A DNA stretch of 64,000 bases from NCBI GenBank assembly GCA_013360215.1, contig JABWCP010000014.1:8687-72686 (forward strand), in the 5' to 3' direction. Below are positions 1 through 64,000 of the stretch, piece by piece. The first letter of the stretch is position 1. The number at the start of each line of letters is the position of its first letter. The position numbers and the translations under genes are program-made. The stretch is from a bacterium. GTDB lineage: Bacteria; CLD3; SB21. A model generated the notes under the pieces. That model did not search any database, had not been told where the DNA came from, and saw only the letters and a program-made list of their open reading frames with translations.

Positions 1-98
1 TGAATTTTGTTTTTTCCTTCGATGGCTATAGAAGCCGCCGGGTTTTGAGAAAAAAGTGTCCCCGCGGTCAACATCAGTACAACGATCATGCGCTTCAT
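1..98 (-). CDS. N-terminus of an exported protein, cut by the window edge
   Basis: Only the first 32 codons are present; the gene runs leftward off the window. The start ATG (96-98) follows a strong ribosome-binding site GAGGAGG (103-109) at good spacing. The peptide opens MKRMIVVLMLTAGTLFSQNP: a basic start, a hydrophobic stretch and a likely signal-peptidase I site near FSQ. It is therefore probably a periplasmic or outer-membrane protein. Nothing can be said about its function. It follows the exported protein at 128-835 on the same strand with a 29-base gap, so the two may be one operon. Confidence 0.7.
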   Translation of the reverse strand, partial: MKRMIVVLMLTAGTLFSQNPAASIAIEGKNKI

Positions 99-127
99 AC
101 ATCCTCCTCTATTGTGATAATTAAAAA

Positions 128-835
128 TTAACGTACTCCAAATCCTGCGGCGCCAAAAAGCAATGTCGCATAAGGCCCGTTCCACAAAGGAATACTTCGC
201 CCTTCCGTATCGCCGCCAAAGCGTTGCCAATCATTTGTAGCCGGTGTGTAACGATATCCGATTTGCATAGCGATGGCAAAACCTCCGCCGGAACGTCGCC
301 CGCTGTCAAACAACGTATGCAATACGCCCCATCCGGCATCAATGGTCGTCGCCTTGACACGGAGTCTTGAAGCTCTGGCCGGCTGATCCAATATGTCTTC
401 AAAATCCGCCGGTATGCGCTCGGCAATCTCCAACATAAAATCAGACTCACCCAATCCGACAAACGGATAAAAGCGCGTTGATCCTTTTTGTAAAAGTATG
501 TATCCGATTTTAAACTGCCCCACAGCACCGCGCAGTTTTACCCGATACAGCGCATTCTCCGATACCGTGTTGCGGGCCATCAAAGCATGGCTTTCACCGC
601 CAAACAAGAACCGTCCCAATACGGCAAAACCACCGCCGCCATACATCCAGCTCTGATTTTCGTAACTGCGGTATCCGCTATTCTTGAGGGTTTTATTAAA
701 ATCTCTCATATCTTGTTTACTCGCACCGAAAATAAAACCGCCGAATCCGCCATAGGTTTTACGAACTTGCTGCGCTGTGCCAGGGCTGACGGCAATTATT
801 ATCATACATACGAGAAACCATACACGATACCGCAT
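128..835 (-). CDS. Exported protein of unknown function, likely outer-membrane barrel
   Basis: 235 residues. The open frame extends further upstream, but the start chosen is the ATG at 833-835. It follows an AAAGGAAAG ribosome-binding site and opens with a clear signal peptide (MRYRVWFLVCMIIIAVSPG, cleavage probably near GTAQQ). The mature part is rich in Gly and aromatic residues in alternating patterns (YGGFGGFIFGAS, FKIGYILLQKG, FAIAMQIGYRYTP), as in small beta-barrel outer-membrane proteins. It ends LLFGAAGFGVR rather than in the classical aromatic residue. I recognise no family. The next gene downstream (1-98) is also exported. Confidence 0.7.
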   Translation of the reverse strand: MRYRVWFLVCMIIIAVSPGTAQQVRKTYGGFGGFIFGASKQDMRDFNKTLKNSGYRSYENQSWMYGGGGFAVLGRFLFGGESHALMARNTVSENALYRVKLRGAVGQFKIGYILLQKGSTRFYPFVGLGESDFMLEIAERIPADFEDILDQPARASRLRVKATTIDAGWGVLHTLFDSGRRSGGGFAIAMQIGYRYTPATNDWQRFGGDTEGRSIPLWNGPYATLLFGAAGFGVR

Positions 836-1020
836 AACTTTCCTTTCATTTTTAATAACAATACGCCCAATACCGTTTTTTTCCGACATACTTCCGCCAA
901 ACTGCAGTAAATGGGGGTTGAAGTGCACAATACTGCGTACGAAAAGCCCCTTTGTGCCGATGCATGCAAGGCATGCAACACGATTTTCAAAAAGTGGCAA
1001 CCTAGGCATTGAAAAAAAAT

Positions 1021-1125
1021 TTGCTTTCCGATGTTAGATTCGTTAATATGAAGTCCCCACAAGAGGTCTCCCCGACCTCTGGCTACGATAGAGACCCGGA
1101 AGCTTGTCTTCCGGGTGTTTTTTTT
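1021..1125 (+). promoter_or_regulatory. Structured leader or small RNA with attenuator-like pairing, upstream of the BMC genes
   Basis: A promoter-like pair TTGCTT (1021-1026) and TAATAT (1044-1049), spacer 17, would start a transcript near 1056. It would contain a perfect 7-bp hairpin AGAGGTC/GACCTCT (1062-1068 with 1074-1080) and then a strong terminator (1094-1125). GGTCTC at 1065-1070 can instead pair with GAGACC at 1091-1096. That alternative breaks the first hairpin and takes bases from the 5' arm of the terminator, an arrangement seen in attenuators and riboswitches. There is no coding frame of note here. It could equally be an independent ~70-nt small RNA, because a second promoter-like site lies further downstream. 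The structure is seen; the function is inferred. Confidence 0.4.
1094..1125 (+). terminator. Rho-independent terminator in the BMC leader
   Basis: Nine-base-pair stem ACCCGGAAG (1094-1102) / CTTCCGGGT (1108-1116), five-base loop, then GTGT and a run of eight T (1118-1125). The polarity is rightward, yet no rightward gene lies upstream in the window. The terminator must therefore serve a short leader transcript or small RNA. Confidence 0.75.
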
Positions 1126-1168
1126 ATAATGATGTTCTTTTTGTGCCGTATGACGGACAAAATTACAT

Positions 1169-1195
1169 TTGACTTTCATGCGCCGTTTATATAAT
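1169..1195 (+). promoter_or_regulatory. Candidate sigma-70-type promoter of the BMC operon
   Basis: TTGACT (1169-1174) and a consensus TATAAT (1190-1195), separated by 15 bases, which is shorter than the usual 17. The position, about 60 bases upstream of the first shell-protein start and after the leader terminator, fits the operon promoter. The short spacer makes this a tentative call. Confidence 0.4.
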
Positions 1196-1254
1196 ATCGA
1201 ATACTATTTTGCACACTTGATGTCCTATCTCAATATTTTCTAGGAGGAATTTCC

Positions 1255-1539
1255 ATGGCTCTGGATGCATTAGGCATGGTAGAAACCAAAGGTTTGGTCG
1301 GCGCAATCGAAGCCGCTGACGCGATGGTCAAAGCCGCAAAAGTCGAATTAATCGGCAAAGAAAAAATCGGCGGTGGTTACGTGACCGTCATGGTACGTGG
1401 CGATGTCGGCGCTGTAAAAGCAGCTACCGATGCCGGCGCTGCAGCAGCAGAAAAAGTCGGCGAACTGGTTTCCGTCCACGTCATTCCGCGTCCGCATCCG
1501 GAAGTGGAACTTATTCTTCCCAAAAAAGGCTCCAACTAA
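1255..1539 (+). CDS. BMC-H shell protein (PduA/EutM/CcmK family), first copy
   Basis: A 94-residue single BMC domain, the usual length for a hexamer-forming microcompartment shell protein. Family marks are [19 protein letters not shown] at the N-terminus (residues 5-23), the G-x-V-x-A turn in [17 protein letters not shown], and the conserved C-terminal HVIPRPH. Six copies should make a flat hexagonal tile with a central pore. The pore loop probably falls in the KEKIGGG segment, residues 36-42. The start is supported by AGGAGG at 1242-1247. It is followed after 18 bases by a second BMC-H gene. No encapsulated enzyme, pentamer (BMC-P) or trimer (BMC-T) gene lies nearby, so this is a satellite shell locus. 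Confidence 0.93.
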
Positions 1540-1557
1540 TTTAACACGGCAAATCGT

Positions 1558-1890
1558 ATGGCAGATGAACGTGCATTAGGAATGGTGGAAACGCTCGGAT
1601 TGGTCGGTGCGATCGAAGCCGCAGACGCTATGATCAAAGCTTCCAATGTCAAACTGATCGGCAAAGAAATAACCGATGGTGCCATGATCACGATCAAAGT
1701 GGTCGGCGAAGTAGGCGCTGTACAAGCCTCTGTGTCCGCCGGTGAAGCCGCTGCACGTCGTGTAGGACAAGTCGTTTCCGTTCATATTATACCGCGTCCG
1801 GATGCAATGACGGAATCCATCATCTATGATGAAGGATTGGTAGAAGCTCCGAGCGGCGGCACGGGCTCAAAAAAAAAACTGAACGCCTGA
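1558..1890 (+). CDS. BMC-H shell protein, second copy, with a frameshift-prone tail
   Basis: 110 residues as read: a BMC domain (residues about 5-83, ending HIIPRPD) plus a tail. It is clearly paralogous to the upstream shell protein (shared [19 protein letters not shown] and VGEVGAV-ASVSAGEAAA blocks), so the pair arose by tandem duplication. The pore segment differs (KEITDGAM instead of KEKIGGG), suggesting a different pore. The ribosome-binding site is weak; expression may be coupled to the first gene. The frame closes at a TGA just after ten A (1869-1878), giving Lys-Lys-Lys-Leu-Asn-Ala-stop. The -1 frame is open for another 78 codons (see the next feature). Confidence 0.9.
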   Translation: MADERALGMVETLGLVGAIEAADAMIKASNVKLIGKEITDGAMITIKVVGEVGAVQASVSAGEAAARRVGQVVSVHIIPRPDAMTESIIYDEGLVEAPSGGTGSKKKLNA

Positions 1891-2114
1891 CGCTTGCGCA
1901 GCAAGATCTGTTTAAGGGTGTTCAAAAAGGCGAATCCATACTTAAGAAGAAAAAGTTAGTTGTTCCTGAAACCGATTATCATGAGTTCAGCGTTTCGGAA
2001 CTTCGGCATTATGCACGGTCTGTTCCCAATTTCCCGCTAAAAGGCCGCGAAATTTCCAAAGCCAACCGGGATATGCTGATCGAAGAACTGGATAAAATAA
2101 TTCCTAAAAAATAA
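1878..2114 (+). CDS. Out-of-frame C-terminal extension of the second shell protein (SAP/Rho_N-like helical domain)
   Basis: The -1 frame is open from 1833 and reads through the ten-A run to a TAA at 2112-2114, adding 78 residues. It has no ATG, GTG or TTG start with a ribosome-binding site before the coding-like part. It shows strong protein character: a Lys-rich linker (GESILKKKKLVVPETD) followed by FSVSELRHYARSVPNFPLKG and REISKANRDMLIEELDKII. That helix - extended loop - helix resembles Rho_N/SAP-type nucleic-acid-binding domains. A -1 ribosomal shift, or one extra A in the transcript or in the true sequence, would give a continuous 185-residue shell-extension fusion. The operon terminator begins at this stop codon, so the extension lies within the transcript. 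It could be a programmed shift, a recent frameshift mutation or an assembly error in the homopolymer. Confidence 0.6.
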   Translation, partial: TERLTLAQQDLFKGVQKGESILKKKKLVVPETDYHEFSVSELRHYARSVPNFPLKGREISKANRDMLIEELDKIIPKK

Positions 2115-2147
2115 ACACCCTGAACATCCTTCAGGGTGTTCTTTTTT
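2114..2147 (+). terminator. Terminator of the BMC operon
   Basis: Stem AACACCCTGAA (2114-2124) / TTCAGGGTGTT (2130-2140), followed by CTTTTTT. It begins at the stop codon of the out-of-frame extension, so the transcript covers both shell genes and the extension. Confidence 0.9.
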
Positions 2148-2167
2148 ACGCTTCATTTCTACGACGT

Positions 2168-3658
2168 ATGTTTAAATTGCCCGAATGGCTTCTGCGTGCC
2201 GACCGGCGAATTCAGGAGCTTAATCTCTTTCGCCGGATCTTCATCATGATGTTTCCGCTCATGATCGCGGCGATTGGTGTATTTGAAATCACCATACGCT
2301 GGTTTGATATCCACGCTATCGAGTACGCACACATATGGATCATACTAATTCCGCTTATTTTTTCTATCATCATATCGTATTTATCGGCTCGATTTACCGC
2401 GAAAGAAGTTGCCCATCCTATCAAACTCTTCATCGAAAGCGCCAAAGCCATCGCGCGTGGTAATTTTGATCACAAGGTCAATGTGCATACCAGCGAAGAA
2501 ATGACTCAGCTTTCGCGCATTTTTAACTATATGACCCGTGAATTGAAAGAGATCAATCAGGGCAACATCCGAAAAACAATCCAAGAAAAAATTAAGACCG
2601 AAGCCATCATTCGCAATATTGCCGACGGTATTATCGTGGTCGGCCCGCTGAATGAAGTTCTGATGATCAATGAAGTGGTCGAAGGATGGTTTCATGTACA
2701 ACAAAAAGCCGTCATCGGTTTTTCGCTCAATTTTTTCTTTCCCGAACTCAAATTTCTCGTGAAACAGGCGCTTGACACACAAGGCGAAACGGTTTTTCAG
2801 GACGAACTTACGATCAAGCCGCTCAATAGCCCCTCGGAAATCTATCTCGGTGCCAATGCTTCCAAAGTCATGGATAACGACGATCTGATTGCTTTGGTTA
2901 TTGTTCTTAGAAATATTACGAAAGAAAAAGAAATTGATCGGATGAAAACCGAACTGGTGAATGTCGTCGCCCATGAACTGCGCTCACCGTTGACCAGTAT
3001 CGCCGGTTTCAGTGAAATCATCAAAGATCCGCATTTATCGGAAGCCATTCGTAAAGAATACATTGATATTATCCACTACGAATCCGGTCGTTTAGCTGAA
3101 ATGATTTCCAAGTTTCTGGACATCAGTCGCATTGAAAGCGGTAAAACGGTTATCAATAAAGTCCCATGCGATCTTACCACGGTTGTAGATAACACCATCA
3201 CCGCCAACACACCGATGGCTCAAAAGCGCAGCATGCACGTCAGCAGCACATTGCCCAAATGGGTTCCTCTGGTTCACGCCGATCCCGACCTGATCGGTCA
3301 GGTCGTACTCAATTTCTTTTCCAATGCCGTGAAATACAGCCCCGAAGGTTCAGAGATCAAACTGCGTGTCGCGGTCGCGGATGATACGGTGATCGTGGAA
3401 GTGTCCGATAACGGCTACGGTATATCCAAAGAGAATATGAAACATCTGTTTCAGAAATTTTTTCGCGCTAAAGATGAGAAACATGTGAAAGATGTGGAAG
3501 GCACCGGTTTGGGATTGGCGTTCGTCAAAGAAATCATCCATCAGCACAATGGTACCATACATGTCGAGAGCGAAGTCGGAAAAGGTTCTTCTTTTTCGTT
3601 TGCCCTGCCGATTGATTTTACACTGCCGGAAAATGCTGCGCTCAAACCCGCTTCATGA
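2168..3658 (+). CDS. Membrane-bound sensor histidine kinase (HAMP-PAS-HisKA-HATPase)
   Basis: 496 residues. Two membrane helices (about 24-44 and 55-75) enclose a very short outer loop, so there is hardly any periplasmic sensor domain. A HAMP region follows (78-130), then a PAS-like domain (145-250). The dimerisation/phosphoacceptor helix has VVAHELRSPLTS with His269. The ATPase domain has the N box NFFSNAVKYSPEG (Asn386), G1 DNGYG (414-418) and G2 GTGLGL (445-450). The domain order is that of WalK/PhoR-type kinases, and all catalytic motifs are intact. No response regulator is adjacent, so it is an orphan kinase. No clear Shine-Dalgarno precedes the ATG. Its 3' end converges on the ABC exporter gene with only 8 bases between stops. 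Confidence 0.92.
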   Translation: MFKLPEWLLRADRRIQELNLFRRIFIMMFPLMIAAIGVFEITIRWFDIHAIEYAHIWIILIPLIFSIIISYLSARFTAKEVAHPIKLFIESAKAIARGNFDHKVNVHTSEEMTQLSRIFNYMTRELKEINQGNIRKTIQEKIKTEAIIRNIADGIIVVGPLNEVLMINEVVEGWFHVQQKAVIGFSLNFFFPELKFLVKQALDTQGETVFQDELTIKPLNSPSEIYLGANASKVMDNDDLIALVIVLRNITKEKEIDRMKTELVNVVAHELRSPLTSIAGFSEIIKDPHLSEAIRKEYIDIIHYESGRLAEMISKFLDISRIESGKTVINKVPCDLTTVVDNTITANTPMAQKRSMHVSSTLPKWVPLVHADPDLIGQVVLNFFSNAVKYSPEGSEIKLRVAVADDTVIVEVSDNGYGISKENMKHLFQKFFRAKDEKHVKDVEGTGLGLAFVKEIIHQHNGTIHVESEVGKGSSFSFALPIDFTLPENAALKPAS

Positions 3659-3666
3659 TATCTTTT

Positions 3667-5463
3667 CTAAGCAATGAACTCCTGATCTTTGTATTGCAAT
3701 TGATACAACCTGTAATATAATCCACCCATAGCCAATAATTCTTCATGCGTTCCGCGCTCACGGATTCGCCCCTTGTGTAAAACCAGAATCTGATCCACGT
3801 GTCTGATGGTTGACAGACGGTGGGCAATGATTACCGACGTGCGCCCTTGCATCAGTTGGGCTATGGCTTTTTGTATCAGGCGTTCCGTTTCGGTATCGAT
3901 ACTTGATGTTGCTTCATCCAAAATCAATATCCGCGGATCAAAAACCAACGCGCGCGCCATCGCAATCAATTGGCGTTGGCCTACCGAAAGCGTGCTGCCG
4001 CGCTCTTGCACGGGTTCAAGATATTGTAAAGGAAGCCGGCGAATAAAATCATCCGCACCGACTCGCCGCGCGGCTTCTTCGACCTGCGCTTCACTAATAT
4101 CATGACGACCTAGACGTATATTGTCTAAAATCGTACCCGAAAATAAAAATACATCCTGTAACACCACGGCCATCGTGCGACGCAAAGCATATTGATCCAT
4201 CCGGCGAATATCCGTCTGATCCAGTAAAATATCGCCGCGCTGAGCTTCATAAAACCGCGACGCAAGGTTGATAATCGTACTTTTGCCCGAACCCGTCGCA
4301 CCGACCAATGCAACACTTTGACCGGGCTGAGTAACAAACGAAATATCTTTTAAAATATAGTCTTCATCCGAGCGTATATCCTGAGGATTATAAGCAAAAT
4401 ACACATTACGAAATTCAATGCGTCCTGACATCACTTTCGGCGTTATCGGTTGAGCCGGATTAGGTATTTCCGTCGGTGTGTCTATGAGTTTGAAAACACG
4501 CTCCGACGAAGCCATCGCTGTCTGCAGAATATTGTATTTATCACTCAGATCCTGAATCGGCCTGAAAAACAACATGCCGTACTGTATAAAAGCAATCAAT
4601 GTACCCAGTGTTATTGACGAAGAGCGCACTTCTCCGCTTCCATACCAAATCAACATGCCGATGGCAAAACTACTCGCCACGTTGATCGCCGGATAAAACC
4701 AGGCGTAATGAAATACCGAATCCAAATGTGAATCCGTGAGCGTACGATTGAGCGCATCAAACTTTTCAAAATTTTTCTTCTCACGATTAAAAATTTGAAC
4801 CGTGGTGACGCCGGTGATATTTTCCTGAAGATACGAATTTAAAGCTGCGATTTTAAGACGCACTTCGCGAAACGCGACCCGTACCTTGGACTTGAACACA
4901 ACGGATATATAGAATATGAGTGGCAAAATGGCCAGCGTAACGAGTGTCAAATGTACATCGAGAACAAACATCATGACAATAATGCCGGCCAATAAAAAAA
5001 TATCACCGAAAAGATAGACAAGCCCGGAAGTAAACATATCGTTAAGCGATTCGATATCCGATGTTACGCGTGTGATAAGTCGGCCCACGGGGTTTCGATC
5101 AAAAAATTGCAAATGAAGATGCTCGAGATGCGTAAATAATTTCATCCGCAGATCAAAAATGATACGCTGACCCATCAGTTGAGTCACATAGATCACACAG
5201 TATTGTAAAAGAAATTCGCCGATCAAAAGAACGACAAACAAGATGGCAAAATTGCGTAAACGTAATCCGTCACCGGCCAGTATAGCCGCGTCCACGGCTT
5301 CCTGAACAAGTTTGGGACGGTATGCGCTAAAACCCTGAGCGGCTATTAATAAAATCACAGAAACAACGGCCATCCATCGATACGGGCGAACCAAACTCAA
5401 TAGCCTACGCATCAAACGCGCATCGTAGGCTTTCCCCATGATATCATCATCTTGTGTCTGCAT
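3667..5463 (-). CDS. ABC exporter, fused membrane and ATPase domains (MsbA/multidrug type)
   Basis: 598 residues, the usual half-transporter length. The N-terminal half has about six membrane helices (roughly 30-300). The C-terminal ATPase has Walker A GATGSGKST (388-396), Q-loop Gln436, signature TLSVGQRQ (491-498), Walker B ILILDEATS (512-520) and the switch His548. The signature Gly-Gly-Gln is read here as Val-Gly-Gln, a tolerated variant. It would act as a homodimer or with a partner to expel lipids, drugs or peptides across the inner membrane; the substrate cannot be read from sequence. A second in-frame ATG at residue 9 is a possible start. It follows the M16-like gene with a 6-base gap, suggesting cotranscription. 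Confidence 0.93.
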   Translation of the reverse strand: MQTQDDDIMGKAYDARLMRRLLSLVRPYRWMAVVSVILLIAAQGFSAYRPKLVQEAVDAAILAGDGLRLRNFAILFVVLLIGEFLLQYCVIYVTQLMGQRIIFDLRMKLFTHLEHLHLQFFDRNPVGRLITRVTSDIESLNDMFTSGLVYLFGDIFLLAGIIVMMFVLDVHLTLVTLAILPLIFYISVVFKSKVRVAFREVRLKIAALNSYLQENITGVTTVQIFNREKKNFEKFDALNRTLTDSHLDSVFHYAWFYPAINVASSFAIGMLIWYGSGEVRSSSITLGTLIAFIQYGMLFFRPIQDLSDKYNILQTAMASSERVFKLIDTPTEIPNPAQPITPKVMSGRIEFRNVYFAYNPQDIRSDEDYILKDISFVTQPGQSVALVGATGSGKSTIINLASRFYEAQRGDILLDQTDIRRMDQYALRRTMAVVLQDVFLFSGTILDNIRLGRHDISEAQVEEAARRVGADDFIRRLPLQYLEPVQERGSTLSVGQRQLIAMARALVFDPRILILDEATSSIDTETERLIQKAIAQLMQGRTSVIIAHRLSTIRHVDQILVLHKGRIRERGTHEELLAMGGLYYRLYQLQYKDQEFIA

Positions 5464-5469
5464 CGTGTA

Positions 5470-6789
5470 TTATTGTCTTTCGTAATGATGTAATAATTCT
5501 TGGATCGGCTGCCGTATTAGAGCCTCGTTTCCTATAATTGCTAAAACCCAATGTTTGGGATCAATCATATCAGCGGCTTTTCTCAAATCATCCTGCTCTA
5601 ACGATTGTAATTCGGCCAATTCGCGCTCAACGTAATCCGGCGGTAAATCAAAAAAAACGCCTTGTTCGATCAATAAAGCCATGCGCTCAATGGTTTCCAT
5701 CGTAAACGGATGATGTCCTGAAAAATAAAGTTTTGCATCCTCGAGTTCCTGATCCGACACACCATCGGCTTTGATGGCTTCCAGTTCCTTTACAATAGCC
5801 GTAACGGCGCGAGGCGCATGAGCCGCAGAAGTTTGCAGCACAACGGAAAACATACCACCGAATTTACGTTTTGTAAGACTGGAATATACGGAATAAGCCA
5901 AACCTTGTTGCGTCCGGATATGATGGGTTAATCGGGACGATAAACCGGCGCCGCCTAGAATATAATTTAGCGCCATCTGCGGCACATGGCCCGGCTCACC
6001 GCGTGCGGGGCCGGTATGGCCCAGCGCAATGTGCGCCTGTGCGATCGGACGGTCGGTCAAACAAAAAAACCGTTGTCCCAATGGTTGCGGGCTATCCATC
6101 TGAATCGTGCTTATATTTACCGAATTTTTAAAATGGGAAGCCCAGTTATTTTCAACGAACGTTCTCATTTTAATTTCATCCACATCACCGACCACCGTCA
6201 CGATCGCACCGCACGCGGTGAGCTTTTCGTTATAAAATCGCAGCACTCCATCGCGCGATAAATCATCCACACCGCTTTCCATGCCATCGGTCGAGCGGCC
6301 ATAGGGATGTCCACCAAATAATGTACTTTGGAATAATTCTCCCAATAAAACCCCGGGCATATCTAATTTCTTTTTACAATCGGCTTTCATTTGCCCTCGT
6401 GCACGTTGCAGTTCGTGTTCCGGGAAAACAGCATCCGTAAGAATTTCGTGCACGATCTGAAGTGCCGGATCCAATTGTTCGCGGCTAACAGTTAGATGTA
6501 ATGTAAACGCATCATGGGTAACTGATACGGAGAGCGAAGCCGCCAGATATTCCAGCGCATCGGCTATACTCAGAGCGGTTTGTTTGGATGTGCCGGATTT
6601 TAGCGTCAGCGCAAGTAACTTACACAGACCGGGTTGGTCGGCGGGTTCATGCGCGATACCGAAAGGAAATCGCAAGCGTAAAACCACAAAAGGTGTGTGC
6701 GTGGATTGACGAAGGTGAAACGTCCACCGATTGGATAGAGTGTGGGACACGGCTCCGACGAAATTAGAAAGCGGATTGAACTCGGGCAC
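5470..6789 (-). CDS. M16 family protein lacking the zinc-binding HxxEH (non-catalytic subunit type)
   Basis: 439 residues with the two-lobed M16B layout. Where active M16 peptidases carry H-x-x-E-H within G-L-x-H-F-L-E-H-x-x-F-K-G-T, this protein has GLCKLLALTLKSGT (54-67). The three metal ligands are Lys57, Ala60 and Leu61, so it cannot bind zinc. The C-terminal substrate-handling element is kept: LGGAGLSSRLTHHIRTQQ then GLAYSVYSS (Arg292 and Tyr299 as the R/Y pair). It therefore matches the R/Y-only partner of heterodimeric M16B peptidases. Its expected HxxEH partner is not in the window. It has no evident signal peptide. It sits between the LytR_C gene (2-base gap) and the ABC exporter (6-base gap). 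Confidence 0.88.
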   Translation of the reverse strand: MPEFNPLSNFVGAVSHTLSNRWTFHLRQSTHTPFVVLRLRFPFGIAHEPADQPGLCKLLALTLKSGTSKQTALSIADALEYLAASLSVSVTHDAFTLHLTVSREQLDPALQIVHEILTDAVFPEHELQRARGQMKADCKKKLDMPGVLLGELFQSTLFGGHPYGRSTDGMESGVDDLSRDGVLRFYNEKLTACGAIVTVVGDVDEIKMRTFVENNWASHFKNSVNISTIQMDSPQPLGQRFFCLTDRPIAQAHIALGHTGPARGEPGHVPQMALNYILGGAGLSSRLTHHIRTQQGLAYSVYSSLTKRKFGGMFSVVLQTSAAHAPRAVTAIVKELEAIKADGVSDQELEDAKLYFSGHHPFTMETIERMALLIEQGVFFDLPPDYVERELAELQSLEQDDLRKAADMIDPKHWVLAIIGNEALIRQPIQELLHHYERQ

Positions 6790-6791
6790 TT

Positions 6792-7415
6792 CTAATCGCG
6801 CGGATTGGTAAATTTGAGCGATTTATAATCTTGTCCGACGATGACGGTAACTTCAAGCATCAACTGTGGGTTCTTCTGCTGAATAATACCCGACTCGCCG
6901 ACACCAAGCGCGACGGCGACTTGTTGTGCACCGGCTAAATTTCCAGCCCGATCCTGTACGATTGTTTTTTTGTAATTGGAATTCGGCGCATTGCCCGTAC
7001 TCACAACATCAAATCCTTTACTGCGTAGATAATCGGCCGCTTTGGCTGCCAGTTTGGGTACACCGCTGCCGTTGAGCACTTCGATACGGATTTTCTGAGG
7101 ACGTGATTGGGTACCATCAAACGTGGTTGACGGTGAAGTCTCCGCAGGAACTTCATTGGTCTGTGTTTCGGCTTCTGATGTGCCGCTGCTATTGATACGA
7201 ATAATCAACGAAATCACGAGAATTAAAACAACTAGGCCCAAACCGCCAATCATGTAATTCAAAATTTTGTCCCACTTGGGATCGTGAATGCCGGTCATCG
7301 TCAGTTGAGTCGGCTCCGGCTTCGGATCTTGAGTTCGGGTAGCCGATGTTTGGTCCAAGGTCTGTGTTGATTCTTTCGGACGGTCGTCCGTGCGTACTTT
7401 GCGTTGCATATCCAC
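6792..7415 (-). CDS. Single-pass membrane protein with LytR_C domain
   Basis: 207 residues: a polar Thr/Gln/Pro-rich cytoplasmic N-terminus (1-50), one membrane helix (about 53-71, LNYMIGGLGLVVLILVISL), a Thr/Glu-rich linker, and a C-terminal LytR_C-type domain (108-205). That domain starts IRIEVLNGSGVPKLAAKAAD, with the typical EVLNGSG motif, and ends QLMLEVTVIVGQDYKSL. LytR_C is found behind LytR-CpsA-Psr phosphotransferases and as a standalone envelope domain; its ligand is uncertain. The catalytic LCP domain is absent. It heads a tight run with the M16-like gene and the ABC exporter. Confidence 0.82.
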   Translation of the reverse strand: MDMQRKVRTDDRPKESTQTLDQTSATRTQDPKPEPTQLTMTGIHDPKWDKILNYMIGGLGLVVLILVISLIIRINSSGTSEAETQTNEVPAETSPSTTFDGTQSRPQKIRIEVLNGSGVPKLAAKAADYLRSKGFDVVSTGNAPNSNYKKTIVQDRAGNLAGAQQVAVALGVGESGIIQQKNPQLMLEVTVIVGQDYKSLKFTNPRD

Positions 7416-7426
7416 TCCGTAAACAA

Positions 7427-7451
7427 TTAATCCCGACGGTATCGGGATTAA
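7427..7451 (-). terminator. Inverted repeat between two leftward genes, possible weak terminator
   Basis: Perfect stem TTAATCCCGA (7427-7436) / TCGGGATTAA (7442-7451) with a 5-base loop. On the minus strand only ATTGTTT follows, a poor T-tract. It may attenuate read-through from the exported-protein gene at 7460-7969. Confidence 0.4.
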
Positions 7452-7459
7452 AAGTATTT

Positions 7460-7969
7460 TTAAGGCCTCATAAATCCGTAATCGTCAAACAATCCTCCTG
7501 AACCGCTTCGTTGCGGGCCCGGATTAAAAAGACTATTACCAGTATAATAAGGATTGTTACTGTATCCCACTTGCATCTGAAAATGTCGGCTCGGTCTATA
7601 AACCAATTCTGCTCCGTGCAATATTTCACGGTTTTTTTGCATTAGGCTATTCTTATTCTGACCAAACGGCTGATGCATCAATCCTGTATTGAGACGCAGC
7701 ACCAAAGGATCCGAGAGACGAATATTAAGCGAATTGGAATACATGCCCAAGGTACCGCTTGCACCGCCACCGCTATAATATGTCATGGCATAACTCTGCG
7801 TCATCGTCACGCGGTCGGAACCGATAAAACTGAGAAGCGATCCGGGAACGGCTGAAGTAATACCACCATGCACATCGATGGGTTCACGCCCAGTCTGAGT
7901 TTTGAGTTGCGCGGAAAGCGAAACTGAACAAAGCCCGAAAATCAAAAGGAATATTGTTTGTTTTTTCAT
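7460..7969 (-). CDS. Small exported protein of unknown function
   Basis: 169 residues from the ATG at 7967-7969, chosen because it follows GAAAGGG and begins a good signal peptide (MKKQTIFLLIFGLCSVSLSAQ); the longer frame upstream lacks this. The mature protein contains short beta-like segments (YAMTYYSGGGASGTLGMYS, LVLRLNTGLMHQPFGQ, FQMQVGYSNNPYYTG) and ends in a Gly/Pro-rich tail (LFNPGPQRSGSGGLFDDYG). This suggests a small periplasmic or outer-membrane protein. No family recognised. It is the last gene of the leftward run that includes the lipoprotein at 8045-8788. Confidence 0.65.
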   Translation of the reverse strand: MKKQTIFLLIFGLCSVSLSAQLKTQTGREPIDVHGGITSAVPGSLLSFIGSDRVTMTQSYAMTYYSGGGASGTLGMYSNSLNIRLSDPLVLRLNTGLMHQPFGQNKNSLMQKNREILHGAELVYRPSRHFQMQVGYSNNPYYTGNSLFNPGPQRSGSGGLFDDYGFMRP

Positions 7970-8044
7970 GCTAACCCTTTCTACGCTTAGCCGAATCAAT
8001 ATCAAAAAAAGGTATAAAAAAGTCAAGAGAACGCAGCTCGGTTT

Positions 8045-8788
8045 TTATGGTACCTCGACAACGTACCCGATGCCGTAAACCACGCCGTCAGCGATAAATT
8101 TTTCATATACCCCCGTTTGACCGATAACCGATTGCACTTCCCGCGCAATTACGCCTTCGATCACAACACTATTTTCGGCGGCATTGGGTTCGTAATAACT
8201 AACGTCATGCGTATAGACGGAAGACGGTAAAATCGCGCGCACAGGCCACGCAGGCCATTGCACACCGCGCGCTGAACCGGATTTTTTCACATAGAGTCGG
8301 ATACGTGATGCCACATAAGGACGGAGCGCCTCATATTCCCATGTATCCATTTCTTGATTACAATAATGCATACTATCCAGCCAACCGCCTTGGGCTGAAA
8401 ATCCAAGCCCTCGCACAGCGAGCGTATCCCAACCTATGATCCACTCTATCACTGGAATCGCCGCGGACGTATCCACAGTTTTGTGATGCATGGCCTTCAC
8501 AGAATCCCTGATGTTTTGTATGCGTTTTATACGTTCACGAAACACTTGCGGTTTCATATGACCGAGCATCCAACGGCGTTTACCTTCGTTATATGCGGGA
8601 CGTATTACCACACCGTTGGCATAAATTGCCAAAGATGGCGCATTGAGTTCCTCGCCGGTCCAAGCGGCCGCACCGCCGCGAACCCATTTGGAAAAAACAA
8701 TCGGACTCTCCGGTTCAATCAAAACATGCCGCGATGTACATCCAATAGCACCAAACAAAAAAATAAAACTGCCTACAAATTTAACCAT
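8045..8788 (-). CDS. Lipoprotein of unknown function
   Basis: 247 residues from the ATG at 8786-8788, which follows GGTGGAG at good spacing. This start puts a lipobox FGAIGC (Cys17) directly behind a hydrophobic stretch, so it should be lipidated. The start overlaps the stop of the HAD gene by 8 bases, indicating translational coupling. The mature part is a mix of Trp- and Arg-rich stretches (RRWMLGHMKPQ, GGWLDSMHYCNQEMDTWEY) with a predicted beta-rich C-terminus. No known domain is recognised. Being the next member of the mre/rod run, it may be expressed with the cell-shape genes, but nothing in the sequence ties it to their function. Confidence 0.75.
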   Translation of the reverse strand: MVKFVGSFIFLFGAIGCTSRHVLIEPESPIVFSKWVRGGAAAWTGEELNAPSLAIYANGVVIRPAYNEGKRRWMLGHMKPQVFRERIKRIQNIRDSVKAMHHKTVDTSAAIPVIEWIIGWDTLAVRGLGFSAQGGWLDSMHYCNQEMDTWEYEALRPYVASRIRLYVKKSGSARGVQWPAWPVRAILPSSVYTHDVSYYEPNAAENSVVIEGVIAREVQSVIGQTGVYEKFIADGVVYGIGYVVEVP

Positions 8789-9482
8789 GGAACGGCTCCA
8801 CCGCGATATCAAGCAATTGCCTGAAATCGGTCAATTCGTAATCCGCACCGGATTCGCGGGTATCAAACGTATCGCCGTATCGGGCAAATGCCGTTTTCAT
8901 TCTGATCTGTTTGGCACCGGCCATATCGCGTTCCGCCCAATCACCGACCATCAAAGCGTGCTCCGGCTGGATGTCCATCTGGGTAAGCGCTTTGCGAAAC
9001 GGCTCCGGATTAGGTTTTCGCTGAAACGTATCTTCGTACGTCACGACGGCATCAAAAGTATGATGGAGACGCAGATAGCAAAGGCGCAGCCACGCTTCGC
9101 GCGTCGGCGCATCACTGACAACGGCCAATTTAAAGCGCCGTTTGACCAATTCATTGAGCGTGGATAAAACATGCGGATAGGTGACCAGCGAAGCTTCGCG
9201 GGTCTGGCGATACGCCACAATACCGTTGGCTAAGATTTTGTGGTCAATGCGGCCAAGCGTATTCTCCAAAAAAATATCGAACACCTTTTGGTATTCGTAG
9301 CCTTGCGAATTATAGATCGTCCATATTTTGGATATAATATCTTCTTTTTTTACCTCCAAGCCGGCATCTATCATGGCTTCCGCTGCACTGGCAATCGCAC
9401 GTTCTTTGAGGCGCATAAAATCAACAAGGGTATTGTCGAGATCAAAAATAATCGCTCGCAGATGGATATCGGGTTTCACCAT
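8781..9482 (-). CDS. HAD-superfamily hydrolase (phosphatase, C1-capped)
   Basis: 233 residues from the ATG at 9480-9482, 11 bases after the rodA stop. The open frame extends upstream into rodA, but the HAD fold begins here. Motif I is IIFDLDNTL (Asp14, Asp16), motif II VVSDAP, motif III the Lys of QRKPNPEPF, motif IV MVGDWAERDMAGAK. A helical C1 cap lies between motifs I and II. This is a complete HAD phosphatase of the phosphoglycolate phosphatase/YjjG type that hydrolyses small phosphate esters; the substrate is unknown. It is coupled by overlap to the lipoprotein downstream. Confidence 0.88.
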   Translation of the reverse strand: MVKPDIHLRAIIFDLDNTLVDFMRLKERAIASAAEAMIDAGLEVKKEDIISKIWTIYNSQGYEYQKVFDIFLENTLGRIDHKILANGIVAYRQTREASLVTYPHVLSTLNELVKRRFKLAVVSDAPTREAWLRLCYLRLHHTFDAVVTYEDTFQRKPNPEPFRKALTQMDIQPEHALMVGDWAERDMAGAKQIRMKTAFARYGDTFDTRESGADYELTDFRQLLDIAVEPFHG

Positions 9483-9493
9483 ACAAAATCCAT

Positions 9494-10735
9494 TTAATGT
9501 ATTTCGTAATTTTTTTTGCGCATGGCCACATTTAATACAAATCCGATCAGGAACATATTGGCCCAAAGCGCCGAACCGCCATAACTCAATAAAGGTAAGG
9601 GTATACCCGTAACCGGCATAAGACCAGTGGTCATGCCTATATTGACAAGCAACTGAAACGCAAACAGCGACGCAATACCGATTAATGCGAGACTGGCAAA
9701 TTTATCATCAACCGCATCGGCAATAATGACAATTCGAAAAATAAGGATACCGAATAATGCCAACAAAAATAGACTCCCTAAAAATCCGAACTCTTCCCCG
9801 ATCACCGAAAAAATAAAATCCGTATGCTGCTCCGGTAAAAAATTGAGCTGCGTTTGCGTGCCGTGAAGATAGCCTTTACCGGCCAAGCCACCTGAACCGA
9901 TAGCAATCTTGGATTGTGTAACCTGGTAACCGCTGCCCTGCATGTCGCGTTCCGGTTCTATGAAATTGAGAATACGCTGCTTTTGATAATCTTTGAGTGA
10001 TTCCCAAATCGGTTCCGATGAAAGTCCCACAATCACATTGACGGCAAAAACGCCAAGGATGATCAGTGTTTTTCGTTTTGAAAAATACAGTATGGTCAGA
10101 ATAATAAACAGCATCGTAATAAACGCATTAAAACTGTAACCGCTGATGATGTGCACCAGTACGGTCGCAATCGGCGAAAACATAACGAAGATGGAAAACA
10201 ACGATATACCGTTCCAATACAGGATAGGCAGCGCTACGCTGCCCACGCAAAGCGCCGTACCCAAATCGGGTTGTTTCATAACTAACAGCATCGGTATCGC
10301 CGCAACGGAAAACACGATAATGATATTCATCACTTGCGAACTGTTGACTTGCCGCAATGCCAATATCCGCGCTATAAAAAGAATGGCTGCAATTTTGGCA
10401 AGCTCCGACGGTTGGAATCCGAATGGGCCAAGAGTAAACCAGCGCCGAGCGCCATAACGTACCGAGCCGGCAAAAAAAACTAAAATAAGAAGCGCTATGG
10501 TGACAGCGAAAACAGTAAACGAGGCGCCATCTATCAATCGCAGCGGGATAAGCACCGTCATGAGCATCAGCATGACACCGATGAAAAAAAACGTGAGCTG
10601 TTTGGTGAAATTTAATTGATCGCCCGTAAACGTCGCACTGTAAATACACGCCAATCCTAAACCGCACAACATCAATGTGGGCGCAAGAATCAGATAATCC
10701 AAGTCCTGTAAAAATTTTTTAATTCGTTGTACCAT
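9494..10735 (-). CDS. rodA: Rod-shape peptidoglycan polymerase RodA (SEDS family)
   Basis: 413 residues, about ten membrane helices, FtsW/RodA/SpoVE family. Typical segments are ACIYSATFTGDQLNF near the N-terminus, the FTLGPFGFQPSELAKIA loop, KQPDLGTALCVGSVALPILY, the IGSGGLAGKGYLHGTQTQL periplasmic loop, FLPEQHTDFIFSVIGEEFG, and the C-terminal GIPLPLLSYGGSALWANM. RodA polymerises lipid II glycan strands together with PBP2. Its start overlaps the PBP2 gene end by 17 bases, the usual mrdA-rodA coupling. Confidence 0.96.
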   Translation of the reverse strand: MVQRIKKFLQDLDYLILAPTLMLCGLGLACIYSATFTGDQLNFTKQLTFFFIGVMLMLMTVLIPLRLIDGASFTVFAVTIALLILVFFAGSVRYGARRWFTLGPFGFQPSELAKIAAILFIARILALRQVNSSQVMNIIIVFSVAAIPMLLVMKQPDLGTALCVGSVALPILYWNGISLFSIFVMFSPIATVLVHIISGYSFNAFITMLFIILTILYFSKRKTLIILGVFAVNVIVGLSSEPIWESLKDYQKQRILNFIEPERDMQGSGYQVTQSKIAIGSGGLAGKGYLHGTQTQLNFLPEQHTDFIFSVIGEEFGFLGSLFLLALFGILIFRIVIIADAVDDKFASLALIGIASLFAFQLLVNIGMTTGLMPVTGIPLPLLSYGGSALWANMFLIGFVLNVAMRKKNYEIH

Positions 10736-12593
10736 GAACTTCGACTACGGCCGCTTGCGGGGCCGGAGTATTTTTAGGCGTTTCTTTGCGATCTTTTTCT
10801 TTCGGATCAAACGATTTTTTGTTCCGAACAAAATTGAAATAATAATTCATCACAAGTGCACTCATCGGCGCCGCCACATCGGAACCCTCGCCGCCGTTTT
10901 CCATTAGCACAACTATAGCTATTTCTGGATTTTCATACGGTGCGAAACCTACAAACCAGCCGTGATAACCTTCGGTACCGGAACCGACTTTACCATGTAC
11001 GTTCTCTGCCGTTCCTGTTTTACCAGCAACCTGCGCCGCTTTCAATCCCGCTTTTTTTCCCGTACCTTCAAAATAATTGACGACGCCGAACATCGCTTGC
11101 CGCATCATATCCATGTGTTCTTGTTTTACGGCCACATGCTTGACCGGGAATGTTACACGGCGGATACCTTCACTATCCTCCGCATACCGCACCAAATGCG
11201 GCGTTTGGTAAGTGCCGGCATTCGCAAAAATCATCGCGTATTGCAAAAGTTGCACGGGTGTCACCAAAATTTCCCCCTGACCGATACCCAGATTGACCAC
11301 CGCGCCGCCTTTCCAATTATTGAAACCATACCGGCTGTTGTAGTATTCTGTCGTAGGAATCAATCCGCGGCGTTCGTTGGGAATATCCGTTCCTGTAGGT
11401 TCACCCAGACCAAACATACGCGCATATTTAGCCAAACGGTTGATCCCCAATTTCCATGCTAATTCATAAAAATACACATCGCACGAACGCACCAATGAAC
11501 TGGAAACATTCATGTGACCGTGGCCTTTGAGATTCCAGCATCGAAATTTATTACCACCGAGCTGATACACGCCTGTACACTCCACATACGTTTCCGGTGT
11601 TACCAATCCCTCTTCCAAACCGGCCAATGCCGTGATCATTTTAAAGGTGGAGCCAGGCGCATACCCGCTCTGTACCATACGATTAAAAAGCGGTTTGTCG
11701 GGATTTTCATTAAGCTCGCGCCATTGATCAATCGTAATGCCGTCCACAAACCAACGAAAATCATAATCCGGTTTGCTGGTTGCAGCCAAAATTTCACCCG
11801 TTCGTGTATCGGCCACCATGATCGAACCGCGACGCGTGCCCAAAGCGCTTTCGACAAATTTTTGATAATCATTGTCTATCGAGAGATACAGATTATAACC
11901 GTCGCGCGGGTGCTTGGATATGCCGAGATCGCGCAGAACTTGCCCCTTGGCATTGGTTTCTAAACGATGATATCCTTTTTCGCCACGCAATTCGACTTCG
12001 TAAAACTTCTCCAATCCCGATACGCCGACACGCTCGCCGATTTTATAGTCGGTATCCTGAAACTCGGCAGTTTTGTAATAACCGATGGTATTATCCGTAA
12101 TCTGGCTCATATAGCCGATCAGATGCGGCATGGTAATATCGTCGGCATAAATCCGGTTGATATCTACTTTATATCCGATGCCTCGATGAAAACGGCGCTC
12201 TTCTTCAAGATGCGCGATCGTGACAAAATCCACTTCCGGTTTTATTACAACCGGTGCGTAGGGCCATGCGCCGCGCAATTTTTTGAGAATGTCCTCATCC
12301 GTCATACCGGTCAGCGAACGCACATACTGCATTTCGCCGGCGTTAAGCGTGTCAAATTCCGACAAGGTAATCGTCAATGCAAACGTAGGCCGATTTTCAA
12401 CAATGCGCCGTCCATATCGATCGTAAATCAATCCGCGCGAGGGAATCTGATCAATCGTGCGGGTGCTGTTATCCTCAGCGCGTGCGTGAAAATTATCATA
12501 AGCCATGATTTGCAAATAAAACAAACGGCCGAGCAGCATCAGCAAAATAGCCGCCAACGAAACATACATGGTAACGACACGATGATGATTCAT
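10719..12593 (-). CDS. mrdA: Penicillin-binding protein 2 (elongasome transpeptidase)
   Basis: 624 residues. One N-terminal membrane anchor (about 8-28), a dimerisation domain containing DQIPSRGLIYDRYGRRIVEN (48-67), then the transpeptidase domain. Catalytic motifs are complete: SxxK as GSTFK (Ser315, Lys318), the second motif SCD (370-372), usual for class B PBP2, and KTGT (525-528). It cross-links new glycan strands for cylindrical growth with RodA, MreC and MreD, whose genes adjoin it in the same operon. The C-terminal ~35 residues are charged and Pro-rich, probably a disordered tail. Confidence 0.96.
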   Translation of the reverse strand: MNHHRVVTMYVSLAAILLMLLGRLFYLQIMAYDNFHARAEDNSTRTIDQIPSRGLIYDRYGRRIVENRPTFALTITLSEFDTLNAGEMQYVRSLTGMTDEDILKKLRGAWPYAPVVIKPEVDFVTIAHLEEERRFHRGIGYKVDINRIYADDITMPHLIGYMSQITDNTIGYYKTAEFQDTDYKIGERVGVSGLEKFYEVELRGEKGYHRLETNAKGQVLRDLGISKHPRDGYNLYLSIDNDYQKFVESALGTRRGSIMVADTRTGEILAATSKPDYDFRWFVDGITIDQWRELNENPDKPLFNRMVQSGYAPGSTFKMITALAGLEEGLVTPETYVECTGVYQLGGNKFRCWNLKGHGHMNVSSSLVRSCDVYFYELAWKLGINRLAKYARMFGLGEPTGTDIPNERRGLIPTTEYYNSRYGFNNWKGGAVVNLGIGQGEILVTPVQLLQYAMIFANAGTYQTPHLVRYAEDSEGIRRVTFPVKHVAVKQEHMDMMRQAMFGVVNYFEGTGKKAGLKAAQVAGKTGTAENVHGKVGSGTEGYHGWFVGFAPYENPEIAIVVLMENGGEGSDVAAPMSALVMNYYFNFVRNKKSFDPKEKDRKETPKNTPAPQAAVVEVHGTTN

Positions 12594-12599
12594 AGTTTA

Positions 12600-13124
12600 T
12601 TAAAAATCATAAATAGTGTTGAAACGAACATAGTCCAGTGTGCGCAGGGGTATGGAAAGATAAATCACAAAAGCGGTAACGGCTGAATACAGTGAATTCC
12701 ATAATCCATAGTGAAACATCAGATTCCAAAAATCTACGACGCCGTCCAGCGATTGGATCGCATAAAAAAACACGGCATGAATAACCGATAGAAAAAAAAT
12801 CATGATCGGGAAATAATATTTTTCGATCAACATCACGCGATCGGCCGCGAAGAAGTATGTCGCAAAGGCGGCAATTGTTTTACATAACGCATTGAGTCCG
12901 TAAAAATCAATCATCGCATCTTGCCAAAGCCCAACCGTAAATCCAAATAACATACCCGGGATCTGCCCGAGGCGCATGCTTACAAATACCGTCAATATCA
13001 AAAGCAAATCCGGCACATTATCCCCGACGGCCAGAAAAACTGAAACAAAACTTACTTGCATCAGGTAAAAAAAAGCCGCCGCACCCAGCAGCGAGAATGT
13101 CAAAATATTTCGTTTACGACGCAT
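12600..13124 (-). CDS. mreD: Rod shape-determining membrane protein MreD
   Basis: 174 residues, about five membrane helices. The weakly conserved family is recognised from size, hydrophobicity, the segment DNVPDLLLILTVFVSMRLGQ then IPGMLFGFTVGLWQDAM, and its place between mreC (3-base gap) and the PBP2 gene (6-base gap). MreD bridges MreC and the RodA-PBP2 pair in the elongasome. Confidence 0.9.
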   Translation of the reverse strand: MRRKRNILTFSLLGAAAFFYLMQVSFVSVFLAVGDNVPDLLLILTVFVSMRLGQIPGMLFGFTVGLWQDAMIDFYGLNALCKTIAAFATYFFAADRVMLIEKYYFPIMIFFLSVIHAVFFYAIQSLDGVVDFWNLMFHYGLWNSLYSAVTAFVIYLSIPLRTLDYVRFNTIYDF

Positions 13125-13127
13125 AGG

Positions 13128-13994
13128 TCAACGCTTTACGATAAAATAATTTTCAAAGCCTACAGCCACCGAACGCGTTCGGGACGTATCCGTTACGACA
13201 AACACTTCCTCCAAACGATCGAAATCAACGGCCGTTTGCACCCGGATATCTTTAAAAAGGCCTTCGATCTCGTTATTCACTTCCGTAACCACGCCGACAC
13301 GAAAATTAGGAAGAAAATATTCGCTATACTCTGACGTCAGAATGACATCGCCGATACGCACATCCAGATTCTTAAGAACGCCATAAAATGCCACTTCATC
13401 CGGATTGCCGAGCCAAAATACCACTCCGTTGGCACGGGTACGTTGTATTTTTGCGGCAACACGAAAATTTTTATCCAACAGCATCTGGCAAACGGAATGC
13501 TCTTCAAACACTTCGGCGATCTGGCCGACAAGACCGTATTCGTTGATCACATTTTGGTGCAGCCGTACACCATCGGCAGAACCTTTATCCAAAACAATAT
13601 TACTGATCGCAGGACGCGACTCCCGTGCAATGATGCGTGCGGGGCGCACACTCAGCGGAAACCGACTTCGAAATTCGACCAACTGGCGCAGGCGCACGTT
13701 TTCCATATACGCATCTTCCAAAACGATATTACGCGACGCCAATTCGATATTGCGTTGTTGTAATTCCTTAATAACAACATCCGAATCGCGCCACCGCGGA
13801 CCGGATGAAATTTTTTCACCCAGCATCGCCGCGAGATAAATCACGCGTTTGCGGAGAAAAATCATCGATTGATTGGGATTATTCTGCAAAAGAAGAATAG
13901 ATGCGATGACAAGAACGAGAAAAACAAATGAATGCCGGTAGACATACAGGATCTCTTTCAGGCCGGCATAAAAGTTTCTTAGTTTCCAGAGCAT
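13128..13994 (-). CDS. mreC: Rod shape-determining protein MreC
   Basis: 288 residues: short cytoplasmic start, one membrane helix (about 20-40), a coiled coil (around 70-105, ELQQRNIELASRNIVLEDAY), then the two-lobed MreC beta domain. That domain begins at VRPARIIARESRPAISNIVL and contains the family GSADGVRLHQNVINEYGLVG, corresponding to the usual G-x-x-x-G-V-x-x-G-x-x-V. It is periplasmic and activates PBP2. Next gene downstream is mreD, 3 bases away. Confidence 0.95.
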   Translation of the reverse strand: MLWKLRNFYAGLKEILYVYRHSFVFLVLVIASILLLQNNPNQSMIFLRKRVIYLAAMLGEKISSGPRWRDSDVVIKELQQRNIELASRNIVLEDAYMENVRLRQLVEFRSRFPLSVRPARIIARESRPAISNIVLDKGSADGVRLHQNVINEYGLVGQIAEVFEEHSVCQMLLDKNFRVAAKIQRTRANGVVFWLGNPDEVAFYGVLKNLDVRIGDVILTSEYSEYFLPNFRVGVVTEVNNEIEGLFKDIRVQTAVDFDRLEEVFVVTDTSRTRSVAVGFENYFIVKR

Positions 13995-14033
13995 GATGGG
14001 ATCTTAATGCACGCTACCGGTACGGTACGGCGA

Positions 14034-15059
14034 TTAGTATTTGCGATTTTTGAGAATGACGGCCTGATATTTGGTCAGATTTTCCAGAACGCGTCCGACA
14101 CCGCGCACGACGGCGGTCAGCGGATCTTCGGCGACGATCACCGGTAAACCCGTTTCTTTGCGCATACGCTCATCGAGCCCTTTGATCAAAGCACCACCGC
14201 CGGTAAGAACAATACCGCGGTCAATCAGGTCCGATGCCAATTCAGGCGGGGTTTTTTCCAATGTACTTTTCGTACCTTCCACGATTTCACGAATCGTTCC
14301 TTCCAGTGCGCGTCGTACTTCTTCGGAATCCGTTTTCATCGTTTTGGGAATACCCGAAACAATATCGCGACCTTTGATTTCCATTTTCAATTCCTGCGCA
14401 AGCGGTACGGCGGAGCCGATATTACATTTGATGTCTTCCGCCATTTGTTCGCCCAAAAGCAAATTGTGCTGGACGCGGAAATATGTGATAATAGATTTAG
14501 TCAGTTCATCACCGGCGCTGCGAATCGAACGGTCGCATACGATGCCCGACAATGCAATCACGGCGATTTCGGCCGTTCCTCCGCCGATATCAATCACCAT
14601 ACTGCCTTTGGAAGCTTCGATATCTATACCCACGCCGATCGCCGCCGCCATAGGTTCTGCCACAAGATATACTTCTTTTGCCCCGGCATGTTCAGCCGAA
14701 TCGCGCACGGCACGTTGTTCGACCATTGTAATTCCGGAAGGAACGCCTACGACAACGCGTTTACCCATAAACCGGGCCGGGCTCACCTTGCGAATAAACT
14801 CCTGCAGCATCAGCTCGGTCATTTCGAAATCAGCGATCACTCCGTCTTTCAGCGGACGCACCGTGAGTAACTCGTCATGGGTACGTCCTTCCATTTCTTT
14901 GGCTTCTTTGCCGATCGCCATCATTTTATTGGAGCGCTTATTGATCGCTACGATCGAAGGCTCATTGATCACGACGCCTTTGTCTTTGACATAGACCAAC
15001 GTGTTGGCCGTCCCGAGGTCAATCGCAATTTCATTGTTAAAAATATCAAACAGGCTCAT
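14034..15059 (-). CDS. mreB: Actin-like cell-shape protein MreB
   Basis: 341 residues, full family length. Phosphate-1 motif is IAIDLGTANTLVYVKDKGVV, phosphate-2 VIDIGGGTAEIAV, adenosine motif IVLTGGGALIKGLDE. The membrane-binding loop region matches bacterial MreB (RFMGKRVVVGVPSGITMVEQ). It forms filaments under the inner membrane that guide the RodA-PBP2 elongasome. A 33-base gap separates it from purH upstream; the downstream mreC start is 39 bases away. Confidence 0.98.
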   Translation of the reverse strand: MSLFDIFNNEIAIDLGTANTLVYVKDKGVVINEPSIVAINKRSNKMMAIGKEAKEMEGRTHDELLTVRPLKDGVIADFEMTELMLQEFIRKVSPARFMGKRVVVGVPSGITMVEQRAVRDSAEHAGAKEVYLVAEPMAAAIGVGIDIEASKGSMVIDIGGGTAEIAVIALSGIVCDRSIRSAGDELTKSIITYFRVQHNLLLGEQMAEDIKCNIGSAVPLAQELKMEIKGRDIVSGIPKTMKTDSEEVRRALEGTIREIVEGTKSTLEKTPPELASDLIDRGIVLTGGGALIKGLDERMRKETGLPVIVAEDPLTAVVRGVGRVLENLTKYQAVILKNRKY

Positions 15060-15092
15060 AACGCTCCGTATGCGTGGTTTTCTTAAATGGAT

Positions 15093-16646
15093 CTAATGTT
15101 TGAAATGACGGATACTTGTAAATACCATCGCCATATTGTGTTCATCCGCCGCCGCGATTACTTCCGCATCTTTCACGGAACCGCCCGGCTGGATCACGGC
15201 CGTAGCACCTGCCGCCGCCGCCGCGTCAACGCCGTCGCGAAAAGGAAAAAAAGCATCCGACGCGATGGCCGAATTTTTCAACGAAAGCCCACTCTTGCCG
15301 GATTTGCTGACGGCTAACTCCGACGCATCAACCCGGGACATTTGTCCGGCACCGATACCGAGTGTCCGATCCGCCGCGGCATATACGATGGCGTTGGACT
15401 TAACGTGTTTGACGATCGTCCATCCGAAAAGCAACGCGTGCATTTCTTCCGCATTGGGAGCGCGTCGCGTTACGACCTTCCACTCCGTCTGCCCCGCACG
15501 ACGCATATCGGCGTCCTGAATCAAATAACCATCCAACGCTTTGCGGATCTCCGGCAACGCCGACCCCTGCGCCCGCGCCGCTTCAAAATCATAACGGATT
15601 AACCGGATATTTTTTTTCTTGGAAAGGATCTCAATTGCACCCGATTCAAATTCCGGTGCGATGATCGCCTCCACAAACACTTCACTTAAGGCTTCGGCGG
15701 TCGTCGCATTGAGACGGCGATTAAAACCGATCACTCCGCCAAATGCCGAAACCGGATCTGTGGCTCTGGCATTCTGGTACGCCTGATACAAGTCGTCGTG
15801 CATCGCGGCACCGCAAGGATTGGTGTGCTTGACGATAACGCATGATGGTTTTTCAAAATCCGATACAACGCGCACACAGGCATCAAGATCGAGAATATTG
15901 TTGTATGACAATTCCTTGCCGTGCAACTGATCATAATACTTTTTAGAGTGAAAATTAGCCGCATAAAATGACGCTTTTTGATGCGGATTTTCGCCGTAGC
16001 GGAGCGGCTGAATTTGCTTAAACGTAAGATTTATTTTTTCGGGCAATGTCTCCGAAGAAGCGGTTACCTTAGATGCGAAATAACTTGAAATCAACGCATC
16101 ATAACGTGCCGTATGTTCAAACGCCTTGATCATCAAACGATAACGGGTGTCTTGCGATACATCGCCGCTAGTCATGATTTCCTGCATGACAGGTTCGTAA
16201 TCCGACGGATCTACCAATACAATGACACTGCGATAGTTCTTTGAAGCCGATCGTATCATCGAAGGTCCGCCGATATCAATATTTTCGATAGCCTCATGCA
16301 AAGGTACATCGGGTTTGCTGATCGTCGCTTCGAAGGGATATAGGTTAACCGCCAAAAGATCGATCATACCGATGCCGTGGTGATTAGCTTCTTCCATGTG
16401 GGTAGCATTATCGCGCAACGCCAGAAGTCCGCCATGTATCTTAGGGTGCAGTGTTTTGACGCGGCCATCCATCATTTCGGGAAATTGCGTGAGGTCCGAA
16501 ATTTTTACGACGGGGATTCCATTTTGAGACAGCGCGGACGCCGTACCGCCGGTTGAAATAATTTCGACACCGACTTGATGCAGTTTTTGAGCCAGCGATT
16601 GAATTCCTGTTTTATCGGATACACTAATAAGCGCACGTCGAATCAT
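15093..16646 (-). CDS. purH: Bifunctional purine enzyme PurH (AICAR formyltransferase / IMP cyclohydrolase)
   Basis: 517 residues, the usual length. The N-terminal MGS-like cyclohydrolase domain (1-~140) has ALISVSDKTGI, STGGTASALS and MMDGRVKTLHPKIHGGLL. The formyltransferase domain carries RYGENPHQKASFY (216-228), the catalytic KHTNPCGA (Lys273-His274) and DPVSAFGGVIGFNR. It catalyses the last two steps of IMP synthesis in the cytoplasm. It lies first in the leftward cell-shape cluster; no other purine gene is nearby, so the linkage is positional only. Confidence 0.97.
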   Translation of the reverse strand: MIRRALISVSDKTGIQSLAQKLHQVGVEIISTGGTASALSQNGIPVVKISDLTQFPEMMDGRVKTLHPKIHGGLLALRDNATHMEEANHHGIGMIDLLAVNLYPFEATISKPDVPLHEAIENIDIGGPSMIRSASKNYRSVIVLVDPSDYEPVMQEIMTSGDVSQDTRYRLMIKAFEHTARYDALISSYFASKVTASSETLPEKINLTFKQIQPLRYGENPHQKASFYAANFHSKKYYDQLHGKELSYNNILDLDACVRVVSDFEKPSCVIVKHTNPCGAAMHDDLYQAYQNARATDPVSAFGGVIGFNRRLNATTAEALSEVFVEAIIAPEFESGAIEILSKKKNIRLIRYDFEAARAQGSALPEIRKALDGYLIQDADMRRAGQTEWKVVTRRAPNAEEMHALLFGWTIVKHVKSNAIVYAAADRTLGIGAGQMSRVDASELAVSKSGKSGLSLKNSAIASDAFFPFRDGVDAAAAAGATAVIQPGGSVKDAEVIAAADEHNMAMVFTSIRHFKH

Positions 16647-16802
16647 CTTGGAAGCAACACTTTTATAAATAAAATATAATTTTTCGGGCGCGCCAATGTA
16701 GAAACTGAGCGGTTAAAATGCAAGGTGTTTAGAGGCGAAATTCATTTGATAAGGGCATGGAAACGTAGACATACTTATAACAAACCCTCTCGCTGATAAA
16801 AT

Positions 16803-16834
16803 AAAAAAGGAAGAGTTTTAGCTCTTCCTTTTTT
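16803..16834 (-). terminator. Strong, symmetrical terminator
   Basis: Thirteen-bp stem AAAAAAGGAAGAG (16803-16815) / CTCTTCCTTTTTT (16822-16834) with a 6-base loop. It works on either strand by sequence. It lies just downstream of the DUF2914-like gene and separates it from purH. Confidence 0.9.
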
Positions 16835-16853
16835 ATACGATTCCTTATACCTA

Positions 16854-17234
16854 CTATTGAGCGGTCGCCGTAAATTCGCCGGACTGCAACACTTTACCGG
16901 TGCTGTCCACGATTTCGACTTTCCAGGTACCGGCACGGTGCACTTCATAAAACGCATACGTGCGCATCGACCAGGATTTGATTTCGAGCGGTACTTCATT
17001 TTTCAAGGTTTCGCCGTGATACCATTTCATGGTAACCGTCTGGCCTTCACCGCCGACAACTTTGATCCAGCAATAAACATTGCTTCCATTGGCGGGAAAC
17101 GATGTAGCTTCGCCGACAACTTCGCTTTTCTCGACGGCGGTACCAAACTTCATGCCGTCAATCTTAACCTGAGCATGACCGGATTGAACAAATGCCAATG
17201 CGATCAAAATGACCAAAGCACTTACGTACTTCAT
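16854..17234 (-). CDS. Exported DUF2914-like protein
   Basis: 126 residues from the ATG at 17232-17234, chosen for AGAGGTG upstream and a signal peptide (MKYVSALVILIALAFVQSG, cleavage near GHAQ). The mature domain fits DUF2914: NVYCWIKVVGGEGQTV, MKWYHGETLKNEVPLEI, SWSMRTYAFYEVHRAGTWKV and EIVDSTGKVLQ. The function of this family is unknown; it is usually periplasmic and often attached to other envelope proteins. It is a single gene flanked by terminators. Confidence 0.8.
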   Translation of the reverse strand: MKYVSALVILIALAFVQSGHAQVKIDGMKFGTAVEKSEVVGEATSFPANGSNVYCWIKVVGGEGQTVTMKWYHGETLKNEVPLEIKSWSMRTYAFYEVHRAGTWKVEIVDSTGKVLQSGEFTATAQ

Positions 17235-17338
17235 ACTACACCTCTTCTTAAAATTAATAAAATAAATATCGCGAGTTTTCCCACTTCGCATGCCTATTAT
17301 ACACGAAAGTGTCTACGTGGTCAATATATAAATATAAA

Positions 17339-17361
17339 AACCTACGAAAAAATCGCAGGTT
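17339..17361 (-). terminator. Terminator of the lipoprotein gene at 17391-17858
   Basis: On the minus strand AACCTGCGA pairs with TCGTAGGTT (one G-U) and is followed by TTTATA. The spacing of about 30 bases after the stop codon fits. Confidence 0.6.
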
Positions 17362-17390
17362 CTAATAGTAACCGTCTATTTTTTTAAATT

Positions 17391-17858
17391 TTATCTCGAT
17401 CCGGCGCCCCATTCGTAATTAAGATCCAAACGAAATGAAACCTCTTTTTTATCTTCTTCCGACGGATTGTCAACAATCAGGTAATACAGTGTTTTTTGCG
17501 CTCGAAATTGATTAAGTAACCGAATTTTAAATGTGTGTTGTATTTTTTCGCCGGAATCATACTGTGTTTTGTAGGGTTCTTCTTCTTTAAATTTGAGAAA
17601 ATTTTCTTCGTCCATCACCATCACACGCGCTTTGCGATCGCCACCGTCTTCGACACGCCATTCACCATCCACTTCGATCGCTTCCATCTTATCTTCCAGC
17701 GTAATTTCAAACTGATAATACTCACCTTTTCCAAGTGTTTCTTTCTTTTCGACATGTGTGATTTTACTGTTCATCACGGCTTTATTGCTGCCGCAGCCAA
17801 ACAGCATCACGGACGCCAACATCGCTACGCTATAAAGCCAAATTTTACTTAAGCGCAT
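17391..17858 (-). CDS. Lipoprotein of unknown function
   Basis: 155 residues. The signal peptide ends in lipobox MLFGC (Cys22), so it is a membrane-anchored lipoprotein. The mature part is highly charged (HVEKKETLGKGEYYQFEI, EEENFLKFKEEEPYKTQ-like stretches) with a predicted beta-sandwich pattern and a C-terminal EVSFRLDLNYEWGAGSR. I recognise no family. It is preceded by the ABC-2 permease gene (76-base gap) and has its own terminator, so it may be the last gene of the sigma factor/ABC operon or a separate unit. Confidence 0.72.
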   Translation of the reverse strand: MRLSKIWLYSVAMLASVMLFGCGSNKAVMNSKITHVEKKETLGKGEYYQFEITLEDKMEAIEVDGEWRVEDGGDRKARVMVMDEENFLKFKEEEPYKTQYDSGEKIQHTFKIRLLNQFRAQKTLYYLIVDNPSEEDKKEVSFRLDLNYEWGAGSR

Positions 17859-17934
17859 ACATTTCCCTTTCTGAAATAATAAAAGTTATTGACCTCGCAT
17901 ACATCAGTATATCTATTTTGAGGTAAACGATGAT

Positions 17935-19233
17935 TCATCCTTTATAAAACATCCATTTGGCTAATTCGGGCAACGTGATTTTTTTACCGTACATGAGGAT
18001 TCCGATACGATATATGCGACCGGCTACCCACACAGCGCTCAAAAAACCGACGATCAGCAAACTCATCGAAAGGGCCAATTGCCACCAAGGCACGCCAAAA
18101 GGTATTCGTCCTAACATTACAATGGGTGATGAAAACGGAATCATCGATGCCCAAAATGCCACCGGCCCGTGCGGATCATTGACCGAAACCTGAAGCAGAA
18201 AAAAAGATAGAATCACCGGTATGGTGACGGGAAATGATAACGACTGCACGTCACCGGCATCATTGGCGCCCGAGGCCGCGGCGGCGTACAATGCCGCATA
18301 AAAAAGATAACCGCCTAGAAAATAAAACACGAAGCAGAAAAATAATTCTGTAAAATTAATCGAATCCAGATTTTTCATAAATACGGTTATCGCCTCCGCA
18401 TCACGGGCGTTGATACCGCCTTGGGCAAGTGCATCCGGAGATAGCTGACCCATCTGCGGACCCAGCAGCAGCATTGCCCCCTGAAACAGTAACGCGCCGA
18501 TAGCTATCCATGACACGAGCTGAGTCAATCCGACGGCAGCTACGCCGAGTATCTTACCTGTTAACATTTCAAAAGGCCGCACGGACGAGACGATCACTTC
18601 CACGATGCGATTGGCTTTTTCCTCCACCACACCATTCATCACCATCACGCCGTAGATGATAAGAATGATATAAATAATGATACCCATAATAATAGCCGTC
18701 GTAAGAGCGACAACTTTATTATCTGAAGACTCACCTTCTTCGGTCATAATGATCGTTTCAAACGAAACACGCTGTTTGATCGCATCGATCTTATCCTTAG
18801 TCATTCCGGCCTCGGATAATCGCTCTTTTTCCTGTTCACGTGACAGTTCGCTATTGATATATAAGGTTGTCGTAAACCCAAGACCGCGGGATGAAAAATA
18901 TTTTACCCCATCGTTTGGATCGGTACTAGCCGCAGGAATATACAAAACACCGTCATAATTATATTTGGTGTCCCGATACACGCGTTTGAGCGAATCCAGG
19001 GGCATGGATTCGTAGAAAAACTGAACAAGCCGTGAATCCTGTAATTTCTGAATATATAACCCGCTTTCGTCTCGTACGGCAATACGTTCGGCATCGTTAT
19101 TGCGCGCGATCAGAAATATCGTCACCGGCAAAAGAAGCATCAAAAAAGGTACGACCAGTGTCGTAATCAAAAATGATCGTTTGGTCACGCGGCTGATATA
19201 TTCACGTTTTAAAACAAGGCCTATTTTACGCAT
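17935..19233 (-). CDS. ABC-2 type permease (NatB-like)
   Basis: 432 residues: first membrane helix at about 21-42, a large extracytoplasmic domain (45-~175), then five further helices (about 178-200, 225-250, 300-325, 335-355, 385-405). The layout and the GVVEEKANRIVEVIVSSVRP then FEMLTGKILGVAAVGLTQL segment are typical of NatB/YhaP permeases. It overlaps the ATPase gene by 8 bases, so the two form one transporter. The substrate is unknown; relatives export Na+, peptides or antibiotics. Confidence 0.9.
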   Translation of the reverse strand: MRKIGLVLKREYISRVTKRSFLITTLVVPFLMLLLPVTIFLIARNNDAERIAVRDESGLYIQKLQDSRLVQFFYESMPLDSLKRVYRDTKYNYDGVLYIPAASTDPNDGVKYFSSRGLGFTTTLYINSELSREQEKERLSEAGMTKDKIDAIKQRVSFETIIMTEEGESSDNKVVALTTAIIMGIIIYIILIIYGVMVMNGVVEEKANRIVEVIVSSVRPFEMLTGKILGVAAVGLTQLVSWIAIGALLFQGAMLLLGPQMGQLSPDALAQGGINARDAEAITVFMKNLDSINFTELFFCFVFYFLGGYLFYAALYAAAASGANDAGDVQSLSFPVTIPVILSFFLLQVSVNDPHGPVAFWASMIPFSSPIVMLGRIPFGVPWWQLALSMSLLIVGFLSAVWVAGRIYRIGILMYGKKITLPELAKWMFYKG

Positions 19234-20140
19234 GGTTGTATCCCTTCACGTGTTCGATGAAAATTTCATTGAGCGACGGTAAAACCTCCTGAAATGCATG
19301 CATTTCCACCCGGCTCAAAAGGTGCGTTAATAATTGATTGGGCGAAACACCGGGTTGTGTTGCGATCACGGCCTCACCCGTTTTTTGAGATACGATCGAA
19401 TAAACGGCATCGCCGGATTGCGGTAAAGCTCCGTCAAATTGTATGCGATAGTGATGCTTTTTGAACTGTTGTTTGATCGCTTTGACTTCACCATTAAGTA
19501 TATTTTGACCTTGATGCACCAGCGCTATACGATCGCATATTTCTTCGACTTGCTCCATACGGTGTGTGGAAAATATAATCGTCGCACCCAGTTCTTTGAG
19601 ACGATGGATTTCATCTTTGATCAGATCGGCATTGATCGGATCCAATCCGGAAAAAGGTTCGTCCAGTATAAGCAGGTCCGGTTCGTGTACGACGGTTGCA
19701 ACAAATTGAACTTTCTGTTGCATCCCTTTGGATAACTCCTCTACCTTTTTATTCCACCAGTTCATGATATCCAACCGTTCAAACCAAGCTTTCACTTTTT
19801 TTTCAGCATCCCAAGATGACAACCCTCGCAACTCGGCGAGATACATCACATGATCGCCGATTTTCATTTGTTTATACAATCCTCGTTCTTCAGGCATATA
19901 TCCTATTTTTTGAGTGTGTTCGGGTTTGATAGGATTCCCGTCAAAAAGAATAGCGCCTTCATCCGGCATCGTGATTTGTGTGATCATACGGATCAATGAT
20001 GTTTTGCCTGCACCATTGGGGCCAAGTAAACCGAAAATGGATTGCCGAGGCACGTCCAGAGTAATACGATCCACCGCCGTGTGCGACTGATAGCGCTTGA
20101 CTACATCGCGCACAGAAAGTTTAGCATCCGTCATCGTCAT
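19226..20140 (-). CDS. ABC transporter ATPase (NatA-like)
   Basis: 304 residues. Walker A GPNGAGKTS, Q-loop in GYMPEERGLYKQM, signature ELSKGMQQKVQ, Walker B LLILDEPFSGLD, switch His in IIFSTHRMEQVEE. The MPEERGLY motif after Walker A is typical of NatA/DrrA/Ccm-like ATPases. A C-terminal extension (about 215-304) follows the catalytic domain. It powers the adjacent ABC-2 permease (8-base overlap). Upstream, 19 bases away, is the membrane protein of the ECF sigma operon. Confidence 0.94.
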   Translation of the reverse strand: MTMTDAKLSVRDVVKRYQSHTAVDRITLDVPRQSIFGLLGPNGAGKTSLIRMITQITMPDEGAILFDGNPIKPEHTQKIGYMPEERGLYKQMKIGDHVMYLAELRGLSSWDAEKKVKAWFERLDIMNWWNKKVEELSKGMQQKVQFVATVVHEPDLLILDEPFSGLDPINADLIKDEIHRLKELGATIIFSTHRMEQVEEICDRIALVHQGQNILNGEVKAIKQQFKKHHYRIQFDGALPQSGDAVYSIVSQKTGEAVIATQPGVSPNQLLTHLLSRVEMHAFQEVLPSLNEIFIEHVKGYNHA

Positions 20141-20159
20141 GATTTTCCCTCGAAAGTAA

Positions 20160-20771
20160 TTAATTATGTAAAGTCGTTTCTATGTTTTCCAAGACTTGTA
20201 ACTGAGCCGCCATTTGTTGTGCATCTTTATCAAACATCCAGCGAACATAAGGGCGATAAAAAACTGTAACTACGGCGATAAAACCCATAAATCCGAGTTT
20301 GAAATACATCATATAATTTTCGTTTACAGCCTCCATAGGTATAAACAAAACAATCAATGCAAGCACTATGCTGAAGCCGTATGCCGAACGCAGGTAGATA
20401 CGAATTGTTTTTTGATGAAGCCGAAGGTATGCCGTATGACGTGCACGCAGATCAATTCCGTAATCTAATGATGATACCCGGCGAATCAGAAGAATAAACA
20501 AAAAGCCATTGGGTATAATAAAAAGAAAAGACGCCACTGTAATCGTCAATGAAATCAGTGGTAAATGCGATTGGACAAATAACACCGCGCCAATCATAAA
20601 AAGGATGGCCAACATTCCGCTCAATTCAAAAAGAAGTTTTTTTCGGATACGAAGTTGCGCCGTTCGAATCCGCATTTCCAGAAGTTCACGAATATCCTTT
20701 TCATTCATACCGGTTTGAGGATAAAGCGACTGCCCTTGTTTCCAAAGTTCACGGAGTTCATCGTTTTCCAT
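20160..20771 (-). CDS. Membrane protein, probable regulator of the adjacent ECF sigma factor
   Basis: 203 residues. A charged cytoplasmic N-terminus (1-45, ENDELRELWKQGQ, ...EKDIRELLEMRIRTAQ) precedes four membrane helices in two pairs (about 48-66, 72-95, 127-145, 155-172) and a short soluble tail. It overlaps the sigma gene by 14 bases and has its own GGAGG, an arrangement usual for anti-sigma factors. No classical zinc anti-sigma motif is seen, so the anti-sigma role is inferred from context and topology only. Alternatively it is an accessory of the downstream ABC transporter. Confidence 0.65.
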   Translation of the reverse strand: MENDELRELWKQGQSLYPQTGMNEKDIRELLEMRIRTAQLRIRKKLLFELSGMLAILFMIGAVLFVQSHLPLISLTITVASFLFIIPNGFLFILLIRRVSSLDYGIDLRARHTAYLRLHQKTIRIYLRSAYGFSIVLALIVLFIPMEAVNENYMMYFKLGFMGFIAVVTVFYRPYVRWMFDKDAQQMAAQLQVLENIETTLHN

Positions 20772-21297
20772 GATTTCCGGCCTCCATGATTTGTTTGAGT
20801 TGTTTCTTAATACGATTGATTTTTACGCCGACGTTGGATTCCGTCAGACCCATGATCACCGCCATATCGGCGTAACTTACTTCCTCGAGATACAAAACGA
20901 TCAGCGCTTTTTCGACGGGTTCGAGCTGCGTTATCGCCGACTCCAATCTCCGTAACGGTTCGGTGTCTTCACTTTTTTCCGGAGCCATATTTTCCAGTAC
21001 GCCGTCTTCCACCCGCTCGGCGACGATCGAACGCTGCTGCTTACGTTTGTACATCAGCGCCGTATTGAGTGCCACGCGATAGAGCCACGTCGAAAACTTG
21101 GAAGCACCTTCGAATCGCGGATACGATTTCCATGCATTGAGCAAAACTTCCTGAAAAAGATCATCCTGATCATCCGGCGTGTGCGCGTACACCCGGCATA
21201 TTTTATAAATGATCCCCTGATGTGTATGCACCAGATCGAGAAAAGTTTTAGAAATAACGTCCATCCGACCTTTCGTTTTGCTCATAGGTTGCCGCAA
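20758..21297 (-). CDS. ECF-type RNA polymerase sigma factor
   Basis: 179 residues. Region 2: CRVYAHTPDDQDDLFQEVLL followed by NAWKSYPRFEGASKFSTWLY, with the DDLFQEV core and the FSTWLYRVALN DNA-melting part. Region 4: LEEVSYADMAVIMGLTESNV then GVKINRIKKQLK, the -35-binding helix-turn-helix. Regions 1.1 and 3 are missing, as in ECF factors. The start is ambiguous among Met1, Met5 and Met12. First gene of an operon with a membrane protein and an ABC transporter; such units often respond to envelope stress or antibiotics. Confidence 0.93.
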   Translation of the reverse strand: MRQPMSKTKGRMDVISKTFLDLVHTHQGIIYKICRVYAHTPDDQDDLFQEVLLNAWKSYPRFEGASKFSTWLYRVALNTALMYKRKQQRSIVAERVEDGVLENMAPEKSEDTEPLRRLESAITQLEPVEKALIVLYLEEVSYADMAVIMGLTESNVGVKINRIKKQLKQIMEAGNHGKR

Positions 21298-21343
21298 AGT
21301 GCGAAAACTTACAAGGTTTCAAAACGAAATCGTATAAAAAAGA

Positions 21344-21369
21344 AAACCGGGTATGAGGAAACCCGGTTT
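21344..21369 (-). terminator. Terminator of the esterase gene
   Basis: Stem AAACCGGGT (21344-21352) / ACCCGGTTT (21361-21369); on the minus strand it is followed by TCTTTTTT. It separates the lipoprotein esterase from the ECF sigma operon. Confidence 0.85.
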
Positions 21370-21421
21370 ATACGATATATTGCAGGGCGCCGATATATCG
21401 CGGATACATATATAGGATAAA

Positions 21422-22276
21422 CTAAGGCGTGCGGGATTTGGTTTTGAAAAAACTCAGCACGGTTTCCGTTGTATTAAAATCATTAAAAAACCATTGATGT
21501 CCTTCTTCTTCCGGCGTCAGCAGACGGATTTCATGGCCCGATTCCAAACCATACCGATCCAACGTAGTATTTTTCCCCGCTTTTTCGCCGATCGCCGTTC
21601 GCTGCATTTTATAATAATTGCCCCACCACGTTAATGTTTGTGGCGCAGAAAGCAGCGAAAAACTGCCTTCATTGGAACCTTGATACGGTAAAACGCCGTC
21701 ATTTTTACCGTGAATGATAAGCACCGAAGTTTTTTCTTCCGGCGCACCATAGGTGGAGAGCGGCTGATTCATCGACGATGCCACACTGGCAACAGCGGCA
21801 AAACGATGGGATAAACGGCAAGCCACATGATGGGCAAAAAGCCCTCCCTGCGAAAATCCGACAGCATATACACGGCGCGTATTTACAGGATATTTATCTA
21901 TCATCGTTTTATATATCGCATCAATAAACCCTATGTCGTCAATGCCGAGACGGTAAGGTTTATTACACCGGCAGCCTTCGTCCCAATTTTCGACTTTGGC
22001 ATCCGGATACACAAAGATACAGGAATCACCCCACGTACTTTTGTCAAAACCGGAGAACGAACGAATACCCGCGCCGTTTCCGCCGGCGCCGTGAAAAACA
22101 AAAACGAGCGGATATTTTTTTCCATCGCGTAGCATCGGCACCGATGTGATATATGTACGATCGGCAAAAGTCGAATCCGCCACCGTTTCGGGATACACCG
22201 GTTTGAGCGGCCCGTCTTCGCATGCCGTCATCATTGCAGCCAATGTATAGATCATAAGAAGTAAGGAATGCAGCAT
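21422..22276 (-). CDS. Lipoprotein alpha/beta-hydrolase (LpqC / feruloyl esterase / PHB depolymerase type)
   Basis: 284 residues with lipobox MMTAC (Cys19). The hydrolase carries the oxyanion-hole motif VFVFHGAGGNGAG (58-70), the GIDDIGFIDAIY segment characteristic of the LpqC/feruloyl-esterase group, and the nucleophile elbow GFSQG (Ser142). Asp of IIHGKNDGVLPY and His of EEGHQW complete a likely triad. Surface-anchored esterases of this group act on feruloyl or other short polyester bonds; the true substrate is unknown. It lies 2 bases after the beta-propeller gene upstream, so they are cotranscribed. Confidence 0.88.
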   Translation of the reverse strand: MLHSLLLMIYTLAAMMTACEDGPLKPVYPETVADSTFADRTYITSVPMLRDGKKYPLVFVFHGAGGNGAGIRSFSGFDKSTWGDSCIFVYPDAKVENWDEGCRCNKPYRLGIDDIGFIDAIYKTMIDKYPVNTRRVYAVGFSQGGLFAHHVACRLSHRFAAVASVASSMNQPLSTYGAPEEKTSVLIIHGKNDGVLPYQGSNEGSFSLLSAPQTLTWWGNYYKMQRTAIGEKAGKNTTLDRYGLESGHEIRLLTPEEEGHQWFFNDFNTTETVLSFFKTKSRTP

Positions 22277-22278
22277 AG

Positions 22279-23556
22279 TTATTTGGCCTCCGGTGTAAAG
22301 CGACGAATCATCGGAGGCGCCGCCTTGGTTATATCCAATTGATGATTTTTATCGTAAGCGCCCCACGGGCTATTGGCTATGTAGTACAAAGAACCGCTCG
22401 CCACACATCCCAACGTAGGTTCACCTAAGAAATGAGCATTATTATCAATAACCTCAACGGAAGTGATTTTATTCCATGCCGGATCACAGCTCAATCGTAG
22501 AACACGCAACGGGCTTGTTCCATTTTGTATCGCATAAATGGCCGTGCCGTCTATCAGTAATCCATCAATGCCTCGCAACAGCGAAGACGGCTTGAAGAAT
22601 AGTTTTACCGTTTCACCTGTTTTGATGCTAAGGCGATAGATGCCGGAAACGTAATCAGCGATGACAATGTACTGCTGATCGTGCGTTACGTCGATACCTT
22701 GCAAATTCCATACGTCATCCATTGTTTTCCATTTTACCATTTTTTTCATATCCGGATCGATGTGATAAATCTCCGGCGCTTTACTGTCGCTGATAAAAAC
22801 CGAACCCGAAGCCGTAACACAAAGGTCACCGAAAATATGCCCACCCGAAACTTCAAATCGAGCGACTTCATGACCGCCATCAGCATCAAAACAAACAACA
22901 GCGGCTCTCCCGTCAAGTGAATCCGTGAACCCTGACATTTCCGACATGACCGATGTTGTCACCCATAAACGACGACGCAGAGAATCTATACGCATGCCCA
23001 TCACCGAATACAAAGGTTTCGACGGCTTAAAAAAAGTCGTACCCCATATCCCGTCAGAACGCCGGACTCCGATCAATCCTTTCCTAATACTTCCTGTGAT
23101 CCAGCGTTTGTTTTTTTTATCAAAAGTAATCCCTTCGGGATGAAAACCACGATCATCCAGTGTAAAAGCCGTTTCAGATTTTACAATTACGGTTTGGAGT
23201 GATTCGGCTAATTGCCGGGTGGATGCAAATCGCGGATCTGTTTTTACCGCATCGAAATCCGAGTCTTCAAAAAATTTTAATCCGGCATTCACATACAATG
23301 CAGCGCGAAGCGGCGCCCATACTTTATCTGTCTGACCTGTCAACACATATCCGGCAGCAAGGTTATATAGTATTCCGTAGTTATTAGGACGCAGAGAATC
23401 GGCCCGTTCGAAATGATAAATCATTTTTGTGTAATTTTTTTCATTGGCTGCCGTCGCGGCTTCTTTGTAATGAAACTGATACTTCTCCATACGAGTTTGG
23501 GCTTGCGTCGTAATCGTTATTAACCAACAAAAAGCAAAAAATGAAATTCGATGCAT
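22279..23556 (-). CDS. Exported protein with TPR-like N-terminus and SMP-30/NHL-type beta-propeller
   Basis: 425 residues. Signal peptide MHRISFFAFCWLITITTQA. Residues 25-120 form TPR-like helical pairs (EAATAANEKNYTKMIYHFER then NNYGILYNLAAGYVLTGQTD). The remainder reads as a six-bladed propeller with repeated strand patterns (FHPEGITFDKKNKRWITGS, GDLCVTASGSVFISDSKAPE, QGIDVTHDQQYIVIADYVSG, RGIDGLLIDGTAIYAIQNG). This resembles gluconolactonase/SMP-30 and NHL propellers; metal ligands were not traced. Possibly a periplasmic lactonase or a scaffold. Same transcript as the downstream esterase. Confidence 0.8.
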   Translation of the reverse strand: MHRISFFAFCWLITITTQAQTRMEKYQFHYKEAATAANEKNYTKMIYHFERADSLRPNNYGILYNLAAGYVLTGQTDKVWAPLRAALYVNAGLKFFEDSDFDAVKTDPRFASTRQLAESLQTVIVKSETAFTLDDRGFHPEGITFDKKNKRWITGSIRKGLIGVRRSDGIWGTTFFKPSKPLYSVMGMRIDSLRRRLWVTTSVMSEMSGFTDSLDGRAAVVCFDADGGHEVARFEVSGGHIFGDLCVTASGSVFISDSKAPEIYHIDPDMKKMVKWKTMDDVWNLQGIDVTHDQQYIVIADYVSGIYRLSIKTGETVKLFFKPSSLLRGIDGLLIDGTAIYAIQNGTSPLRVLRLSCDPAWNKITSVEVIDNNAHFLGEPTLGCVASGSLYYIANSPWGAYDKNHQLDITKAAPPMIRRFTPEAK

Positions 23557-23613
23557 AAAAATGTTTCCTGTTTTGATTTTTCAATCATACTTCATACGAA
23601 CTGCGACTTCGTA

Positions 23614-24174
23614 TTATTTTTGAGATTCAATCATTTGTTTCAATTTTATTTTTCTACCGTCAGCGCCCAACTTTAAAGCTTTTTCCCACATTTCTTTGTA
23701 GTTATTTGTTTTATTGCTTCTCTTGTTCTCTGCTTTAATCTGCAATTGGGCGAACTCCTCCCCATATAAATCAAGCCAAACATCATATAGATATAAGAAT
23801 AATAATTCATGATCGTTAAAATCCTTTGTACGACGTTTCAAACAAAAATGAAGCCTATGTCCTAACTCATGAATCAAAGTACCTTGTTTGATAAGAGTAG
23901 GGTAACTTGATCTCAATCGCATGGGCGTGTCCGGCCCACCTGAATTACTGGGCATGTCGACGACATGCACTATTACAAGTGTATCAATAAAATTCATGCC
24001 GGAAATACGCTCCATTGCTTCAACTATTTTTTTGCTTTCGGAATACCATATAGAGTCGTATTCATTTTTTTCTGAAACTGTAGTTGAATCGGAAGCCATA
24101 AAAATCAATTTTAGTTTTGTCTGTCCAGCGATGTGCGCCGAAAAAAGAAGAAACGTCATGACTAAAATTTTCAT
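23614..24174 (-). CDS. Small exported HExxH protein, putative zinc peptidase
   Basis: 186 residues from the ATG at 24172-24174, chosen because it begins a signal peptide (MKILVMTFLLFSAHIAGQ); the longer frame has an implausible N-terminus. The middle carries TLIHELGHRLHF, a zincin HExxH followed by further His residues; the third ligand is not obvious. A Lys-rich helical C-terminus follows. Family not recognised. Secreted zincin-like peptidases often cleave peptides or act as toxins, but no partner is evident. It is divergent from the LytS/LytTR genes, sharing the 155-base region between them. Confidence 0.68.
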   Translation of the reverse strand: MKILVMTFLLFSAHIAGQTKLKLIFMASDSTTVSEKNEYDSIWYSESKKIVEAMERISGMNFIDTLVIVHVVDMPSNSGGPDTPMRLRSSYPTLIKQGTLIHELGHRLHFCLKRRTKDFNDHELLFLYLYDVWLDLYGEEFAQLQIKAENKRSNKTNNYKEMWEKALKLGADGRKIKLKQMIESQK

Positions 24175-24329
24175 AATCAGCCTTACCGGATATGTGAAAC
24201 ATGAATTGATCAACCTGACCACACAATATACGGTGACTTTATCACTGTAAACGATATCGGTGGCGTGAAACGTCATTTTTTTGGAGGGAATGGTATGTTT
24301 ATGAAGGAAAATCCAATTATATTGGTCGT

Positions 24330-25376
24330 ATGATTAATTTATTGTATCCCTCATGGTTGTGGCGCATGACGATTGCCGCATGTATCGGTTTATTTTCATA
24401 TCCCGTGATCATGCTTATCCGCGGTTATACGATCGAATTGACCACAGGATATTATTATGCCGGTTTTTCTTTGTATGCTGCTTGTGCCCATGCCTGGATG
24501 ATAGAGTGGCATTTATTTAAGAATCGCCGTTTGCGGAACAAACTATCATGGCTTGATCATACCTGGTTACGTTTTTTAATTGAGCTTCCGTTGGCCTTTC
24601 TGATCGGAGCAACAGGGGTTTTTATCGGGCTGTCGGCGCTGATGCTGAGTTTTTTTGAAGCCTACAACCTCAGTCTGACACTCTGGTCATTTTACTTGAC
24701 GTTGGGTATTCTGATGTCGCTGGTATATTCCGCATTTTTTCATGTAGCCGAATTATTGCATGCCTGGCAGTCCGCAAAAGTACGTGCCGCCGAAATGGAG
24801 CAAGCCTCCGTTCGCGCACAAATGGCAGCCTTACAAAATCAAGTCAGTCCTCATTTTTTGTTTAATAGCTTAAATATGGCGCATGCTTTGATTGATCGCG
24901 ACACGGAGGAGGCCAAATCGTTTATTGACCAACTCGCCGAGGTGTATCGCTACGTTCTGAAAAACCGGCAGGAGGAACTCGTTTCAGTACAAGAAGAAAT
25001 CGAATTTGCTCGCCATTATCTTGCGCTTGCTCAAATGCGATTTCAATACATCCTAATCAAAGAATCTGTTTCGCCGGATGCCCTGCAAAGGGCCATTCCT
25101 CCGGTTACGCTACAAATCCTGATTGAAAATGCCTTGCATCACAATGCCATTACGCACGAACATCCTCTGCATCTTTATATCGAATCTACGGACAACTCGC
25201 TCATTTTACGAAATACGCGAAACCCACGATTGCACGCTCCTGATCATTCCCACGCCGGAACAGGGTTAAACAATATTCGGCAACGTTATCTTTTTTTTAC
25301 GGAACGTGCGATACAGATTAATCAAACTGACGCGATGTTTTCAGTAACCATACCATTATTGGAATTTCCTGCATGA
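24330..25376 (+). CDS. LytS/YehU-type sensor histidine kinase
   Basis: 348 residues: four membrane helices (about 14-30, 42-60, 83-106, 118-140), a short coiled coil, then the His_kinase domain with the signature QVSPHFLFNSLNMAHALI (phosphoacceptor His175). The ATPase half contains PVTLQILIENALHHNAI (N box) and GTGLNNIRQRYLFF. This is the short family that signals to LytTR regulators. The stop overlaps the next start as ATGA, so the pair is translated together. There is no periplasmic domain, so sensing is probably within the membrane. Confidence 0.93.
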   Translation: MINLLYPSWLWRMTIAACIGLFSYPVIMLIRGYTIELTTGYYYAGFSLYAACAHAWMIEWHLFKNRRLRNKLSWLDHTWLRFLIELPLAFLIGATGVFIGLSALMLSFFEAYNLSLTLWSFYLTLGILMSLVYSAFFHVAELLHAWQSAKVRAAEMEQASVRAQMAALQNQVSPHFLFNSLNMAHALIDRDTEEAKSFIDQLAEVYRYVLKNRQEELVSVQEEIEFARHYLALAQMRFQYILIKESVSPDALQRAIPPVTLQILIENALHHNAITHEHPLHLYIESTDNSLILRNTRNPRLHAPDHSHAGTGLNNIRQRYLFFTERAIQINQTDAMFSVTIPLLEFPA

Positions 25377-26125
25377 AGGTATTGATCATCGAAGACGAAC
25401 CGGTCGCCGCGGATCACGTGGCCTCGTTGCTCCGACGTATTTTGCCGGACGTCGAAATCACGGGACAAATCGCAACGGTGCGCGAAGCGGTGCACTTACT
25501 TGGACAAAATCGTTTTGATCTGATCTTATCAGATATCCAGTTAGCCGACGGGTCGTGTTTTGAGATTTTCAGACAAACCAAGGTTAACACGCCGATTATT
25601 TTTATTACAGCCTACGATCAATATGCATTACGGGCATTCGAAGTATTCAGTGTGGATTACATACTGAAACCGGTAACCGAAAAAAAAATTGAAACAGCCT
25701 TAAACCGATTCAAAGAACGACGTGATTTGTTTTTTGCAGATTATGAAAAACTTGCGCAGCCCTCGGGTAAAGAATATAAACAACGGTTTTTGGTGCGAAT
25801 TGGAAGTAAATTGATTCCTGTGGAATGCAAAGACATACTGTTTTTTTATGCTGAAGACAAATGGATTGACCTCATAACAAAAGACAATAAGCGTTTTGTC
25901 GTAGACTTCAGCCTCAATCAATTGGAAGATTTACTTGACCCGAAGGATTTTTTTCGCATCAATCGGCAATACATCATTCACAGGCAGGCATTGATCTCCA
26001 TCGCTCAGCATCAACCGGGACAAGTAACGGCGCTTATCAAATCAAATCCATCGGAATCCCCGGTCATCAGTCGCCGAGTTACGCCCCGCTTCAAACTATG
26101 GTTATCCGAAAATAAAAAACCCTGA
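25373..26125 (+). CDS. LytTR-family response regulator
   Basis: 250 residues. Receiver domain 1-120: acidic pair Glu7-Asp8, phosphoacceptor Asp54 (LILSDIQLADG), Thr79 and Lys99 (YILKPV). The LytTR DNA-binding domain spans about 140-245 (FLVRIGSKLIPVECKDILFF, the KWIDLITKDNKRFVVDFSL strand segment, DPKDFFRINRQYIIHRQALI). It should bind direct repeats upstream of target genes. Candidate targets are the neighbouring outer-membrane protein and HExxH genes, but no repeat site was confirmed. Confidence 0.94.
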   Translation: MKVLIIEDEPVAADHVASLLRRILPDVEITGQIATVREAVHLLGQNRFDLILSDIQLADGSCFEIFRQTKVNTPIIFITAYDQYALRAFEVFSVDYILKPVTEKKIETALNRFKERRDLFFADYEKLAQPSGKEYKQRFLVRIGSKLIPVECKDILFFYAEDKWIDLITKDNKRFVVDFSLNQLEDLLDPKDFFRINRQYIIHRQALISIAQHQPGQVTALIKSNPSESPVISRRVTPRFKLWLSENKKP

Positions 26126-26142
26126 CGGTGACATCAGGGTTT
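26114..26142 (-). terminator. Terminator between convergent LytTR and outer-membrane protein genes
   Basis: Stem AAACCCTGA (26117-26125) / TCAGGGTTT (26134-26142). On the minus strand it is followed by a T-rich tract, so it is strongest for the leftward gene. It overlaps the last codons of the regulator gene. Rightward it has only TTTATAGTT and would be weaker. Confidence 0.75.
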
Positions 26143-26163
26143 ATAGTTAAATATGATGATGTA

Positions 26164-27621
26164 TTATAGCAAAGTTCGGTTAAAATGGTAGGTCAAGCTA
26201 ATGCCATAGTACCATTGTTTTGACGACTTCACGCCATTATAAGGGTCAAACAGATTTCCGCTATTAACAAACCGTATAGCCTCCATTGCACCCATGTCAT
26301 AATAACCATTCAAATCGGATGCCGGGCTATTTTTCTTCTTTAACCATGCGGCATCCCCCGAGATACTTAATCTGTTTTCGATAAAATAGGTTAAGTTAGT
26401 GCTAATTTTATATTTCTTACTTTTAAATGTTTCGTGTGTATCCTCATCGCCGATTTTAATATGTGCATTATCGTATGTGCCGCTGACAGTCCATAATAAC
26501 CGATCCGCAATGGAATACAGATGATTGACGGCCAACTGCATTTGCTTAAGATCACTGACAGGGTTGTATTTTTTTGAACTTGATCGAAAATCCAAACTAC
26601 CTGTTGCCGAAAAATCAATTTGCCCATTAATGGAGTAATTATGATAAAATTGCCCGTTGAGCATCATTCCTAAATAAGTGGAACGAAACTTCACGTCTTC
26701 ATCATCCAGATAATAATTGCTCGAATTTCTCTTATCTCGGCTTTGGTAGCGAATAATTCGTGGTCCGACATCAATCACATAGCCTTCCAAACGATTTCCG
26801 ATCGCTTCCTGAAAAACATCGTTCATATAGTGCGCTTCAAACGGCGTTAAATCCGGTAATGCTTCATCTAACGAGTTCCAGAATTCTTTTTGATGCCTAT
26901 CATAGACATTTTGATAACCATATAACCGTGCAAACTCTGCGGCAACACGCTGCGTTGTTTCTTCGTTCCATGATTCACCCTTTCCGACAGCGTTGAGCCT
27001 TTCATGCACTCTCATGGCGCGAATGACAGGTGTCACGTTACGGATTCGGCCAATACCAAACAATGTCGCCAAAGACAAATCAATGGCGTTTGATTTTTCT
27101 TTAGAACGCATTATGGCCGTATCAGGAAACATATAACCGATATCCGTTACTTTATAAACAGACTCGCTCTTTGTATAAGCTATGTGCGGTAGAATGGTGG
27201 CATGATAATATCCCGCATAGTGGGAACTATTTCCTCGCAACATAACATGAGCAACTATGTCATTATAGTCACGGTCAGAGTGACCTAGATCGTTATTTCT
27301 ACTGGTTTCATTGGTTCGTTTGGAATAAAATGCCGAAGCTGAAAAGTTTAAATCCTGCTTTTCCGATTCACGCATAAGGATATAATTGGAATTTAGCCAA
27401 TACGACGAGTTATCATTCTTATATTCTTCATCAGAATAATCCGAAGAGCTATTGTTTCTACTCAGGCTCGCATTGATCCATCCGCGGCTATATCCCCAAT
27501 CGGGCAACCGGTAATCCTTGATCGGTTTGGGATTATTATCTGAAAAGCCTACACTTGTCTGTGCGGATAATTGATCCTGCATTAATAGTGCAACCAAGCA
27601 AAGAAAAATGACTTTTCTCAT
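26164..27621 (-). CDS. Outer-membrane beta-barrel protein of unknown function
   Basis: 485 residues. Signal peptide MRKVIFLCLVALLMQDQLSA. The mature protein is dominated by alternating hydrophobic/polar strands with aromatic girdles (YWLNSNYILMRES, LNFSASAFYSKR, YYHATILPHIAYTKS, TYLGMMLNGQFYHNYSI, GQIDFSATGSLDFRS, KYKISTNLTYFIENRL, WYYGISLTYHFNRTLL). This suggests 14 to 18 strands. A central helical insert (NEETTQRVAAEFARLYGYQN) is unusual for a simple barrel. Ser/Asn-rich N-terminus (NNSSSDYSDEEY). No family recognised; a putative porin or sensor target of the adjacent LytTR system. Confidence 0.75.
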   Translation of the reverse strand: MRKVIFLCLVALLMQDQLSAQTSVGFSDNNPKPIKDYRLPDWGYSRGWINASLSRNNSSSDYSDEEYKNDNSSYWLNSNYILMRESEKQDLNFSASAFYSKRTNETSRNNDLGHSDRDYNDIVAHVMLRGNSSHYAGYYHATILPHIAYTKSESVYKVTDIGYMFPDTAIMRSKEKSNAIDLSLATLFGIGRIRNVTPVIRAMRVHERLNAVGKGESWNEETTQRVAAEFARLYGYQNVYDRHQKEFWNSLDEALPDLTPFEAHYMNDVFQEAIGNRLEGYVIDVGPRIIRYQSRDKRNSSNYYLDDEDVKFRSTYLGMMLNGQFYHNYSINGQIDFSATGSLDFRSSSKKYNPVSDLKQMQLAVNHLYSIADRLLWTVSGTYDNAHIKIGDEDTHETFKSKKYKISTNLTYFIENRLSISGDAAWLKKKNSPASDLNGYYDMGAMEAIRFVNSGNLFDPYNGVKSSKQWYYGISLTYHFNRTLL

Positions 27622-27766
27622 GAGAATTCCCTCTAATTTGTGAAAAATGAAAGATTGACCTAAAAACTACGAAACCGTTATAGTAAAAAATTCATTGACT
27701 ACCTGTGTTAAGTAAAAGAGGAATATGTCTGTATTAGACAGAGATAAGGCCGGAGGGTTTAATAAA

Positions 27767-27799
27767 AAATCACCCGCCGCATGGAAAACATACGGCGGG
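27767..27799 (-). terminator. Terminator of the E1 dehydrogenase gene
   Basis: Stem CCCGCCG (27773-27779) / CGGCGGG (27793-27799); on the minus strand it is followed by TGATTTTTTATT. It lies 15 bases after the dehydrogenase stop. Confidence 0.85.
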
Positions 27800-27813
27800 A
27801 GTACAAATCAATT

Positions 27814-29886
27814 CTAGTACTTTGCTAAATTTTCAAGCGCGGTCGTAATGTTATGATCCTGCGGAAGTATCATTTCTTCGAGGAACCAGTTATACGGCAC
27901 CGGTGAAAAAGCGCCAGCCACACGTTGGACCGGAGCATCAAGGTATTCAAATCCTTGGTGCATGATCTGCGCAACGATTTCGCTGCCAAAACCACAAAAT
28001 TCGACATCTTCGTGCACCACGAGGCATTTGCCTGTTTTCTTGACGGAATTCAAAATCGTATCGGTATCCAAAGGCACGATCGTACGAATGTCAATCACTT
28101 CGATTTTCACATTGTGAGTTTCTTCCATGTACTTCGCGGCATTGAGGCATTTATTGACCATCATACCGTACGTCACGACCGTGATATCCGAACCCTCACG
28201 TTTGACGGCCGCTTTGCCGAAAGGAAGCAAATAATCTGCATCCGGTTCCGGCATCTGCGCAAAACCTTGACGATACATGCCTTTGTGTTCCAAGAACAAC
28301 ACCGGGTCATCACAACGAATGGCCGTTTTCAGAAGCCCTTTCGCATCGGCTGCATTCGACGGTAATGCGATTTTCAAACCGGGAATATGCGCAAAAAAGG
28401 ATTCGATATTCTGCGAATGGCAAAGCGCACCGTGAATATAACCGCCTATAGGAATACGCACGACCATCGGACATTTCCACGTACCATTGGAACGGTAACG
28501 CATCGTCGCGAGTTCGTTGCGAATCTGCATCATCGCCGTCCACACATAATCGCCAAACTGAATCTCTACCACAGGTTTCCATCCGCGCACGGCGAGCCCT
28601 ACGGCCGTCCCGACGATAGATGATTCCGCCAGCGGTGAATTGAATACGCGATCGCGTCCAAATTTTTTAGACAGGCCTTTAGTTGCCGTAAATACGCCGC
28701 CTTTGTCATCTTCGATATCTTCACCGAACATAATGATTCTAGGATCACGCTCCAGTTCTTCGGCCATAGCATGATTGATCGCATCCACAAGCACGATGGG
28801 TTTTCCGCTCGGTACGGTTTTTTCATATGCAAGCGTATCCGGTTCTTCAGAAAACACATGTTTCATGGCAACGCTTTTATCCGGGTGCGGCTGCGTTTCG
28901 GCCCAATCCGCTGCGTCATCTACAGATTTATAACATTCCTGACGAAACGCTTCATCGTCTTCTTTTTTAAGAATGCGGTTATCGGTGAGAAATTTGGCCA
29001 TTTGTTCGATCGGATCGCGCGCACGATCTTTCGCAAGATCTTCCTCCGGACGGTATTTACGCTGATCATCGGAAGAGGAGTGCGGTAATAAACGGACGAC
29101 ATCCGCCACAACCAAAGCCGGTCCTTCGCCTTTGCGTGCTTTCTCTGTCGCTTCTTTTATGATGGCATAGCTTTCTAGAAAATTCGTTCCGTCCATTTCA
29201 TAGCAATGAATATTCGAATACCCGGCGCCGAGCGAGAGGATCGAATCCGATGTTTGCTGATGGATCGGTACAGAAATCGCGTATTTATTATCCTGAATAA
29301 AGAACACCACAGGAAATTTCTCACGGCTCGCCCAATTGAGGGCTTCGTGAAAATCACCTTGAGACGTCGTACCGTCCCCTGAAGACACATACACGACTTC
29401 GTCTTTGCCCTCTTTAGCCGCGCCCATCGCACAACCGACCGCCTGCAAAAACTGTGTTCCCGTGGGACTGGATTGCGAAGGAATTCGTAAACCCGCATGA
29501 CCGTAGTGCTGGGGCATCTGACGACCGCCGGAATTGGGGTCATCGGCTTTCGCTAAAAAGCATAACATAAGTTCTTGAGCCGTCATACCTACGCTGAGGC
29601 AAAGCGCCTGGTCGCGATAATACGGATAAAACCAGTCTTTGCCGGGTTGCATGGCAAACCCCGCCGCCACCTGCGCGGCTTCGTGGCCGGAGCATCCGAT
29701 ATGAAAAAAACTCTTTCCTTGTTTGAGCATACGCAACATTTTGTCATCCAAATATCGTGCGATGATCATGTGACGATACGCGGCCAACAGCCGCTCTTTC
29801 GTCAATTCGGGAAAATCGCTCAGCGAATATTTTTTTCCGTTACCGGGCCTGACCATATCGGGACGGGTCTGGGCTTTGGAAGCCAT
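27814..29886 (-). CDS. 2-oxoacid dehydrogenase E1, fused alpha and beta subunits (branched-chain or pyruvate type)
   Basis: 690 residues from the ATG at 29884-29886, which follows AAGGAG; the longer frame is not supported. Alpha half (1-~345): YPYYRDQALCLSVGMT, the SxSSPTGTQFLQAVG segment, and the thiamine-diphosphate motif SSGDGTTSQGDFHEALNW to QDNKYAIS (170-205). Beta half (~360-690): IIMFGEDIEDDKGGVFTATK, FNSPLAESSIVGTAVG, VEIQFGDYVWTAMMQIRNE, PSNAADAKGLLKTAIR. The enzyme decarboxylates a 2-oxoacid and passes the acyl group to E2 lipoyl domains. The fusion and ilvE 2.8 kb away favour branched-chain 2-oxoacids, but pyruvate is possible. No E2 or E3 gene is in the window. Confidence 0.9.
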   Translation of the reverse strand: MASKAQTRPDMVRPGNGKKYSLSDFPELTKERLLAAYRHMIIARYLDDKMLRMLKQGKSFFHIGCSGHEAAQVAAGFAMQPGKDWFYPYYRDQALCLSVGMTAQELMLCFLAKADDPNSGGRQMPQHYGHAGLRIPSQSSPTGTQFLQAVGCAMGAAKEGKDEVVYVSSGDGTTSQGDFHEALNWASREKFPVVFFIQDNKYAISVPIHQQTSDSILSLGAGYSNIHCYEMDGTNFLESYAIIKEATEKARKGEGPALVVADVVRLLPHSSSDDQRKYRPEEDLAKDRARDPIEQMAKFLTDNRILKKEDDEAFRQECYKSVDDAADWAETQPHPDKSVAMKHVFSEEPDTLAYEKTVPSGKPIVLVDAINHAMAEELERDPRIIMFGEDIEDDKGGVFTATKGLSKKFGRDRVFNSPLAESSIVGTAVGLAVRGWKPVVEIQFGDYVWTAMMQIRNELATMRYRSNGTWKCPMVVRIPIGGYIHGALCHSQNIESFFAHIPGLKIALPSNAADAKGLLKTAIRCDDPVLFLEHKGMYRQGFAQMPEPDADYLLPFGKAAVKREGSDITVVTYGMMVNKCLNAAKYMEETHNVKIEVIDIRTIVPLDTDTILNSVKKTGKCLVVHEDVEFCGFGSEIVAQIMHQGFEYLDAPVQRVAGAFSPVPYNWFLEEMILPQDHNITTALENLAKY

Positions 29887-30101
29887 GCGTTTACTCCTTA
29901 TTCGTACAATAATTTGAGTTATACAAAAGTAGTCTGAAACGCGGGATTGTAGGTAAAAAAACCTATATGCACAAGCGGAAATTAGCAGATAAAATATTCG
30001 CATCCAATCGAAACAAATTCTTTATTTTATCGTTCTTACCATCAACCTTTCGTTTAACACTATTCTATTTTATATACCATTTTAGTTTGAGGTCATCGTA
30101 T

Positions 30102-32495
30102 ATGCTCTCCAATTATCTGACGGTCGCATGGCGTTCTATCACCCGCAAAAAAGGATTCTCCGCCATTCTTATTTCCGGCTTAGCCGTCGGCATGGCTTGT
30201 TTTCTGCTTATCGCTTTGTACGCATTGGATGAATGGTCCTACGATCGCTTTCACGGCAAAAAAGATCGCATTTATCGTCTGGCGGAAAAGCTCGAATCGG
30301 AAAATTCATCGAGTAACCCGTTTCCGGTAGCCCAAGCTTTGAAAACCGACTACCCGCATCTTGTGGAGCAAACCGTACGCCTGTTTAATTTCCAATTAAC
30401 TTCTTTTACGCTGCAGATCGGCGATCAAAAATACAACGAATCCAATTTGTACTTTGCCGATTCGACTTTTTTTCAAGTGTTTGACTACGCCTTAGCGGAA
30501 GGTGATCCGCAAACAGCGCTTGCCCGCCCCAATAATATCATCGTATCCCGCGCCATGGCCAAAAAATATTTCGGTGATACGCCGCCGTTGGGAAAAATAC
30601 TTCGATTAGAAGGCAAACTTGATCTGATGGTGTCCGGTATCTTTGCGGAAATACCGACCCAAAGCCATATTCGATTTGACGCGCTGATTTCGTTTTCTAC
30701 GGCGGCTTCCTTGACCGGACCGAATACATTCAAAGGCTGGGTTTGGAATCCGTGCTGGACATACTTGCTTCTGAAAGAGGGCGTTTCACCCGATGAATTG
30801 ACAACTCAATTTCCGGAATTTATAAAAAAATATTATCCTGATTTTCTCAAAGCTCAGGTTACGCACTATCTGCAGCCCTTGACCGATATTCACTTACATT
30901 CCAAATTAGATTATGAAATGCACCCCAACGGGGATGCGGCCACCGTATGGGTATTCTGCACCGTCGGTTTGCTCATTTTGCTTATCTCGTGTATCAATTT
31001 TACCAATCTCGCCACGGCACGTTCGCTGATGCGCGCACGGGAAGTCGGTATGCGCAAAGTGCTTGGCGCGGATCGAAAGATGATCGTGCGTCAGTTTCTC
31101 GGCGAATCGCTTTTGATTAGTTTGATCGCATGGGTTGGTGCACTGATTCTGTCGGAAATATCATTACCGCTGCTGAATGCGCTCACGGGAAAAAATTTCA
31201 GTTGGGCCGCGTTTCAATATGCATGGTATATACCTCTCGGGTTACTGATCGCCGCGCTGTGCGGAGTTTTGGGCGGATGGTATCCGTCGTTGTTTTTAGC
31301 ACGATTTGAGGCCGTGACGGTCCTCAAAGGACAATTCAAACATTCCGGTAAAACGCGGTGGCTGCGTCAAACTCTCGTGGTGATGCAATTTGCGATTTCT
31401 ACCGGTCTTATTGCCGGCACTATCGTCGTCTATCTCCAGCTTCATTATATGCGTTCCGCCGATACCGGATTCCAAAAAGAACATATCCTCGTTATTCCTA
31501 CGCGACCGGCGATGATCAAACGGTATGAAACGCTGAAGTCCGAATGGAAATCCGATAGCCGAATTCAAGACGTCACCGTGATGAATGAAATCCTGGGTGT
31601 ACATCATAATACCCATGAGATTCGTTATGAACCTATGCCTGTCGGTCAATGGCAATATTTCCCCGGTCTCATGGTGGACGAAGATTTCGCGGAAACATTT
31701 GGCTTGCTACTGCTGGCCGGGCGGGATTTTTCAAAAGATTTTCCACGCGATGATTCGCTGGGAATTTTAGTCAATGAAGCGGCCGTTGAACGCATGGGCT
31801 GGGGTTCTCCGGAAAAAGCGATCGGTCAGATTTTTGAAACCATCGGCGGTCACGAACGCGTGATCGGTGTAGTCAAAAATTTTAACTACAAATCGCTCGC
31901 ACACCGTATCGAACCTTTTTTTATAGACATGCCCAACGCCGGTAATTTCAATTTCTTCAGAAAGTTCATGGCGCTTCGCATTCGATCCCATGATCTGCCC
32001 GGTACGATCTCACACATTGAGTCGGTGTGGAATCGTATCGTTCCGGAATATCCGTGTGAATTTTCATTTCTTGATCAGAATATCGAAAAAATGTATCGCG
32101 CTCAGGAAAACCTGAGCCGGATTATCGGATACTTCGCCGGGCTGGCTATTTTTATTGCCTGCCTCGGTATGTTTGCGCTGGCTTCTTTTATGGCCGAACA
32201 GCGCACCAAAGAAATCGGCATTCGTAAAACCCTCGGCGCGCGCACCTCCGAACTCGCGCTACTTTTCGCACGGGATTTTGTCATCTTGGTACTCATCGCC
32301 GCAGCGGTATCAAGCCTTCCTTCCGCATGGTTTATGCAGGATTGGCTGAATAATTACAATTTCCGCATCACATTGGAATGGTGGATTTTTGCCGCTTCGG
32401 CCGGTGTTGCGCTGTTGATCGCCGCACTTACCGTCAGCTATCAGGCTGTACGTACGGCTTCCCGTAATCCCGTAAAGGCGTTACGGTATGAGTAA
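30102..32495 (+). CDS. MacB/FtsX-family ABC permease (tandem FtsX domains)
   Basis: 797 residues from the ATG at 30102, supported by GAGGT upstream; the track-length frame adds an implausible N-terminus. First membrane helix at about 20-42 (GFSAILISGLAVGMACFLLI), a large periplasmic MacB_PCD-like domain, then three helices around 280-400 with the FtsX segment TNLATARSLMRAREVGMRKV then LGADRKMIVRQFLGE. A second periplasmic domain and three C-terminal helices repeat the pattern (FMAEQRTKEIGIRKTLGART). This duplicated form is common in Bacteroidetes-type genomes and acts with a separate ATPase in export or lipoprotein-related efflux. No ATPase gene is adjacent. Confidence 0.9.
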   Translation: MLSNYLTVAWRSITRKKGFSAILISGLAVGMACFLLIALYALDEWSYDRFHGKKDRIYRLAEKLESENSSSNPFPVAQALKTDYPHLVEQTVRLFNFQLTSFTLQIGDQKYNESNLYFADSTFFQVFDYALAEGDPQTALARPNNIIVSRAMAKKYFGDTPPLGKILRLEGKLDLMVSGIFAEIPTQSHIRFDALISFSTAASLTGPNTFKGWVWNPCWTYLLLKEGVSPDELTTQFPEFIKKYYPDFLKAQVTHYLQPLTDIHLHSKLDYEMHPNGDAATVWVFCTVGLLILLISCINFTNLATARSLMRAREVGMRKVLGADRKMIVRQFLGESLLISLIAWVGALILSEISLPLLNALTGKNFSWAAFQYAWYIPLGLLIAALCGVLGGWYPSLFLARFEAVTVLKGQFKHSGKTRWLRQTLVVMQFAISTGLIAGTIVVYLQLHYMRSADTGFQKEHILVIPTRPAMIKRYETLKSEWKSDSRIQDVTVMNEILGVHHNTHEIRYEPMPVGQWQYFPGLMVDEDFAETFGLLLLAGRDFSKDFPRDDSLGILVNEAAVERMGWGSPEKAIGQIFETIGGHERVIGVVKNFNYKSLAHRIEPFFIDMPNAGNFNFFRKFMALRIRSHDLPGTISHIESVWNRIVPEYPCEFSFLDQNIEKMYRAQENLSRIIGYFAGLAIFIACLGMFALASFMAEQRTKEIGIRKTLGARTSELALLFARDFVILVLIAAAVSSLPSAWFMQDWLNNYNFRITLEWWIFAASAGVALLIAALTVSYQAVRTASRNPVKALRYE

Positions 32496-32655
32496 TCACA
32501 GCTTAGGTTGGTTCATGTTCTAACATACCCCGTCGCACTTGATCTTTGTCATGTCGCATGTCGTCAACGCACACGATATTTATTGCAAAATAGGCGAATC
32601 TTGGACATATTGCGCCGCTTTTTATTTAACCGCCTAACTTATAAAGGGCCCGGAC

Positions 32656-33729
32656 ATGCAATTAGACATTATCCGCGTTGACGAAAATAAGAAAAAAATC
32701 AAACCTACCGACGAATCCACACTCGGTTTCGGAAAAATTTTCAGCGATCATTTTTTTCACATGACCCACACAACCAAGTTGGGTTGGCATAAAGCCATGA
32801 TCGAACCGTATCGCGCACTCAGTTTGGATCCGGCGGCGGTGGTTTTCCACTACGCGCAGGAAATTTTTGAGGGCCTTAAAGCCTATCGCGGAAAAGACAA
32901 CGGTGTGTACCTCTTCCGTTCCAAAGATAATTTCCGACGAATGAACCGTTCCGCCGTGCGTGTTTGTATGCCGGAGTTAGATATCGAATTTGTCAACGAC
33001 GCGCTGAAAAAACTCGTATTGATAGATCAGGATTGGATTCCCCGTAGTCGCGGTACGGCGATGTACATCCGCCCCACCATGATCGCCACCGAACCGTCCG
33101 TCAGCGTCAAAAGTTCAGATGAGTTTTTGTTTTATATTCTTCTTGGTCCGGCGGGTAACTACTACCCGGAAGGCTTTAATCCGATAAAAATTTACGTCAG
33201 TAAAAAACATATTCGCGCGGCCAAAGGCGGACTTGGCGAAGCTAAAACCGGTGCTAACTACGCAGCCAGTCTTTATACTGCACAAGAAGCCAAGAAAAAA
33301 GGTTTTACGCAAGTATTGTGGCTCGACGCTTTTGAACACCGTTATATCGAAGAAGTCGGCGCGATGAATATTTTTTTCCGTTTCAAAGACGAAGTCGTCA
33401 CTTCCCCCTTAGGCGGTACGATCCTTCCGGGCATCACCCGCGACTCGATCATACAATTACTCAAACACTGGGGCATGAAAATTTCCGAACGGCCGATCAC
33501 GATTGACGAAGTGGCCGAAGGCGCACAAAACGGCAACCTTCTGGAAGCGTTCGGTGCGGGTACGGCAGCCGTCATTTCCCCCGTCGGCGAGTTTTCCCAT
33601 AACGATCAACCCATCATCGTCGGACAAAACAAAGTCGGCGAATTGTCCAAAAAACTATACGACGAATTGCTGGCCATCCAATACGGCGAAAAGCCGGAAC
33701 CTTTCGGATGGGTGGAACGTATCGGATAA
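32656..33729 (+). CDS. ilvE: Branched-chain amino acid aminotransferase
   Basis: 357 residues, class IV PLP enzyme of the BCAT II group. The HYAQEIFEGLKAYRG motif (65-79), the PLP lysine Lys197 in AKTGANYAASLYTAQ, the YIEEVGAMNIFF segment and the GTILPGITRDSI motif are all intact. It moves the amino group between Ile/Leu/Val and 2-oxoglutarate, producing the 2-oxoacids that a branched-chain E1 would use. Start supported by AAAGGG. It ends at its own terminator, so it is monocistronic. Confidence 0.96.
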   Translation: MQLDIIRVDENKKKIKPTDESTLGFGKIFSDHFFHMTHTTKLGWHKAMIEPYRALSLDPAAVVFHYAQEIFEGLKAYRGKDNGVYLFRSKDNFRRMNRSAVRVCMPELDIEFVNDALKKLVLIDQDWIPRSRGTAMYIRPTMIATEPSVSVKSSDEFLFYILLGPAGNYYPEGFNPIKIYVSKKHIRAAKGGLGEAKTGANYAASLYTAQEAKKKGFTQVLWLDAFEHRYIEEVGAMNIFFRFKDEVVTSPLGGTILPGITRDSIIQLLKHWGMKISERPITIDEVAEGAQNGNLLEAFGAGTAAVISPVGEFSHNDQPIIVGQNKVGELSKKLYDELLAIQYGEKPEPFGWVERIG

Positions 33730-33745
33730 ATCATCGAACGATTGC

Positions 33746-33771
33746 ATTCCCGCGCAAGCGGGAATTTTTTT
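33746..33771 (+). terminator. Terminator of ilvE
   Basis: Stem ATTCCCGC (33746-33753) / GCGGGAAT (33758-33765), 4-base loop, then TTTTTTA. Confidence 0.9.
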
Positions 33772-33808
33772 AGTATATAAAATACGTCTATTTACATAAG
33801 GAGTTCAC

Positions 33809-35695
33809 ATGCATACAATGGAAGTTCTTTTTATTTTCACAATCGGCTTGATTGCCGGTACGGTCGCTTTTGCACAAGAGCGCGATCGCACCAAAATCGA
33901 AGAAAAATACAAATGGAATCTCACCGACATCTACAAATCGGATGACGACTGGAAAAAGTCCAAAGATCAATTGATTTTGGATATCCAAAAACTCGCACCG
34001 CATAAAGGCCAGCTCGGCAAATCCGCCCAACATCTTTTGGACGGACTCAATACGATGTTTGATCTTTCCAAAACGTTTACACGCTTGTACTCCTATGCCA
34101 GCATGTCGTCGGATCAGGATACGCGCGATTCCAAATATCTTGCAATGGTACAGGAAATGAGCCAAATCGGATCTTCTTTCAGTGCGGCCGCTTCCTTTAT
34201 CGAGCCTGAAATCTTAGCGCTTGATCGTGCCATGGTGGATGGTTTTATCAAACAGGAACCAAAACTGGCAATTTATAAATTTTATCTTAACGATATTCTT
34301 CGCCGTCAAGCTCATACCGGTTCCGCAGCGGAAGAAAAAATCATAGCCGACGCCAGCCTGATGGCTGATGGCGCACAAAACATCTATAGCATTTTTTCCA
34401 ATGCCGATTTTCCATATCCCGAAGCTACGTTTTCCGACGGCAAAACAGTAAAGCTGGATCAGGCTTCGTTCGGCTTTTTCCGCGCTTCACAAAATCGCGA
34501 AGACCGCAAAAAAACCTTTTCGACGTTCTTCGGAAAACTCAATGAATTCCGCCGCACCTACGGCACGCAACTGTATGCGGAAATCAAAAAGAATATTTTC
34601 TACAAAAATGCCCGTAAATATAATTCATCCCTCGAATCGGCTCTGGATGCCAATAACATTCCGACGGACGTCTATCATAACCATGTCAAAAATGTCAACG
34701 CCAATCTCAATTCGTTTCATCGTTATCTGAAGCTGCGCCAGCGTATCCTCGGCGTCGACCAATTGCATTATTACGATCTGTATGCGCCGCTCCTCAAAAA
34801 CGTGGAGCTCAAATATTCTGTGGACGAAGCCGGCAAACATATTACGACGTCGCTAGCGCCTTTGGGCAAAGAGTACGTCGGCGTGATCGAAAAAGCATTA
34901 AACGAACGCTGGATTGATATGTACCCGACCGACGGCAAACGCTCCGGCGCGTACTCCAACGGTTCCGCCTACGATGTGCATCCGTATATGCTGATGAATT
35001 ATAAAGGCAAATACGACGACATGAGCACACTGACGCACGAACTTGGCCACACGATGCAAAGCTATTTGTCCAACAAAAAACAACCATATCCCACGGCCAA
35101 TTATCCGATTTTTGTTGCCGAAGTCGCTTCGACATTCAATGAGGCATTGCTCATCGAATATATGCTCAAAAATATCAAAGATGACGAGACGCGCCTTTCC
35201 TTACTCGGCAGTTATCTCGAAGGCATCAAAGGAACCGTATTTCGTCAAACGCAATTCGCCGAATTCGAATTACGCATTCACGAAATCGCTGAAAAGGGCG
35301 AAGCACTGACAGGCGACCGCTTCAATGAAATCTACATGGAAATCACCCGTAAATATTACGGACACGACTTGGGTGTGTGTATCGTAGACGACGACATCAA
35401 AATCGAATGGGCCTACATCCCGCATTTTTATTATAATTTTTACGTGTATCAATACGCCACATCATTTACGGCTTCTGCGGCATTATCCGAAAAAGTGATT
35501 TCCGGTGATAAAACAGCGACGCAAGCGTATTTGAATTTCCTCTCATCGGGTGGTTCTAAGTATCCGATCGAACTGCTCAAAGATGCCGGCGTGGATATGC
35601 TCAGCACACAGCCGATCGAACTCACGATGAAAAAGATGAATCGCGTCATGGATGAAATGGAAAAAATCCTTGATCGCATGAATAAGAAAAAATAA
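33809..35695 (+). CDS. pepF: Oligoendopeptidase F-type M3 metallopeptidase with signal peptide
   Basis: 628 residues. N-terminal signal peptide (MEVLFIFTIGLIAGTVAFAQ), then a helical M3B N-domain. The catalytic domain has LTHELGHTMQSYLSNKKQ (zinc ligands His410 and His414, Glu411 catalytic), with the third ligand Glu probably in FVAEVASTFNEALL. C-terminal VYQYATSFTASAAL is family-typical. Most PepF are cytosolic; the signal peptide predicts a periplasmic or secreted peptidase degrading short peptides. AAGGAG precedes the ATG. A terminator follows. Confidence 0.93.
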   Translation: MHTMEVLFIFTIGLIAGTVAFAQERDRTKIEEKYKWNLTDIYKSDDDWKKSKDQLILDIQKLAPHKGQLGKSAQHLLDGLNTMFDLSKTFTRLYSYASMSSDQDTRDSKYLAMVQEMSQIGSSFSAAASFIEPEILALDRAMVDGFIKQEPKLAIYKFYLNDILRRQAHTGSAAEEKIIADASLMADGAQNIYSIFSNADFPYPEATFSDGKTVKLDQASFGFFRASQNREDRKKTFSTFFGKLNEFRRTYGTQLYAEIKKNIFYKNARKYNSSLESALDANNIPTDVYHNHVKNVNANLNSFHRYLKLRQRILGVDQLHYYDLYAPLLKNVELKYSVDEAGKHITTSLAPLGKEYVGVIEKALNERWIDMYPTDGKRSGAYSNGSAYDVHPYMLMNYKGKYDDMSTLTHELGHTMQSYLSNKKQPYPTANYPIFVAEVASTFNEALLIEYMLKNIKDDETRLSLLGSYLEGIKGTVFRQTQFAEFELRIHEIAEKGEALTGDRFNEIYMEITRKYYGHDLGVCIVDDDIKIEWAYIPHFYYNFYVYQYATSFTASAALSEKVISGDKTATQAYLNFLSSGGSKYPIELLKDAGVDMLSTQPIELTMKKMNRVMDEMEKILDRMNKKK

Positions 35696-35714
35696 AAAAC
35701 GCATATCATCCACG

Positions 35715-35750
35715 AAACGCCTGGGCCTCGCCGCTCAGGCGTTTTCTTTT
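35715..35750 (+). terminator. Terminator of the M3 peptidase gene
   Basis: Stem AAACGCCTG (35715-35723) paired with CAGGCGTTT, GC-rich loop, followed by TCTTTTCT. It lies 20 bases before the ABC-F start. Confidence 0.8.
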
Positions 35751-35770
35751 CTCAGAAATGAGTTCTTTGT

Positions 35771-37642
35771 ATGAATCTTCTGTCCGTCGAAAATGCCGGT
35801 AAAGCGTTTGGTGTAAAAACACTATTTGATAATATCACTTTTGGTGTAGCGCAAGGTCGTAAGATCGCTCTCGTGGCTAAAAATGGCGCCGGCAAAACAA
35901 CGCTTCTCAAAATGCTGATGGGTACCGAACCACCGGATAGCGGACGGATCGTTTTTCGTAATAATCTTACGATCGGTTACCTAGCTCAAGAACCGCAGTT
36001 TGACGAAAAAGCCACGGTATTAGAAACGCTTTTTGCCTCGGATACGCCCGCCCTGCGCGTGATCAAACATTACGAAGCCTTACTGGATTCGCCCGACTCG
36101 GATGCCGCTTATCAAAAGGCACTGGCCGATGCGATGGAGCAAATGGAACATCTTCAGGCGTGGGATTATGAATACAAAATCAAAGAAATCCTATCCCACC
36201 TCCAGCTTCATCACTTACATCAGACGATACAAACATTGTCCGGAGGCCAACGCAAACGCGTAGCGCTTGCGCGGGTACTCATCGAAGAACCTGAATTATT
36301 GATACTGGACGAGCCGACCAATCATCTTGATCTCGATATGATCGAGTGGTTGGAATCTTATTTATCCCGGCCGGAGCAAACATTGTTTCTGGTCACCCAC
36401 GATCGTTATTTTTTAGATCGCATTTGTGACGAAATCCTCGAACTGGAACGCGGAATCCTCTACAGACACATCGGTAACTATTCTTATTTTTTAGAGAAAA
36501 AAGAAGAACGCGAATTTAAAGAAGGTCGTGAACTGAATCATACCCGCAATGTATTGCGTAAGGAACTGCAGTGGATTCGTCGTCAACCCAAAGCGCGTAC
36601 GACCAAATCCAAAGCACGCGTTGATGCGTTTTATGTCTTGCAGGAAAAGGCGGAAGAAGAAATTCCGGACGATAAACTTAAATTGGCCATGCAGATGAAG
36701 CGTATCGGAGGAAAAATCCTGGAACTGCGCGATATCGAGCATCGGTTTGGCAACAACACGATTTTAAACGGGTTTTCGTATTCATTTAAAAAAGGGGAAC
36801 GCATCGGTCTTGTGGGCCGCAATGGCGCCGGTAAAACTACATTTTTGGAAATCATTACCGGCCGTCTGCATGCCGATCACGGCACTATCGAAACGGGTGA
36901 AACGATCACATTTGGATATTATTCGCAAAAAGGCCTTCTGGAAAACGAACAGCAACGCGTGATTGATCTGGTGCGGAGTTATGCTGAAGTAATTCCGATG
37001 GCTGACGGTTCGACATTATCCGCATCGCAGTTTCTCAATCAATTTCTTTTTCCTCCGGAACTGCAGCATACACCGGTATATAAACTCAGCGGCGGCGAAA
37101 AAAGGCGACTTTTTTTGCTGACCGTTTTGATCAAGAATCCCAATTTTCTGATCCTCGACGAGCCGACCAATGATTTGGATTTGATCACGCTCAGCGTTCT
37201 TGAAGAATTTTTACTTCATTTTCAAGGCTGCCTGCTGATCGTATCGCACGATCGTTATTTTATGGATCGGCTTGTAGATCACATCTTTGTCTTTGAGGGC
37301 GAGGGGGTGATTCGCGACTTTATAGGAAATTATGGCGAGTATCGGGAAGCTGAACGCGTAAAGGAAACTGTCAAAGATACCCCTGTAGAAAAAACTAACA
37401 TCAAAGATACGAATAAAAAAACAAAACTTTCGTACAAAGAAAAAATCGAATTTGAAAACCTTGAAAAAGAAATTGCAGCCTTAGAAAAAGAGAAAAACGA
37501 ACTGGAGAATAAACTCAATAACGGTTCCGCGGATTACATTGAACTTCAAAAATGGTCTGAACGTTTATCCGTTATTTCGCAAACGTTGGATGAAAAATCA
37601 ATGCGTTGGTTGGAATTAGCCGAATACACATCCGCCAAATAA
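35771..37642 (+). CDS. ABC-F family ATPase (Uup-like)
   Basis: 623 residues: two ATPase domains without membrane segments. First Walker A AKNGAGKTT, signature LSGGQRKRVALARVL, Walker B LLILDEPTNHLDLDM. Second Walker A GRNGAGKTT, signature LSGGEKRRLFLLTVL, Walker B FLILDEPTNDLDL. The linker (about 245-310) is long and basic. The C-terminal region (about 540-620) is a coiled coil (LEKEIAALEKEKNELENKLN), as in Uup. ABC-F proteins act on ribosomes or on branched DNA structures (Uup), not in transport. Walker A has AKNG where GRNG or GPNG is usual, a mild variant. Confidence 0.92.
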   Translation: MNLLSVENAGKAFGVKTLFDNITFGVAQGRKIALVAKNGAGKTTLLKMLMGTEPPDSGRIVFRNNLTIGYLAQEPQFDEKATVLETLFASDTPALRVIKHYEALLDSPDSDAAYQKALADAMEQMEHLQAWDYEYKIKEILSHLQLHHLHQTIQTLSGGQRKRVALARVLIEEPELLILDEPTNHLDLDMIEWLESYLSRPEQTLFLVTHDRYFLDRICDEILELERGILYRHIGNYSYFLEKKEEREFKEGRELNHTRNVLRKELQWIRRQPKARTTKSKARVDAFYVLQEKAEEEIPDDKLKLAMQMKRIGGKILELRDIEHRFGNNTILNGFSYSFKKGERIGLVGRNGAGKTTFLEIITGRLHADHGTIETGETITFGYYSQKGLLENEQQRVIDLVRSYAEVIPMADGSTLSASQFLNQFLFPPELQHTPVYKLSGGEKRRLFLLTVLIKNPNFLILDEPTNDLDLITLSVLEEFLLHFQGCLLIVSHDRYFMDRLVDHIFVFEGEGVIRDFIGNYGEYREAERVKETVKDTPVEKTNIKDTNKKTKLSYKEKIEFENLEKEIAALEKEKNELENKLNNGSADYIELQKWSERLSVISQTLDEKSMRWLELAEYTSAK

Positions 37643-37705
37643 TCGCAACATATTCTCGACGCCGGATGCAGTGAAAACGACGTATTGAGGTGCCCGTCAT
37701 TACGG

Positions 37706-38272
37706 CTAACGTGATAAACGTACGGCATCAATATTAAAAAATTCCGGAATTTTTCCGGTTTTATCTTTATAAAAATCCCTGATCTTTGCCATATCCCCTA
37801 TTTCATCACCGGTCATATATAGTGCCGGTCCAAAGCCTGCGAGCTTCTTTTCATAATCCAAAAAACCCAATACGACCGGTACATTGGCACCGAGCGCCAG
37901 ATGATAAAACCCGGACTTCCATTTTTCAACGCGCTTACGGGTGCCTTCCGCAGGTATGATGATCATCAAATCTTCGCGCGCCTTGAAAACATCAATCATC
38001 GCATCCACCATACTGTTTTTTCCCGAGCGATCCACAGGAATGCCGCCCATACGCACAAACATGCCTTTCAACGGAAATCGAAAGAGTTCTTTTTTCGCAA
38101 GAAAATTAACACGCATGTTAAAACATTCGAGCGCCCCTATACCGTACACAAAATCCCAATTACTGGTATGCGGCGCACCGATGATCACGCATTTTTTTAT
38201 ATTCGGAGCGATAGGCGCTGTGATCGTCCATCCCTTCATTCGGAAAAACCAGCGAAAAAGCTTAGCGATCAT
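37706..38272 (-). CDS. Lysophospholipid acyltransferase family protein (PlsC-like)
   Basis: 188 residues, short PlsC-like fold. The H-x4-D catalytic motif is APHTSNWD (His35, Asp40). Substrate-binding block MGGIPVDRSGKNSMVDAM and the PAEGTRKRV motif follow. No extended membrane domain. It probably transfers an acyl group to a lysophospholipid or lipid-A-like acceptor. It converges with the ABC-F gene (63 bases between stops). Confidence 0.87.
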   Translation of the reverse strand: MIAKLFRWFFRMKGWTITAPIAPNIKKCVIIGAPHTSNWDFVYGIGALECFNMRVNFLAKKELFRFPLKGMFVRMGGIPVDRSGKNSMVDAMIDVFKAREDLMIIIPAEGTRKRVEKWKSGFYHLALGANVPVVLGFLDYEKKLAGFGPALYMTGDEIGDMAKIRDFYKDKTGKIPEFFNIDAVRLSR

Positions 38273-38325
38273 ATTGTTTATTACATCAATTAGTGTGAAA
38301 AATTAGGTTCGGAAATTAACGCATA

Positions 38326-38688
38326 TTATTTTTTAATAGTGCGCCGAGGTTTTGAATACAGCACAGGCTTCGGATGTCGGATAATTTTACCTTGCGCTTC
38401 GAGTTCACGGGCAACAGAAATCGTATACCACGATAACGAGCCCTCAAAATCGGGAATCTTCTTCTCTACAAGCCGTACTATTTCCGTAAATCGTATAGGA
38501 CTAGTGGTCAAAACAGACAATATGGCTTTGGATACTATTTTGTATTTGTCCGAATCAATGGCCACGGATCTTTTCCAACCGAGGCCTTTTACACGCACTC
38601 GTTTTGTGGACTGTACTTGGCTTTTCTTTGGCATAAATGACATTTTCTCTCTGAATACGACATCAACGTAAGAAATATTAAAAATCAT
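38326..38688 (-). CDS. Small winged-helix-like protein (DUF6958-type)
   Basis: 120 residues as read from the first ATG (38686-38688), which overlaps the stop of the GDPD gene as ATGA; this argues for translational coupling. ATGs at residues 16 and 19 are alternative starts. The body (about 45-110) reads YKIVSKAILSVLTTSPIRFT then EIVRLVEKKIPDFEG and WYTISVARELEAQGKI, a three-helix plus wing pattern. It is basic at both ends. It may bind nucleic acid. Assignment to DUF6958 is tentative. Confidence 0.65.
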   Translation of the reverse strand: MIFNISYVDVVFREKMSFMPKKSQVQSTKRVRVKGLGWKRSVAIDSDKYKIVSKAILSVLTTSPIRFTEIVRLVEKKIPDFEGSLSWYTISVARELEAQGKIIRHPKPVLYSKPRRTIKK

Positions 38689-39620
38689 GGAAATGTGATA
38701 TACGGATCGGAAATTACTTTTTCACTGCGAAAACGCTGAATCACTGACCACGCCTCAACATGACGGTCCGTAGATAACACATCGGCACCATTATTTAATA
38801 ATTCATAATATACCGTATCACCACGGGCCTCGGCTTTTTTATCAAGGTTACCCATAGTTCCAAGTTGGCAAAAAATATTTTGCGCATGTAAGAGCTGATA
38901 CAGTGATTTATTCGGTTCTGAAATTCCACAAAACGCTACTATATTCCTTGGTTTGACACCATATGCGATCAAGCGGTGATAATCTTCTTCTTTCTCAATA
39001 CTGCATGATAAGATCAACGTAGAATCCAGTTTGATAAACGACGCCGCTTCGGAAGCGTTATAAGTTATGGGAACAACATAGCTGAATGCCCCATGACGTC
39101 GAAGCGCTTCCATGATCATTACCTGCGTGACACCTTCTTTTATGTCAAGCATCAATATAGTTTTGCCCTTAGCCCAAACTAACACCTCGTCAAGCGTAGG
39201 AATAGTATATGCCGTGATTTTACCGTCGTTGTCTTTTAATCGCAATTGCTTCAGATCTGCAAAAAGCATATCCGATACAGGGCCTTTGCCGGTAGTCGTG
39301 CGATCCAGTGTTTTGTCGTGCATCATGACCAGATTACCGTCTTTACTTATACGCACATCACACTCAATCAATGCATAAGTATACTTGATGGTATTTTCAA
39401 ATGTTGCCAAGCAGTTCTCAGGAAAACCGGATATCGGGCCGCCGCGATGAGCGCTAATCAAAGGTGAGCGCTTTCCAGACCATAAAAAAAATTGCTGTAG
39501 CTCGTCTCGCGAGGCCGGAGTAATTGTTTTGAAATGAACATTCACCCCATGCTTCGGAGGGGACGGTGTACAGGACAAAATAACCGTCAGCCATGACAAC
39601 ACGACAACAAATGAGCGCAT
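38685..39620 (-). CDS. Lipoprotein glycerophosphodiester phosphodiesterase
   Basis: 311 residues. Lipobox VILSC (Cys17). GDPD catalytic block: ISAHRGGPISGFPENCLATF (His58, Arg59, Glu68), Glu86 and Asp88 in ALIECDVRIS, His101 in VMMHDKTLDRTTTGKG. It hydrolyses glycerophosphodiesters to glycerol-3-phosphate and an alcohol; lipid anchoring places it in the envelope. It shares an ATGA overlap with the downstream small protein. Confidence 0.94.
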   Translation of the reverse strand: MRSFVVVLSWLTVILSCTPSPPKHGVNVHFKTITPASRDELQQFFLWSGKRSPLISAHRGGPISGFPENCLATFENTIKYTYALIECDVRISKDGNLVMMHDKTLDRTTTGKGPVSDMLFADLKQLRLKDNDGKITAYTIPTLDEVLVWAKGKTILMLDIKEGVTQVMIMEALRRHGAFSYVVPITYNASEAASFIKLDSTLILSCSIEKEEDYHRLIAYGVKPRNIVAFCGISEPNKSLYQLLHAQNIFCQLGTMGNLDKKAEARGDTVYYELLNNGADVLSTDRHVEAWSVIQRFRSEKVISDPYITFP

Positions 39621-39705
39621 AAATGATCGTTTGTTAGTAGTCTATGAAATATCCGGTCTATTTAAACTCATAACTATAAATAACTGCAAATCATTTCCTC
39701 AGCAC

Positions 39706-39740
39706 AAAAAGTACTCAAAAGATCATTCTTTGGTGAGTAC
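39706..39740 (-). terminator. Terminator of the nuclease-ATPase / AAA operon
   Basis: Stem GTACTCA (39711-39717) / TGAGTAC (39734-39740), extended by an inner AAAGA/TCTTT stem; on the minus strand it is followed by five T. It closes the AT-rich operon six bases after the stop codon, so the operon is a self-contained unit. Confidence 0.8.
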
Positions 39741-39745
39741 AAACT

Positions 39746-42262
39746 TCATACTATCTCACACTTTTTAGCTAAAACATCGGCTTCAACATATTTGTATTTT
39801 TTCTTTTCAATTCTTCCATCAGGATACTTTACTTCGACAATATCGTTTCTGCCAAATTTTTTAGAAGTAAGTAATAACATGAAAATCTCGTGTGAGTTTT
39901 TTATTTGAAGCAACTGATTCTTTATTGTTTGGATTCCTTTTTCATCGATTACTGATGTTTTTTTTCTGCTTGAATTCTCCAGTAATTCCAACGCATGGTC
40001 GGCGTACAACATGGACTTTTTCCCATCTCGTAATGAAAAATACAAGTTTGACATCCAATAATAAATAATTAACGATTCAAACTTTGTTTCATCGTCAATA
40101 GTCTCTTTAAGTTTAAGTTCAATTATTTTGGCTATGCTAAGCGCCTTATTTATCTCTGAACTATCTGACAAACTCTTGATTGCTACTGCGAATAAATATA
40201 TATCGCTCGGATCAATAAACGCATTCCCACTAAACAATTCCACATACTTATTAAAGTGTACGTTATCTGTCAAATTTGCCAGATCAATAAGGCATATTTC
40301 TTTAGTCGCCTTATACAACAACGTTTCATTTGTCTCATCTAAATTGTTTACTAAGTATTTGAGAATTTCGTTTCTCTTTAGCTTGGACAATTTACTTATA
40401 GAGTATATTATTTCAGGTTTAGTTATATCCTTCAAAAAATTCTTGTTTGAGTAGTCTAAAAGTAAAGAAAAGTTGTCTAAATTATCTTTGTCGAAAGCTA
40501 ACTCCAAATACAGCAAGAGATTGTTTTTATTAAATCCAATTGGATGCGAATCACTTTCGATCTTCAGAATTGAACTACTAAGGATAGTTTTAAAAATATC
40601 GTCTTTTATAGAAACATCAGTTTGTTGAGAAATAACATATTTTTGATATTTTAAAAAAAGAGAATCTGAAACATTACAAAACTCAAGAGCTTTGTTGATT
40701 TGCTCTAAAGCCGATTCTACATCTTCTTTTTTTTTATATATAACTGCCTGGTAATATAGAGATAGAGATCTTATCTTATTAAGGTATTCCTTTTTTTCTC
40801 CGCTTGCTTTATATGTCGAACTAAAGAGCTTTTCAAGTAAGTTGAGTGCCTGATTTTGATCATCAATAGAAATAGCAAGATTTAACAGTCCAATGTGATA
40901 TGCACGATTGTGATTCTCACCTTTTATGTACTCTTCTAAGATAGATATACCTTCGTTTTTTTCTCCAACAGCTATTTTACACACACCTAAATAGGGTTTG
41001 TAATCTAATACGAATGGTTCTTCAGAGAAACCATCACTAAGAATTTGCATTGCTTTTTTATAATTTTTTACATTAAAATATGATAGGCCTAGGAAATATC
41101 TATTAGACTCTAAATCTGTGTTCGATAGTGAGTCTTGATCTACACTTTCAAAAATCTCTATAGCTTCATGATAACTTTCATTAGAATACTTTATTAATCC
41201 ATCTATATGAGTATTATCTTTAATCGATGTCAACCATTCTTCTGAAAGACTTTCTTCAATAATTTTGTTTTTGATTCTAATTTCTCCTTCAAAATTAGAA
41301 CTTATTATTCCGAACAAATAGAGTTTACTTTTAATCTCATCAGTAAACTCCTCAGGCCTACCTTTGCGAAGAGCAATTAACGCGTTTTTTAACTGCTTAT
41401 TGTTCTTAATTAGCTCTCGAATGTGATCTATCGGGGAGACATCAAAAAAAGTTAAATATTTTTTTTTAATTAAGTCTTCAATAAGATCAACAGTTACAGA
41501 ACGTCCTTCTATCACAAGACTTTCCACGTCTGAACAAATATCAAATGTCAGTCTTGGGTTACCGTTTGCCCACTTATAGATTTCGTTTGAAATTAAAGTT
41601 GATATTTGTAATCCACTTTTTGATATAAAATCATCATGTTCAGATTTTGTAAAATCATCTAAATATATTTTTTCGCCAATATTAAACGGTGATTTATTTT
41701 TATCCTTTATCAACTCCGTAGGCTCAACAACACCAGAAAGTACATAAGTTAATCTTTCAAATTCAGGGAAATTTGTTCTTGAAAAATAAGTACTTCTTAT
41801 TTGAGCAAATATATTGTCAGAGTACGAAATGCTTTTAAGAGCATCGATTTCATCTAAAATTATAACTAATTCACAATTAATTTTATTTAGAATTAACTTT
41901 AGACAACGATAATATTCGCTATGTGGAGAAAGTGATTTTCTCCTAATTTGATCTATGTCGTTTTCAATATTCCCAATAACGCCGAGATTGGACTCAACAA
42001 TGATATTAATAATATTCCTATAACAATCGACTTCGTTATCATATAAATTTGATAAATCAATATAAGCAAATAACCTCTTTTCGTTTTCAAGAGTACCCTT
42101 GGCATGAAATAGTAAGTTTGTTTTACCCATTTGTCTTGCCACCAAAACGTACCCCGGCCTTTGCATCTCTTCAATTATATTTTTCAACTGAAGATCGGCG
42201 TTTCGTTCAACGTATAAATGGGGTGGAATTTTTGTATATTTTTTTAAAACTTTTTCTTTCAT
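39746..42262 (-). CDS. AAA_35-like ATPase with long TPR-like C-terminus (putative defence component)
   Basis: 838 residues. N-terminus YVERNADLQLKNIIEEMQRP then GYVLVARQMGKTNLL is the AAA_35 pattern (Walker A Lys47-Thr48). The first Walker A Gly is replaced by Val-Ala. Walker B is VIILDEID (133-140). A sensor-like WANGNPRLTFDIC lies at 231-243. From about 350 to 800 the protein is helical repeats resembling TPR (HEAIEIFESVDQDSLSNTDL, YYQAVIYKKKEDVESALEQI). No catalytic domain is visible elsewhere. ATGA overlap (42259-42262) couples its translation to the upstream nuclease-ATPase gene. Codon and base composition are AT-rich, unlike both neighbours. AAA_35/TPR proteins occur in predicted conflict systems; the exact role is inferred. 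Confidence 0.8.
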   Translation of the reverse strand: MKEKVLKKYTKIPPHLYVERNADLQLKNIIEEMQRPGYVLVARQMGKTNLLFHAKGTLENEKRLFAYIDLSNLYDNEVDCYRNIINIIVESNLGVIGNIENDIDQIRRKSLSPHSEYYRCLKLILNKINCELVIILDEIDALKSISYSDNIFAQIRSTYFSRTNFPEFERLTYVLSGVVEPTELIKDKNKSPFNIGEKIYLDDFTKSEHDDFISKSGLQISTLISNEIYKWANGNPRLTFDICSDVESLVIEGRSVTVDLIEDLIKKKYLTFFDVSPIDHIRELIKNNKQLKNALIALRKGRPEEFTDEIKSKLYLFGIISSNFEGEIRIKNKIIEESLSEEWLTSIKDNTHIDGLIKYSNESYHEAIEIFESVDQDSLSNTDLESNRYFLGLSYFNVKNYKKAMQILSDGFSEEPFVLDYKPYLGVCKIAVGEKNEGISILEEYIKGENHNRAYHIGLLNLAISIDDQNQALNLLEKLFSSTYKASGEKKEYLNKIRSLSLYYQAVIYKKKEDVESALEQINKALEFCNVSDSLFLKYQKYVISQQTDVSIKDDIFKTILSSSILKIESDSHPIGFNKNNLLLYLELAFDKDNLDNFSLLLDYSNKNFLKDITKPEIIYSISKLSKLKRNEILKYLVNNLDETNETLLYKATKEICLIDLANLTDNVHFNKYVELFSGNAFIDPSDIYLFAVAIKSLSDSSEINKALSIAKIIELKLKETIDDETKFESLIIYYWMSNLYFSLRDGKKSMLYADHALELLENSSRKKTSVIDEKGIQTIKNQLLQIKNSHEIFMLLLTSKKFGRNDIVEVKYPDGRIEKKKYKYVEADVLAKKCEIV

Positions 42263-43608
42263 TCTATTATTTCTTGATTTATTTGTTTGATTATTGAATC
42301 AATAATTTCCGCATTTAATACTTCCGAACTAACGACTCTTCTAAGAATTGCTTTCAATCTTCTTGGTGAACAACTAGAGGCCTCGATTATTTTACATTTA
42401 AATGTGTCTAGGTTTAATCGTAATGCGTCCTGAATTAAACAAAAAAGCAACTCAATGCTTTCGTTCCATCCGTTATTACAGTTTATATATTGAAAAAAAT
42501 CAGATGCTTTTGACCAATTCTTAATTAAGATAGATGGATCTGCAATGGTAGATATTACAAACTTTAAACTATTATCTGTTTTTTTATTACCATAGTAGTT
42601 TACTAAACTTGTTAGATCATCTGATATTTTCCTAACAAGAGTTATATCAATTAACGGTAACTCATCTATTACTATTACTTTTCGTTCTCTGTTTACTTCG
42701 GCCAGAAGCTGAACTATCTGTTTTATCACGTTCTGTTCCAATTGATTTCGTTCTTTGGAATACTTGTCTTCAATTCTACAAAGAACTTCTTCTAAAACGT
42801 CGTTTGACGTTCTGATATTTACAGGGCTAAGGTCGCAGAAACAGTAATCAATATCTGAAATCAACAAATTTCGATTTATTAACGTTGTTTTCCCAACTCC
42901 CGATTTTCCGAAAACCCATATATTATTTATGCTCAGAAATTTTATAAATTCGTCGTCTATTTTCCTTTTTAAATAAAAAGGTTCGCTTTTTTGGGAATAG
43001 CTATTAAATAGGATCGTTTCCGAATCAGGTTTTGATCTTCTTTTTAAGATGTAAGTATCCGATTCCTTTGTTTGTGTAGCACCACAAATAGTTTGATGCA
43101 TTTCCTGAATTCTAAGTGAATCTTCTATCCTGAAAACTGTATTATAAAGATCCTTCTCTTTAAGTAGATTGATTAGTTCATTTCCATTTATCAGTTTAAT
43201 GAATTCATCTGTTTTACTATGCTCAACAATTTTCTCACTCTTCCACTTCTCCCACCAACGCGCTTGATCAATATCTAAAACCGATGGAATACATAAAATC
43301 CAACTTTTAAGTTCGAAATTATCGGATTCTCTCGCGGTATCGAATGACTTTCTGATTTGTTGTTTTTGACTATCGGAAAAACTTTCCAAGAAAAACTTAC
43401 ATTGAACTACTGTTATTGGTTCTATTCCTATTTTCCCAATAAAAACATCAATCCCTCCATCTCCATGTTTTACTTCAACCTGACTTACGACCTGATTGGA
43501 ATACATTTTTCTAAATAAGTTCTCACAAGCAATTTCAAATGCTTTCCTTGCGCCCTCAATATTCCCATGTAGCGCTTTAAAGTCACTCCAATCTCTATTC
43601 ATTTTCAT
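42259..43608 (-). CDS. Mrr-like PD-(D/E)xK nuclease fused to a P-loop ATPase (putative defence effector)
   Basis: 449 residues. N-terminal nuclease: helix with Glu29 (FEIACENLFRKMY), then VEVKHGDGGIDVFIGK with catalytic Asp54, and VVQCKFF giving the Q-x-K of Mrr-type enzymes (Gln69, Lys71). A linker follows, then an ATPase with Walker A FGKSGVGKTTLI (Lys240, Thr241) and Walker B KVIVIDELPLID (Asp315, Glu316). A helical C-terminus (about 380-449) contains SSCSPRRLKAILRR, similar to STAND/AAA lids. All catalytic residues are present. Such fusions resemble abortive-infection and restriction effectors that cut nucleic acid when a sensor NTPase is triggered. It leads the operon, and its promoter must lie in the 162 bases before the tmRNA terminator. 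Confidence 0.85.
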   Translation of the reverse strand: MKMNRDWSDFKALHGNIEGARKAFEIACENLFRKMYSNQVVSQVEVKHGDGGIDVFIGKIGIEPITVVQCKFFLESFSDSQKQQIRKSFDTARESDNFELKSWILCIPSVLDIDQARWWEKWKSEKIVEHSKTDEFIKLINGNELINLLKEKDLYNTVFRIEDSLRIQEMHQTICGATQTKESDTYILKRRSKPDSETILFNSYSQKSEPFYLKRKIDDEFIKFLSINNIWVFGKSGVGKTTLINRNLLISDIDYCFCDLSPVNIRTSNDVLEEVLCRIEDKYSKERNQLEQNVIKQIVQLLAEVNRERKVIVIDELPLIDITLVRKISDDLTSLVNYYGNKKTDNSLKFVISTIADPSILIKNWSKASDFFQYINCNNGWNESIELLFCLIQDALRLNLDTFKCKIIEASSCSPRRLKAILRRVVSSEVLNAEIIDSIIKQINQEIIE

Positions 43609-43767
43609 TTACCCAAAATGTCGTTAAAAGATGATGATTCTAAGGTTGGTTTAGAAATGCACAATAGCATAATGTATATACTATTTCAGTAGTCATAATA
43701 TAATTAAATTTATCAATCCCAAACAGGAATCAATAATAATTATACATAATTTCCATATGTAAGATAT

Positions 43768-43799
43768 AAAAAAAGCCGTTTCATATTGAAGCGGCTTTT
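43768..43799 (-). terminator. Terminator of the tmRNA gene
   Basis: Stem AAAAGCCG (43771-43778) / CGGCTTTT (43792-43799); on the minus strand it is followed by a T run. It separates ssrA from the nuclease-ATPase operon. Confidence 0.85.
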
Positions 43800-43807
43800 A
43801 GAATTCG

Positions 43808-44168
43808 TGGAGACGACGGGAATTGAACCCGTGTCCGAATATAAGTTCCTAAGGGCATCTACATGCGTAGGACTGTTTTGGTTTTTAACCGGCTCATAAA
43901 AAACGTCCAAAAAGCAAACCGGCGAGCTCGATAGTATTTCGCGTCAGACCTCCGAGCATTGGCCCTTCGCTAGTCGATCAAAAATGACATCTCAGCTAAC
44001 TCCGATCAACGGGAGATGGCCGAAACGGACTGCAGGAAATTAATCCTTAGGCAGCCAACGCGTATGCGTTATTGTTGAGTATTGGTTTCCGCTTATTTTA
44101 CGCGCACACAGAAAAAGCGCGGCATGCGACCCAAAGCACCCTATACCCGTCGAATCCAGTTCGTCCCC
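43808..44168 (-). ncRNA. ssrA: tmRNA
   Basis: 361 nt. 5' end GGGGACGAACTGGATTCGAC (complement of 44149-44168) and 3' end in the tRNA-like domain (GGGTTCAATTCCCGTCGTCT then CCA-less end) fit the two halves of the alanine-accepting acceptor and T arms. The seven-base acceptor GGGGACG pairs with CGTCTCC (one G-U). CCA is not encoded. The likely resume codon follows an ATACTC block (compare ATAGTC in E. coli) and gives the tag (Ala)-Asn-Asn-Asn-Ala-Tyr-Ala-Leu-Ala-Ala ending at TAA, which has the usual YALAA degron. It rescues stalled ribosomes. Its 3' end is a common integration site, and an AT-rich operon lies directly behind it. Confidence 0.95.
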
Positions 44169-44323
44169 ATATTGCAAAAGAACATTGGTATCTGTGAGAT
44201 ACATTCCTAGAACGTCGCATGGTCGTAAAAAATTCCGTAATTGTCAACACCAAGGAACATCCTTGTATATAAATGCCGCATGTTTTAATTTACCACGTCC
44301 AACCATCTGCGAGGTTTTCATAT

Positions 44324-45313
44324 ATGCCGGCGAATTTATCCACTTCGTACATGGGTTTTACGTTAAAAAACCCGATTGTTCCTTCGGCTTCTCCGCTATC
44401 TAAACATTTAGACAATATCAGGAAAATGGAAGATGCGGGGGCTGCGGCTGTTGTACTATTTTCGTTGTTTGAAGAGCAGATTTATCACGATGCGATGGAG
44501 TTAGTACAAGAAGCCTCCAAAATAAGTGAGGACTTCCGAAACTCCTTTGATTACTTACGCGAACTCAATCAGTCGCATTATAATCCTGATGCTTATCTTG
44601 AGCATATCCGCAAAGCCAAAGAAGTTGTTAAAATTCCTATCATTGCCAGCCTCAACGGATCTTCGGATAACGGTTGGTTACAATACGCCAAATCCATTGA
44701 AGCGGCAGGCGCTGACGGGCTGGAGCTGAATCTGTATCACATCGCCGCAGATCCTAAAAAAAATTCTGCGCAAATTGAAGATCAATTCATACACGTCGTC
44801 CGTTCCGTCAAAAATCTTAAGATCCCTGTTTCTGTCAAACTCAGCCCTCATATCACAGGGTTAGCTAACTTTGTTTCCCGGTTGGACGAAACGCGCGTGG
44901 ACGGTGTTGTTCTTTTTAATCGCTTTTATCAACCCGATTTTAATCTTAACTCGCTCAAAGTTGTTCCTAATATCAATCTTAGTGACTCAACCGATTTACG
45001 GCTTGCTTTGCGCTGGACAGCGATCCTGTATGGTCAGGTGCATGCCCCGATTGCAGCGACAAGCGGCATACATTCCCACGAAGATGCGATCAAAATGATT
45101 ATGGCCGGCGCTTCGGTAACGATGGTGTGTTCCGCCTTACTCAAAAACGGCATCTCTCACATTACGGAATTACTGCGTGATATAGAGCTTTGGATGGATA
45201 TTCACGAGTGCCAATCATTGAGCCATATCCGCGGCAGCATGAGTCAAAAATCCAAAGACGACCCATCGGCCATGGAACGTGCGCAATACATCAAAGCATT
45301 AGCTCAGTATTAG
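44324..45313 (+). CDS. Dihydroorotate-dehydrogenase-like flavoprotein
   Basis: 329 residues from the ATG at 44324, which follows GAGGT; an upstream start is not supported. TIM-barrel pattern of class 1/2 DHODH: MGFTLKNPIVPSASPLSKHL, PIIASLNGSSDNGW, ADGLELNLYHIAADP, VKLSPHITGLANF, VDGVVLFNRF, and the FMN-phosphate-type GIHSHEDAIKMIMAGASVTM near the C-terminus. The usual catalytic Cys or Ser loop is not clearly present, so its redox substrate may differ from dihydroorotate; many genomes carry such paralogues. Divergent from the tmRNA gene; own terminator downstream. Confidence 0.85.
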   Translation: MPANLSTSYMGFTLKNPIVPSASPLSKHLDNIRKMEDAGAAAVVLFSLFEEQIYHDAMELVQEASKISEDFRNSFDYLRELNQSHYNPDAYLEHIRKAKEVVKIPIIASLNGSSDNGWLQYAKSIEAAGADGLELNLYHIAADPKKNSAQIEDQFIHVVRSVKNLKIPVSVKLSPHITGLANFVSRLDETRVDGVVLFNRFYQPDFNLNSLKVVPNINLSDSTDLRLALRWTAILYGQVHAPIAATSGIHSHEDAIKMIMAGASVTMVCSALLKNGISHITELLRDIELWMDIHECQSLSHIRGSMSQKSKDDPSAMERAQYIKALAQY

Positions 45314-45649
45314 CGACCTACATCATTGATTTACTTTACATCGTAGTCGGCGCCATACGTCTGGAGTTGATCATCGCTAGTCAATCTTTGTTTTATGATG
45401 GCGCCAGTAATTTGTTTTCTGTCAATCCATGGGCACACTATACATGCGGCGTTCACCATATTCACCGGTTCAGACTCCATACATAGACGATATCTGAGTT
45501 GTCAAAAAAAATACAAGTTTATCTGTGATATCATAATTCCAACATCTTCACGTTCATTCATACTCGATGAATGAATGCTTTTTACTGAGAGCTAATATGT
45601 TATTACAAAAGCCTCAAACTGATCCGAGTTCACATTGTTACCACACATG
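45314..45649. other. Intergenic region between convergent genes
   Basis: The 336 bases hold the terminator of the dihydroorotate-dehydrogenase-like gene (45553-45583) and otherwise no coding frame, RNA gene or repeat that I can support. Confidence 0.6.
45553..45583 (+). terminator. Terminator of the dihydroorotate-dehydrogenase-like gene
   Basis: Stem TTCATTCAT (45553-45561) / ATGAATGAA (45567-45575), then TGCTTTTT. It is AT-rich and some 240 bases after the stop codon, so it is a weaker candidate. Confidence 0.55.
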
Positions 45650-46909
45650 CTATTGTTTTACGTTTCCATTCAAATCCAACTTCAAAAGATAAATATCGGT
45701 CGAATTGGAGTCCGTAAAAGTATATCCCGCACTGTAGATGGAATTTCTTATCACTTCCACCCCCATACCTTCATCATCCAACGCATCTCCATAATGTTTA
45801 CTCCAAACCGCAGAACCCTGCGCTGTAAATCGCGCTACCCACATTTGATATCTCGGCCCGACAAAGCGATCATAAAAACGTCCGCTTACAATATAGTCAC
45901 CGTTGCTCAATCGAGAGAGCGCATGCGGACGAAGAATAGGGAAAGCATCTTCACGAAACTGTTCTCTGTATTTAGTTTGCATTATTATATTACCATCTAA
46001 GTCCACCCGGACAAACCAAAAATCCGTGTGACCGTAATGAGGGAACGACAATAATGAACTCGCTGCTATTACAATATGCCCGGAGCTTTCAAAAGCCAAA
46101 GCTCGAGCCACATCACGATTTGGAATAAGCCCTGTAGCAGAATCAATCAAACTATGGTATGTTTTTAACCATGTGGTTTGACCAAGATTGTTCATTTTGA
46201 TCAAAAACGCATCACTATAGCTACTATAAGGGGTATTCTGTATCGTCTGTCCACCAATGAAAATATCGTCGGCTGGTGTGATAAGAATATCTTTGGGTTC
46301 TATAGGAATGTCAGAAGTCACCGATTCTTGCCAAATTAATTTCCCATCGTCGCTGATTCTAAATACCAAAACATGGCCATCTTCCTGCAAAACCGTTTTC
46401 TCGTATGCAACGCCTGTAACCGATTCATCCGTACCCATATCCAGAGCAACACCATATGTACTGCTAGGACCTTCGACTTCGTATGTCCAAACAAGATTTC
46501 CGTCGGGCGACAACTTTCCTACGACCGCATTCGTATCAGCGCTGGATCTACAGATGGTTCCAATGATATAAATATAACCTTCCTCGTCAACAACAGCGTC
46601 TGTCAATTCATCAAAATAATTCCCGCCCAAGGTTTTTGCCCATACGCTTTTCATGTTTTTATTGAAAAGTACGAGATATAAATCATATTGCCCTCTCAGG
46701 CTATTGGTGCGCCCCCCGATAAAGATTCCTCCCTCCGGCGTGGCGGCTACGACGCTGGCTTGTTCGGCACCTACAAGACCAAACGTACTGGCAAATTCAC
46801 CGGAATTATTAACCGTAGAAACTGACTCGCACGAAACGGTTAAGAAGATTAAAAATAAATAGAGAAAATAAAAATCATCACATTGCATAGATAGAAGAGA
46901 TTTGAACAT
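45650..46909 (-). CDS. Beta-propeller lipoprotein (SBBP-like repeats)
   Basis: 419 residues. Hydrophobic N-terminus ends in lipobox LTVSC (Cys27 from Met1, or Cys20 if Met8 is the start). The body has about seven repeats of a pattern G-x-x-Y-I-x-G plus a W-x-K-T-x-G strand (SVWAKTLGGNYFDELTDAVV, GYIYIIGTI, IFIGGQTIQNTPYSSYSDAF, TTWLKTYHSLIDSATG, DYIVSGRFY, AVWSKHYGDALDDEGMGVEV). These are SBBP-type propeller blades seen in extracellular proteins. Catalytic residues not apparent. Predicted to be surface or periplasmic; function unknown. Confidence 0.8.
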   Translation of the reverse strand: MFKSLLSMQCDDFYFLYLFLIFLTVSCESVSTVNNSGEFASTFGLVGAEQASVVAATPEGGIFIGGRTNSLRGQYDLYLVLFNKNMKSVWAKTLGGNYFDELTDAVVDEEGYIYIIGTICRSSADTNAVVGKLSPDGNLVWTYEVEGPSSTYGVALDMGTDESVTGVAYEKTVLQEDGHVLVFRISDDGKLIWQESVTSDIPIEPKDILITPADDIFIGGQTIQNTPYSSYSDAFLIKMNNLGQTTWLKTYHSLIDSATGLIPNRDVARALAFESSGHIVIAASSLLSFPHYGHTDFWFVRVDLDGNIIMQTKYREQFREDAFPILRPHALSRLSNGDYIVSGRFYDRFVGPRYQMWVARFTAQGSAVWSKHYGDALDDEGMGVEVIRNSIYSAGYTFTDSNSTDIYLLKLDLNGNVKQ

Positions 46910-47135
46910 AGACGTAGGATTTGATTAATAATAAAATGTTATTTATTACGTAATATAATATAATATTTTTAAATAGAATACAATTTCTTCATAATTACTT
47001 TTTATGTAAACAAGGAATCGAATCCCGCTGCAACAGGAAACTTAATGATTGAAACCCACTACAATAACGCACAGAATGTGTAACACACTAAGTTAACCAT
47101 TCCATTATCATCAAAATAAATCACGCAAAAAAATA

Positions 47136-47164
47136 AAAACCTGAGTCTGTACAACTCAGGTTTT
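47136..47164 (-). terminator. Terminator of tRNA-Lys
   Basis: Stem AAAACCTGAGT (47136-47146) / ACTCAGGTTTT (47154-47164), directly downstream of the tRNA on the minus strand, with further T following. Confidence 0.9.
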
Positions 47165-47166
47165 TG

Positions 47167-47239
47167 TGCGTCCACAAGGAATCGAACCTTGAACCTAATG
47201 ATTAAGAGTCATTTGCTCTGCCAATTGAGCTATGGACGC
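47167..47239 (-). tRNA. tRNA-Lys (anticodon CTT)
   Basis: 73 nt on the minus strand. Acceptor GCGTCCA / TGGACGC, D arm GCTC / GAGC, anticodon stem AATGA / TCATT with loop CTCTTAA giving anticodon CTT, T arm CAAGG / CCTTG with TTCGATT, discriminator A. No CCA encoded. Reads AAG lysine codons. Confidence 0.95.
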
Positions 47240-47293
47240 GTTTAAAAAATCGGACGCAATATAGTCGCGACATACTAACGACGCAAGCTCTTT

Positions 47294-50200
47294 TTATTCA
47301 TTTTTATCATTGATCACGTCGTATATTAATTGACGAAATGCATCCACCTGAAACGGTTTGATGATATAACCTTTAAACCCATACGATTTGTGATCAGCCA
47401 TGATCGGATCGTTGGAATAGCCGCTTGAGACGACGGCGCGAACGTTCGGATCAATTTCTAAAAGCTTTTTTATTGTTTCTTTTCCGCCCATACCTCCGGG
47501 AATCGTGAGATCCATGATCACGACATCATACGGCACTCCGGCATCTCGTGCCGTCGTAAACGCGCGTATGGCATCTGTGCCATCAGTGACGGAATCCGTC
47601 TGGTAACCAAACTTACGCAGAATACGTGTGGTTATTTCCCGGATGTCTTCTTCGTCATCCATGACAAGTATTTTTCCGCTGCCCATTCCAAGTTCCTTTT
47701 GCGGGGCCGATTGTTGTTGCACTTGTTTTTCCGAAGCCGGCAGATACACCGTAAAAACAGAACCGACGCCAAGTTGTGATTCGACGGATATTGCGCCCTG
47801 ATGGTTCTTTACGATGGAATAACAAGTAGCCAAACCCAAGCCGCTACCGCGTTGTTTGGTTGTAAAATACGGATCGAAAATTTTAGACAAATATTCCGAC
47901 GCAATGCCGACACCTTGATCGGTAATTCCCATGCGAATATATTTTCCTGCCGCAAGATGCATGATCGCATTTTCATCTAAGTATACGTTTTCTGCTTTTA
48001 TATGTATAACTCCGCCGTCCGGCATCGCATGAACAGCGTTAATCACCAGATTCTGAATCACTTGACTGATCTGTCCCTCATCGATTTCGGCAGGCCATAA
48101 ATCATCCGGCATATCATACTCACACAACACATTGGATCCGCGCATCATAAAGTCCGCCGCTTCACGAATCAATTCACTGATGGTCAGCGTTTTCCTGACC
48201 GGCGATCCGCCTTTGGCAAACGTGAGTAATTGTTGCGTCAGTTCTTTGGCGCGAAATCCGGCTTTTTCAGAGCGGGATAATATATCATCAATTTTATCAT
48301 AGTGATGCTGCTGATGTTCCATACGCGCCAGTGAAATATTACCCAATATCGCTGTCAAAATATTATTAAAGTCGTGCGCAATACCACCGGCAAGTAATCC
48401 GACCGATTCCAGTTTGATAGATTTCAGGCGTTCTTCTTCTATTTTTTGTTTCTCTGTGATATCACGAAACACAAGTACCACACCGATGATCGTACTTTCT
48501 TTGTCACGGATGGGCGCACCGCTGTCGGCTATCAATCGTTCTGTGCCATCACGAGCGATCAACGCCGTATTTTGTTCCAGCTCAAAAATGCCGCCGCTTT
48601 GAATGATCCGACGCACCGGCTCCGCAATACGCACTTTGGTTTTGTAATTGATGATATGAAAAATATCCTCGATCGGTCTGTCTTGCGCTTCTTCTTGCGT
48701 CCATCCGGTCAATACTTCGGCAACACGATTGATCAAAACGATCCGTCCTTGCACATCCGTCGTGATCACGCCGTCACCGATCGAACGCAGTGTCACAGAT
48801 AACCGCTCTTTTTCGGCTTCGAGAGCGCGTTCGGTTTTTTTGCGATCCGTTATATCATAATATACACCCTGAATAGCCGGTGTGTCATTCCATAAAATTT
48901 CAGCTACCCGCACTTCTAAATCACGAATGCGACCGTCTTTGGTGATTACCTTTAGTTCATACAAATCCGATACGGGTAATCCTTGACGTCGCCGTTCCAT
49001 TCGCTCTTCGATCATAGGCTTATTCTCGGGTGCGATAATCTTGTATATCGAGAAATCCGGTTGTGATACGTCATGCGCTGTATAACCGAACAGTTTTTCC
49101 CACGCCGGATTGACAATTACGATTTTTTCGTTTTGCAAAACATACACCGGATTCAACGCTTGCTCGACCAATGTTTTATACTGAAGATCGCGTTGGCGAA
49201 GTATACTTTCTGCCGTCCGTAATTCGGTGATATCAGAAATAAATCCCTCGATGTATAAAAGTTTACCATCCGCATACACACCGGAACCGACTTCCGATAA
49301 CCACCGCCAACTTCCGTCGCGATGTTGGATACGATAAGTTAAACTAAACGAATGTTGATCCCGCACGGCGGTATGAACAATATGATTGATCATAGCCACA
49401 TCATCAGGATGATACATCGTGCTCAGGCTTATTCGCCTGTCATAAAAATCTTCCTTCGGATACCCCGTGATGTCCAAAATCGCTTCGCTGGTATAAATGA
49501 ACGTAAAATCAGCATCGTTTTCACACATGTACACGACCCCCGGAAGGTTTTCGGCAAGTAATCGGAATTTTTCTTCACTTTGCCTCAACACTTCTTCCGA
49601 TTTTTTACGTTCCGTAATGTCACGCGAATTAACCACGATGCCGCCGACAACCGCATCATGCAATAGGTTATGGGCCGTCACTTCCAATGTGCGCCATGAA
49701 TGATCTTTGTGTAAAAATCGAAAATGGACATTGACTATTTTTTGCCCTTGATGAATTCCGGTTTGGAAGGCTTCGCGAATTAAGGGACGGTCTTCCGGAT
49801 GGGCAAAATCTAACACGTTCTTACCGATAAGGTCGTTAGGCGTAAACCCGGTTATTTTTTCTACGGAAGGACTTTCGTACAAGATCGTACCATCAGCTGA
49901 AATAATACTGATAAGATCCAACGCATTCTCAATCAACGCGCGATAGTATTTTTCACGACGTTCCACGGCTTCCCGGCTTCGCACACGTTCAGTCACATCG
50001 CGCGAAAAAATGGAAGCGCCGCGAATAATCCCGTCGTCCGTGCGGATCGGAAAAAAAGAAATTTCATAATCACGCGACTCGCCGCCCAGATCATAGTGAT
50101 CCGATTCCATAAATACCTCGCCGCGAACGATGACGCGTTCATACCTTGCCTTCCATAAGGCCTTGAGATCGTCGGGTATACTGTCAATCACATTCATTCC

Positions 50201-52918
50201 GACTTCCAATCGAACCCCAAATGCCGCAAAATACGCATCGCGGAATGTCGAATTGATGGTGACAATCCTGTAGTCGGCGTCGATGGACCAAATGGAATCA
50301 TGCGAATTTTCAAGAATTGCCGCTAAATTGGCTTCATTATTCCTTAAATCCTCTTCAACCAAACGTCGTTCGGTTACATCTTTGCGTACGGCCCATACGC
50401 GTTTCCAGAAACCTTGCTCCACGACACCGGTATAACTATTGATGAAAAATCGTTTGGAACCATCTTCGGATATTTTTTCCGACTCGATATCGCTCGCTGA
50501 ATAACCGTTACGAATTAAGTGTGCAACCCACTCGCGCTGTGCCGTTTGTTCCGTAGCTTCATCGCGCCAAACTTTGTTCCCCGTAAGCTGATCCGGTGTA
50601 CGATAGCCTTCACTGAGCGCATACGTACTATTGCATTCACTGATAAAGGCCGTTTCAAAAAAAGATGCGATCTGATCTTCGACGGGTAGGTTCACGGCAA
50701 TCGGTTTTTCAAATTCAAATAAACAAATGCCATCGGAGCTGTTGGCCACAAATGCCCGATACCGCTCTTCACTTTGTTTGAGCGCTATTTCTGATTTTTT
50801 TAATTCTGTTATATCTTTTTGCGTCCCCCAAATACGCGTAAGTTTTCCGTCTTCGACAATACCTATGGCACTGTTCAAAAATATCTTCTGCGCGCCATAC
50901 TTATCCACTTCGTGCGATTCCTGATTGGCAAAATGATAACCCGATTTTACGAAGTCCACCATGTAGGCCACGTTATGCGGGTCATTTGGCAGAAGTAAGG
51001 TTTTGAGGGGTAAGCCAATTAACTCCTCTACCGAATTAAAGCCATACATCAGCGCTTGTACGGTATTGGCCTCGGCGATATAGCCTCCGGCAAATATACT
51101 AGCCACTTGCTCTTCCGGCATCCAATCAATCGGAACTGGTTCATCTAACTCAAGGCGATAAATACCCTCCGTACTTTGCTCAATGAAAGCGCGGTATTTT
51201 TGATCACTTTGGGTCAACGCTTCTTCAGAACGACGTACGTCGGAAATATCACGGCAAATAAACTGCAGGCACGGTTGATCGTCGTATTCTATTTTGGAAA
51301 TCACTGATGAATACCAGTGCATCTTTCCCCACCGATCAATAAAACGATTTTCTATGATGCCGGAATGGGTCCTCGCGCTTTGTGCAAATTCGTCAATAAG
51401 CGCATTGACTCTTCCAAAATCTTCCGGGTGAACAAAAGGGTTTTCATCGGGCGGAAAACGAAAGTCATTGAGTGTATAACCGGTTTGACGTTCCATCGCC
51501 GGATTGACATACAGCATATTGCGTTTGTAATCTGTGATAAAAAGTACATCATGGAACGACTCGACTAGTTTTCTGTAACGCTCTTCCCGCTCTTTGAGCA
51601 ACTGTTCAGCTTCCACACGTTCGGTAACATCGCGTGTCGTAATGAGAATTCCCTCAACGGATGCATCCAAAAGCAAATTGACACCGACGCTTTCACAGTG
51701 ACGCCACGTTCCGTTTTTATGTAAAAAACGGTACATAGCCGTAGCCGATTCGCCCGGCACACGAAGCAAGGATTCAAAAGTTTTTTGCAATACTTCAAGG
51801 TCTTCCGGATGAATCTGATCGAATGCATTGCGCCCAAGCAACTCGTCCTGCGTATAACCGAGCATCGGAAATATGGAGGGGCTCTCGTACCGGATCGTAC
51901 CGTCCGCTGCGACAATCGTGATCAGATCGCGTAGTTGGCGCACCAGCATCGTAAATCGTTCTTCACTGCGATGTAATGCGTCTAAGGCAAATTTTTGCCC
52001 GGTGATGTCGCTGACAACAAACTGAATGGCCGGTTTTTGAAGGTATTCGATTTTACTAAGTACGGACGAATGCCAGCGTAATCTTCCCCAACGATCCACA
52101 AAACGGTTTTCCAAAGTTTTAGAAAACATGGCTTCGCTTTGTATAAAATCCGCTATGAAACGATTGACGTTAGGCAAATCCTCCGGATAGATCAACGGAT
52201 GTTGATGTACGTTAAAATCATAATCTGTGGCCGTGTATCCCGTGTGTTTTTCGACAGCAGGGTTGATGTACAACACATTGCGATAGTAGTCCTCGATAAA
52301 TACCATGTCATCCGACGCTTCGAGTAAAGCGTGATACCGTATTTCGGCTTGGCGTCTTTCTTCCGCATGTTTTGAGCCGGTGATACAATCGGCTACAGCG
52401 TTGGCAAACTCTTCTTCGCGTCGGGCCCATCGGCGTGATCCTCCGACATGCTCATGGCACAAAACACCGATCACGCGGCCGTCCTGCCAGATCGGTACAT
52501 CCATCATCGCGCCGATCCCGTTGGGCAAAAGATAATCTTCCGTAAAAGCACTGGTGCGGGGATCTTTGTGAGCATTCTTCGCCAGTAATGACCGGCCGGA
52601 ATTCAATGCCTTAAAGTAAGGTTTATATTTAGAAGCTAAAAGTACGTCCCCTTTGAAATATTTTTTTTTCTCCCGACTGTAAAGTGCGACACATTGGATA
52701 GCCGATCGGTCCGGCGTGAATAACCAGACACTGACGCGATCAATAGATTGCAAGTCGGCGGATATACGTACGGCGGCACGCACCAAAGCGTCAAAACCTT
52801 TACGCAGACGATACAGATGCAGCAGGGCATCATGCTGTCGCGTGCTATCTAATTTTCGAAGAGTCTTTGGGGGACTCTTCTTTTTAGATGAAACTCGCTT
52901 TGGGGTTTTACGCGCCAT
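47294..52918 (-). CDS. Giant hybrid sensor kinase: GAF - ten PAS - HisKA - HATPase - receiver
   Basis: 1874 residues, apparently soluble (no membrane segment seen). A GAF domain (about 25-190) is followed by ten PAS/PAC units (190-1480), each ending in a DIT/DVTER-type linker. The transmitter has GGIAHDFNNILTAILGN (His1515), N box NLVINAVHAMPDGG and a GSGLGLATCY G2 box. The receiver has MDDEEDIREI acidic residues and phosphoacceptor Asp1803 (VIMDLTIPGG). PAS 1 and 3 are near-duplicates, as are PAS 2 and 7, and PAS 4 and 5, showing internal module duplication. Such proteins sum many cytoplasmic signals. It lies 3 bases after the DUF481 outer-membrane gene, so the two are likely cotranscribed. 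Confidence 0.93.
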   Translation of the reverse strand: MARKTPKRVSSKKKSPPKTLRKLDSTRQHDALLHLYRLRKGFDALVRAAVRISADLQSIDRVSVWLFTPDRSAIQCVALYSREKKKYFKGDVLLASKYKPYFKALNSGRSLLAKNAHKDPRTSAFTEDYLLPNGIGAMMDVPIWQDGRVIGVLCHEHVGGSRRWARREEEFANAVADCITGSKHAEERRQAEIRYHALLEASDDMVFIEDYYRNVLYINPAVEKHTGYTATDYDFNVHQHPLIYPEDLPNVNRFIADFIQSEAMFSKTLENRFVDRWGRLRWHSSVLSKIEYLQKPAIQFVVSDITGQKFALDALHRSEERFTMLVRQLRDLITIVAADGTIRYESPSIFPMLGYTQDELLGRNAFDQIHPEDLEVLQKTFESLLRVPGESATAMYRFLHKNGTWRHCESVGVNLLLDASVEGILITTRDVTERVEAEQLLKEREERYRKLVESFHDVLFITDYKRNMLYVNPAMERQTGYTLNDFRFPPDENPFVHPEDFGRVNALIDEFAQSARTHSGIIENRFIDRWGKMHWYSSVISKIEYDDQPCLQFICRDISDVRRSEEALTQSDQKYRAFIEQSTEGIYRLELDEPVPIDWMPEEQVASIFAGGYIAEANTVQALMYGFNSVEELIGLPLKTLLLPNDPHNVAYMVDFVKSGYHFANQESHEVDKYGAQKIFLNSAIGIVEDGKLTRIWGTQKDITELKKSEIALKQSEERYRAFVANSSDGICLFEFEKPIAVNLPVEDQIASFFETAFISECNSTYALSEGYRTPDQLTGNKVWRDEATEQTAQREWVAHLIRNGYSASDIESEKISEDGSKRFFINSYTGVVEQGFWKRVWAVRKDVTERRLVEEDLRNNEANLAAILENSHDSIWSIDADYRIVTINSTFRDAYFAAFGVRLEVGMNVIDSIPDDLKALWKARYERVIVRGEVFMESDHYDLGGESRDYEISFFPIRTDDGIIRGASIFSRDVTERVRSREAVERREKYYRALIENALDLISIISADGTILYESPSVEKITGFTPNDLIGKNVLDFAHPEDRPLIREAFQTGIHQGQKIVNVHFRFLHKDHSWRTLEVTAHNLLHDAVVGGIVVNSRDITERKKSEEVLRQSEEKFRLLAENLPGVVYMCENDADFTFIYTSEAILDITGYPKEDFYDRRISLSTMYHPDDVAMINHIVHTAVRDQHSFSLTYRIQHRDGSWRWLSEVGSGVYADGKLLYIEGFISDITELRTAESILRQRDLQYKTLVEQALNPVYVLQNEKIVIVNPAWEKLFGYTAHDVSQPDFSIYKIIAPENKPMIEERMERRRQGLPVSDLYELKVITKDGRIRDLEVRVAEILWNDTPAIQGVYYDITDRKKTERALEAEKERLSVTLRSIGDGVITTDVQGRIVLINRVAEVLTGWTQEEAQDRPIEDIFHIINYKTKVRIAEPVRRIIQSGGIFELEQNTALIARDGTERLIADSGAPIRDKESTIIGVVLVFRDITEKQKIEEERLKSIKLESVGLLAGGIAHDFNNILTAILGNISLARMEHQQHHYDKIDDILSRSEKAGFRAKELTQQLLTFAKGGSPVRKTLTISELIREAADFMMRGSNVLCEYDMPDDLWPAEIDEGQISQVIQNLVINAVHAMPDGGVIHIKAENVYLDENAIMHLAAGKYIRMGITDQGVGIASEYLSKIFDPYFTTKQRGSGLGLATCYSIVKNHQGAISVESQLGVGSVFTVYLPASEKQVQQQSAPQKELGMGSGKILVMDDEEDIREITTRILRKFGYQTDSVTDGTDAIRAFTTARDAGVPYDVVIMDLTIPGGMGGKETIKKLLEIDPNVRAVVSSGYSNDPIMADHKSYGFKGYIIKPFQVDAFRQLIYDVINDKNE

Positions 52919-52921
52919 AAA

Positions 52922-53689
52922 TCAAAAAACTATGTTAACACCATTACTCAATTCAACATCATATGTGCGAATCCCGGGTGCCGGGCGATGATCATACCGC
53001 GCATTGAAGGCCGTCACAAAACTCAATTTTTTCCAGAGAGCGATGGTCATACTCGTATTATGTAATAGACGGTAGTCGGAAAACGCGCGCGTATCGGCTT
53101 GATAATAGGTCGTAGCAACAAATGCTAACCGATCATCCGGATTCCATCGTATGGATAAATAATTAGTGGAGCGTAGTTTTCGGACGGTCGGCTCATTGTG
53201 TTCATACATTTCACGCTCCCACATCAATCCAGCACCGACAGCCCATACCAATACTGGAGACTTGCGCCCCGAATCCGTTCGCATAATTTCATAGCGTAGA
53301 CCACTGCCGATCAATTGACGATCTTTAAGGTCAATAAACGCATTAAATTCTTTCTGCGTAAAACCTTCGGCAATTACGTAATCGCTCAGATTTCGGGTAA
53401 CACGCAAATGCATAAATCCTTTATGCGAATACAGTTTTCCCCGGCTTTCGGCACGCTCATAATTCGCGGCAAAAAAAGAATAATATGCCGTGGTAAGCCA
53501 ATCCAAGCGGTAATTGCTTTTCATGCTCAGGGATTCGGAATTGCCTTCTTGGAGACCGAGACTAAAACCTACGGTATGATGGAATCCTCGATCCGCATTA
53601 TACTTGCGTAAATTTTCAGTATTTACTTGCGCCAATAAGACACACGACAAGCTCAATGCGATATAAACGCAAAAAATTCTGATCTTCAT
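52922..53689 (-). CDS. DUF481-like outer-membrane protein
   Basis: 255 residues from the ATG at 53687-53689, chosen for the signal peptide (MKIRIFCVYIALSLSCVLLA); the longer frame adds a poor N-terminus. Barrel-like strands (HHTVGFSLGLQEGNSESLSM, YYSFFAANYERAESRGKL, SPVLVWAVGAGLMWEREMYE, RLAFVATTYYQADTRAFSDY) match DUF481 proteins, some induced by salt or stress. Ends VELSNGVNIVF with a terminal Phe, as in outer-membrane barrels. It stands directly upstream (3 bases) of the giant hybrid kinase and may be linked to its stimulus. Confidence 0.8.
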   Translation of the reverse strand: MKIRIFCVYIALSLSCVLLAQVNTENLRKYNADRGFHHTVGFSLGLQEGNSESLSMKSNYRLDWLTTAYYSFFAANYERAESRGKLYSHKGFMHLRVTRNLSDYVIAEGFTQKEFNAFIDLKDRQLIGSGLRYEIMRTDSGRKSPVLVWAVGAGLMWEREMYEHNEPTVRKLRSTNYLSIRWNPDDRLAFVATTYYQADTRAFSDYRLLHNTSMTIALWKKLSFVTAFNARYDHRPAPGIRTYDVELSNGVNIVF

Positions 53690-53810
53690 ATATGTAGAAC
53701 CTTTAGACAAGGAGGGTATGCCGGACAATATATAATAAAATCGGTGTTATGTAAAATATTTTTCATAGGAAATCTGTTGAAGAACGAAAATAACCTCTTT
53801 ATTATTTATT

Positions 53811-54587
53811 ATGATTGATTATTTACTCATTGCTATTGCAGCCTTTACGGCATCCGCGCTTACTTTTTTTTCGGGTTTCGGGCTGGGGACAATTTTGATG
53901 CCGGTCTTTGCTCTGTTTTTTCCGGTTCACACAGCTGTCGCATTGACCGCTGTTGTTCATTTTTTAAATAATATTTTCAAACTGGGACTTACCGGATTCT
54001 TTGCCGATAAAGCCGTGATCCTGCGATTTGGCATCCCGGCCATCGTAGCTGCTTTCGCCGGGGCCGAATTGCTTACATGGATGTCCGCATCGGAGCCTGT
54101 TGCGAGTTATTACTTAGGTCATACGATCTTCTATATACGATGGGAAAAAATAATCATGGCTATTGTCATGATCATTTTTGCATTGCTAGAGATCATACCG
54201 GCTTGGTCACAGATACATTTTGATCCTAAATATTTACCATACGGCGGGATTCTCAGCGGTTTTTTTGGCGGGTTATCAGGGCATCAAGGCGCTCTGCGCA
54301 GCGCGTTTCTTCTTCGTTTAGGTCTCGGTAAAGAAAGTTTTATTGCCACCGGTGTCGTCATCGCATGTATGATTGACATAACGCGATTAAGCGTTTATGG
54401 GTTTTCTATTTTTCAGGAAAACATCGCAGCCCATTGGCCGTTACTGCTCATAGCCATCTCGAGCGCATTTGGCGGTGCGTTTCTTGGAAATCGGTTTCTT
54501 AAAAAAATGACCATTGCTTTACTACAAAAGAGCGTGGCTTTATTTCTTATCGCCCTTGCCTGCGCTCTGGCCACGGGTATCATCTGA
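53811..54587 (+). CDS. TauE/SafE-family (TSUP) permease
   Basis: 258 residues, about eight membrane helices in two pseudo-repeats. The FFSGFGLGTILMPVFALFFP motif in the first half and GGILSGFFGGLSGHQGALRS in the second half are the TSUP signatures. These carriers export sulfite, sulfoacetate or other small organosulfur anions; the actual substrate is unknown. Monocistronic, divergent from the DUF481/kinase unit. Confidence 0.9.
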   Translation: MIDYLLIAIAAFTASALTFFSGFGLGTILMPVFALFFPVHTAVALTAVVHFLNNIFKLGLTGFFADKAVILRFGIPAIVAAFAGAELLTWMSASEPVASYYLGHTIFYIRWEKIIMAIVMIIFALLEIIPAWSQIHFDPKYLPYGGILSGFFGGLSGHQGALRSAFLLRLGLGKESFIATGVVIACMIDITRLSVYGFSIFQENIAAHWPLLLIAISSAFGGAFLGNRFLKKMTIALLQKSVALFLIALACALATGII

Positions 54588-54593
54588 TCACAA

Positions 54594-54624
54594 TAAAAAA
54601 CCCCGGAACTAAAAAATCCCGGGG
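54594..54624 (-). terminator. Terminator of the lipoprotein gene at 54650-55207
   Basis: Stem CCCCGG (54601-54606) / CCGGGG (54619-54624), followed on the minus strand by a TTTTTTATT tract. On the plus strand an A-rich tail follows, so it mainly serves the leftward gene. Confidence 0.75.
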
Positions 54625-54649
54625 CTTAAAAAAATCAGCTATTCAGTTA

Positions 54650-55207
54650 TTACTTCTTAGCTGTCAATTTCTCATTGATTTTGCCGTACATCATAGCGGC
54701 TTCATCGGCCGTAGCGCGTGAAGCTTTGAAATCACCGGCGGCAAATTGTTTTTTGGCTTCTTCTAATTTAGCTTTGCAACCGGCATAGGTTGTTTCCACT
54801 TCTTTTTTGTCCGCCGCTTTGAGTTTGCCGGCCGCCGCCATCATGGCTTTTTCATTTTTCGTCCAGGTCGTTTCGCAGTTTTTGATGAAATCATCCGTGG
54901 ATGTTTTCACTTGTTCCATACCGGCCGGAGCTGCGGTAGCGGCTTCGTTATAGAGCTTTTCGGCTTCGACGTAAGCGGCTTTGGACTTATCCCATTCTTT
55001 CTTAGCCACAAGGCCATCGGCTTCTTTCATTTTAGCTTCGGCTTTTGCAAACGATTCGCTGGCATAATCAGCAGCTTTAGCTTCAGAGGCTTTTTTCGCG
55101 GCAGCTTTAGCTTTAGCAATTTCCTGCTCCGGGGGACCGCCGCAACCGATCAGTACAAATGCTGTCATAGCGACAGTCAACGCGGATACGATCATACGTT
55201 TTAACAT
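54650..55207 (-). CDS. Ala/Lys-rich coiled lipoprotein (DUF4398-like), copy 1
   Basis: 185 residues. Signal peptide with lipobox VLIGC (Cys22). The mature part is almost wholly helical, rich in Ala, Lys and Glu, in the heptad-like style EIAKAKAAAKKASEAKAADY, then DKSKAAYVEAEKLYNEAATA. DUF4398-like outer-membrane lipoproteins have this character. The N-terminal signal and Cys-Gly-Gly-Pro-Pro junction match the neighbour at 55298-55861, so they are tandem paralogues. Function: probably a structural or periplasm-spanning lipoprotein; this is inference. Confidence 0.82.
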   Translation of the reverse strand: MLKRMIVSALTVAMTAFVLIGCGGPPEQEIAKAKAAAKKASEAKAADYASESFAKAEAKMKEADGLVAKKEWDKSKAAYVEAEKLYNEAATAAPAGMEQVKTSTDDFIKNCETTWTKNEKAMMAAAGKLKAADKKEVETTYAGCKAKLEEAKKQFAAGDFKASRATADEAAMMYGKINEKLTAKK

Positions 55208-55245
55208 AGGATTCTCCGTTTATTTAAGGGTTATGGGAATATTTA

Positions 55246-55278
55246 CAAAAAAACCCCGAATACAAGTATCCGGGGTTT
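55246..55278 (-). terminator. Terminator of the lipoprotein gene at 55298-55861
   Basis: Stem AAACCCCG (55251-55258) / CGGGGTTT (55271-55278) with pairing continued inward; on the minus strand it is followed by seven T. It separates the two paralogous lipoprotein genes into separate transcripts. Confidence 0.85.
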
Positions 55279-55297
55279 ATTCAAAACTAAATTTGAA

Positions 55298-55861
55298 TTA
55301 CTTCTTAGCAGGCATTGCCATTTTCTTCATGGCATCCATTTTTTCGGTAGCCATAGCGAGGCTGGAAAGAGCACCCATCGGGTCGGTTTCCATCATGCCT
55401 TCAGCGCCTTTTACAGCACCTTCGACTTCTTTGCCCATAGCATCATATTTGTCTTTGTCGCCTTTTTTCATCAGTTTGGTAGCAGCCATCAGCATTTTGT
55501 CTTTGCCCATGTCTTCCCAAGCTTTTTTAGCGGCCGCAATACCGGCTTTGGCTTCTTCCATTTTAGCTTTCATTGCTTCAGGAGCGGCTTTAGCAGCAGC
55601 TTCAAACTGAGCGGCAGCTTCTGTATAAGCTTTCTTCGCACCGTCCCAATCGCTTTTCTTCACAGCTTCAGCACCTTTGTTCAAAGCGGCATTCGCTGCA
55701 TCAAACGCTTCTTTAGCATACACATCAGCTTTAGCTTCGGTAGCTTTTTTCATAGCAACCGTGGCTTTTTCGATCAATTCTTTCGGGGGACCGCCGCAAC
55801 CGATCAGAACGAATGCAGCGAGGGTCAGCGTCGCTACGGACAATACAACACGCTTCAGCAT
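55298..55861 (-). CDS. Ala/Lys-rich coiled lipoprotein (DUF4398-like), copy 2
   Basis: 187 residues from the ATG at 55859-55861, which follows AAAGGAGAAA. Lipobox VLIGC (Cys22), then CGGPPKELIEKATVAMKKAT and long Ala/Lys/Glu helices (DWDGAKKAYTEAAAQFEAAA). The C-terminal 60 residues are Met-rich (GMMETDPMGALSSLAMATEK, MDAMKKMAMPAKK), unlike copy 1. A strong ribosome-binding site suggests abundant expression. Confidence 0.83.
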   Translation of the reverse strand: MLKRVVLSVATLTLAAFVLIGCGGPPKELIEKATVAMKKATEAKADVYAKEAFDAANAALNKGAEAVKKSDWDGAKKAYTEAAAQFEAAAKAAPEAMKAKMEEAKAGIAAAKKAWEDMGKDKMLMAATKLMKKGDKDKYDAMGKEVEGAVKGAEGMMETDPMGALSSLAMATEKMDAMKKMAMPAKK

Positions 55862-56245
55862 GGGTTTCTCCTTTAATGCTTGCACTTAAGGCTACCAACA
55901 CCCAATCTACCTAAGTGCTAAGTTTTTATTTTTATGGTGTTTAGGGTTAAAAAAACCACTTGTTCACAAAATCTGCGCAAATATATGATCTCATGCCGGC
56001 AAAAGCAAGCTGTTTTTTGCTCTAAACTTCTTTATTTTCAGCATCATTTCCAATAATCACTTACCATTTTACGCATTCTTACATGCTTACACGACATCGG
56101 TTATGTAGGATACTGCGAAAATCGTATATCTCCATACCTGATCATATATAAGCCTGCTTTATCTAAGAGTTTGATTTCTGTTGGTAAAAAAACTCCCGGC
56201 ATCGTTTTTCGAACCGGGAGTTTAAAAAATAATCGGAGATAGATT
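55862..56245. other. Divergent intergenic region with a promoter-proximal hairpin
   Basis: This 384-base AT-rich region lies between a leftward lipoprotein and a rightward repeat protein. It should contain both promoters. Near its right end is the inverted repeat AAACTCCCGG (56190-56199) / CCGGGAGTTT (56214-56223), 22 bases before the rightward ATG. Its T tract is on the minus strand (terminator polarity leftward), which is odd because no leftward gene lies upstream. No other feature was found. Confidence 0.6.
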
Positions 56246-58117
56246 ATGGCCGTAGCTGCTCAGGGATTTCATCAAACACATTGTTTTACCGGTTCGTGGG
56301 ATGTACATTCAGGCATGAAAACAACCAAACTTTCCGGCCCTGTGATCGCCGATAACTATGATCAAGGTATCCGGCTCGCCATGCGCCTGATCGAAGCACG
56401 TGAAAATCTAGCCGATGGTTCGGGTATGGATATTACCGATTGGGCGCAGTCTGTTTTTGGAACGGAGCACCTTGTGCGACTGATCGAAACAGAACCTTTT
56501 TCGGAAAAAATATACGGCCCTGTTATTCGCGAAGAAATCGAACGGTTAGCTAAGACGTGGTACCCCGATGTAGGCAAACGTCATATCGTTTCTATCAACA
56601 AACTCGAAGATGAGTTTGACGTACATGTCGCCGATGACGAAGCGCCTGCATCAGCGCTTGCAACGGTATCGGCGGATCAGGTACTGGATTTTCTCAGCTC
56701 GCGTTTAACCCCGGCTCAACTGGAATACCTGCGCCGGATTCTTAAAAATTCTTTCGGCGAAGACCGCGACTTTTCGTGGAATGAACGTATTTTCCGGCTT
56801 TTGGCGGAATCGGAATCCTATCTTCAGTCTAACATAGATCGCATGATGGCGATGTATCCCGACGGGCCGCCATTGCAGGAGCATCTCCATGCAGGGCAAA
56901 CTTTTTCAGACGAACAAATCATCACGTGCTATAAAAATGTTTTTTTGGGCATCAACGCACGTTTCCCGATTCATTTTTTAGCTACGGACGGTAACCGAAG
57001 AGCCGCTATTTTGACGCAATTTGCCGTCGAACATATTTTGAAAACCCGACCGCTGGACGCACTGCAAGAATATACGGCGCGCGATTTCAGTGCGATCGGT
57101 TTGCGCAATGTGGCACGATTTTTCAATTATTCGCTGAATCGAATTATTCGCAATGCCTATCCTGATCTCGTCATGCCTTGGGAAATGGCGCATGTCGAAG
57201 ACGGATTTTGGACGGAAGAAAAAAACAGAACGATGGCCATTCGGTGGCTGATCGAAGAAAAACTCGGCATTGCCAAAACGGATATTCCTAAAGCTCTGCG
57301 GGATGATCGTGTAACCAAATCGTCCTTTACACAAAACGGATTGTCGTACATGTTTGTGCAGTATTACAAATCGGTTTCACGTTGTATCGGTGCGGCATAC
57401 CCTGAGTTTATGCCGTGGGAATTAGGCAGCGTACCGAATGCTTTCTGGCAAGGCGAAGAAGGACGACAAAACGTCGTGAAAGCGATACACTGGCTCATGC
57501 GGCGCATGCAAATCATACCGGCCGAAATACCCGAACGTATCAAAGATAAAACCATTAATCGCGAACTCTTCAGTCGGTTTGGCCTCGCCACGGTTTTCGA
57601 GCGCATTTTCAAAAAGAACATGTTTCAGGTTTTTGAAACCGCGTATCCCGGTCGTTTTGAAATATGGGAAATCGGCAAAGTGGCGACGGACTATTGGGAA
57701 GATCTGCTGCATGCCTATCGCGCATCGCTGTGGATTGCTAAAAAAGAAGGCATCCCCGAAAACGGTATTCACGCGGCTTTGCGCAGCGGCATGCTTTCAC
57801 GCGAATCCTTTGCTAAATACGGACTCGGCAGTATGCTCAAGCGTACTTTTGATAATAACCTGCGCAAGGCTTACTTGCCCTACATTTTGCCCGATGCCGA
57901 TACGCGTGAGCAGTTGATGAAAGATATTACCCTTCTTCAGCTCATCAAACGCCAGCTGCGGCTTTTTGATGAACAGCCTGTATTGATTCGTATCGTGCGA
58001 TATATGTTCTACCGATTTGCACAAAACTCCGTCGAGCGCACATACCGCCGAATATACGAGCGCCTGCGCAAACGCACGCAACGACGGCTGGATGAAATAT
58101 TGGCAATGATGGGGTAA
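56246..58117 (+). CDS. Unrecognised protein with three to four ~80-residue repeats
   Basis: 623 residues, no signal peptide or membrane helix. Residues 1-275 are not recognised. From about 280 to 550 a repeat recurs: a segment like FSAIGLRNVARFFNYSLNRI, an A-Y-P (304, 384, 466; A-Y-L at 542), P-W-E or I-W-E (311, 390, 473), F-W or Y-W (321, 400, 483), a helix like RWLIEEKLG, and a short D-I-P-x-A-like turn. Spacings are 80, 82 and 76 residues. The aromatic AYP-PWE-FW pattern recalls YP-PW-FW repeats of giant-virus and eukaryotic proteins, but I assign no family. The C-terminus (560-623) is Arg-rich helical. CGGAGAT precedes the ATG. Function unknown. Confidence 0.75.
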   Translation: MAVAAQGFHQTHCFTGSWDVHSGMKTTKLSGPVIADNYDQGIRLAMRLIEARENLADGSGMDITDWAQSVFGTEHLVRLIETEPFSEKIYGPVIREEIERLAKTWYPDVGKRHIVSINKLEDEFDVHVADDEAPASALATVSADQVLDFLSSRLTPAQLEYLRRILKNSFGEDRDFSWNERIFRLLAESESYLQSNIDRMMAMYPDGPPLQEHLHAGQTFSDEQIITCYKNVFLGINARFPIHFLATDGNRRAAILTQFAVEHILKTRPLDALQEYTARDFSAIGLRNVARFFNYSLNRIIRNAYPDLVMPWEMAHVEDGFWTEEKNRTMAIRWLIEEKLGIAKTDIPKALRDDRVTKSSFTQNGLSYMFVQYYKSVSRCIGAAYPEFMPWELGSVPNAFWQGEEGRQNVVKAIHWLMRRMQIIPAEIPERIKDKTINRELFSRFGLATVFERIFKKNMFQVFETAYPGRFEIWEIGKVATDYWEDLLHAYRASLWIAKKEGIPENGIHAALRSGMLSRESFAKYGLGSMLKRTFDNNLRKAYLPYILPDADTREQLMKDITLLQLIKRQLRLFDEQPVLIRIVRYMFYRFAQNSVERTYRRIYERLRKRTQRRLDEILAMMG

Positions 58118-58148
58118 ACGCATGTCCACATTTTAGTCGATAGATTAA

Positions 58149-58180
58149 ATACAAAACCCGCCGTGAAGCGGGTTTTGTAT
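58149..58180. terminator. Bidirectional terminator
   Basis: Long stem ATACAAAACCCGC (58149-58161) / GCGGGTTTTGTAT (58168-58180) with a CGTGAA loop. Both strands carry T after the stem. It ends the repeat-protein gene and the leftward TonB-receptor remnant. Confidence 0.8.
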
Positions 58181-58203
58181 TATTAACTATGACTTAAAAT
58201 AAT

Positions 58204-58374
58204 TTAGAACCGATACATGAGTTTAGAGAAAACAAAAGCACCGCTAAAACCCATCTGAACCGAATCCCAAAGCCCGCCGGACTCAGTAAGCGCCGGATCT
58301 TTTCGGTCGGGATAAGTATTAAAAAGATTTAAAACTCCCGCTGTTATGGCAATATGATCTTTAATCTCAATTCG
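58204..58374 (-). pseudogene. C-terminal remnant of a TonB-dependent receptor
   Basis: The minus strand reads 57 sense codons plus a stop, with no start codon, ending SKLMYRF-stop. The peptide contains VLNLFNTYPDRKDPALTES and GLWDSVQMGFSGAFVFSK, which is the typical last barrel strands of TonB-dependent receptors (N-L-F-D-T-Y-P-D and a final aromatic). An in-frame TAA (58375-58377) truncates it upstream, and no receptor body precedes it; the intact + strand AI-2E permease begins at 58462. A full receptor (about 700-1000 residues) has been lost, probably by deletion. Confidence 0.7.
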
Positions 58375-58461
58375 TTACGAGCCTGGAAAAGTAAAAACGA
58401 AAATTCACTTTAAGAAACAACTTTGCCTTTTTCAGACATTCTCTATAGATTGCCAGTCACT

Positions 58462-59691
58462 ATGATCAATGAAAAAGAACCCCGTTTTTTACTCATCACT
58501 TTGATTGCCACCATTCTTTTTGGTTTTTGGTTTGTCACCATAAAAGATGTGTTTTCACCGTTTATATTAGCGACGGTCATCATCGCCTTTTTACTTCCGT
58601 TTCGCGATCATAAAACGATACGCGTGCTCATCGCCTTGATTTTCACGCTGTTTATGTTATGGCTGATTAACGAGTTGCGTGAAATTTTCACGCCTTTTCT
58701 GATCGCTTTTGCATTAGCATATCTCTTTGACCCGGTAGTGGACAGTTTCGAAAAACGCAAATTTTCCCGCACGTCTTCCATTGTGGTTATCATATTGGCA
58801 ATACTCGGAACATTATTTGCCATCGGGCTTTTAGTCATTCCGCAATTTGCAGGCGAAGTCTCCGCGTTGGCCGGCACTTTCCCTTCGTACGAAGATTTTA
58901 AACGTAATCTGAATCCGGACGCCTTGAGTTTTTTGCAATCGTGGGGCATGGATACCGCAAAAATCATGGCCATGATCGAATCGGAAACAACGAATAAAAT
59001 CACCGGCCTTATTCGTGAATTTACGCAAAGCGCGCAATCGTTGTCCGACGGGCTGAGTTCACTGATCACGCAACTCATCAATCTGATTCTGATTCCCTTC
59101 ATTACATTTTATTTTTTACGGGATTTTGACCAGAATATCGCGCGTATCCGATCACGTACGCCGGAGCGACATCGAGCAAAATTTGAAAAGCTGTATACTC
59201 GTATTGACGGAATTCTCAGCGTTTATATTCGCCGGATTTTTCTGACGGCATTTACGCTCGGTATGCTTTCCATGGTCATTCTTTTTATTTTGGATATCCG
59301 TTTTGCCACGATCATCGGAATAACACTCGGTTTGTTTTACCTCATTCCATACGTGGGTTACCTTCTGACATTTGCTGTTGGCGCCATCATGGGGTTGCTC
59401 AATCCCGATCCCGGCAGCGCGGTTCTCAAAATCATGATCGTGATCGCCTGCATCAAAATCATAGATCTGGGTATCGTCTCACCGCGCCTTGTCGGTGAAA
59501 AATTGGGATTGCACCCGGTGCTGATGATTTTTTCGATTTTTGTGTTCGGTAAATTGCTCGGGCTGCTCGGGCTTTTTATTGCTATTCCCGTGACGGCCAT
59601 TCTGAAAGTACTGATCATGGAATGGTACGATCAAAACTTTCTGCATCGCGAATTTATCCGTGATGATTCATCGTCAACATCCAAGGAGTAA
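58462..59691 (+). CDS. AI-2E-family transporter (PerM/YdiK family)
   Basis: 409 residues from the ATG at 58462; the frame extends upstream only through a TTG. About eight membrane helices: three near the N-terminus (20-90), a long loop (130-230), and a C-terminal bundle containing GITLGLFYLIPYVGYLLTFA and KIIDLGIVSPRLVGEKLGLH. These motifs define the AI-2E/UPF0118 family, which exports autoinducer-2 in one case but mostly has other or unknown roles. It is followed after 2 bases by an SDR gene, suggesting cotranscription. Confidence 0.86.
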   Translation: MINEKEPRFLLITLIATILFGFWFVTIKDVFSPFILATVIIAFLLPFRDHKTIRVLIALIFTLFMLWLINELREIFTPFLIAFALAYLFDPVVDSFEKRKFSRTSSIVVIILAILGTLFAIGLLVIPQFAGEVSALAGTFPSYEDFKRNLNPDALSFLQSWGMDTAKIMAMIESETTNKITGLIREFTQSAQSLSDGLSSLITQLINLILIPFITFYFLRDFDQNIARIRSRTPERHRAKFEKLYTRIDGILSVYIRRIFLTAFTLGMLSMVILFILDIRFATIIGITLGLFYLIPYVGYLLTFAVGAIMGLLNPDPGSAVLKIMIVIACIKIIDLGIVSPRLVGEKLGLHPVLMIFSIFVFGKLLGLLGLFIAIPVTAILKVLIMEWYDQNFLHREFIRDDSSSTSKE

Positions 59692-59693
59692 AT

Positions 59694-60470
59694 ATGGGTT
59701 ATTCCGTGAAAGATCGTATTATTCTTATCACCGGCGCCAGCGCGGGTATCGGTGAAGCGACCGCCCGCACATTTGCCGAGGCCGGAGGAAAATTGATTCT
59801 CACCGCCCGTCGTAAAGAAAAGCTTGAAAAACTGGCCAACGAACTGAAAGAACAATTCGGAACGCCGTCGTATACCGCTTCCCTGGATGTTCGTGATAAC
59901 GCGGCCGTAGAAAATTTTGTACGCACTCTACCTGACGCATGGTCGGCCATTGATATTTTAGTCAATAACGCCGGACTCGGGCGCGGTTTGGACAAACTGC
60001 ATGAAGGAAAAATCGCCGACTGGGAAGAAATGATTGATACCAATGTCAAAGGTTTGCTCTATGTCAGTCGCGCTGTTATCCCGGGCATGGTCGCTCGCGG
60101 CAGAGGGCATATTTTCAATCTGGGATCCATCGCGGGTCATGAAACCTACCCCGGCGGAAACGTGTATTGTGCGACCAAACACGCCGCACGTGCAATCAAT
60201 AACGGAATGCGGATTGACCTCGTGGATACGCCGGTGCGCGTAACGACGATTGACCCCGGTCTAGTCGAAACGGAATTTAGTGTAGTACGTTTTCGCGGTG
60301 ATGCCCAGCGCGCCAAAAAACCGTATGAAGGCATCGCGCCGCTTAGAGGAGAGGATATAGCCGACTTGATTTTATTTGCAGCGACACGCCCGACGCATGT
60401 CAATATCAACGAAATGATCGTGATGCCCAAAGCGCAAGCTACATCCACTTTGGTACACCGCAAAGTATAA
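59694..60470 (+). CDS. Short-chain dehydrogenase/reductase (YdfG-like, NADP-type)
   Basis: 258 residues. TGASAGIG cofactor motif (13-20), NNAG (91-94), Asn117, catalytic Ser145, Tyr158 and Lys162 (SIAGHETYPGGNVYCATKHA). The arginine-rich segment TARRKEKLEKLANE after strand 2 favours NADP(H). It resembles YdfG/3-hydroxy acid dehydrogenases, but SDR substrates cannot be read from sequence. AAGGAG precedes the start. Its stop is 2 bases from the stop of the convergent PAS kinase. Confidence 0.93.
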   Translation: MGYSVKDRIILITGASAGIGEATARTFAEAGGKLILTARRKEKLEKLANELKEQFGTPSYTASLDVRDNAAVENFVRTLPDAWSAIDILVNNAGLGRGLDKLHEGKIADWEEMIDTNVKGLLYVSRAVIPGMVARGRGHIFNLGSIAGHETYPGGNVYCATKHAARAINNGMRIDLVDTPVRVTTIDPGLVETEFSVVRFRGDAQRAKKPYEGIAPLRGEDIADLILFAATRPTHVNINEMIVMPKAQATSTLVHRKV

Positions 60471-60472
60471 CA

Positions 60473-63400
60473 TTAGTTTTGATCGAGCAGAGTACGAATC
60501 ACTTTGGATAAGGTATCAATCGAAAAGGGCTTTTCGATAATTGTAGACTTCAGATTCTGACGAATATCCCGCACCACATCCGGCGTCGCGTATCCGGTAG
60601 CAAAGAATATTTTTGCCATCGGATTGATCCCGCACAGAGCCGCATGTGTTTGTTTGCCGTCCATCTCCGGCATCTGTATATCGAGCATGACGACATCGGG
60701 TTTTTCCTGCTGATACAAACGCACCGCTTCCATTCCGCTTTGTGCCGTAATTACACGATACCCCAGTTCTTCCAGTATGCGCGAGCATATGTTCAGAATG
60801 GCTTTTTCATCATCCACGACAAGCACCGTTTCTTTACCCGTTTCCAAAGGTTTTTCAATCTCCGGCACGGGTGCCGACTCGTTACTTCGGGATGCAGGAA
60901 GATAAAATCTAAATTCGGCGCCTTCGCCTTTTTTGGAATCTACCATAATGGTTCCGCCATGATTGAGGATAATACTTTTTGCAACAGCCAAACCCAGGCC
61001 GGTGCCTTGGCCTTCCGGTTTGGTAGTATAAAATGCTTCGAAAATATTTTGCAATGTCCCTGCATCCATACCTACGCCCGAATCGCGGATAATGCATTCG
61101 ATATAGACGCCGGCGCCCGGCAGGTTGAGCAGTTCGGCCGATTCTCCGTCAAACTCTACCGAATGCGTACGTACATTGATCAGGCCGCCTGGCTCGCCCA
61201 TAGCGTCCCGCGCATTGACAAGAAGATTCATGATGACTTGTTGTATTTGCGTTTGATCCACATCCATCGCAGGAATACTGTCATCCAAACGTATATCAAA
61301 ACGCACTTGTTTGGGAAATGCATGCGTCACCATCGCTTGCGTTTCACGGATCAGATCATTGATATGAATACGCGTGATGCGCAGCGGGGTTTGCCGTGCA
61401 TAGACTAGCAATTGTTTGACTATTTCACCCGCTCGCCGCGCCGATGCAGCAATATTTTCGGCATACGTTTTTACCATTTCGGGCGACGCTGAAAAATTTT
61501 TGAGCATCTCGGCCGTCGGTAAAATTACGGCAAGCATATTATTCATATCGTGTGCTACACCGCCGGCTATACGGCCTACCGATTCCATCTTTTGCGCTTG
61601 AATAAGATTTTGTTCGAGCCGCCGCGATTCGGTAATATCTTCAACGGCTACTTCATAATAAAGGAAACGTCCTCCGGTGTCATACACCGCACGATCGTGC
61701 AAACGCACTTGTATAATGGCGCCGTCTTTTTTTCTCCAGAATACTTCCGCATATCGCCCAATGCCCTGGGCTCGCGTGTTTTCGTTGAATTGCAAACGAT
61801 CTTCAGCCCGCACATAAATATCACGATTGAGATTGAGCCGCATGACTTCGTCATGGGTCTTATAACCCAGCATCCGCACTAACGCCGGATTGATCGTGAT
61901 AAAATTTCCTTCTTCCGTGGCCTGATAAATACCTTCGGTTATGTTTTCAAAAATAGATCGGTATTTATTTTCTGACGCAATCAACGCCTGTTCCACTTTG
62001 CGCCGCTCCGTGACATCGTGAATGATCGAAAAAAGTAATTTGCGTTCGCCGATCACCACCGGACCCGTTCGTACTTCGACCTCTTTTATTTCCCCGTTTG
62101 CCAGACGATGCCGAAAATCAACATAGGTTTGCTGCGCTTCCATGGCCTGCGCTATGCGCTCTCTTACTTCTTTTTCAGGCAACACATTGATATCCCAAAC
62201 CCTTAGGCTTTTTAACTGATCGACCGTATACCCGTAAAATGCGGCAGCTGCAGGATTAGCATCCACGATACGCCCGCTTTCCGGTTCCACAAGCCATTTG
62301 ATGGCCGTATTGTTTTCAAACATTTGACGATACCGTATTTCACTATCAGAAATCATTTTCCGAGATTGCATACGTTCTGTCACATCGCGGGAAAATACGC
62401 TGACGCCGGTGATTATATGTTGTGCATCGCGCAGCGGATAAAAACTGATATCGTAATAATGGCTTATCCCAGCAAATTCAAACAGTTTTTCGATGACAAA
62501 CCGTTCTCCTTCCAGAGCACGCTGATAATAACTTCTCCACTCGTCGGCTGTCGCCTTTGGCAAATATTCCAAAATGGCCATGCCGGGTTGCAATACAACG
62601 CCGTAAGCTGATTCATACGCCACGCGAAAGGCCGAATTGAGAACCACTATGCGCAGATTCCGATCGACGGAATAAATCGAATCCGTCGTATTTTCGATGA
62701 CCCCCGACAGATTGTATTCGCTTTGGCGCAATGCTTCTTGTGCGAAACGTCGTTCCGTAATGTCGTGATAGTTGGTAACGATAGCCTGGACAAACGGTAC
62801 GTGAAACATATTGATCGCCGAAAACTCCACCCAACGAATACTGCCGTTTTTGTGACGAAGCGGGACCGATAGATGCACGCGCCGATTTTCTCTGCGACGA
62901 ACCGACTCAAAAATACGTTGGACCGTATCCGCGTCACTCTGAATAAAATCAAATGCGCTGCGGCCTGAAATTTCCCATGTTTCGTAGCCCAGTAACCGTT
63001 TGATCGAAGCGCTGGTATAGAGTATGGTGCCGCGCTGATCTACCAATGTAACAACATCGCTGCTGTTTTCGATCAAAGCGCGAAAACGTTGTTCGCTTTC
63101 ATAGAGTTGCTGCTCACGCCGCTTGCGATCGGAAATGTCGCGTACGATACCGAGCGCTCTTCCGTCATTCAATACTTTTGCGGAAATTTCCACATAAAAA
63201 AGAGTGCCGTTTTTTCTCTTAAATCGTTGCTCGCCCAGATACTTTCCCTCTTTTTGCATCAAGGCCAGCGTTGTATCCAGGGTATGCGCCGTATCGGGAT
63301 CGATCAGATCCAATGGCCCCATTGTAAGAAGTTCTTCACGGGAATAACCGGTCATCGCACACGCTTTTTGATTAACGGAGAGATAGCGCCGATCCGATCC

Positions 63401-63823
63401 CATGATAAATACGGCATCGGATGAAGACTCCAGCAACACATCATAATCCTGACTAATACGCTGAATGCGCCGTGCATCCGCCGCATGCCAACGCTGCATA
63501 AGCCAAGCCATAGCCAATACCGCAAACGTATTGACGATAATCCAAAAAACTATGGTCCAAAACTGTTCCGGAGCTTCATTGTACGGATGGCCAAAATCCA
63601 GCATGTAATACAGACGGTATAAAAATTGTAGTACGGCGCTCACCAAACCTGAACGCAGTCCTCCGAGCAGCACGGAAAAAAATATCAACGCCTGAAGAGC
63701 AATCGAACCGGGACGATAATTTTGTATCTGACCGGCGGCCAACTCTAAAATCACAATAGCCACCAATGTGGCGACCGGACCGATCGAACGACGGTAACGA
63801 AAAAGAAATTCTGTCAACTTCAT
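60473..63823 (-). CDS. Membrane hybrid sensor kinase: membrane domain - five PAS - HisKA - HATPase - receiver
   Basis: 1116 residues from the ATG at 63821-63823; the frame extends three codons upstream to a TTG. Three to four N-terminal membrane helices (within about 14-112) replace the GAF domain of the giant kinase. Five PAS units follow (about 125-740). The transmitter has GGVAHDMNNMLAVILPTAEM (His758), N box NLLVNARDAMGEPGG, G2 GTGLGLAVAKSI. The receiver has VVDDEKAILNI and phosphoacceptor Asp1048 (VVMLDIQMPEMDG). PAS 2 and 3 closely match PAS 2/7 and 6 of the giant kinase, so modules have been shuffled or duplicated between the two proteins. No separate response regulator adjoins it. Confidence 0.92.
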   Translation of the reverse strand: MKLTEFLFRYRRSIGPVATLVAIVILELAAGQIQNYRPGSIALQALIFFSVLLGGLRSGLVSAVLQFLYRLYYMLDFGHPYNEAPEQFWTIVFWIIVNTFAVLAMAWLMQRWHAADARRIQRISQDYDVLLESSSDAVFIMGSDRRYLSVNQKACAMTGYSREELLTMGPLDLIDPDTAHTLDTTLALMQKEGKYLGEQRFKRKNGTLFYVEISAKVLNDGRALGIVRDISDRKRREQQLYESEQRFRALIENSSDVVTLVDQRGTILYTSASIKRLLGYETWEISGRSAFDFIQSDADTVQRIFESVRRRENRRVHLSVPLRHKNGSIRWVEFSAINMFHVPFVQAIVTNYHDITERRFAQEALRQSEYNLSGVIENTTDSIYSVDRNLRIVVLNSAFRVAYESAYGVVLQPGMAILEYLPKATADEWRSYYQRALEGERFVIEKLFEFAGISHYYDISFYPLRDAQHIITGVSVFSRDVTERMQSRKMISDSEIRYRQMFENNTAIKWLVEPESGRIVDANPAAAAFYGYTVDQLKSLRVWDINVLPEKEVRERIAQAMEAQQTYVDFRHRLANGEIKEVEVRTGPVVIGERKLLFSIIHDVTERRKVEQALIASENKYRSIFENITEGIYQATEEGNFITINPALVRMLGYKTHDEVMRLNLNRDIYVRAEDRLQFNENTRAQGIGRYAEVFWRKKDGAIIQVRLHDRAVYDTGGRFLYYEVAVEDITESRRLEQNLIQAQKMESVGRIAGGVAHDMNNMLAVILPTAEMLKNFSASPEMVKTYAENIAASARRAGEIVKQLLVYARQTPLRITRIHINDLIRETQAMVTHAFPKQVRFDIRLDDSIPAMDVDQTQIQQVIMNLLVNARDAMGEPGGLINVRTHSVEFDGESAELLNLPGAGVYIECIIRDSGVGMDAGTLQNIFEAFYTTKPEGQGTGLGLAVAKSIILNHGGTIMVDSKKGEGAEFRFYLPASRSNESAPVPEIEKPLETGKETVLVVDDEKAILNICSRILEELGYRVITAQSGMEAVRLYQQEKPDVVMLDIQMPEMDGKQTHAALCGINPMAKIFFATGYATPDVVRDIRQNLKSTIIEKPFSIDTLSKVIRTLLDQN

Positions 63824-63847
63824 GAGAAACAAGAAAGGATTAAGATA

Positions 63848-63997
63848 ATGGATAACATAACCAAACGATTAAGATTAAGCAACACCATCTTGCAATTCGC
63901 CTGGGAAACGGAAGCAACATCGTACCCCCCTTTGGATAGAAGGGAAAGAAGGATTGAGATTGGTGATAGAACATTGCAGGAAGTCTTGCGAGCGTAG
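63848..63997 (+). CDS. Possible small ORF at the right edge
   Basis: 49 codons from ATG (63848) to TAG (63995-63997), preceded by AAAGGA. The peptide is Arg-rich and contains WETEATSYPPLDRRERRIEI; no family is recognised. Codon use (several AGA) and the repeat-like last bases make this doubtful. It is divergent from the hybrid kinase. Recorded with low confidence because the window ends here. Confidence 0.2.
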   Translation: MDNITKRLRLSNTILQFAWETEATSYPPLDRRERRIEIGDRTLQEVLRA

Positions 63998-64000
63998 CGA

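Follow-up and report, generated by a model that had tools for sequence, protein, structure and literature searches.

The BMC-H shell gene BMC-H2 probably gives rise to two proteins, a plain shell tile and a tile with a C-terminal tail, through slippage of RNA polymerase on a run of ten adenines (A10); both the mechanism and the two products are deduced from the sequence and its conservation in related genomes. The window, which is the whole stretch of 64,000 nucleotides analyzed here, is part of contig C14 of a 3.72-Mb genome assembled in 56 contigs, in which A10 is scarce (13 sites). BMC-H1 and BMC-H2 are arranged in tandem, in this order, with one promoter-like site upstream, and the locus comprises the following features:

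1169–1197, forward strand: predicted sigma-70-like promoter of the BMC-H1/H2/tail transcript, from a consensus scan
1255–1539, forward strand: BMC-H1, a plain shell tile of 94 aa (Pfam BMC, E 4.5e-30)
1558–1890, forward strand: BMC-H2 in the zero frame, the short form of 110 aa, as an open frame (Pfam BMC, E 9.3e-24)
1869–1878, forward strand: A10, the candidate slippage site, found without change of length or position in six genomes of the family
1878–2114, forward strand: the -1-frame tail of 78 codons, closed by TAA (2112–2114); joined to the BMC-H2 part it makes a 185-aa fusion
1890–1955, forward strand: family-specific linker TLAQQDLFKGVQKGESILKKKK (TLAQQDLFK...ESILKKKK), from alignments A3 and A7
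1974–2099, forward strand: putative SAP/HeH/Rho_N-like helix-loop-helix domain, from profile matches, an AF2 model and sub-threshold Pfam matches
2114–2140, forward strand: intrinsic terminator adjoining the tail stop, an 11-pair stem followed by a T run

BMC-H2 belongs to the BMC-H type by its single PF00936 domain (residues 6–81; 83.6 bits against a gathering cut-off of 24.5), and orthologues of BMC-H1, ~80–98% identical, precede H2 in most relatives. A TTGACTTTCA/TTGACTTTCG box followed by a TA-rich -10 element was also recognized by eye 5' of BMC-H1 in the other family genomes. At the other end of the transcript, the tail stops where the operon terminator begins, as had been noted earlier from the sequence, with the TAA at 2112–2114 and the stem-loop starting at 2114; a stem and T run likewise lie directly 3' of the tail stop in G002 and G004. 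An Rfam scan around the operon gave no match near a gathering score. Just 5' of the BMC promoter, positions 1030–1120 of the window hold compact stem-loops with a strong terminator at their end, which match no Rfam family and have no counterpart upstream of BMC-H1 in the other family genomes. Directly past the operon terminator lies a sensor histidine kinase gene (2168–3658), and this adjacency is kept in several family genomes.

The zero frame passes the junction as TCA AAA AAA AAA CTG AAC GCC TGA and ends after 110 aa. The sequence bears out the description given in the earlier note, namely A10 at 1869–1878 and a -1 frame of 78 codons without a start codon: no ATG, GTG or TTG occurs in the tail frame of the window until near its far end. 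The open -1 frame alone was rejected as evidence, because shifted open frames this long are not rare in the window (14 of 92 gene-end/frame combinations); the evidence is its conservation. By sequence, BMC-H2 shows the layout of a slippage gene, with a run of at least nine A/T before a conserved out-of-frame coding region.

The family set consists of seven genomes that carry both BMC-H genes, the window's included; all are drafts, and those with names are metagenome assemblies (MAGs). The junction is readable in six of them (G000–G005, four genera), while in G006 (G006:C599) a string of N masks the last part of BMC-H2 together with the tail. Each of the six separate assemblies has exactly ten adenines with the tail shifted to -1, whereas genomes outside the family encode it in frame, which answers the question about orthologues raised by the first reading. 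The run starts in phase 2 in three genomes (junction TCA-AAA-AAA-AAA-CTG in G000, G002 and G004) and in phase 0 in the other three (NNT-AAA-AAA-AAA-ATG in G001, G003 and G005), and thus sits one base apart in codon register from genus to genus while its length is still ten, so that an A lost on one side has been offset by an A gained on the other. The tail-frame TAA overlaps the first adenines of the run in G001, G003 and G005, and the zero-frame stop comes within a few codons past the run in all six genomes, which together confine the shift to the A run. In seven of seven genomes (the six of the family and the sister-family genome G007), each of the two frames other than that of the tail promptly meets a stop, so that any slip would yield one of two size classes. 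A tree of BMC domains is consistent with the A10 type having arisen once, with weak support (67/0).

Substitution patterns identify the tail as a protein under purifying selection. Its pN/pS values are 0.28–0.44 between genera and 0.05–0.06 within genera, with third positions varying most, while the BMC head is tighter still (0.00–0.19); the tail frame contains no stop in any of the six tails, and the zero frame across the same region contains three to six. The view of the tail as real coding sequence is therefore upheld by purifying selection, by intact frames in relatives and by in-frame homologues elsewhere. Codon choice also differs along the tail frame. All 18 codons for the three junction lysines are AAA, while AAG accounts for 12 of the 24 codons in the conserved K4 tract. 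A Fisher test gives P 0.0003, or 0.008 when each genus is represented by a single genome, values that serve as guides as the genomes are related. A certain excess of A at KKK is to be expected, because AAA is the favored lysine codon (814 of the 1003 lysine codons in the window). The K4 tract, at 1944–1955 in the window, is always broken by at least one AAG here and in the relatives, a pattern that looks like avoidance of another slippery run.

In the proposed mechanism, RNA polymerase would slip on A10 near the 3' end of BMC-H2. Messages with A10, A9, A12 or A13 would reach a stop a few codons further on, yielding a short tile of ~110 aa (11.2 kDa), while messages with A11 or A8 would enter the -1 frame and give a fusion of 184–185 aa (19.9 kDa) that carries the basic linker and the SAP-like domain. 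With a slippage site in front of the tail, tailed tiles would form a set minority in the window family, while distant bacteria encode them openly.

The same pair of proteins could also be made from an unaltered mRNA if ribosomes underwent programmed -1 frameshifting at the sequence A AAA AAA, and such a heptamer lies within the run, in the right phase, in all six genomes. Recoding of this kind has a BMC precedent in csoS2, with ~50% -1 shifting (PMC5009743); E. coli dnaX is a further example. We nevertheless regard a ribosomal shift as unlikely at this site. No conserved stem was found downstream (consensus -2.0 kcal/mol; single folds with z from -1.1 to +1.2), and the possible hairpin CTTGC/GCAAG noted earlier did not stand as a signal, being part of a larger fold with a z of -1.1 against shuffled sequences and not conserved. 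Inspection by eye revealed no conserved Shine-Dalgarno-like box just upstream, and synonymous codons downstream of the run vary freely. Ten adenines exceed what a ribosome needs but suit the 9–10-bp RNA–DNA hybrid of the polymerase. Because the run is kept at ten whatever its phase, no stem is conserved, synonymous change downstream is free and bacterial polymerase slippage is established at runs of at least nine A/T (PMC5009743), slippage is the preferred mechanism, while both mechanisms would give the same protein. In Thermus, a second lysine tRNA for AAG has been linked to slippage and not to ribosomal shifting (PMC5009743). The window encodes its own tRNA for AAG, tRNA-Lys(CTT), at 47166–47239, which fits slippage and proves little.

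The sister-family genome G007 carries an A11 run at the same junction (CCT-A11-TGAAAAC; L042 8383–8393, G007:C141), with the tail in frame, and a transcript of this gene lacking one A would end in PKKKMKT-stop. Homopolymers are known sites of phase variation (PMC3711429), and the occurrence of A10 in the window family and of in-frame A11 in the sister family could be taken to mean that the DNA itself gains and loses adenines at the run, so that the tail is turned on or off from cell to cell. We give this only a slim chance, as a mixture of lengths would be expected, whereas all six family genomes have exactly ten adenines, the off state, and as a tail that is often off should show weaker constraint than a pN/pS near 0.3. 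With polymerase slippage as the preferred reading, the A11 of G007 represents a possible mirror arrangement, seen in one genome only, in which the fusion would be the default and slippage might be used in the mirror-image way.

A sequencing or assembly error, with a true run of A11 and a plain fusion gene, has to be considered where every genome is a draft, and the earlier note had asked for it to be excluded. It is scarcely credible here, as one A would have to be dropped identically in six assemblies with differing flanks and phase, and as the run of G007 was assembled as A11, so that assemblers do not generally trim such runs to ten. On the strength of the same A10 in six assemblies from four genera and of this A11, the frameshift is conserved and not an assembly error. 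Least credible of all is separate re-initiation of the tail, or its being an eroding relic of a former fusion gene: termination–reinitiation is conceivable because the stop of the short form lies only a few codons past the beginning of the tail region, but in the window the tail frame does not open with an ATG, GTG or TTG, in G001 none of these appears until about residue 35, and conserved residues start right behind the run in tails that are free of stops and under strong constraint.

Outside the family, the tail occurs as a regular part of shell proteins. A profile of its last 45 residues matched in 17 of 386 genomes at E ≤ 1e-4, in all cases on BMC-H genes, and the phylum to which one of the profile-matched genomes belongs yielded two further tailed genomes. 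Thirteen genomes from at least nine families outside that of the window (G007, G059, G117, G125, G165, G201, G262, G266, G289, G328, G332, G386 and G387) encode a BMC-H protein whose C-terminal part is the tail, without any change of frame. These distant genes have the same domain order as the window gene, and most of them stand directly behind a plain BMC-H partner ~80–98% identical to BMC-H1; in contrast to the window family, they have no frameshift, no long A run (except in G007) and no lysine-rich linker. The latter, a basic stretch between the run and the domain, is absent from both the sister family and the distant fusions, and a contig scan with tail patterns, which were placed in this family-specific linker, returned three MAG contigs only, which correspond in size and content to the G004, G005 and G001 records. 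In several distant genomes an acylating aldehyde dehydrogenase gene comes next after the tailed gene. Judged by these in-frame homologues, the tail is a real, standard domain of a widespread type of H2 shell protein, among which the window family stands out by its A10 frameshift. The loci L077–L086, L116 and L117 seem to represent a BMC-H type that is widespread and as yet unnamed, bears a SAP-like domain at its C terminus and is paired in tandem with a highly conserved plain BMC-H, often ahead of an acylating aldehyde dehydrogenase gene.

The tail is basic, with a computed pI of 9.8 and a charge of about +7, and AlphaFold2 models it with three helices (15–24, 32–37 and 40–50) and a pLDDT of 86–90 over the core. 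Pfam gave no SAP, HeH or Rho_N match on the tail of the window, while distant members showed sub-threshold matches to HeH (0.0024), Rho_N (0.0024), SAP (0.0082) and Fan1_SAP (0.05–0.07). The initial guess of a SAP/Rho_N-like fold thus keeps weak support from the sub-threshold SAP, HeH/LEM and Rho_N matches and the confident three-helix model, but gains none from fold searches against the PDB with Foldseek and VIA, which returned no significant match, an absence that is not itself evidence. A PDB sequence search with the tail returned only spectrin and other chance-level matches.

The proposed arrangement resembles several known systems. In Citrobacter rodentium tssM1, an A11 run slips at 20–25%, and both forms and their ratio are needed; the tssM1/tssM3 pair has opposite defaults, with slippage measured at 15–25% (PMC4256274). 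Like the gene described here, C. rodentium tssM1 and Yersinia pseudotuberculosis tssM3 have an A run near the stop, long and short forms, no ribosomal signals, and lineages in which either the short or the long form is the default. They differ in encoding a secretion-system protein, in the A11 run and in that slippage was proven by mass spectrometry of cDNA, whereas here it is deduced from conservation. Thermus thermophilus dnaX likewise combines slippage at nine A/T with nearby stops in the other frames (PMC5009743), but is an unrelated protein made in its long form by default. The CsoS2A/CsoS2B pair of alpha-carboxysomes shows that one microcompartment gene can give two C-terminal forms by recoding (PMC5009743), although CsoS2 is a scaffold and not a shell tile, its shift shortens the protein and the recoding is ribosomal, not transcriptional. 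EutK, as a BMC-H tile with a basic C-terminal domain resembling nucleic-acid-binding ones (PMC12058022, PMC12487888), is similar to the predicted long form, but its tail belongs to another family (PF16365) and is encoded in frame as a single product. Neither the window tail nor any A3/A6 member matched PF16365 even at E ≤ 10, and BMC-H2 scored 73.4 bits with the NCBIfam EutK model, over the BMC part only, against an equivalog cut-off of 218, and thus does not qualify as EutK by these tests. Slippage, tailed BMC-H tiles and recoding of a carboxysome scaffold are already known; what would be new, as far as the open-access literature shows, is a shell tile dosed by slippage, and we found no report there of a shell tile produced in two forms in this way.

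The termini of BMC-H proteins can lie on the concave face (PMC5534457), where the tail would probably be displayed and might bind DNA or RNA, tethering or positioning the compartment. Loss of EutK mislocalizes Eut compartments, and PduK also affects location (PMC12058022, PMC12487888). The SAP-like matches, the basic character of the tail, the concave-face termini and the part played by EutK in Eut distribution make positioning by nucleoid tethering a reasonable possibility, held with less than even confidence, and the tail may have other roles, e.g., recruitment of cargo or enzymes. More tentatively still, slippage may set the share of nucleoid-binding tiles, the mix of plain and DNA-tethering subunits per hexamer or facet resulting in a low, fixed number of anchors, with opposite defaults, A10 and A11, in the sister lineages. 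Should the proposal hold, it would explain how a bulky functional tail can be dosed among many tiles without a second gene, and the BMC-H type with a SAP-like tail would open further lineages to tests of metabolosome positioning. Standard gene prediction would list the short form alone and overlook the tail.

RpiB and a DeoC-type aldolase are the signature pair of sugar-phosphate (SPU) compartments (PMC8217296). In the genome of the window, the aldolase is encoded on C4, and RpiB, PduS and BMC-T are found together on C8; read from these scattered loci, the compartment is likely of the sugar-phosphate (SPU-like) type. The genes on C8 (L035 5533–9029, G000:C8) stand in one row and encode RpiB, a tryptophan 2,3-dioxygenase-like protein, a PduS-like protein and BMC-T.

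What the first reader, a model, noticed from the sequence alone, without database searches (positions are those of the whole stretch)
39746..43608. Candidate new defence operon: Mrr-like nuclease-ATPase plus AAA_35-TPR ATPase
Two ATGA-coupled genes are visibly AT-rich (one sampled 60-base line, 41221-41280, has 16 G+C, against 24 in the line at 38101-38160). They end in their own terminator and lie directly behind ssrA, a classic integration site. Protein 1 has intact nuclease residues (Asp54, Gln69-x-Lys71) and Walker A/B. Protein 2 has an AAA_35-type ATPase and about 450 residues of TPR-like repeats, a usual sensor layout. A nuclease effector with an NTPase and a repeat-rich partner is the pattern of Avs, Septu, Gabija-like and related systems, but this exact pair matches none I can name.
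Basis: partly seen in the sequence, partly recalled or inferred. Interest (0 to 1): 0.82.

Follow-up and report, generated by a model that had tools for sequence, protein, structure and literature searches.

The report
Split bacterial NLR-type defence gene pair
Two overlapping genes encode what looks like a bacterial version of a paired immune receptor, one protein that senses infection and one that carries a DNA-cutting enzyme; the same pair recurs across distant bacteria with the cutting enzyme swapped for other toxic enzymes, and I found no description of it.

Summary
The two overlapping genes encode A (449 aa: Mrr-type PD-(D/E)xK nuclease + AAA+/STAND-like NTPase) and B (838 aa: complete STAND NTPase core + TPR superhelix). 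I found 32 further copies of B in Bacteroidota, Pseudomonadota, Planctomycetota, a plasmid and two viral contigs; every one has A directly upstream. Searching with A's NTPase alone in 512 genomes returned exactly the genomes that have B.

The N-terminus of A is interchangeable: Mrr nuclease (9 loci including the window), alpha/beta-hydrolase (11), nucleoside phosphorylase (9), trypsin-like protease (3), or a short GNNN-motif tag after a separate small gene (1). All three trypsin forms have a neighbouring MBL gene, the pro-nuclease/protease pair known from Avs, Lamassu, Hachiman and DRT. Close sister copies (B 62% identical) carry unrelated effectors. Both viral-contig copies lie in prophage-like regions.

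B's closest solved structures are a STAND-TPR protein, archaeal STAND ATPases, CED-4 and Avs3/Avs5. Best reading: an NLR-type defence split into a sensor STAND (B) and an effector NTPase (A). PADLOC has no match for B, and papers I could search do not describe the pair. The ssrA integration-site argument is not supported. Function is untested.

The parts
42259..43608 (-). Gene A (449 aa): Mrr-type nuclease effector + AAA_22/STAND-like NTPase
43150..43581 (-). Mrr/LmuA-type PD-(D/E)xK nuclease domain (residues 10-153); D54 at 43447-43449, K71 at 43396-43398
   Evidence: PADLOC LmuA 3e-22 over residues 10-153; Pfam Mrr_cat 22.3 bits, cut-off 21; topology; conserved in 9 copies
42262..43017 (-). 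AAA+/STAND-like NTPase of A (residues 198-449), Walker A G234-T241 (42886-42909), invariant acidic residue E316
   Evidence: AAA_22 35.7 bits; alignment of 26-30 homologues; fold matches to Cdc6/Orc, sso1545, CED-4, Avs4
42259..42262 (-). 4-base ATGA overlap, translational coupling of A and B
   Evidence: overlap or close spacing kept in the homologues
39746..42262 (-). Gene B (838 aa): STAND NTPase (AAA_35) + TPR sensor
41240..42262 (-). B residues 1-341: NTPase core with lid and winged-helix-like region; invariant Walker A (ARQMGKTNL, 42-50), Walker B D137-E138
   Evidence: AAA_35 69 bits; 2qen Z 20.8 over 311 residues, CED-4 Z 18; invariant columns
39893..41218 (-). B residues 349-790: TPR-type superhelix, presumed sensor
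39770..39856 (-). B C-terminal conserved module (residues 803-831, GRNxxVxVxYxxG...KYKxxE)
   Evidence: alignment; strict pattern hit in 23 of 33 and a recognisable variant in most of the rest
39706..39740 (-). Intrinsic-terminator-like hairpin and T-run after B
   Evidence: fold
43805..44168 (-). ssrA (tmRNA) upstream; its own terminator at 43768-43799; neighbour, not part of the system
   Evidence: Rfam RF00023, 148.6 bits

Best explanation
It is a two-gene, NLR-type (STAND) anti-phage defence system in which sensor and effector sit on two NTPases. Proposed working: B rests as an ADP-bound, autoinhibited STAND whose TPR superhelix is the sensor. A phage-derived trigger binds the TPRs and B switches to the ATP form. 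Activated B recruits the small NTPase of A, either as a mixed oligomer or by nucleating an A oligomer, and this brings the N-terminal enzymes together. In this window the clustered Mrr-type nuclease then cuts DNA and stops the infection, probably at the cost of the cell. In other copies the same platform clusters an esterase/lipase-like hydrolase, a nucleoside phosphorylase, or a trypsin-like protease that would activate a neighbouring MBL pro-nuclease. Shown here: domain content, strict two-way linkage, effector exchange, fold resemblance, carriage in prophage-like regions. Inferred: trigger, oligomerisation, order of events, defence phenotype.
For: 29 of 29 loci found through B have A directly upstream, plus three further copies. 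A's NTPase alone finds exactly the same genomes as B, 6/120 Hymenobacter and 2/392 Bacteroidota, at adjacent coordinates. Effector exchange: Pfam on A N-termini and motifs. L042 vs L044: B 62% identical over the full length, A 59% identical only from residue 193 on, nuclease against protease in front; sister placement at 100/100 support, and L006 (Mrr) / L008 (tag) at 100/98. All 3 trypsin forms have an adjacent MBL gene, none of the other loci does by tblastn; the same nuclease-protease pair is experimentally shown in Avs and Hachiman (PMC12799240). B folds: 6mfv STAND-TPR is the top Foldseek hit, then Avs3, with Avs5 at rank 10; 2qen Z 20.8, CED-4 Z 18. A NTPase: CED-4, Avs4, sso1545, Cdc6. 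Both viral-contig copies lie beside integrase and repressor-like genes. Distribution is patchy and the G+C is foreign to the window.
Against: No phenotype or biochemistry. No phage trigger known. The A-B contact is not modelled. A's nuclease domain is modelled at only moderate confidence (pLDDT about 50-75). AAA+ fold matches are broad: Cdc6/Orc, TnsC and MuB score as well as STANDs for A, so A could also be a DNA-binding AAA+ protein. Defence genes among neighbours were seen in a few loci but not tested against a control set.
Confidence: 0.72

Rival explanations
1. A modification-dependent (type IV-like) restriction system: A's nuclease cuts foreign or modified DNA directly, its AAA+ domain translocates on or loads onto DNA, and B is a regulatory ATPase.
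For: Mrr-type nuclease domain; A's AAA+ domain resembles DNA-bound Cdc6/Orc, TnsC and MuB with Z 14-17.
Against: The nuclease is replaced by hydrolase, phosphorylase or protease on the same NTPase pair; none of these needs DNA recognition. B is a STAND-TPR protein, not a DNA-reading domain.
Confidence: 0.12
2. A STAND-type signalling pair with a non-defence role (stress- or development-triggered cell death, as proposed for conflict systems of multicellular bacteria), phage being at most one of several triggers.
For: STAND-TPR proteins such as MalT and AfsR regulate genes. The same effector types occur in the conflict systems of Kaur et al..
Against: Carriage in prophage-like regions, patchy distribution, and the MBL/trypsin pair shared with known anti-phage systems.
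Confidence: 0.1
3. A divergent Lamassu or Avs system rather than a separate kind.
For: A's nuclease matches the LmuA model; the neighbouring MBL genes of L010 and L029 match LmuA, RTasMBL and Avs1a models; B resembles Avs STANDs in fold.
Against: B has no PADLOC match at E <= 1 and no SMC domain; Avs proteins carry effector, STAND and sensor on one chain, here split over two NTPases. Only the interchangeable effectors are shared.
Confidence: 0.06

Closest known systems
AVAST / Avs (STAND anti-phage receptors, e.g. Avs3, Avs4, Avs5; type I with the Avs1a MBL protein)
   Same: STAND NTPase with TPR-like sensor, swappable N-terminal effector including Mrr nuclease and trypsin with MBL partner; fold matches to Avs3, Avs4, Avs5
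   Different: Effector and sensor are on two proteins, each with its own NTPase; no PADLOC Avs match for A or B of the window
Lamassu (LmuA-LmuB)
   Same: Effector domain of A matches LmuA (3e-22); both systems swap effectors and both use the MBL/trypsin pair (PMC12799240)
   Different: Core is an SMC protein (LmuB) in Lamassu; here it is a STAND-TPR protein
STAND proteins with TPR sensor (PH0952/6mfv, MalT)
   Same: Top Foldseek match of B; double autoinhibition by NOD and TPR described in PMC6468293
   Different: Not coupled to a second NTPase with a swappable effector
P2/P4-hotspot STAND proteins with TIR, SIR2 or Mrr effectors
   Same: Interchangeable N-terminal effector on STAND plus TPR (PMC9122126)
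   Different: Single-protein systems
Plant and animal sensor/helper NLR pairs (e.g. NRC helpers, NAIP/NLRC4)
   Same: Works-like analogy: one NTPase senses, another carries the effector (fold match of A to NRC3 Z 14)
   Different: Analogy only; membership in these families was not tested

Membership tests
STAND NTPases (protein B) | Nucleotide-binding domain with Walker A/B plus helical lid and winged-helix region | tested here: met
   Residues 3-348 align along whole archaeal STAND ATPases 2qen/2fna and CED-4, Z 17-21; motifs invariant
STAND NTPases (protein B) | C-terminal repeat sensor | tested here: met
   TPR superhelix about 349-790, mean pLDDT 88 for the whole model
STAND NTPases (protein B) | Ligand-driven oligomerisation | not testable with these tools
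   Needs biochemistry
STAND NTPases (protein A) | STAND core including winged-helix region | tested here: inconclusive
   Aligns to the AAA+ core and lid of Cdc6/sso1545 up to its C-terminus at 449; no residues are left for a winged helix
Mrr-type PD-(D/E)xK nucleases | D...(D/E/Q)xK active site in the Mrr fold | tested here: met
   D54, Q69xK71 conserved in 9 copies; Pfam Mrr_cat above cut-off; predicted secondary-structure order
Lamassu | SMC-family LmuB partner | tested here: not met
   B is AAA_35 + TPR; no SMC or LmuB match in Pfam or PADLOC
Avs/AVAST | Effector, STAND and sensor in one protein | tested here: not met
   Split over two coupled genes in all loci found
Avs/AVAST | Match to known Avs profiles | tested here: not met
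   No PADLOC Avs match for A or B at E <= 1
Anti-phage defence system | Protection against phage | not testable with these tools
   No experiment available

The most novel reading that the evidence does not exclude
The first recognised obligate sensor/executor NLR-like pair in bacteria: two different NTPases that must co-assemble, with at least five interchangeable N-terminal modules, including a further independent acquisition of the MBL pro-nuclease/trypsin pair.
Probability: 0.5. Interest if true: 0.85.

Novelty: new variant of a known kind. Interest (0 to 1): 0.74.

Why it matters
Bacterial NLR-like receptors known so far, such as Avs, are mostly single proteins. A family in which sensing and killing are split over two NTPases would be a bacterial counterpart of paired NLRs, and small enough to reconstitute. 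Sister copies with different effectors on nearly the same core (L042 and L044) give ready natural chimaeras for asking how one platform drives a nuclease, a lipase-like hydrolase, a phosphorylase or a protease. The trypsin forms would add a further scaffold to those reported to carry the MBL nuclease-protease pair (Avs, Lamassu, Hachiman, DRT).

Tried and rejected
att-type repeat or integrase at ssrA: none found. Empty-site test in family relatives: gene order after ssrA is not conserved (RND efflux genes in two genomes), so no clean empty site. Close relatives by single-protein pattern scans of viral and genome contigs: nothing; the A1 alignment was needed. Phage records: no match for P0002 or P0003. 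Plasmids: one pair (Sphingobium) plus distant AAA_35 proteins of cyanobacteria. E. coli genomes: no DNA match to the Aeromonas copy. PDB by sequence: nothing useful. The VIA-align listing for A covered only residues 190-449, so absence of nuclease structures there says nothing about the nuclease fold. Defence genes among neighbours were counted without a control, so I do not use that as a statistic.

Full report
What is there. Gene A (42259-43608, minus strand, 449 aa) overlaps gene B (39746-42262, 838 aa) by ATGA. The pair is AT-rich: G+C 0.308 against 0.454 (sd 0.017) for same-sized stretches elsewhere in the window. It lies behind ssrA (43805-44168), which has its own terminator, and ends in a hairpin plus T-run. 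I found no integrase or att-type repeat, and in family relatives ssrA is followed by unrelated genes, so the position behind ssrA is not evidence of integration. The genome has one copy of A and one full-length B; none of 97 other genomes in the relatives sample has A.

Domains. A has an Mrr-type nuclease domain (PADLOC LmuA 3e-22, residues 10-153; Pfam Mrr_cat just above its cut-off) and an AAA_22 NTPase. B has an AAA_35 NTPase and TPR-type repeats. The predicted A N-terminus shows the Mrr order of elements, with moderate confidence; the NTPase is confident. B is predicted with mean pLDDT 88. B's nearest solved folds are the STAND-TPR protein 6mfv, Avs3 and (rank 10) Avs5 by Foldseek, and 2qen/2fna and CED-4 over the entire core including the winged-helix region (Z 17-21). 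A's NTPase resembles CED-4, Avs4, sso1545 and Cdc6/Orc, but stops after the lid, without a winged-helix region or sensor. So B looks like a STAND receptor without an effector, and A like an effector on an NTPase without a sensor.

The pair is conserved. A tblastn search of plasmids with the window proteins found a Sphingobium plasmid with the same coupled pair; the annotated start of its A gene is too far downstream, since the open frame gives 516 rather than 351 aa. An alignment of the two B proteins then found 26 loci in genomes and 2 in viral contigs. With the plasmid, every B has a partner A directly upstream, mostly overlapping or within a few bases. Genome surveys gave 6 of 120 Hymenobacter, 2 of 392 Bacteroidota and 2 of 369 Gammaproteobacteria with B, each count including the seed genome. 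Searching the first two sets with the A NTPase alone returned exactly the same genomes, at adjacent coordinates. This is strict linkage tested in both directions.

The effector is interchangeable. N-termini of A: Mrr nuclease in the window, L003-L007, L009, L011, L042; alpha/beta-hydrolase (DUF676-type) with an HSxGG motif in 11 loci; PNP_UDP phosphorylase in 9; trypsin-like in L010, L029 and L044. For members not scanned with Pfam (L004-L006, L019, L020, L023, L027, L042-L044) the class rests on sequence similarity and motifs. The trypsin assignment rests on sequence motifs and the MBL partner; Pfam gave no N-terminal hit there. In L008 the N-terminus is a short NGNNNN tag, and the gene in front of it ends in a matching NGNNNN segment; this resembles the amyloid-signalling motif pairs of NLR systems, as an inference only.

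Recent exchange. L042 and L044 (two Hymenobacter genomes) have B proteins 62% identical throughout; their A proteins are 59% identical from residue 193 to the end and unrelated before it, nuclease against protease. The genome of L042 also carries a second, phosphorylase-type copy, L028. On the B tree L042/L044 and L006/L008 are sisters at 100/100 and 100/98, and starred branches force at least three changes of the Mrr label; the hydrolase and phosphorylase groups are consistent with one origin each, weakly supported.

Link to known defence. All three trypsin-type copies, and none of the others by tblastn, have an adjacent MBL gene: directly upstream in L010 and L029, divergent in L044. PADLOC models for LmuA, RTasMBL and Avs1a match the L010 and L029 genes. 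PMC12799240 shows that such MBL nucleases are pro-enzymes activated by the trypsin-like partner in Hachiman and Avs, and reports the pair also in Lamassu and DRT; in the passages I read this scaffold is not named. The viral-contig copies lie between phage repressor-like and integrase genes (L029) and near an integrase and a repressor-like gene (L030). Some other neighbours match defence models, such as type IV restriction (L014) and a DrmD/C3a139-like helicase (L003), without a control count.

Mechanism. Established for STAND-TPR proteins: ADP-bound autoinhibition held by NOD and sensor contacts, released by an inducer, followed by multimerisation (PMC6468293). Established for Avs, Hachiman and Lamassu: oligomerisation activates fused effectors (PMC12799240). 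I infer that B senses and switches, and that A is recruited through its NTPase so that its N-terminal enzymes cluster and act. In this window the output would be DNA cleavage. Not shown: trigger, contact between A and B, and any phenotype.

Known or new. It works like Avs and eukaryotic paired NLRs. It is not Avs by architecture or profile, and not Lamassu because no SMC partner is present. The papers I could search (open-licence PMC only) did not describe it; subscription papers and most preprints were out of reach. I rate it a new variant of a known kind.

Noticed in passing
L002 5332-6882 (AP027331.1, BDX81248): Annotated as 351 aa, but the open frame is 516 aa and includes an alpha/beta-hydrolase domain; the start codon is probably misannotated.
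   Followed up: yes
L008 6680-8001: A 137-aa gene ends in a NGNNNNxxxxINGSTI-like segment that matches the N-terminus of the downstream NTPase: possible amyloid-type signalling pair.
   Followed up: partly
window 39770-39856 and C-termini of B homologues: Conserved C-terminal module GRNxxVxVxYxxG...KYKxxExD of unknown function.
   Followed up: partly
L005 10794-12557: Single-gene alpha/beta-hydrolase + AAA_35/AAA_22 protein lying directly beside the Mucilaginibacter pair, a possible one-protein cousin.
   Followed up: no
L044 5782-7002: MBL gene divergent from the trypsin-type pair, unlike the upstream position in L010 and L029.
   Followed up: partly
window 43805-44168: ssrA is missed by ARAGORN but clear in Rfam.
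   Followed up: yes
L019 2440-4551 and L009 2416-4242: B is shortened (703 and 608 aa in the open frame; the L009 DNA contains N), so these may be broken or assembly-damaged copies.
   Followed up: no
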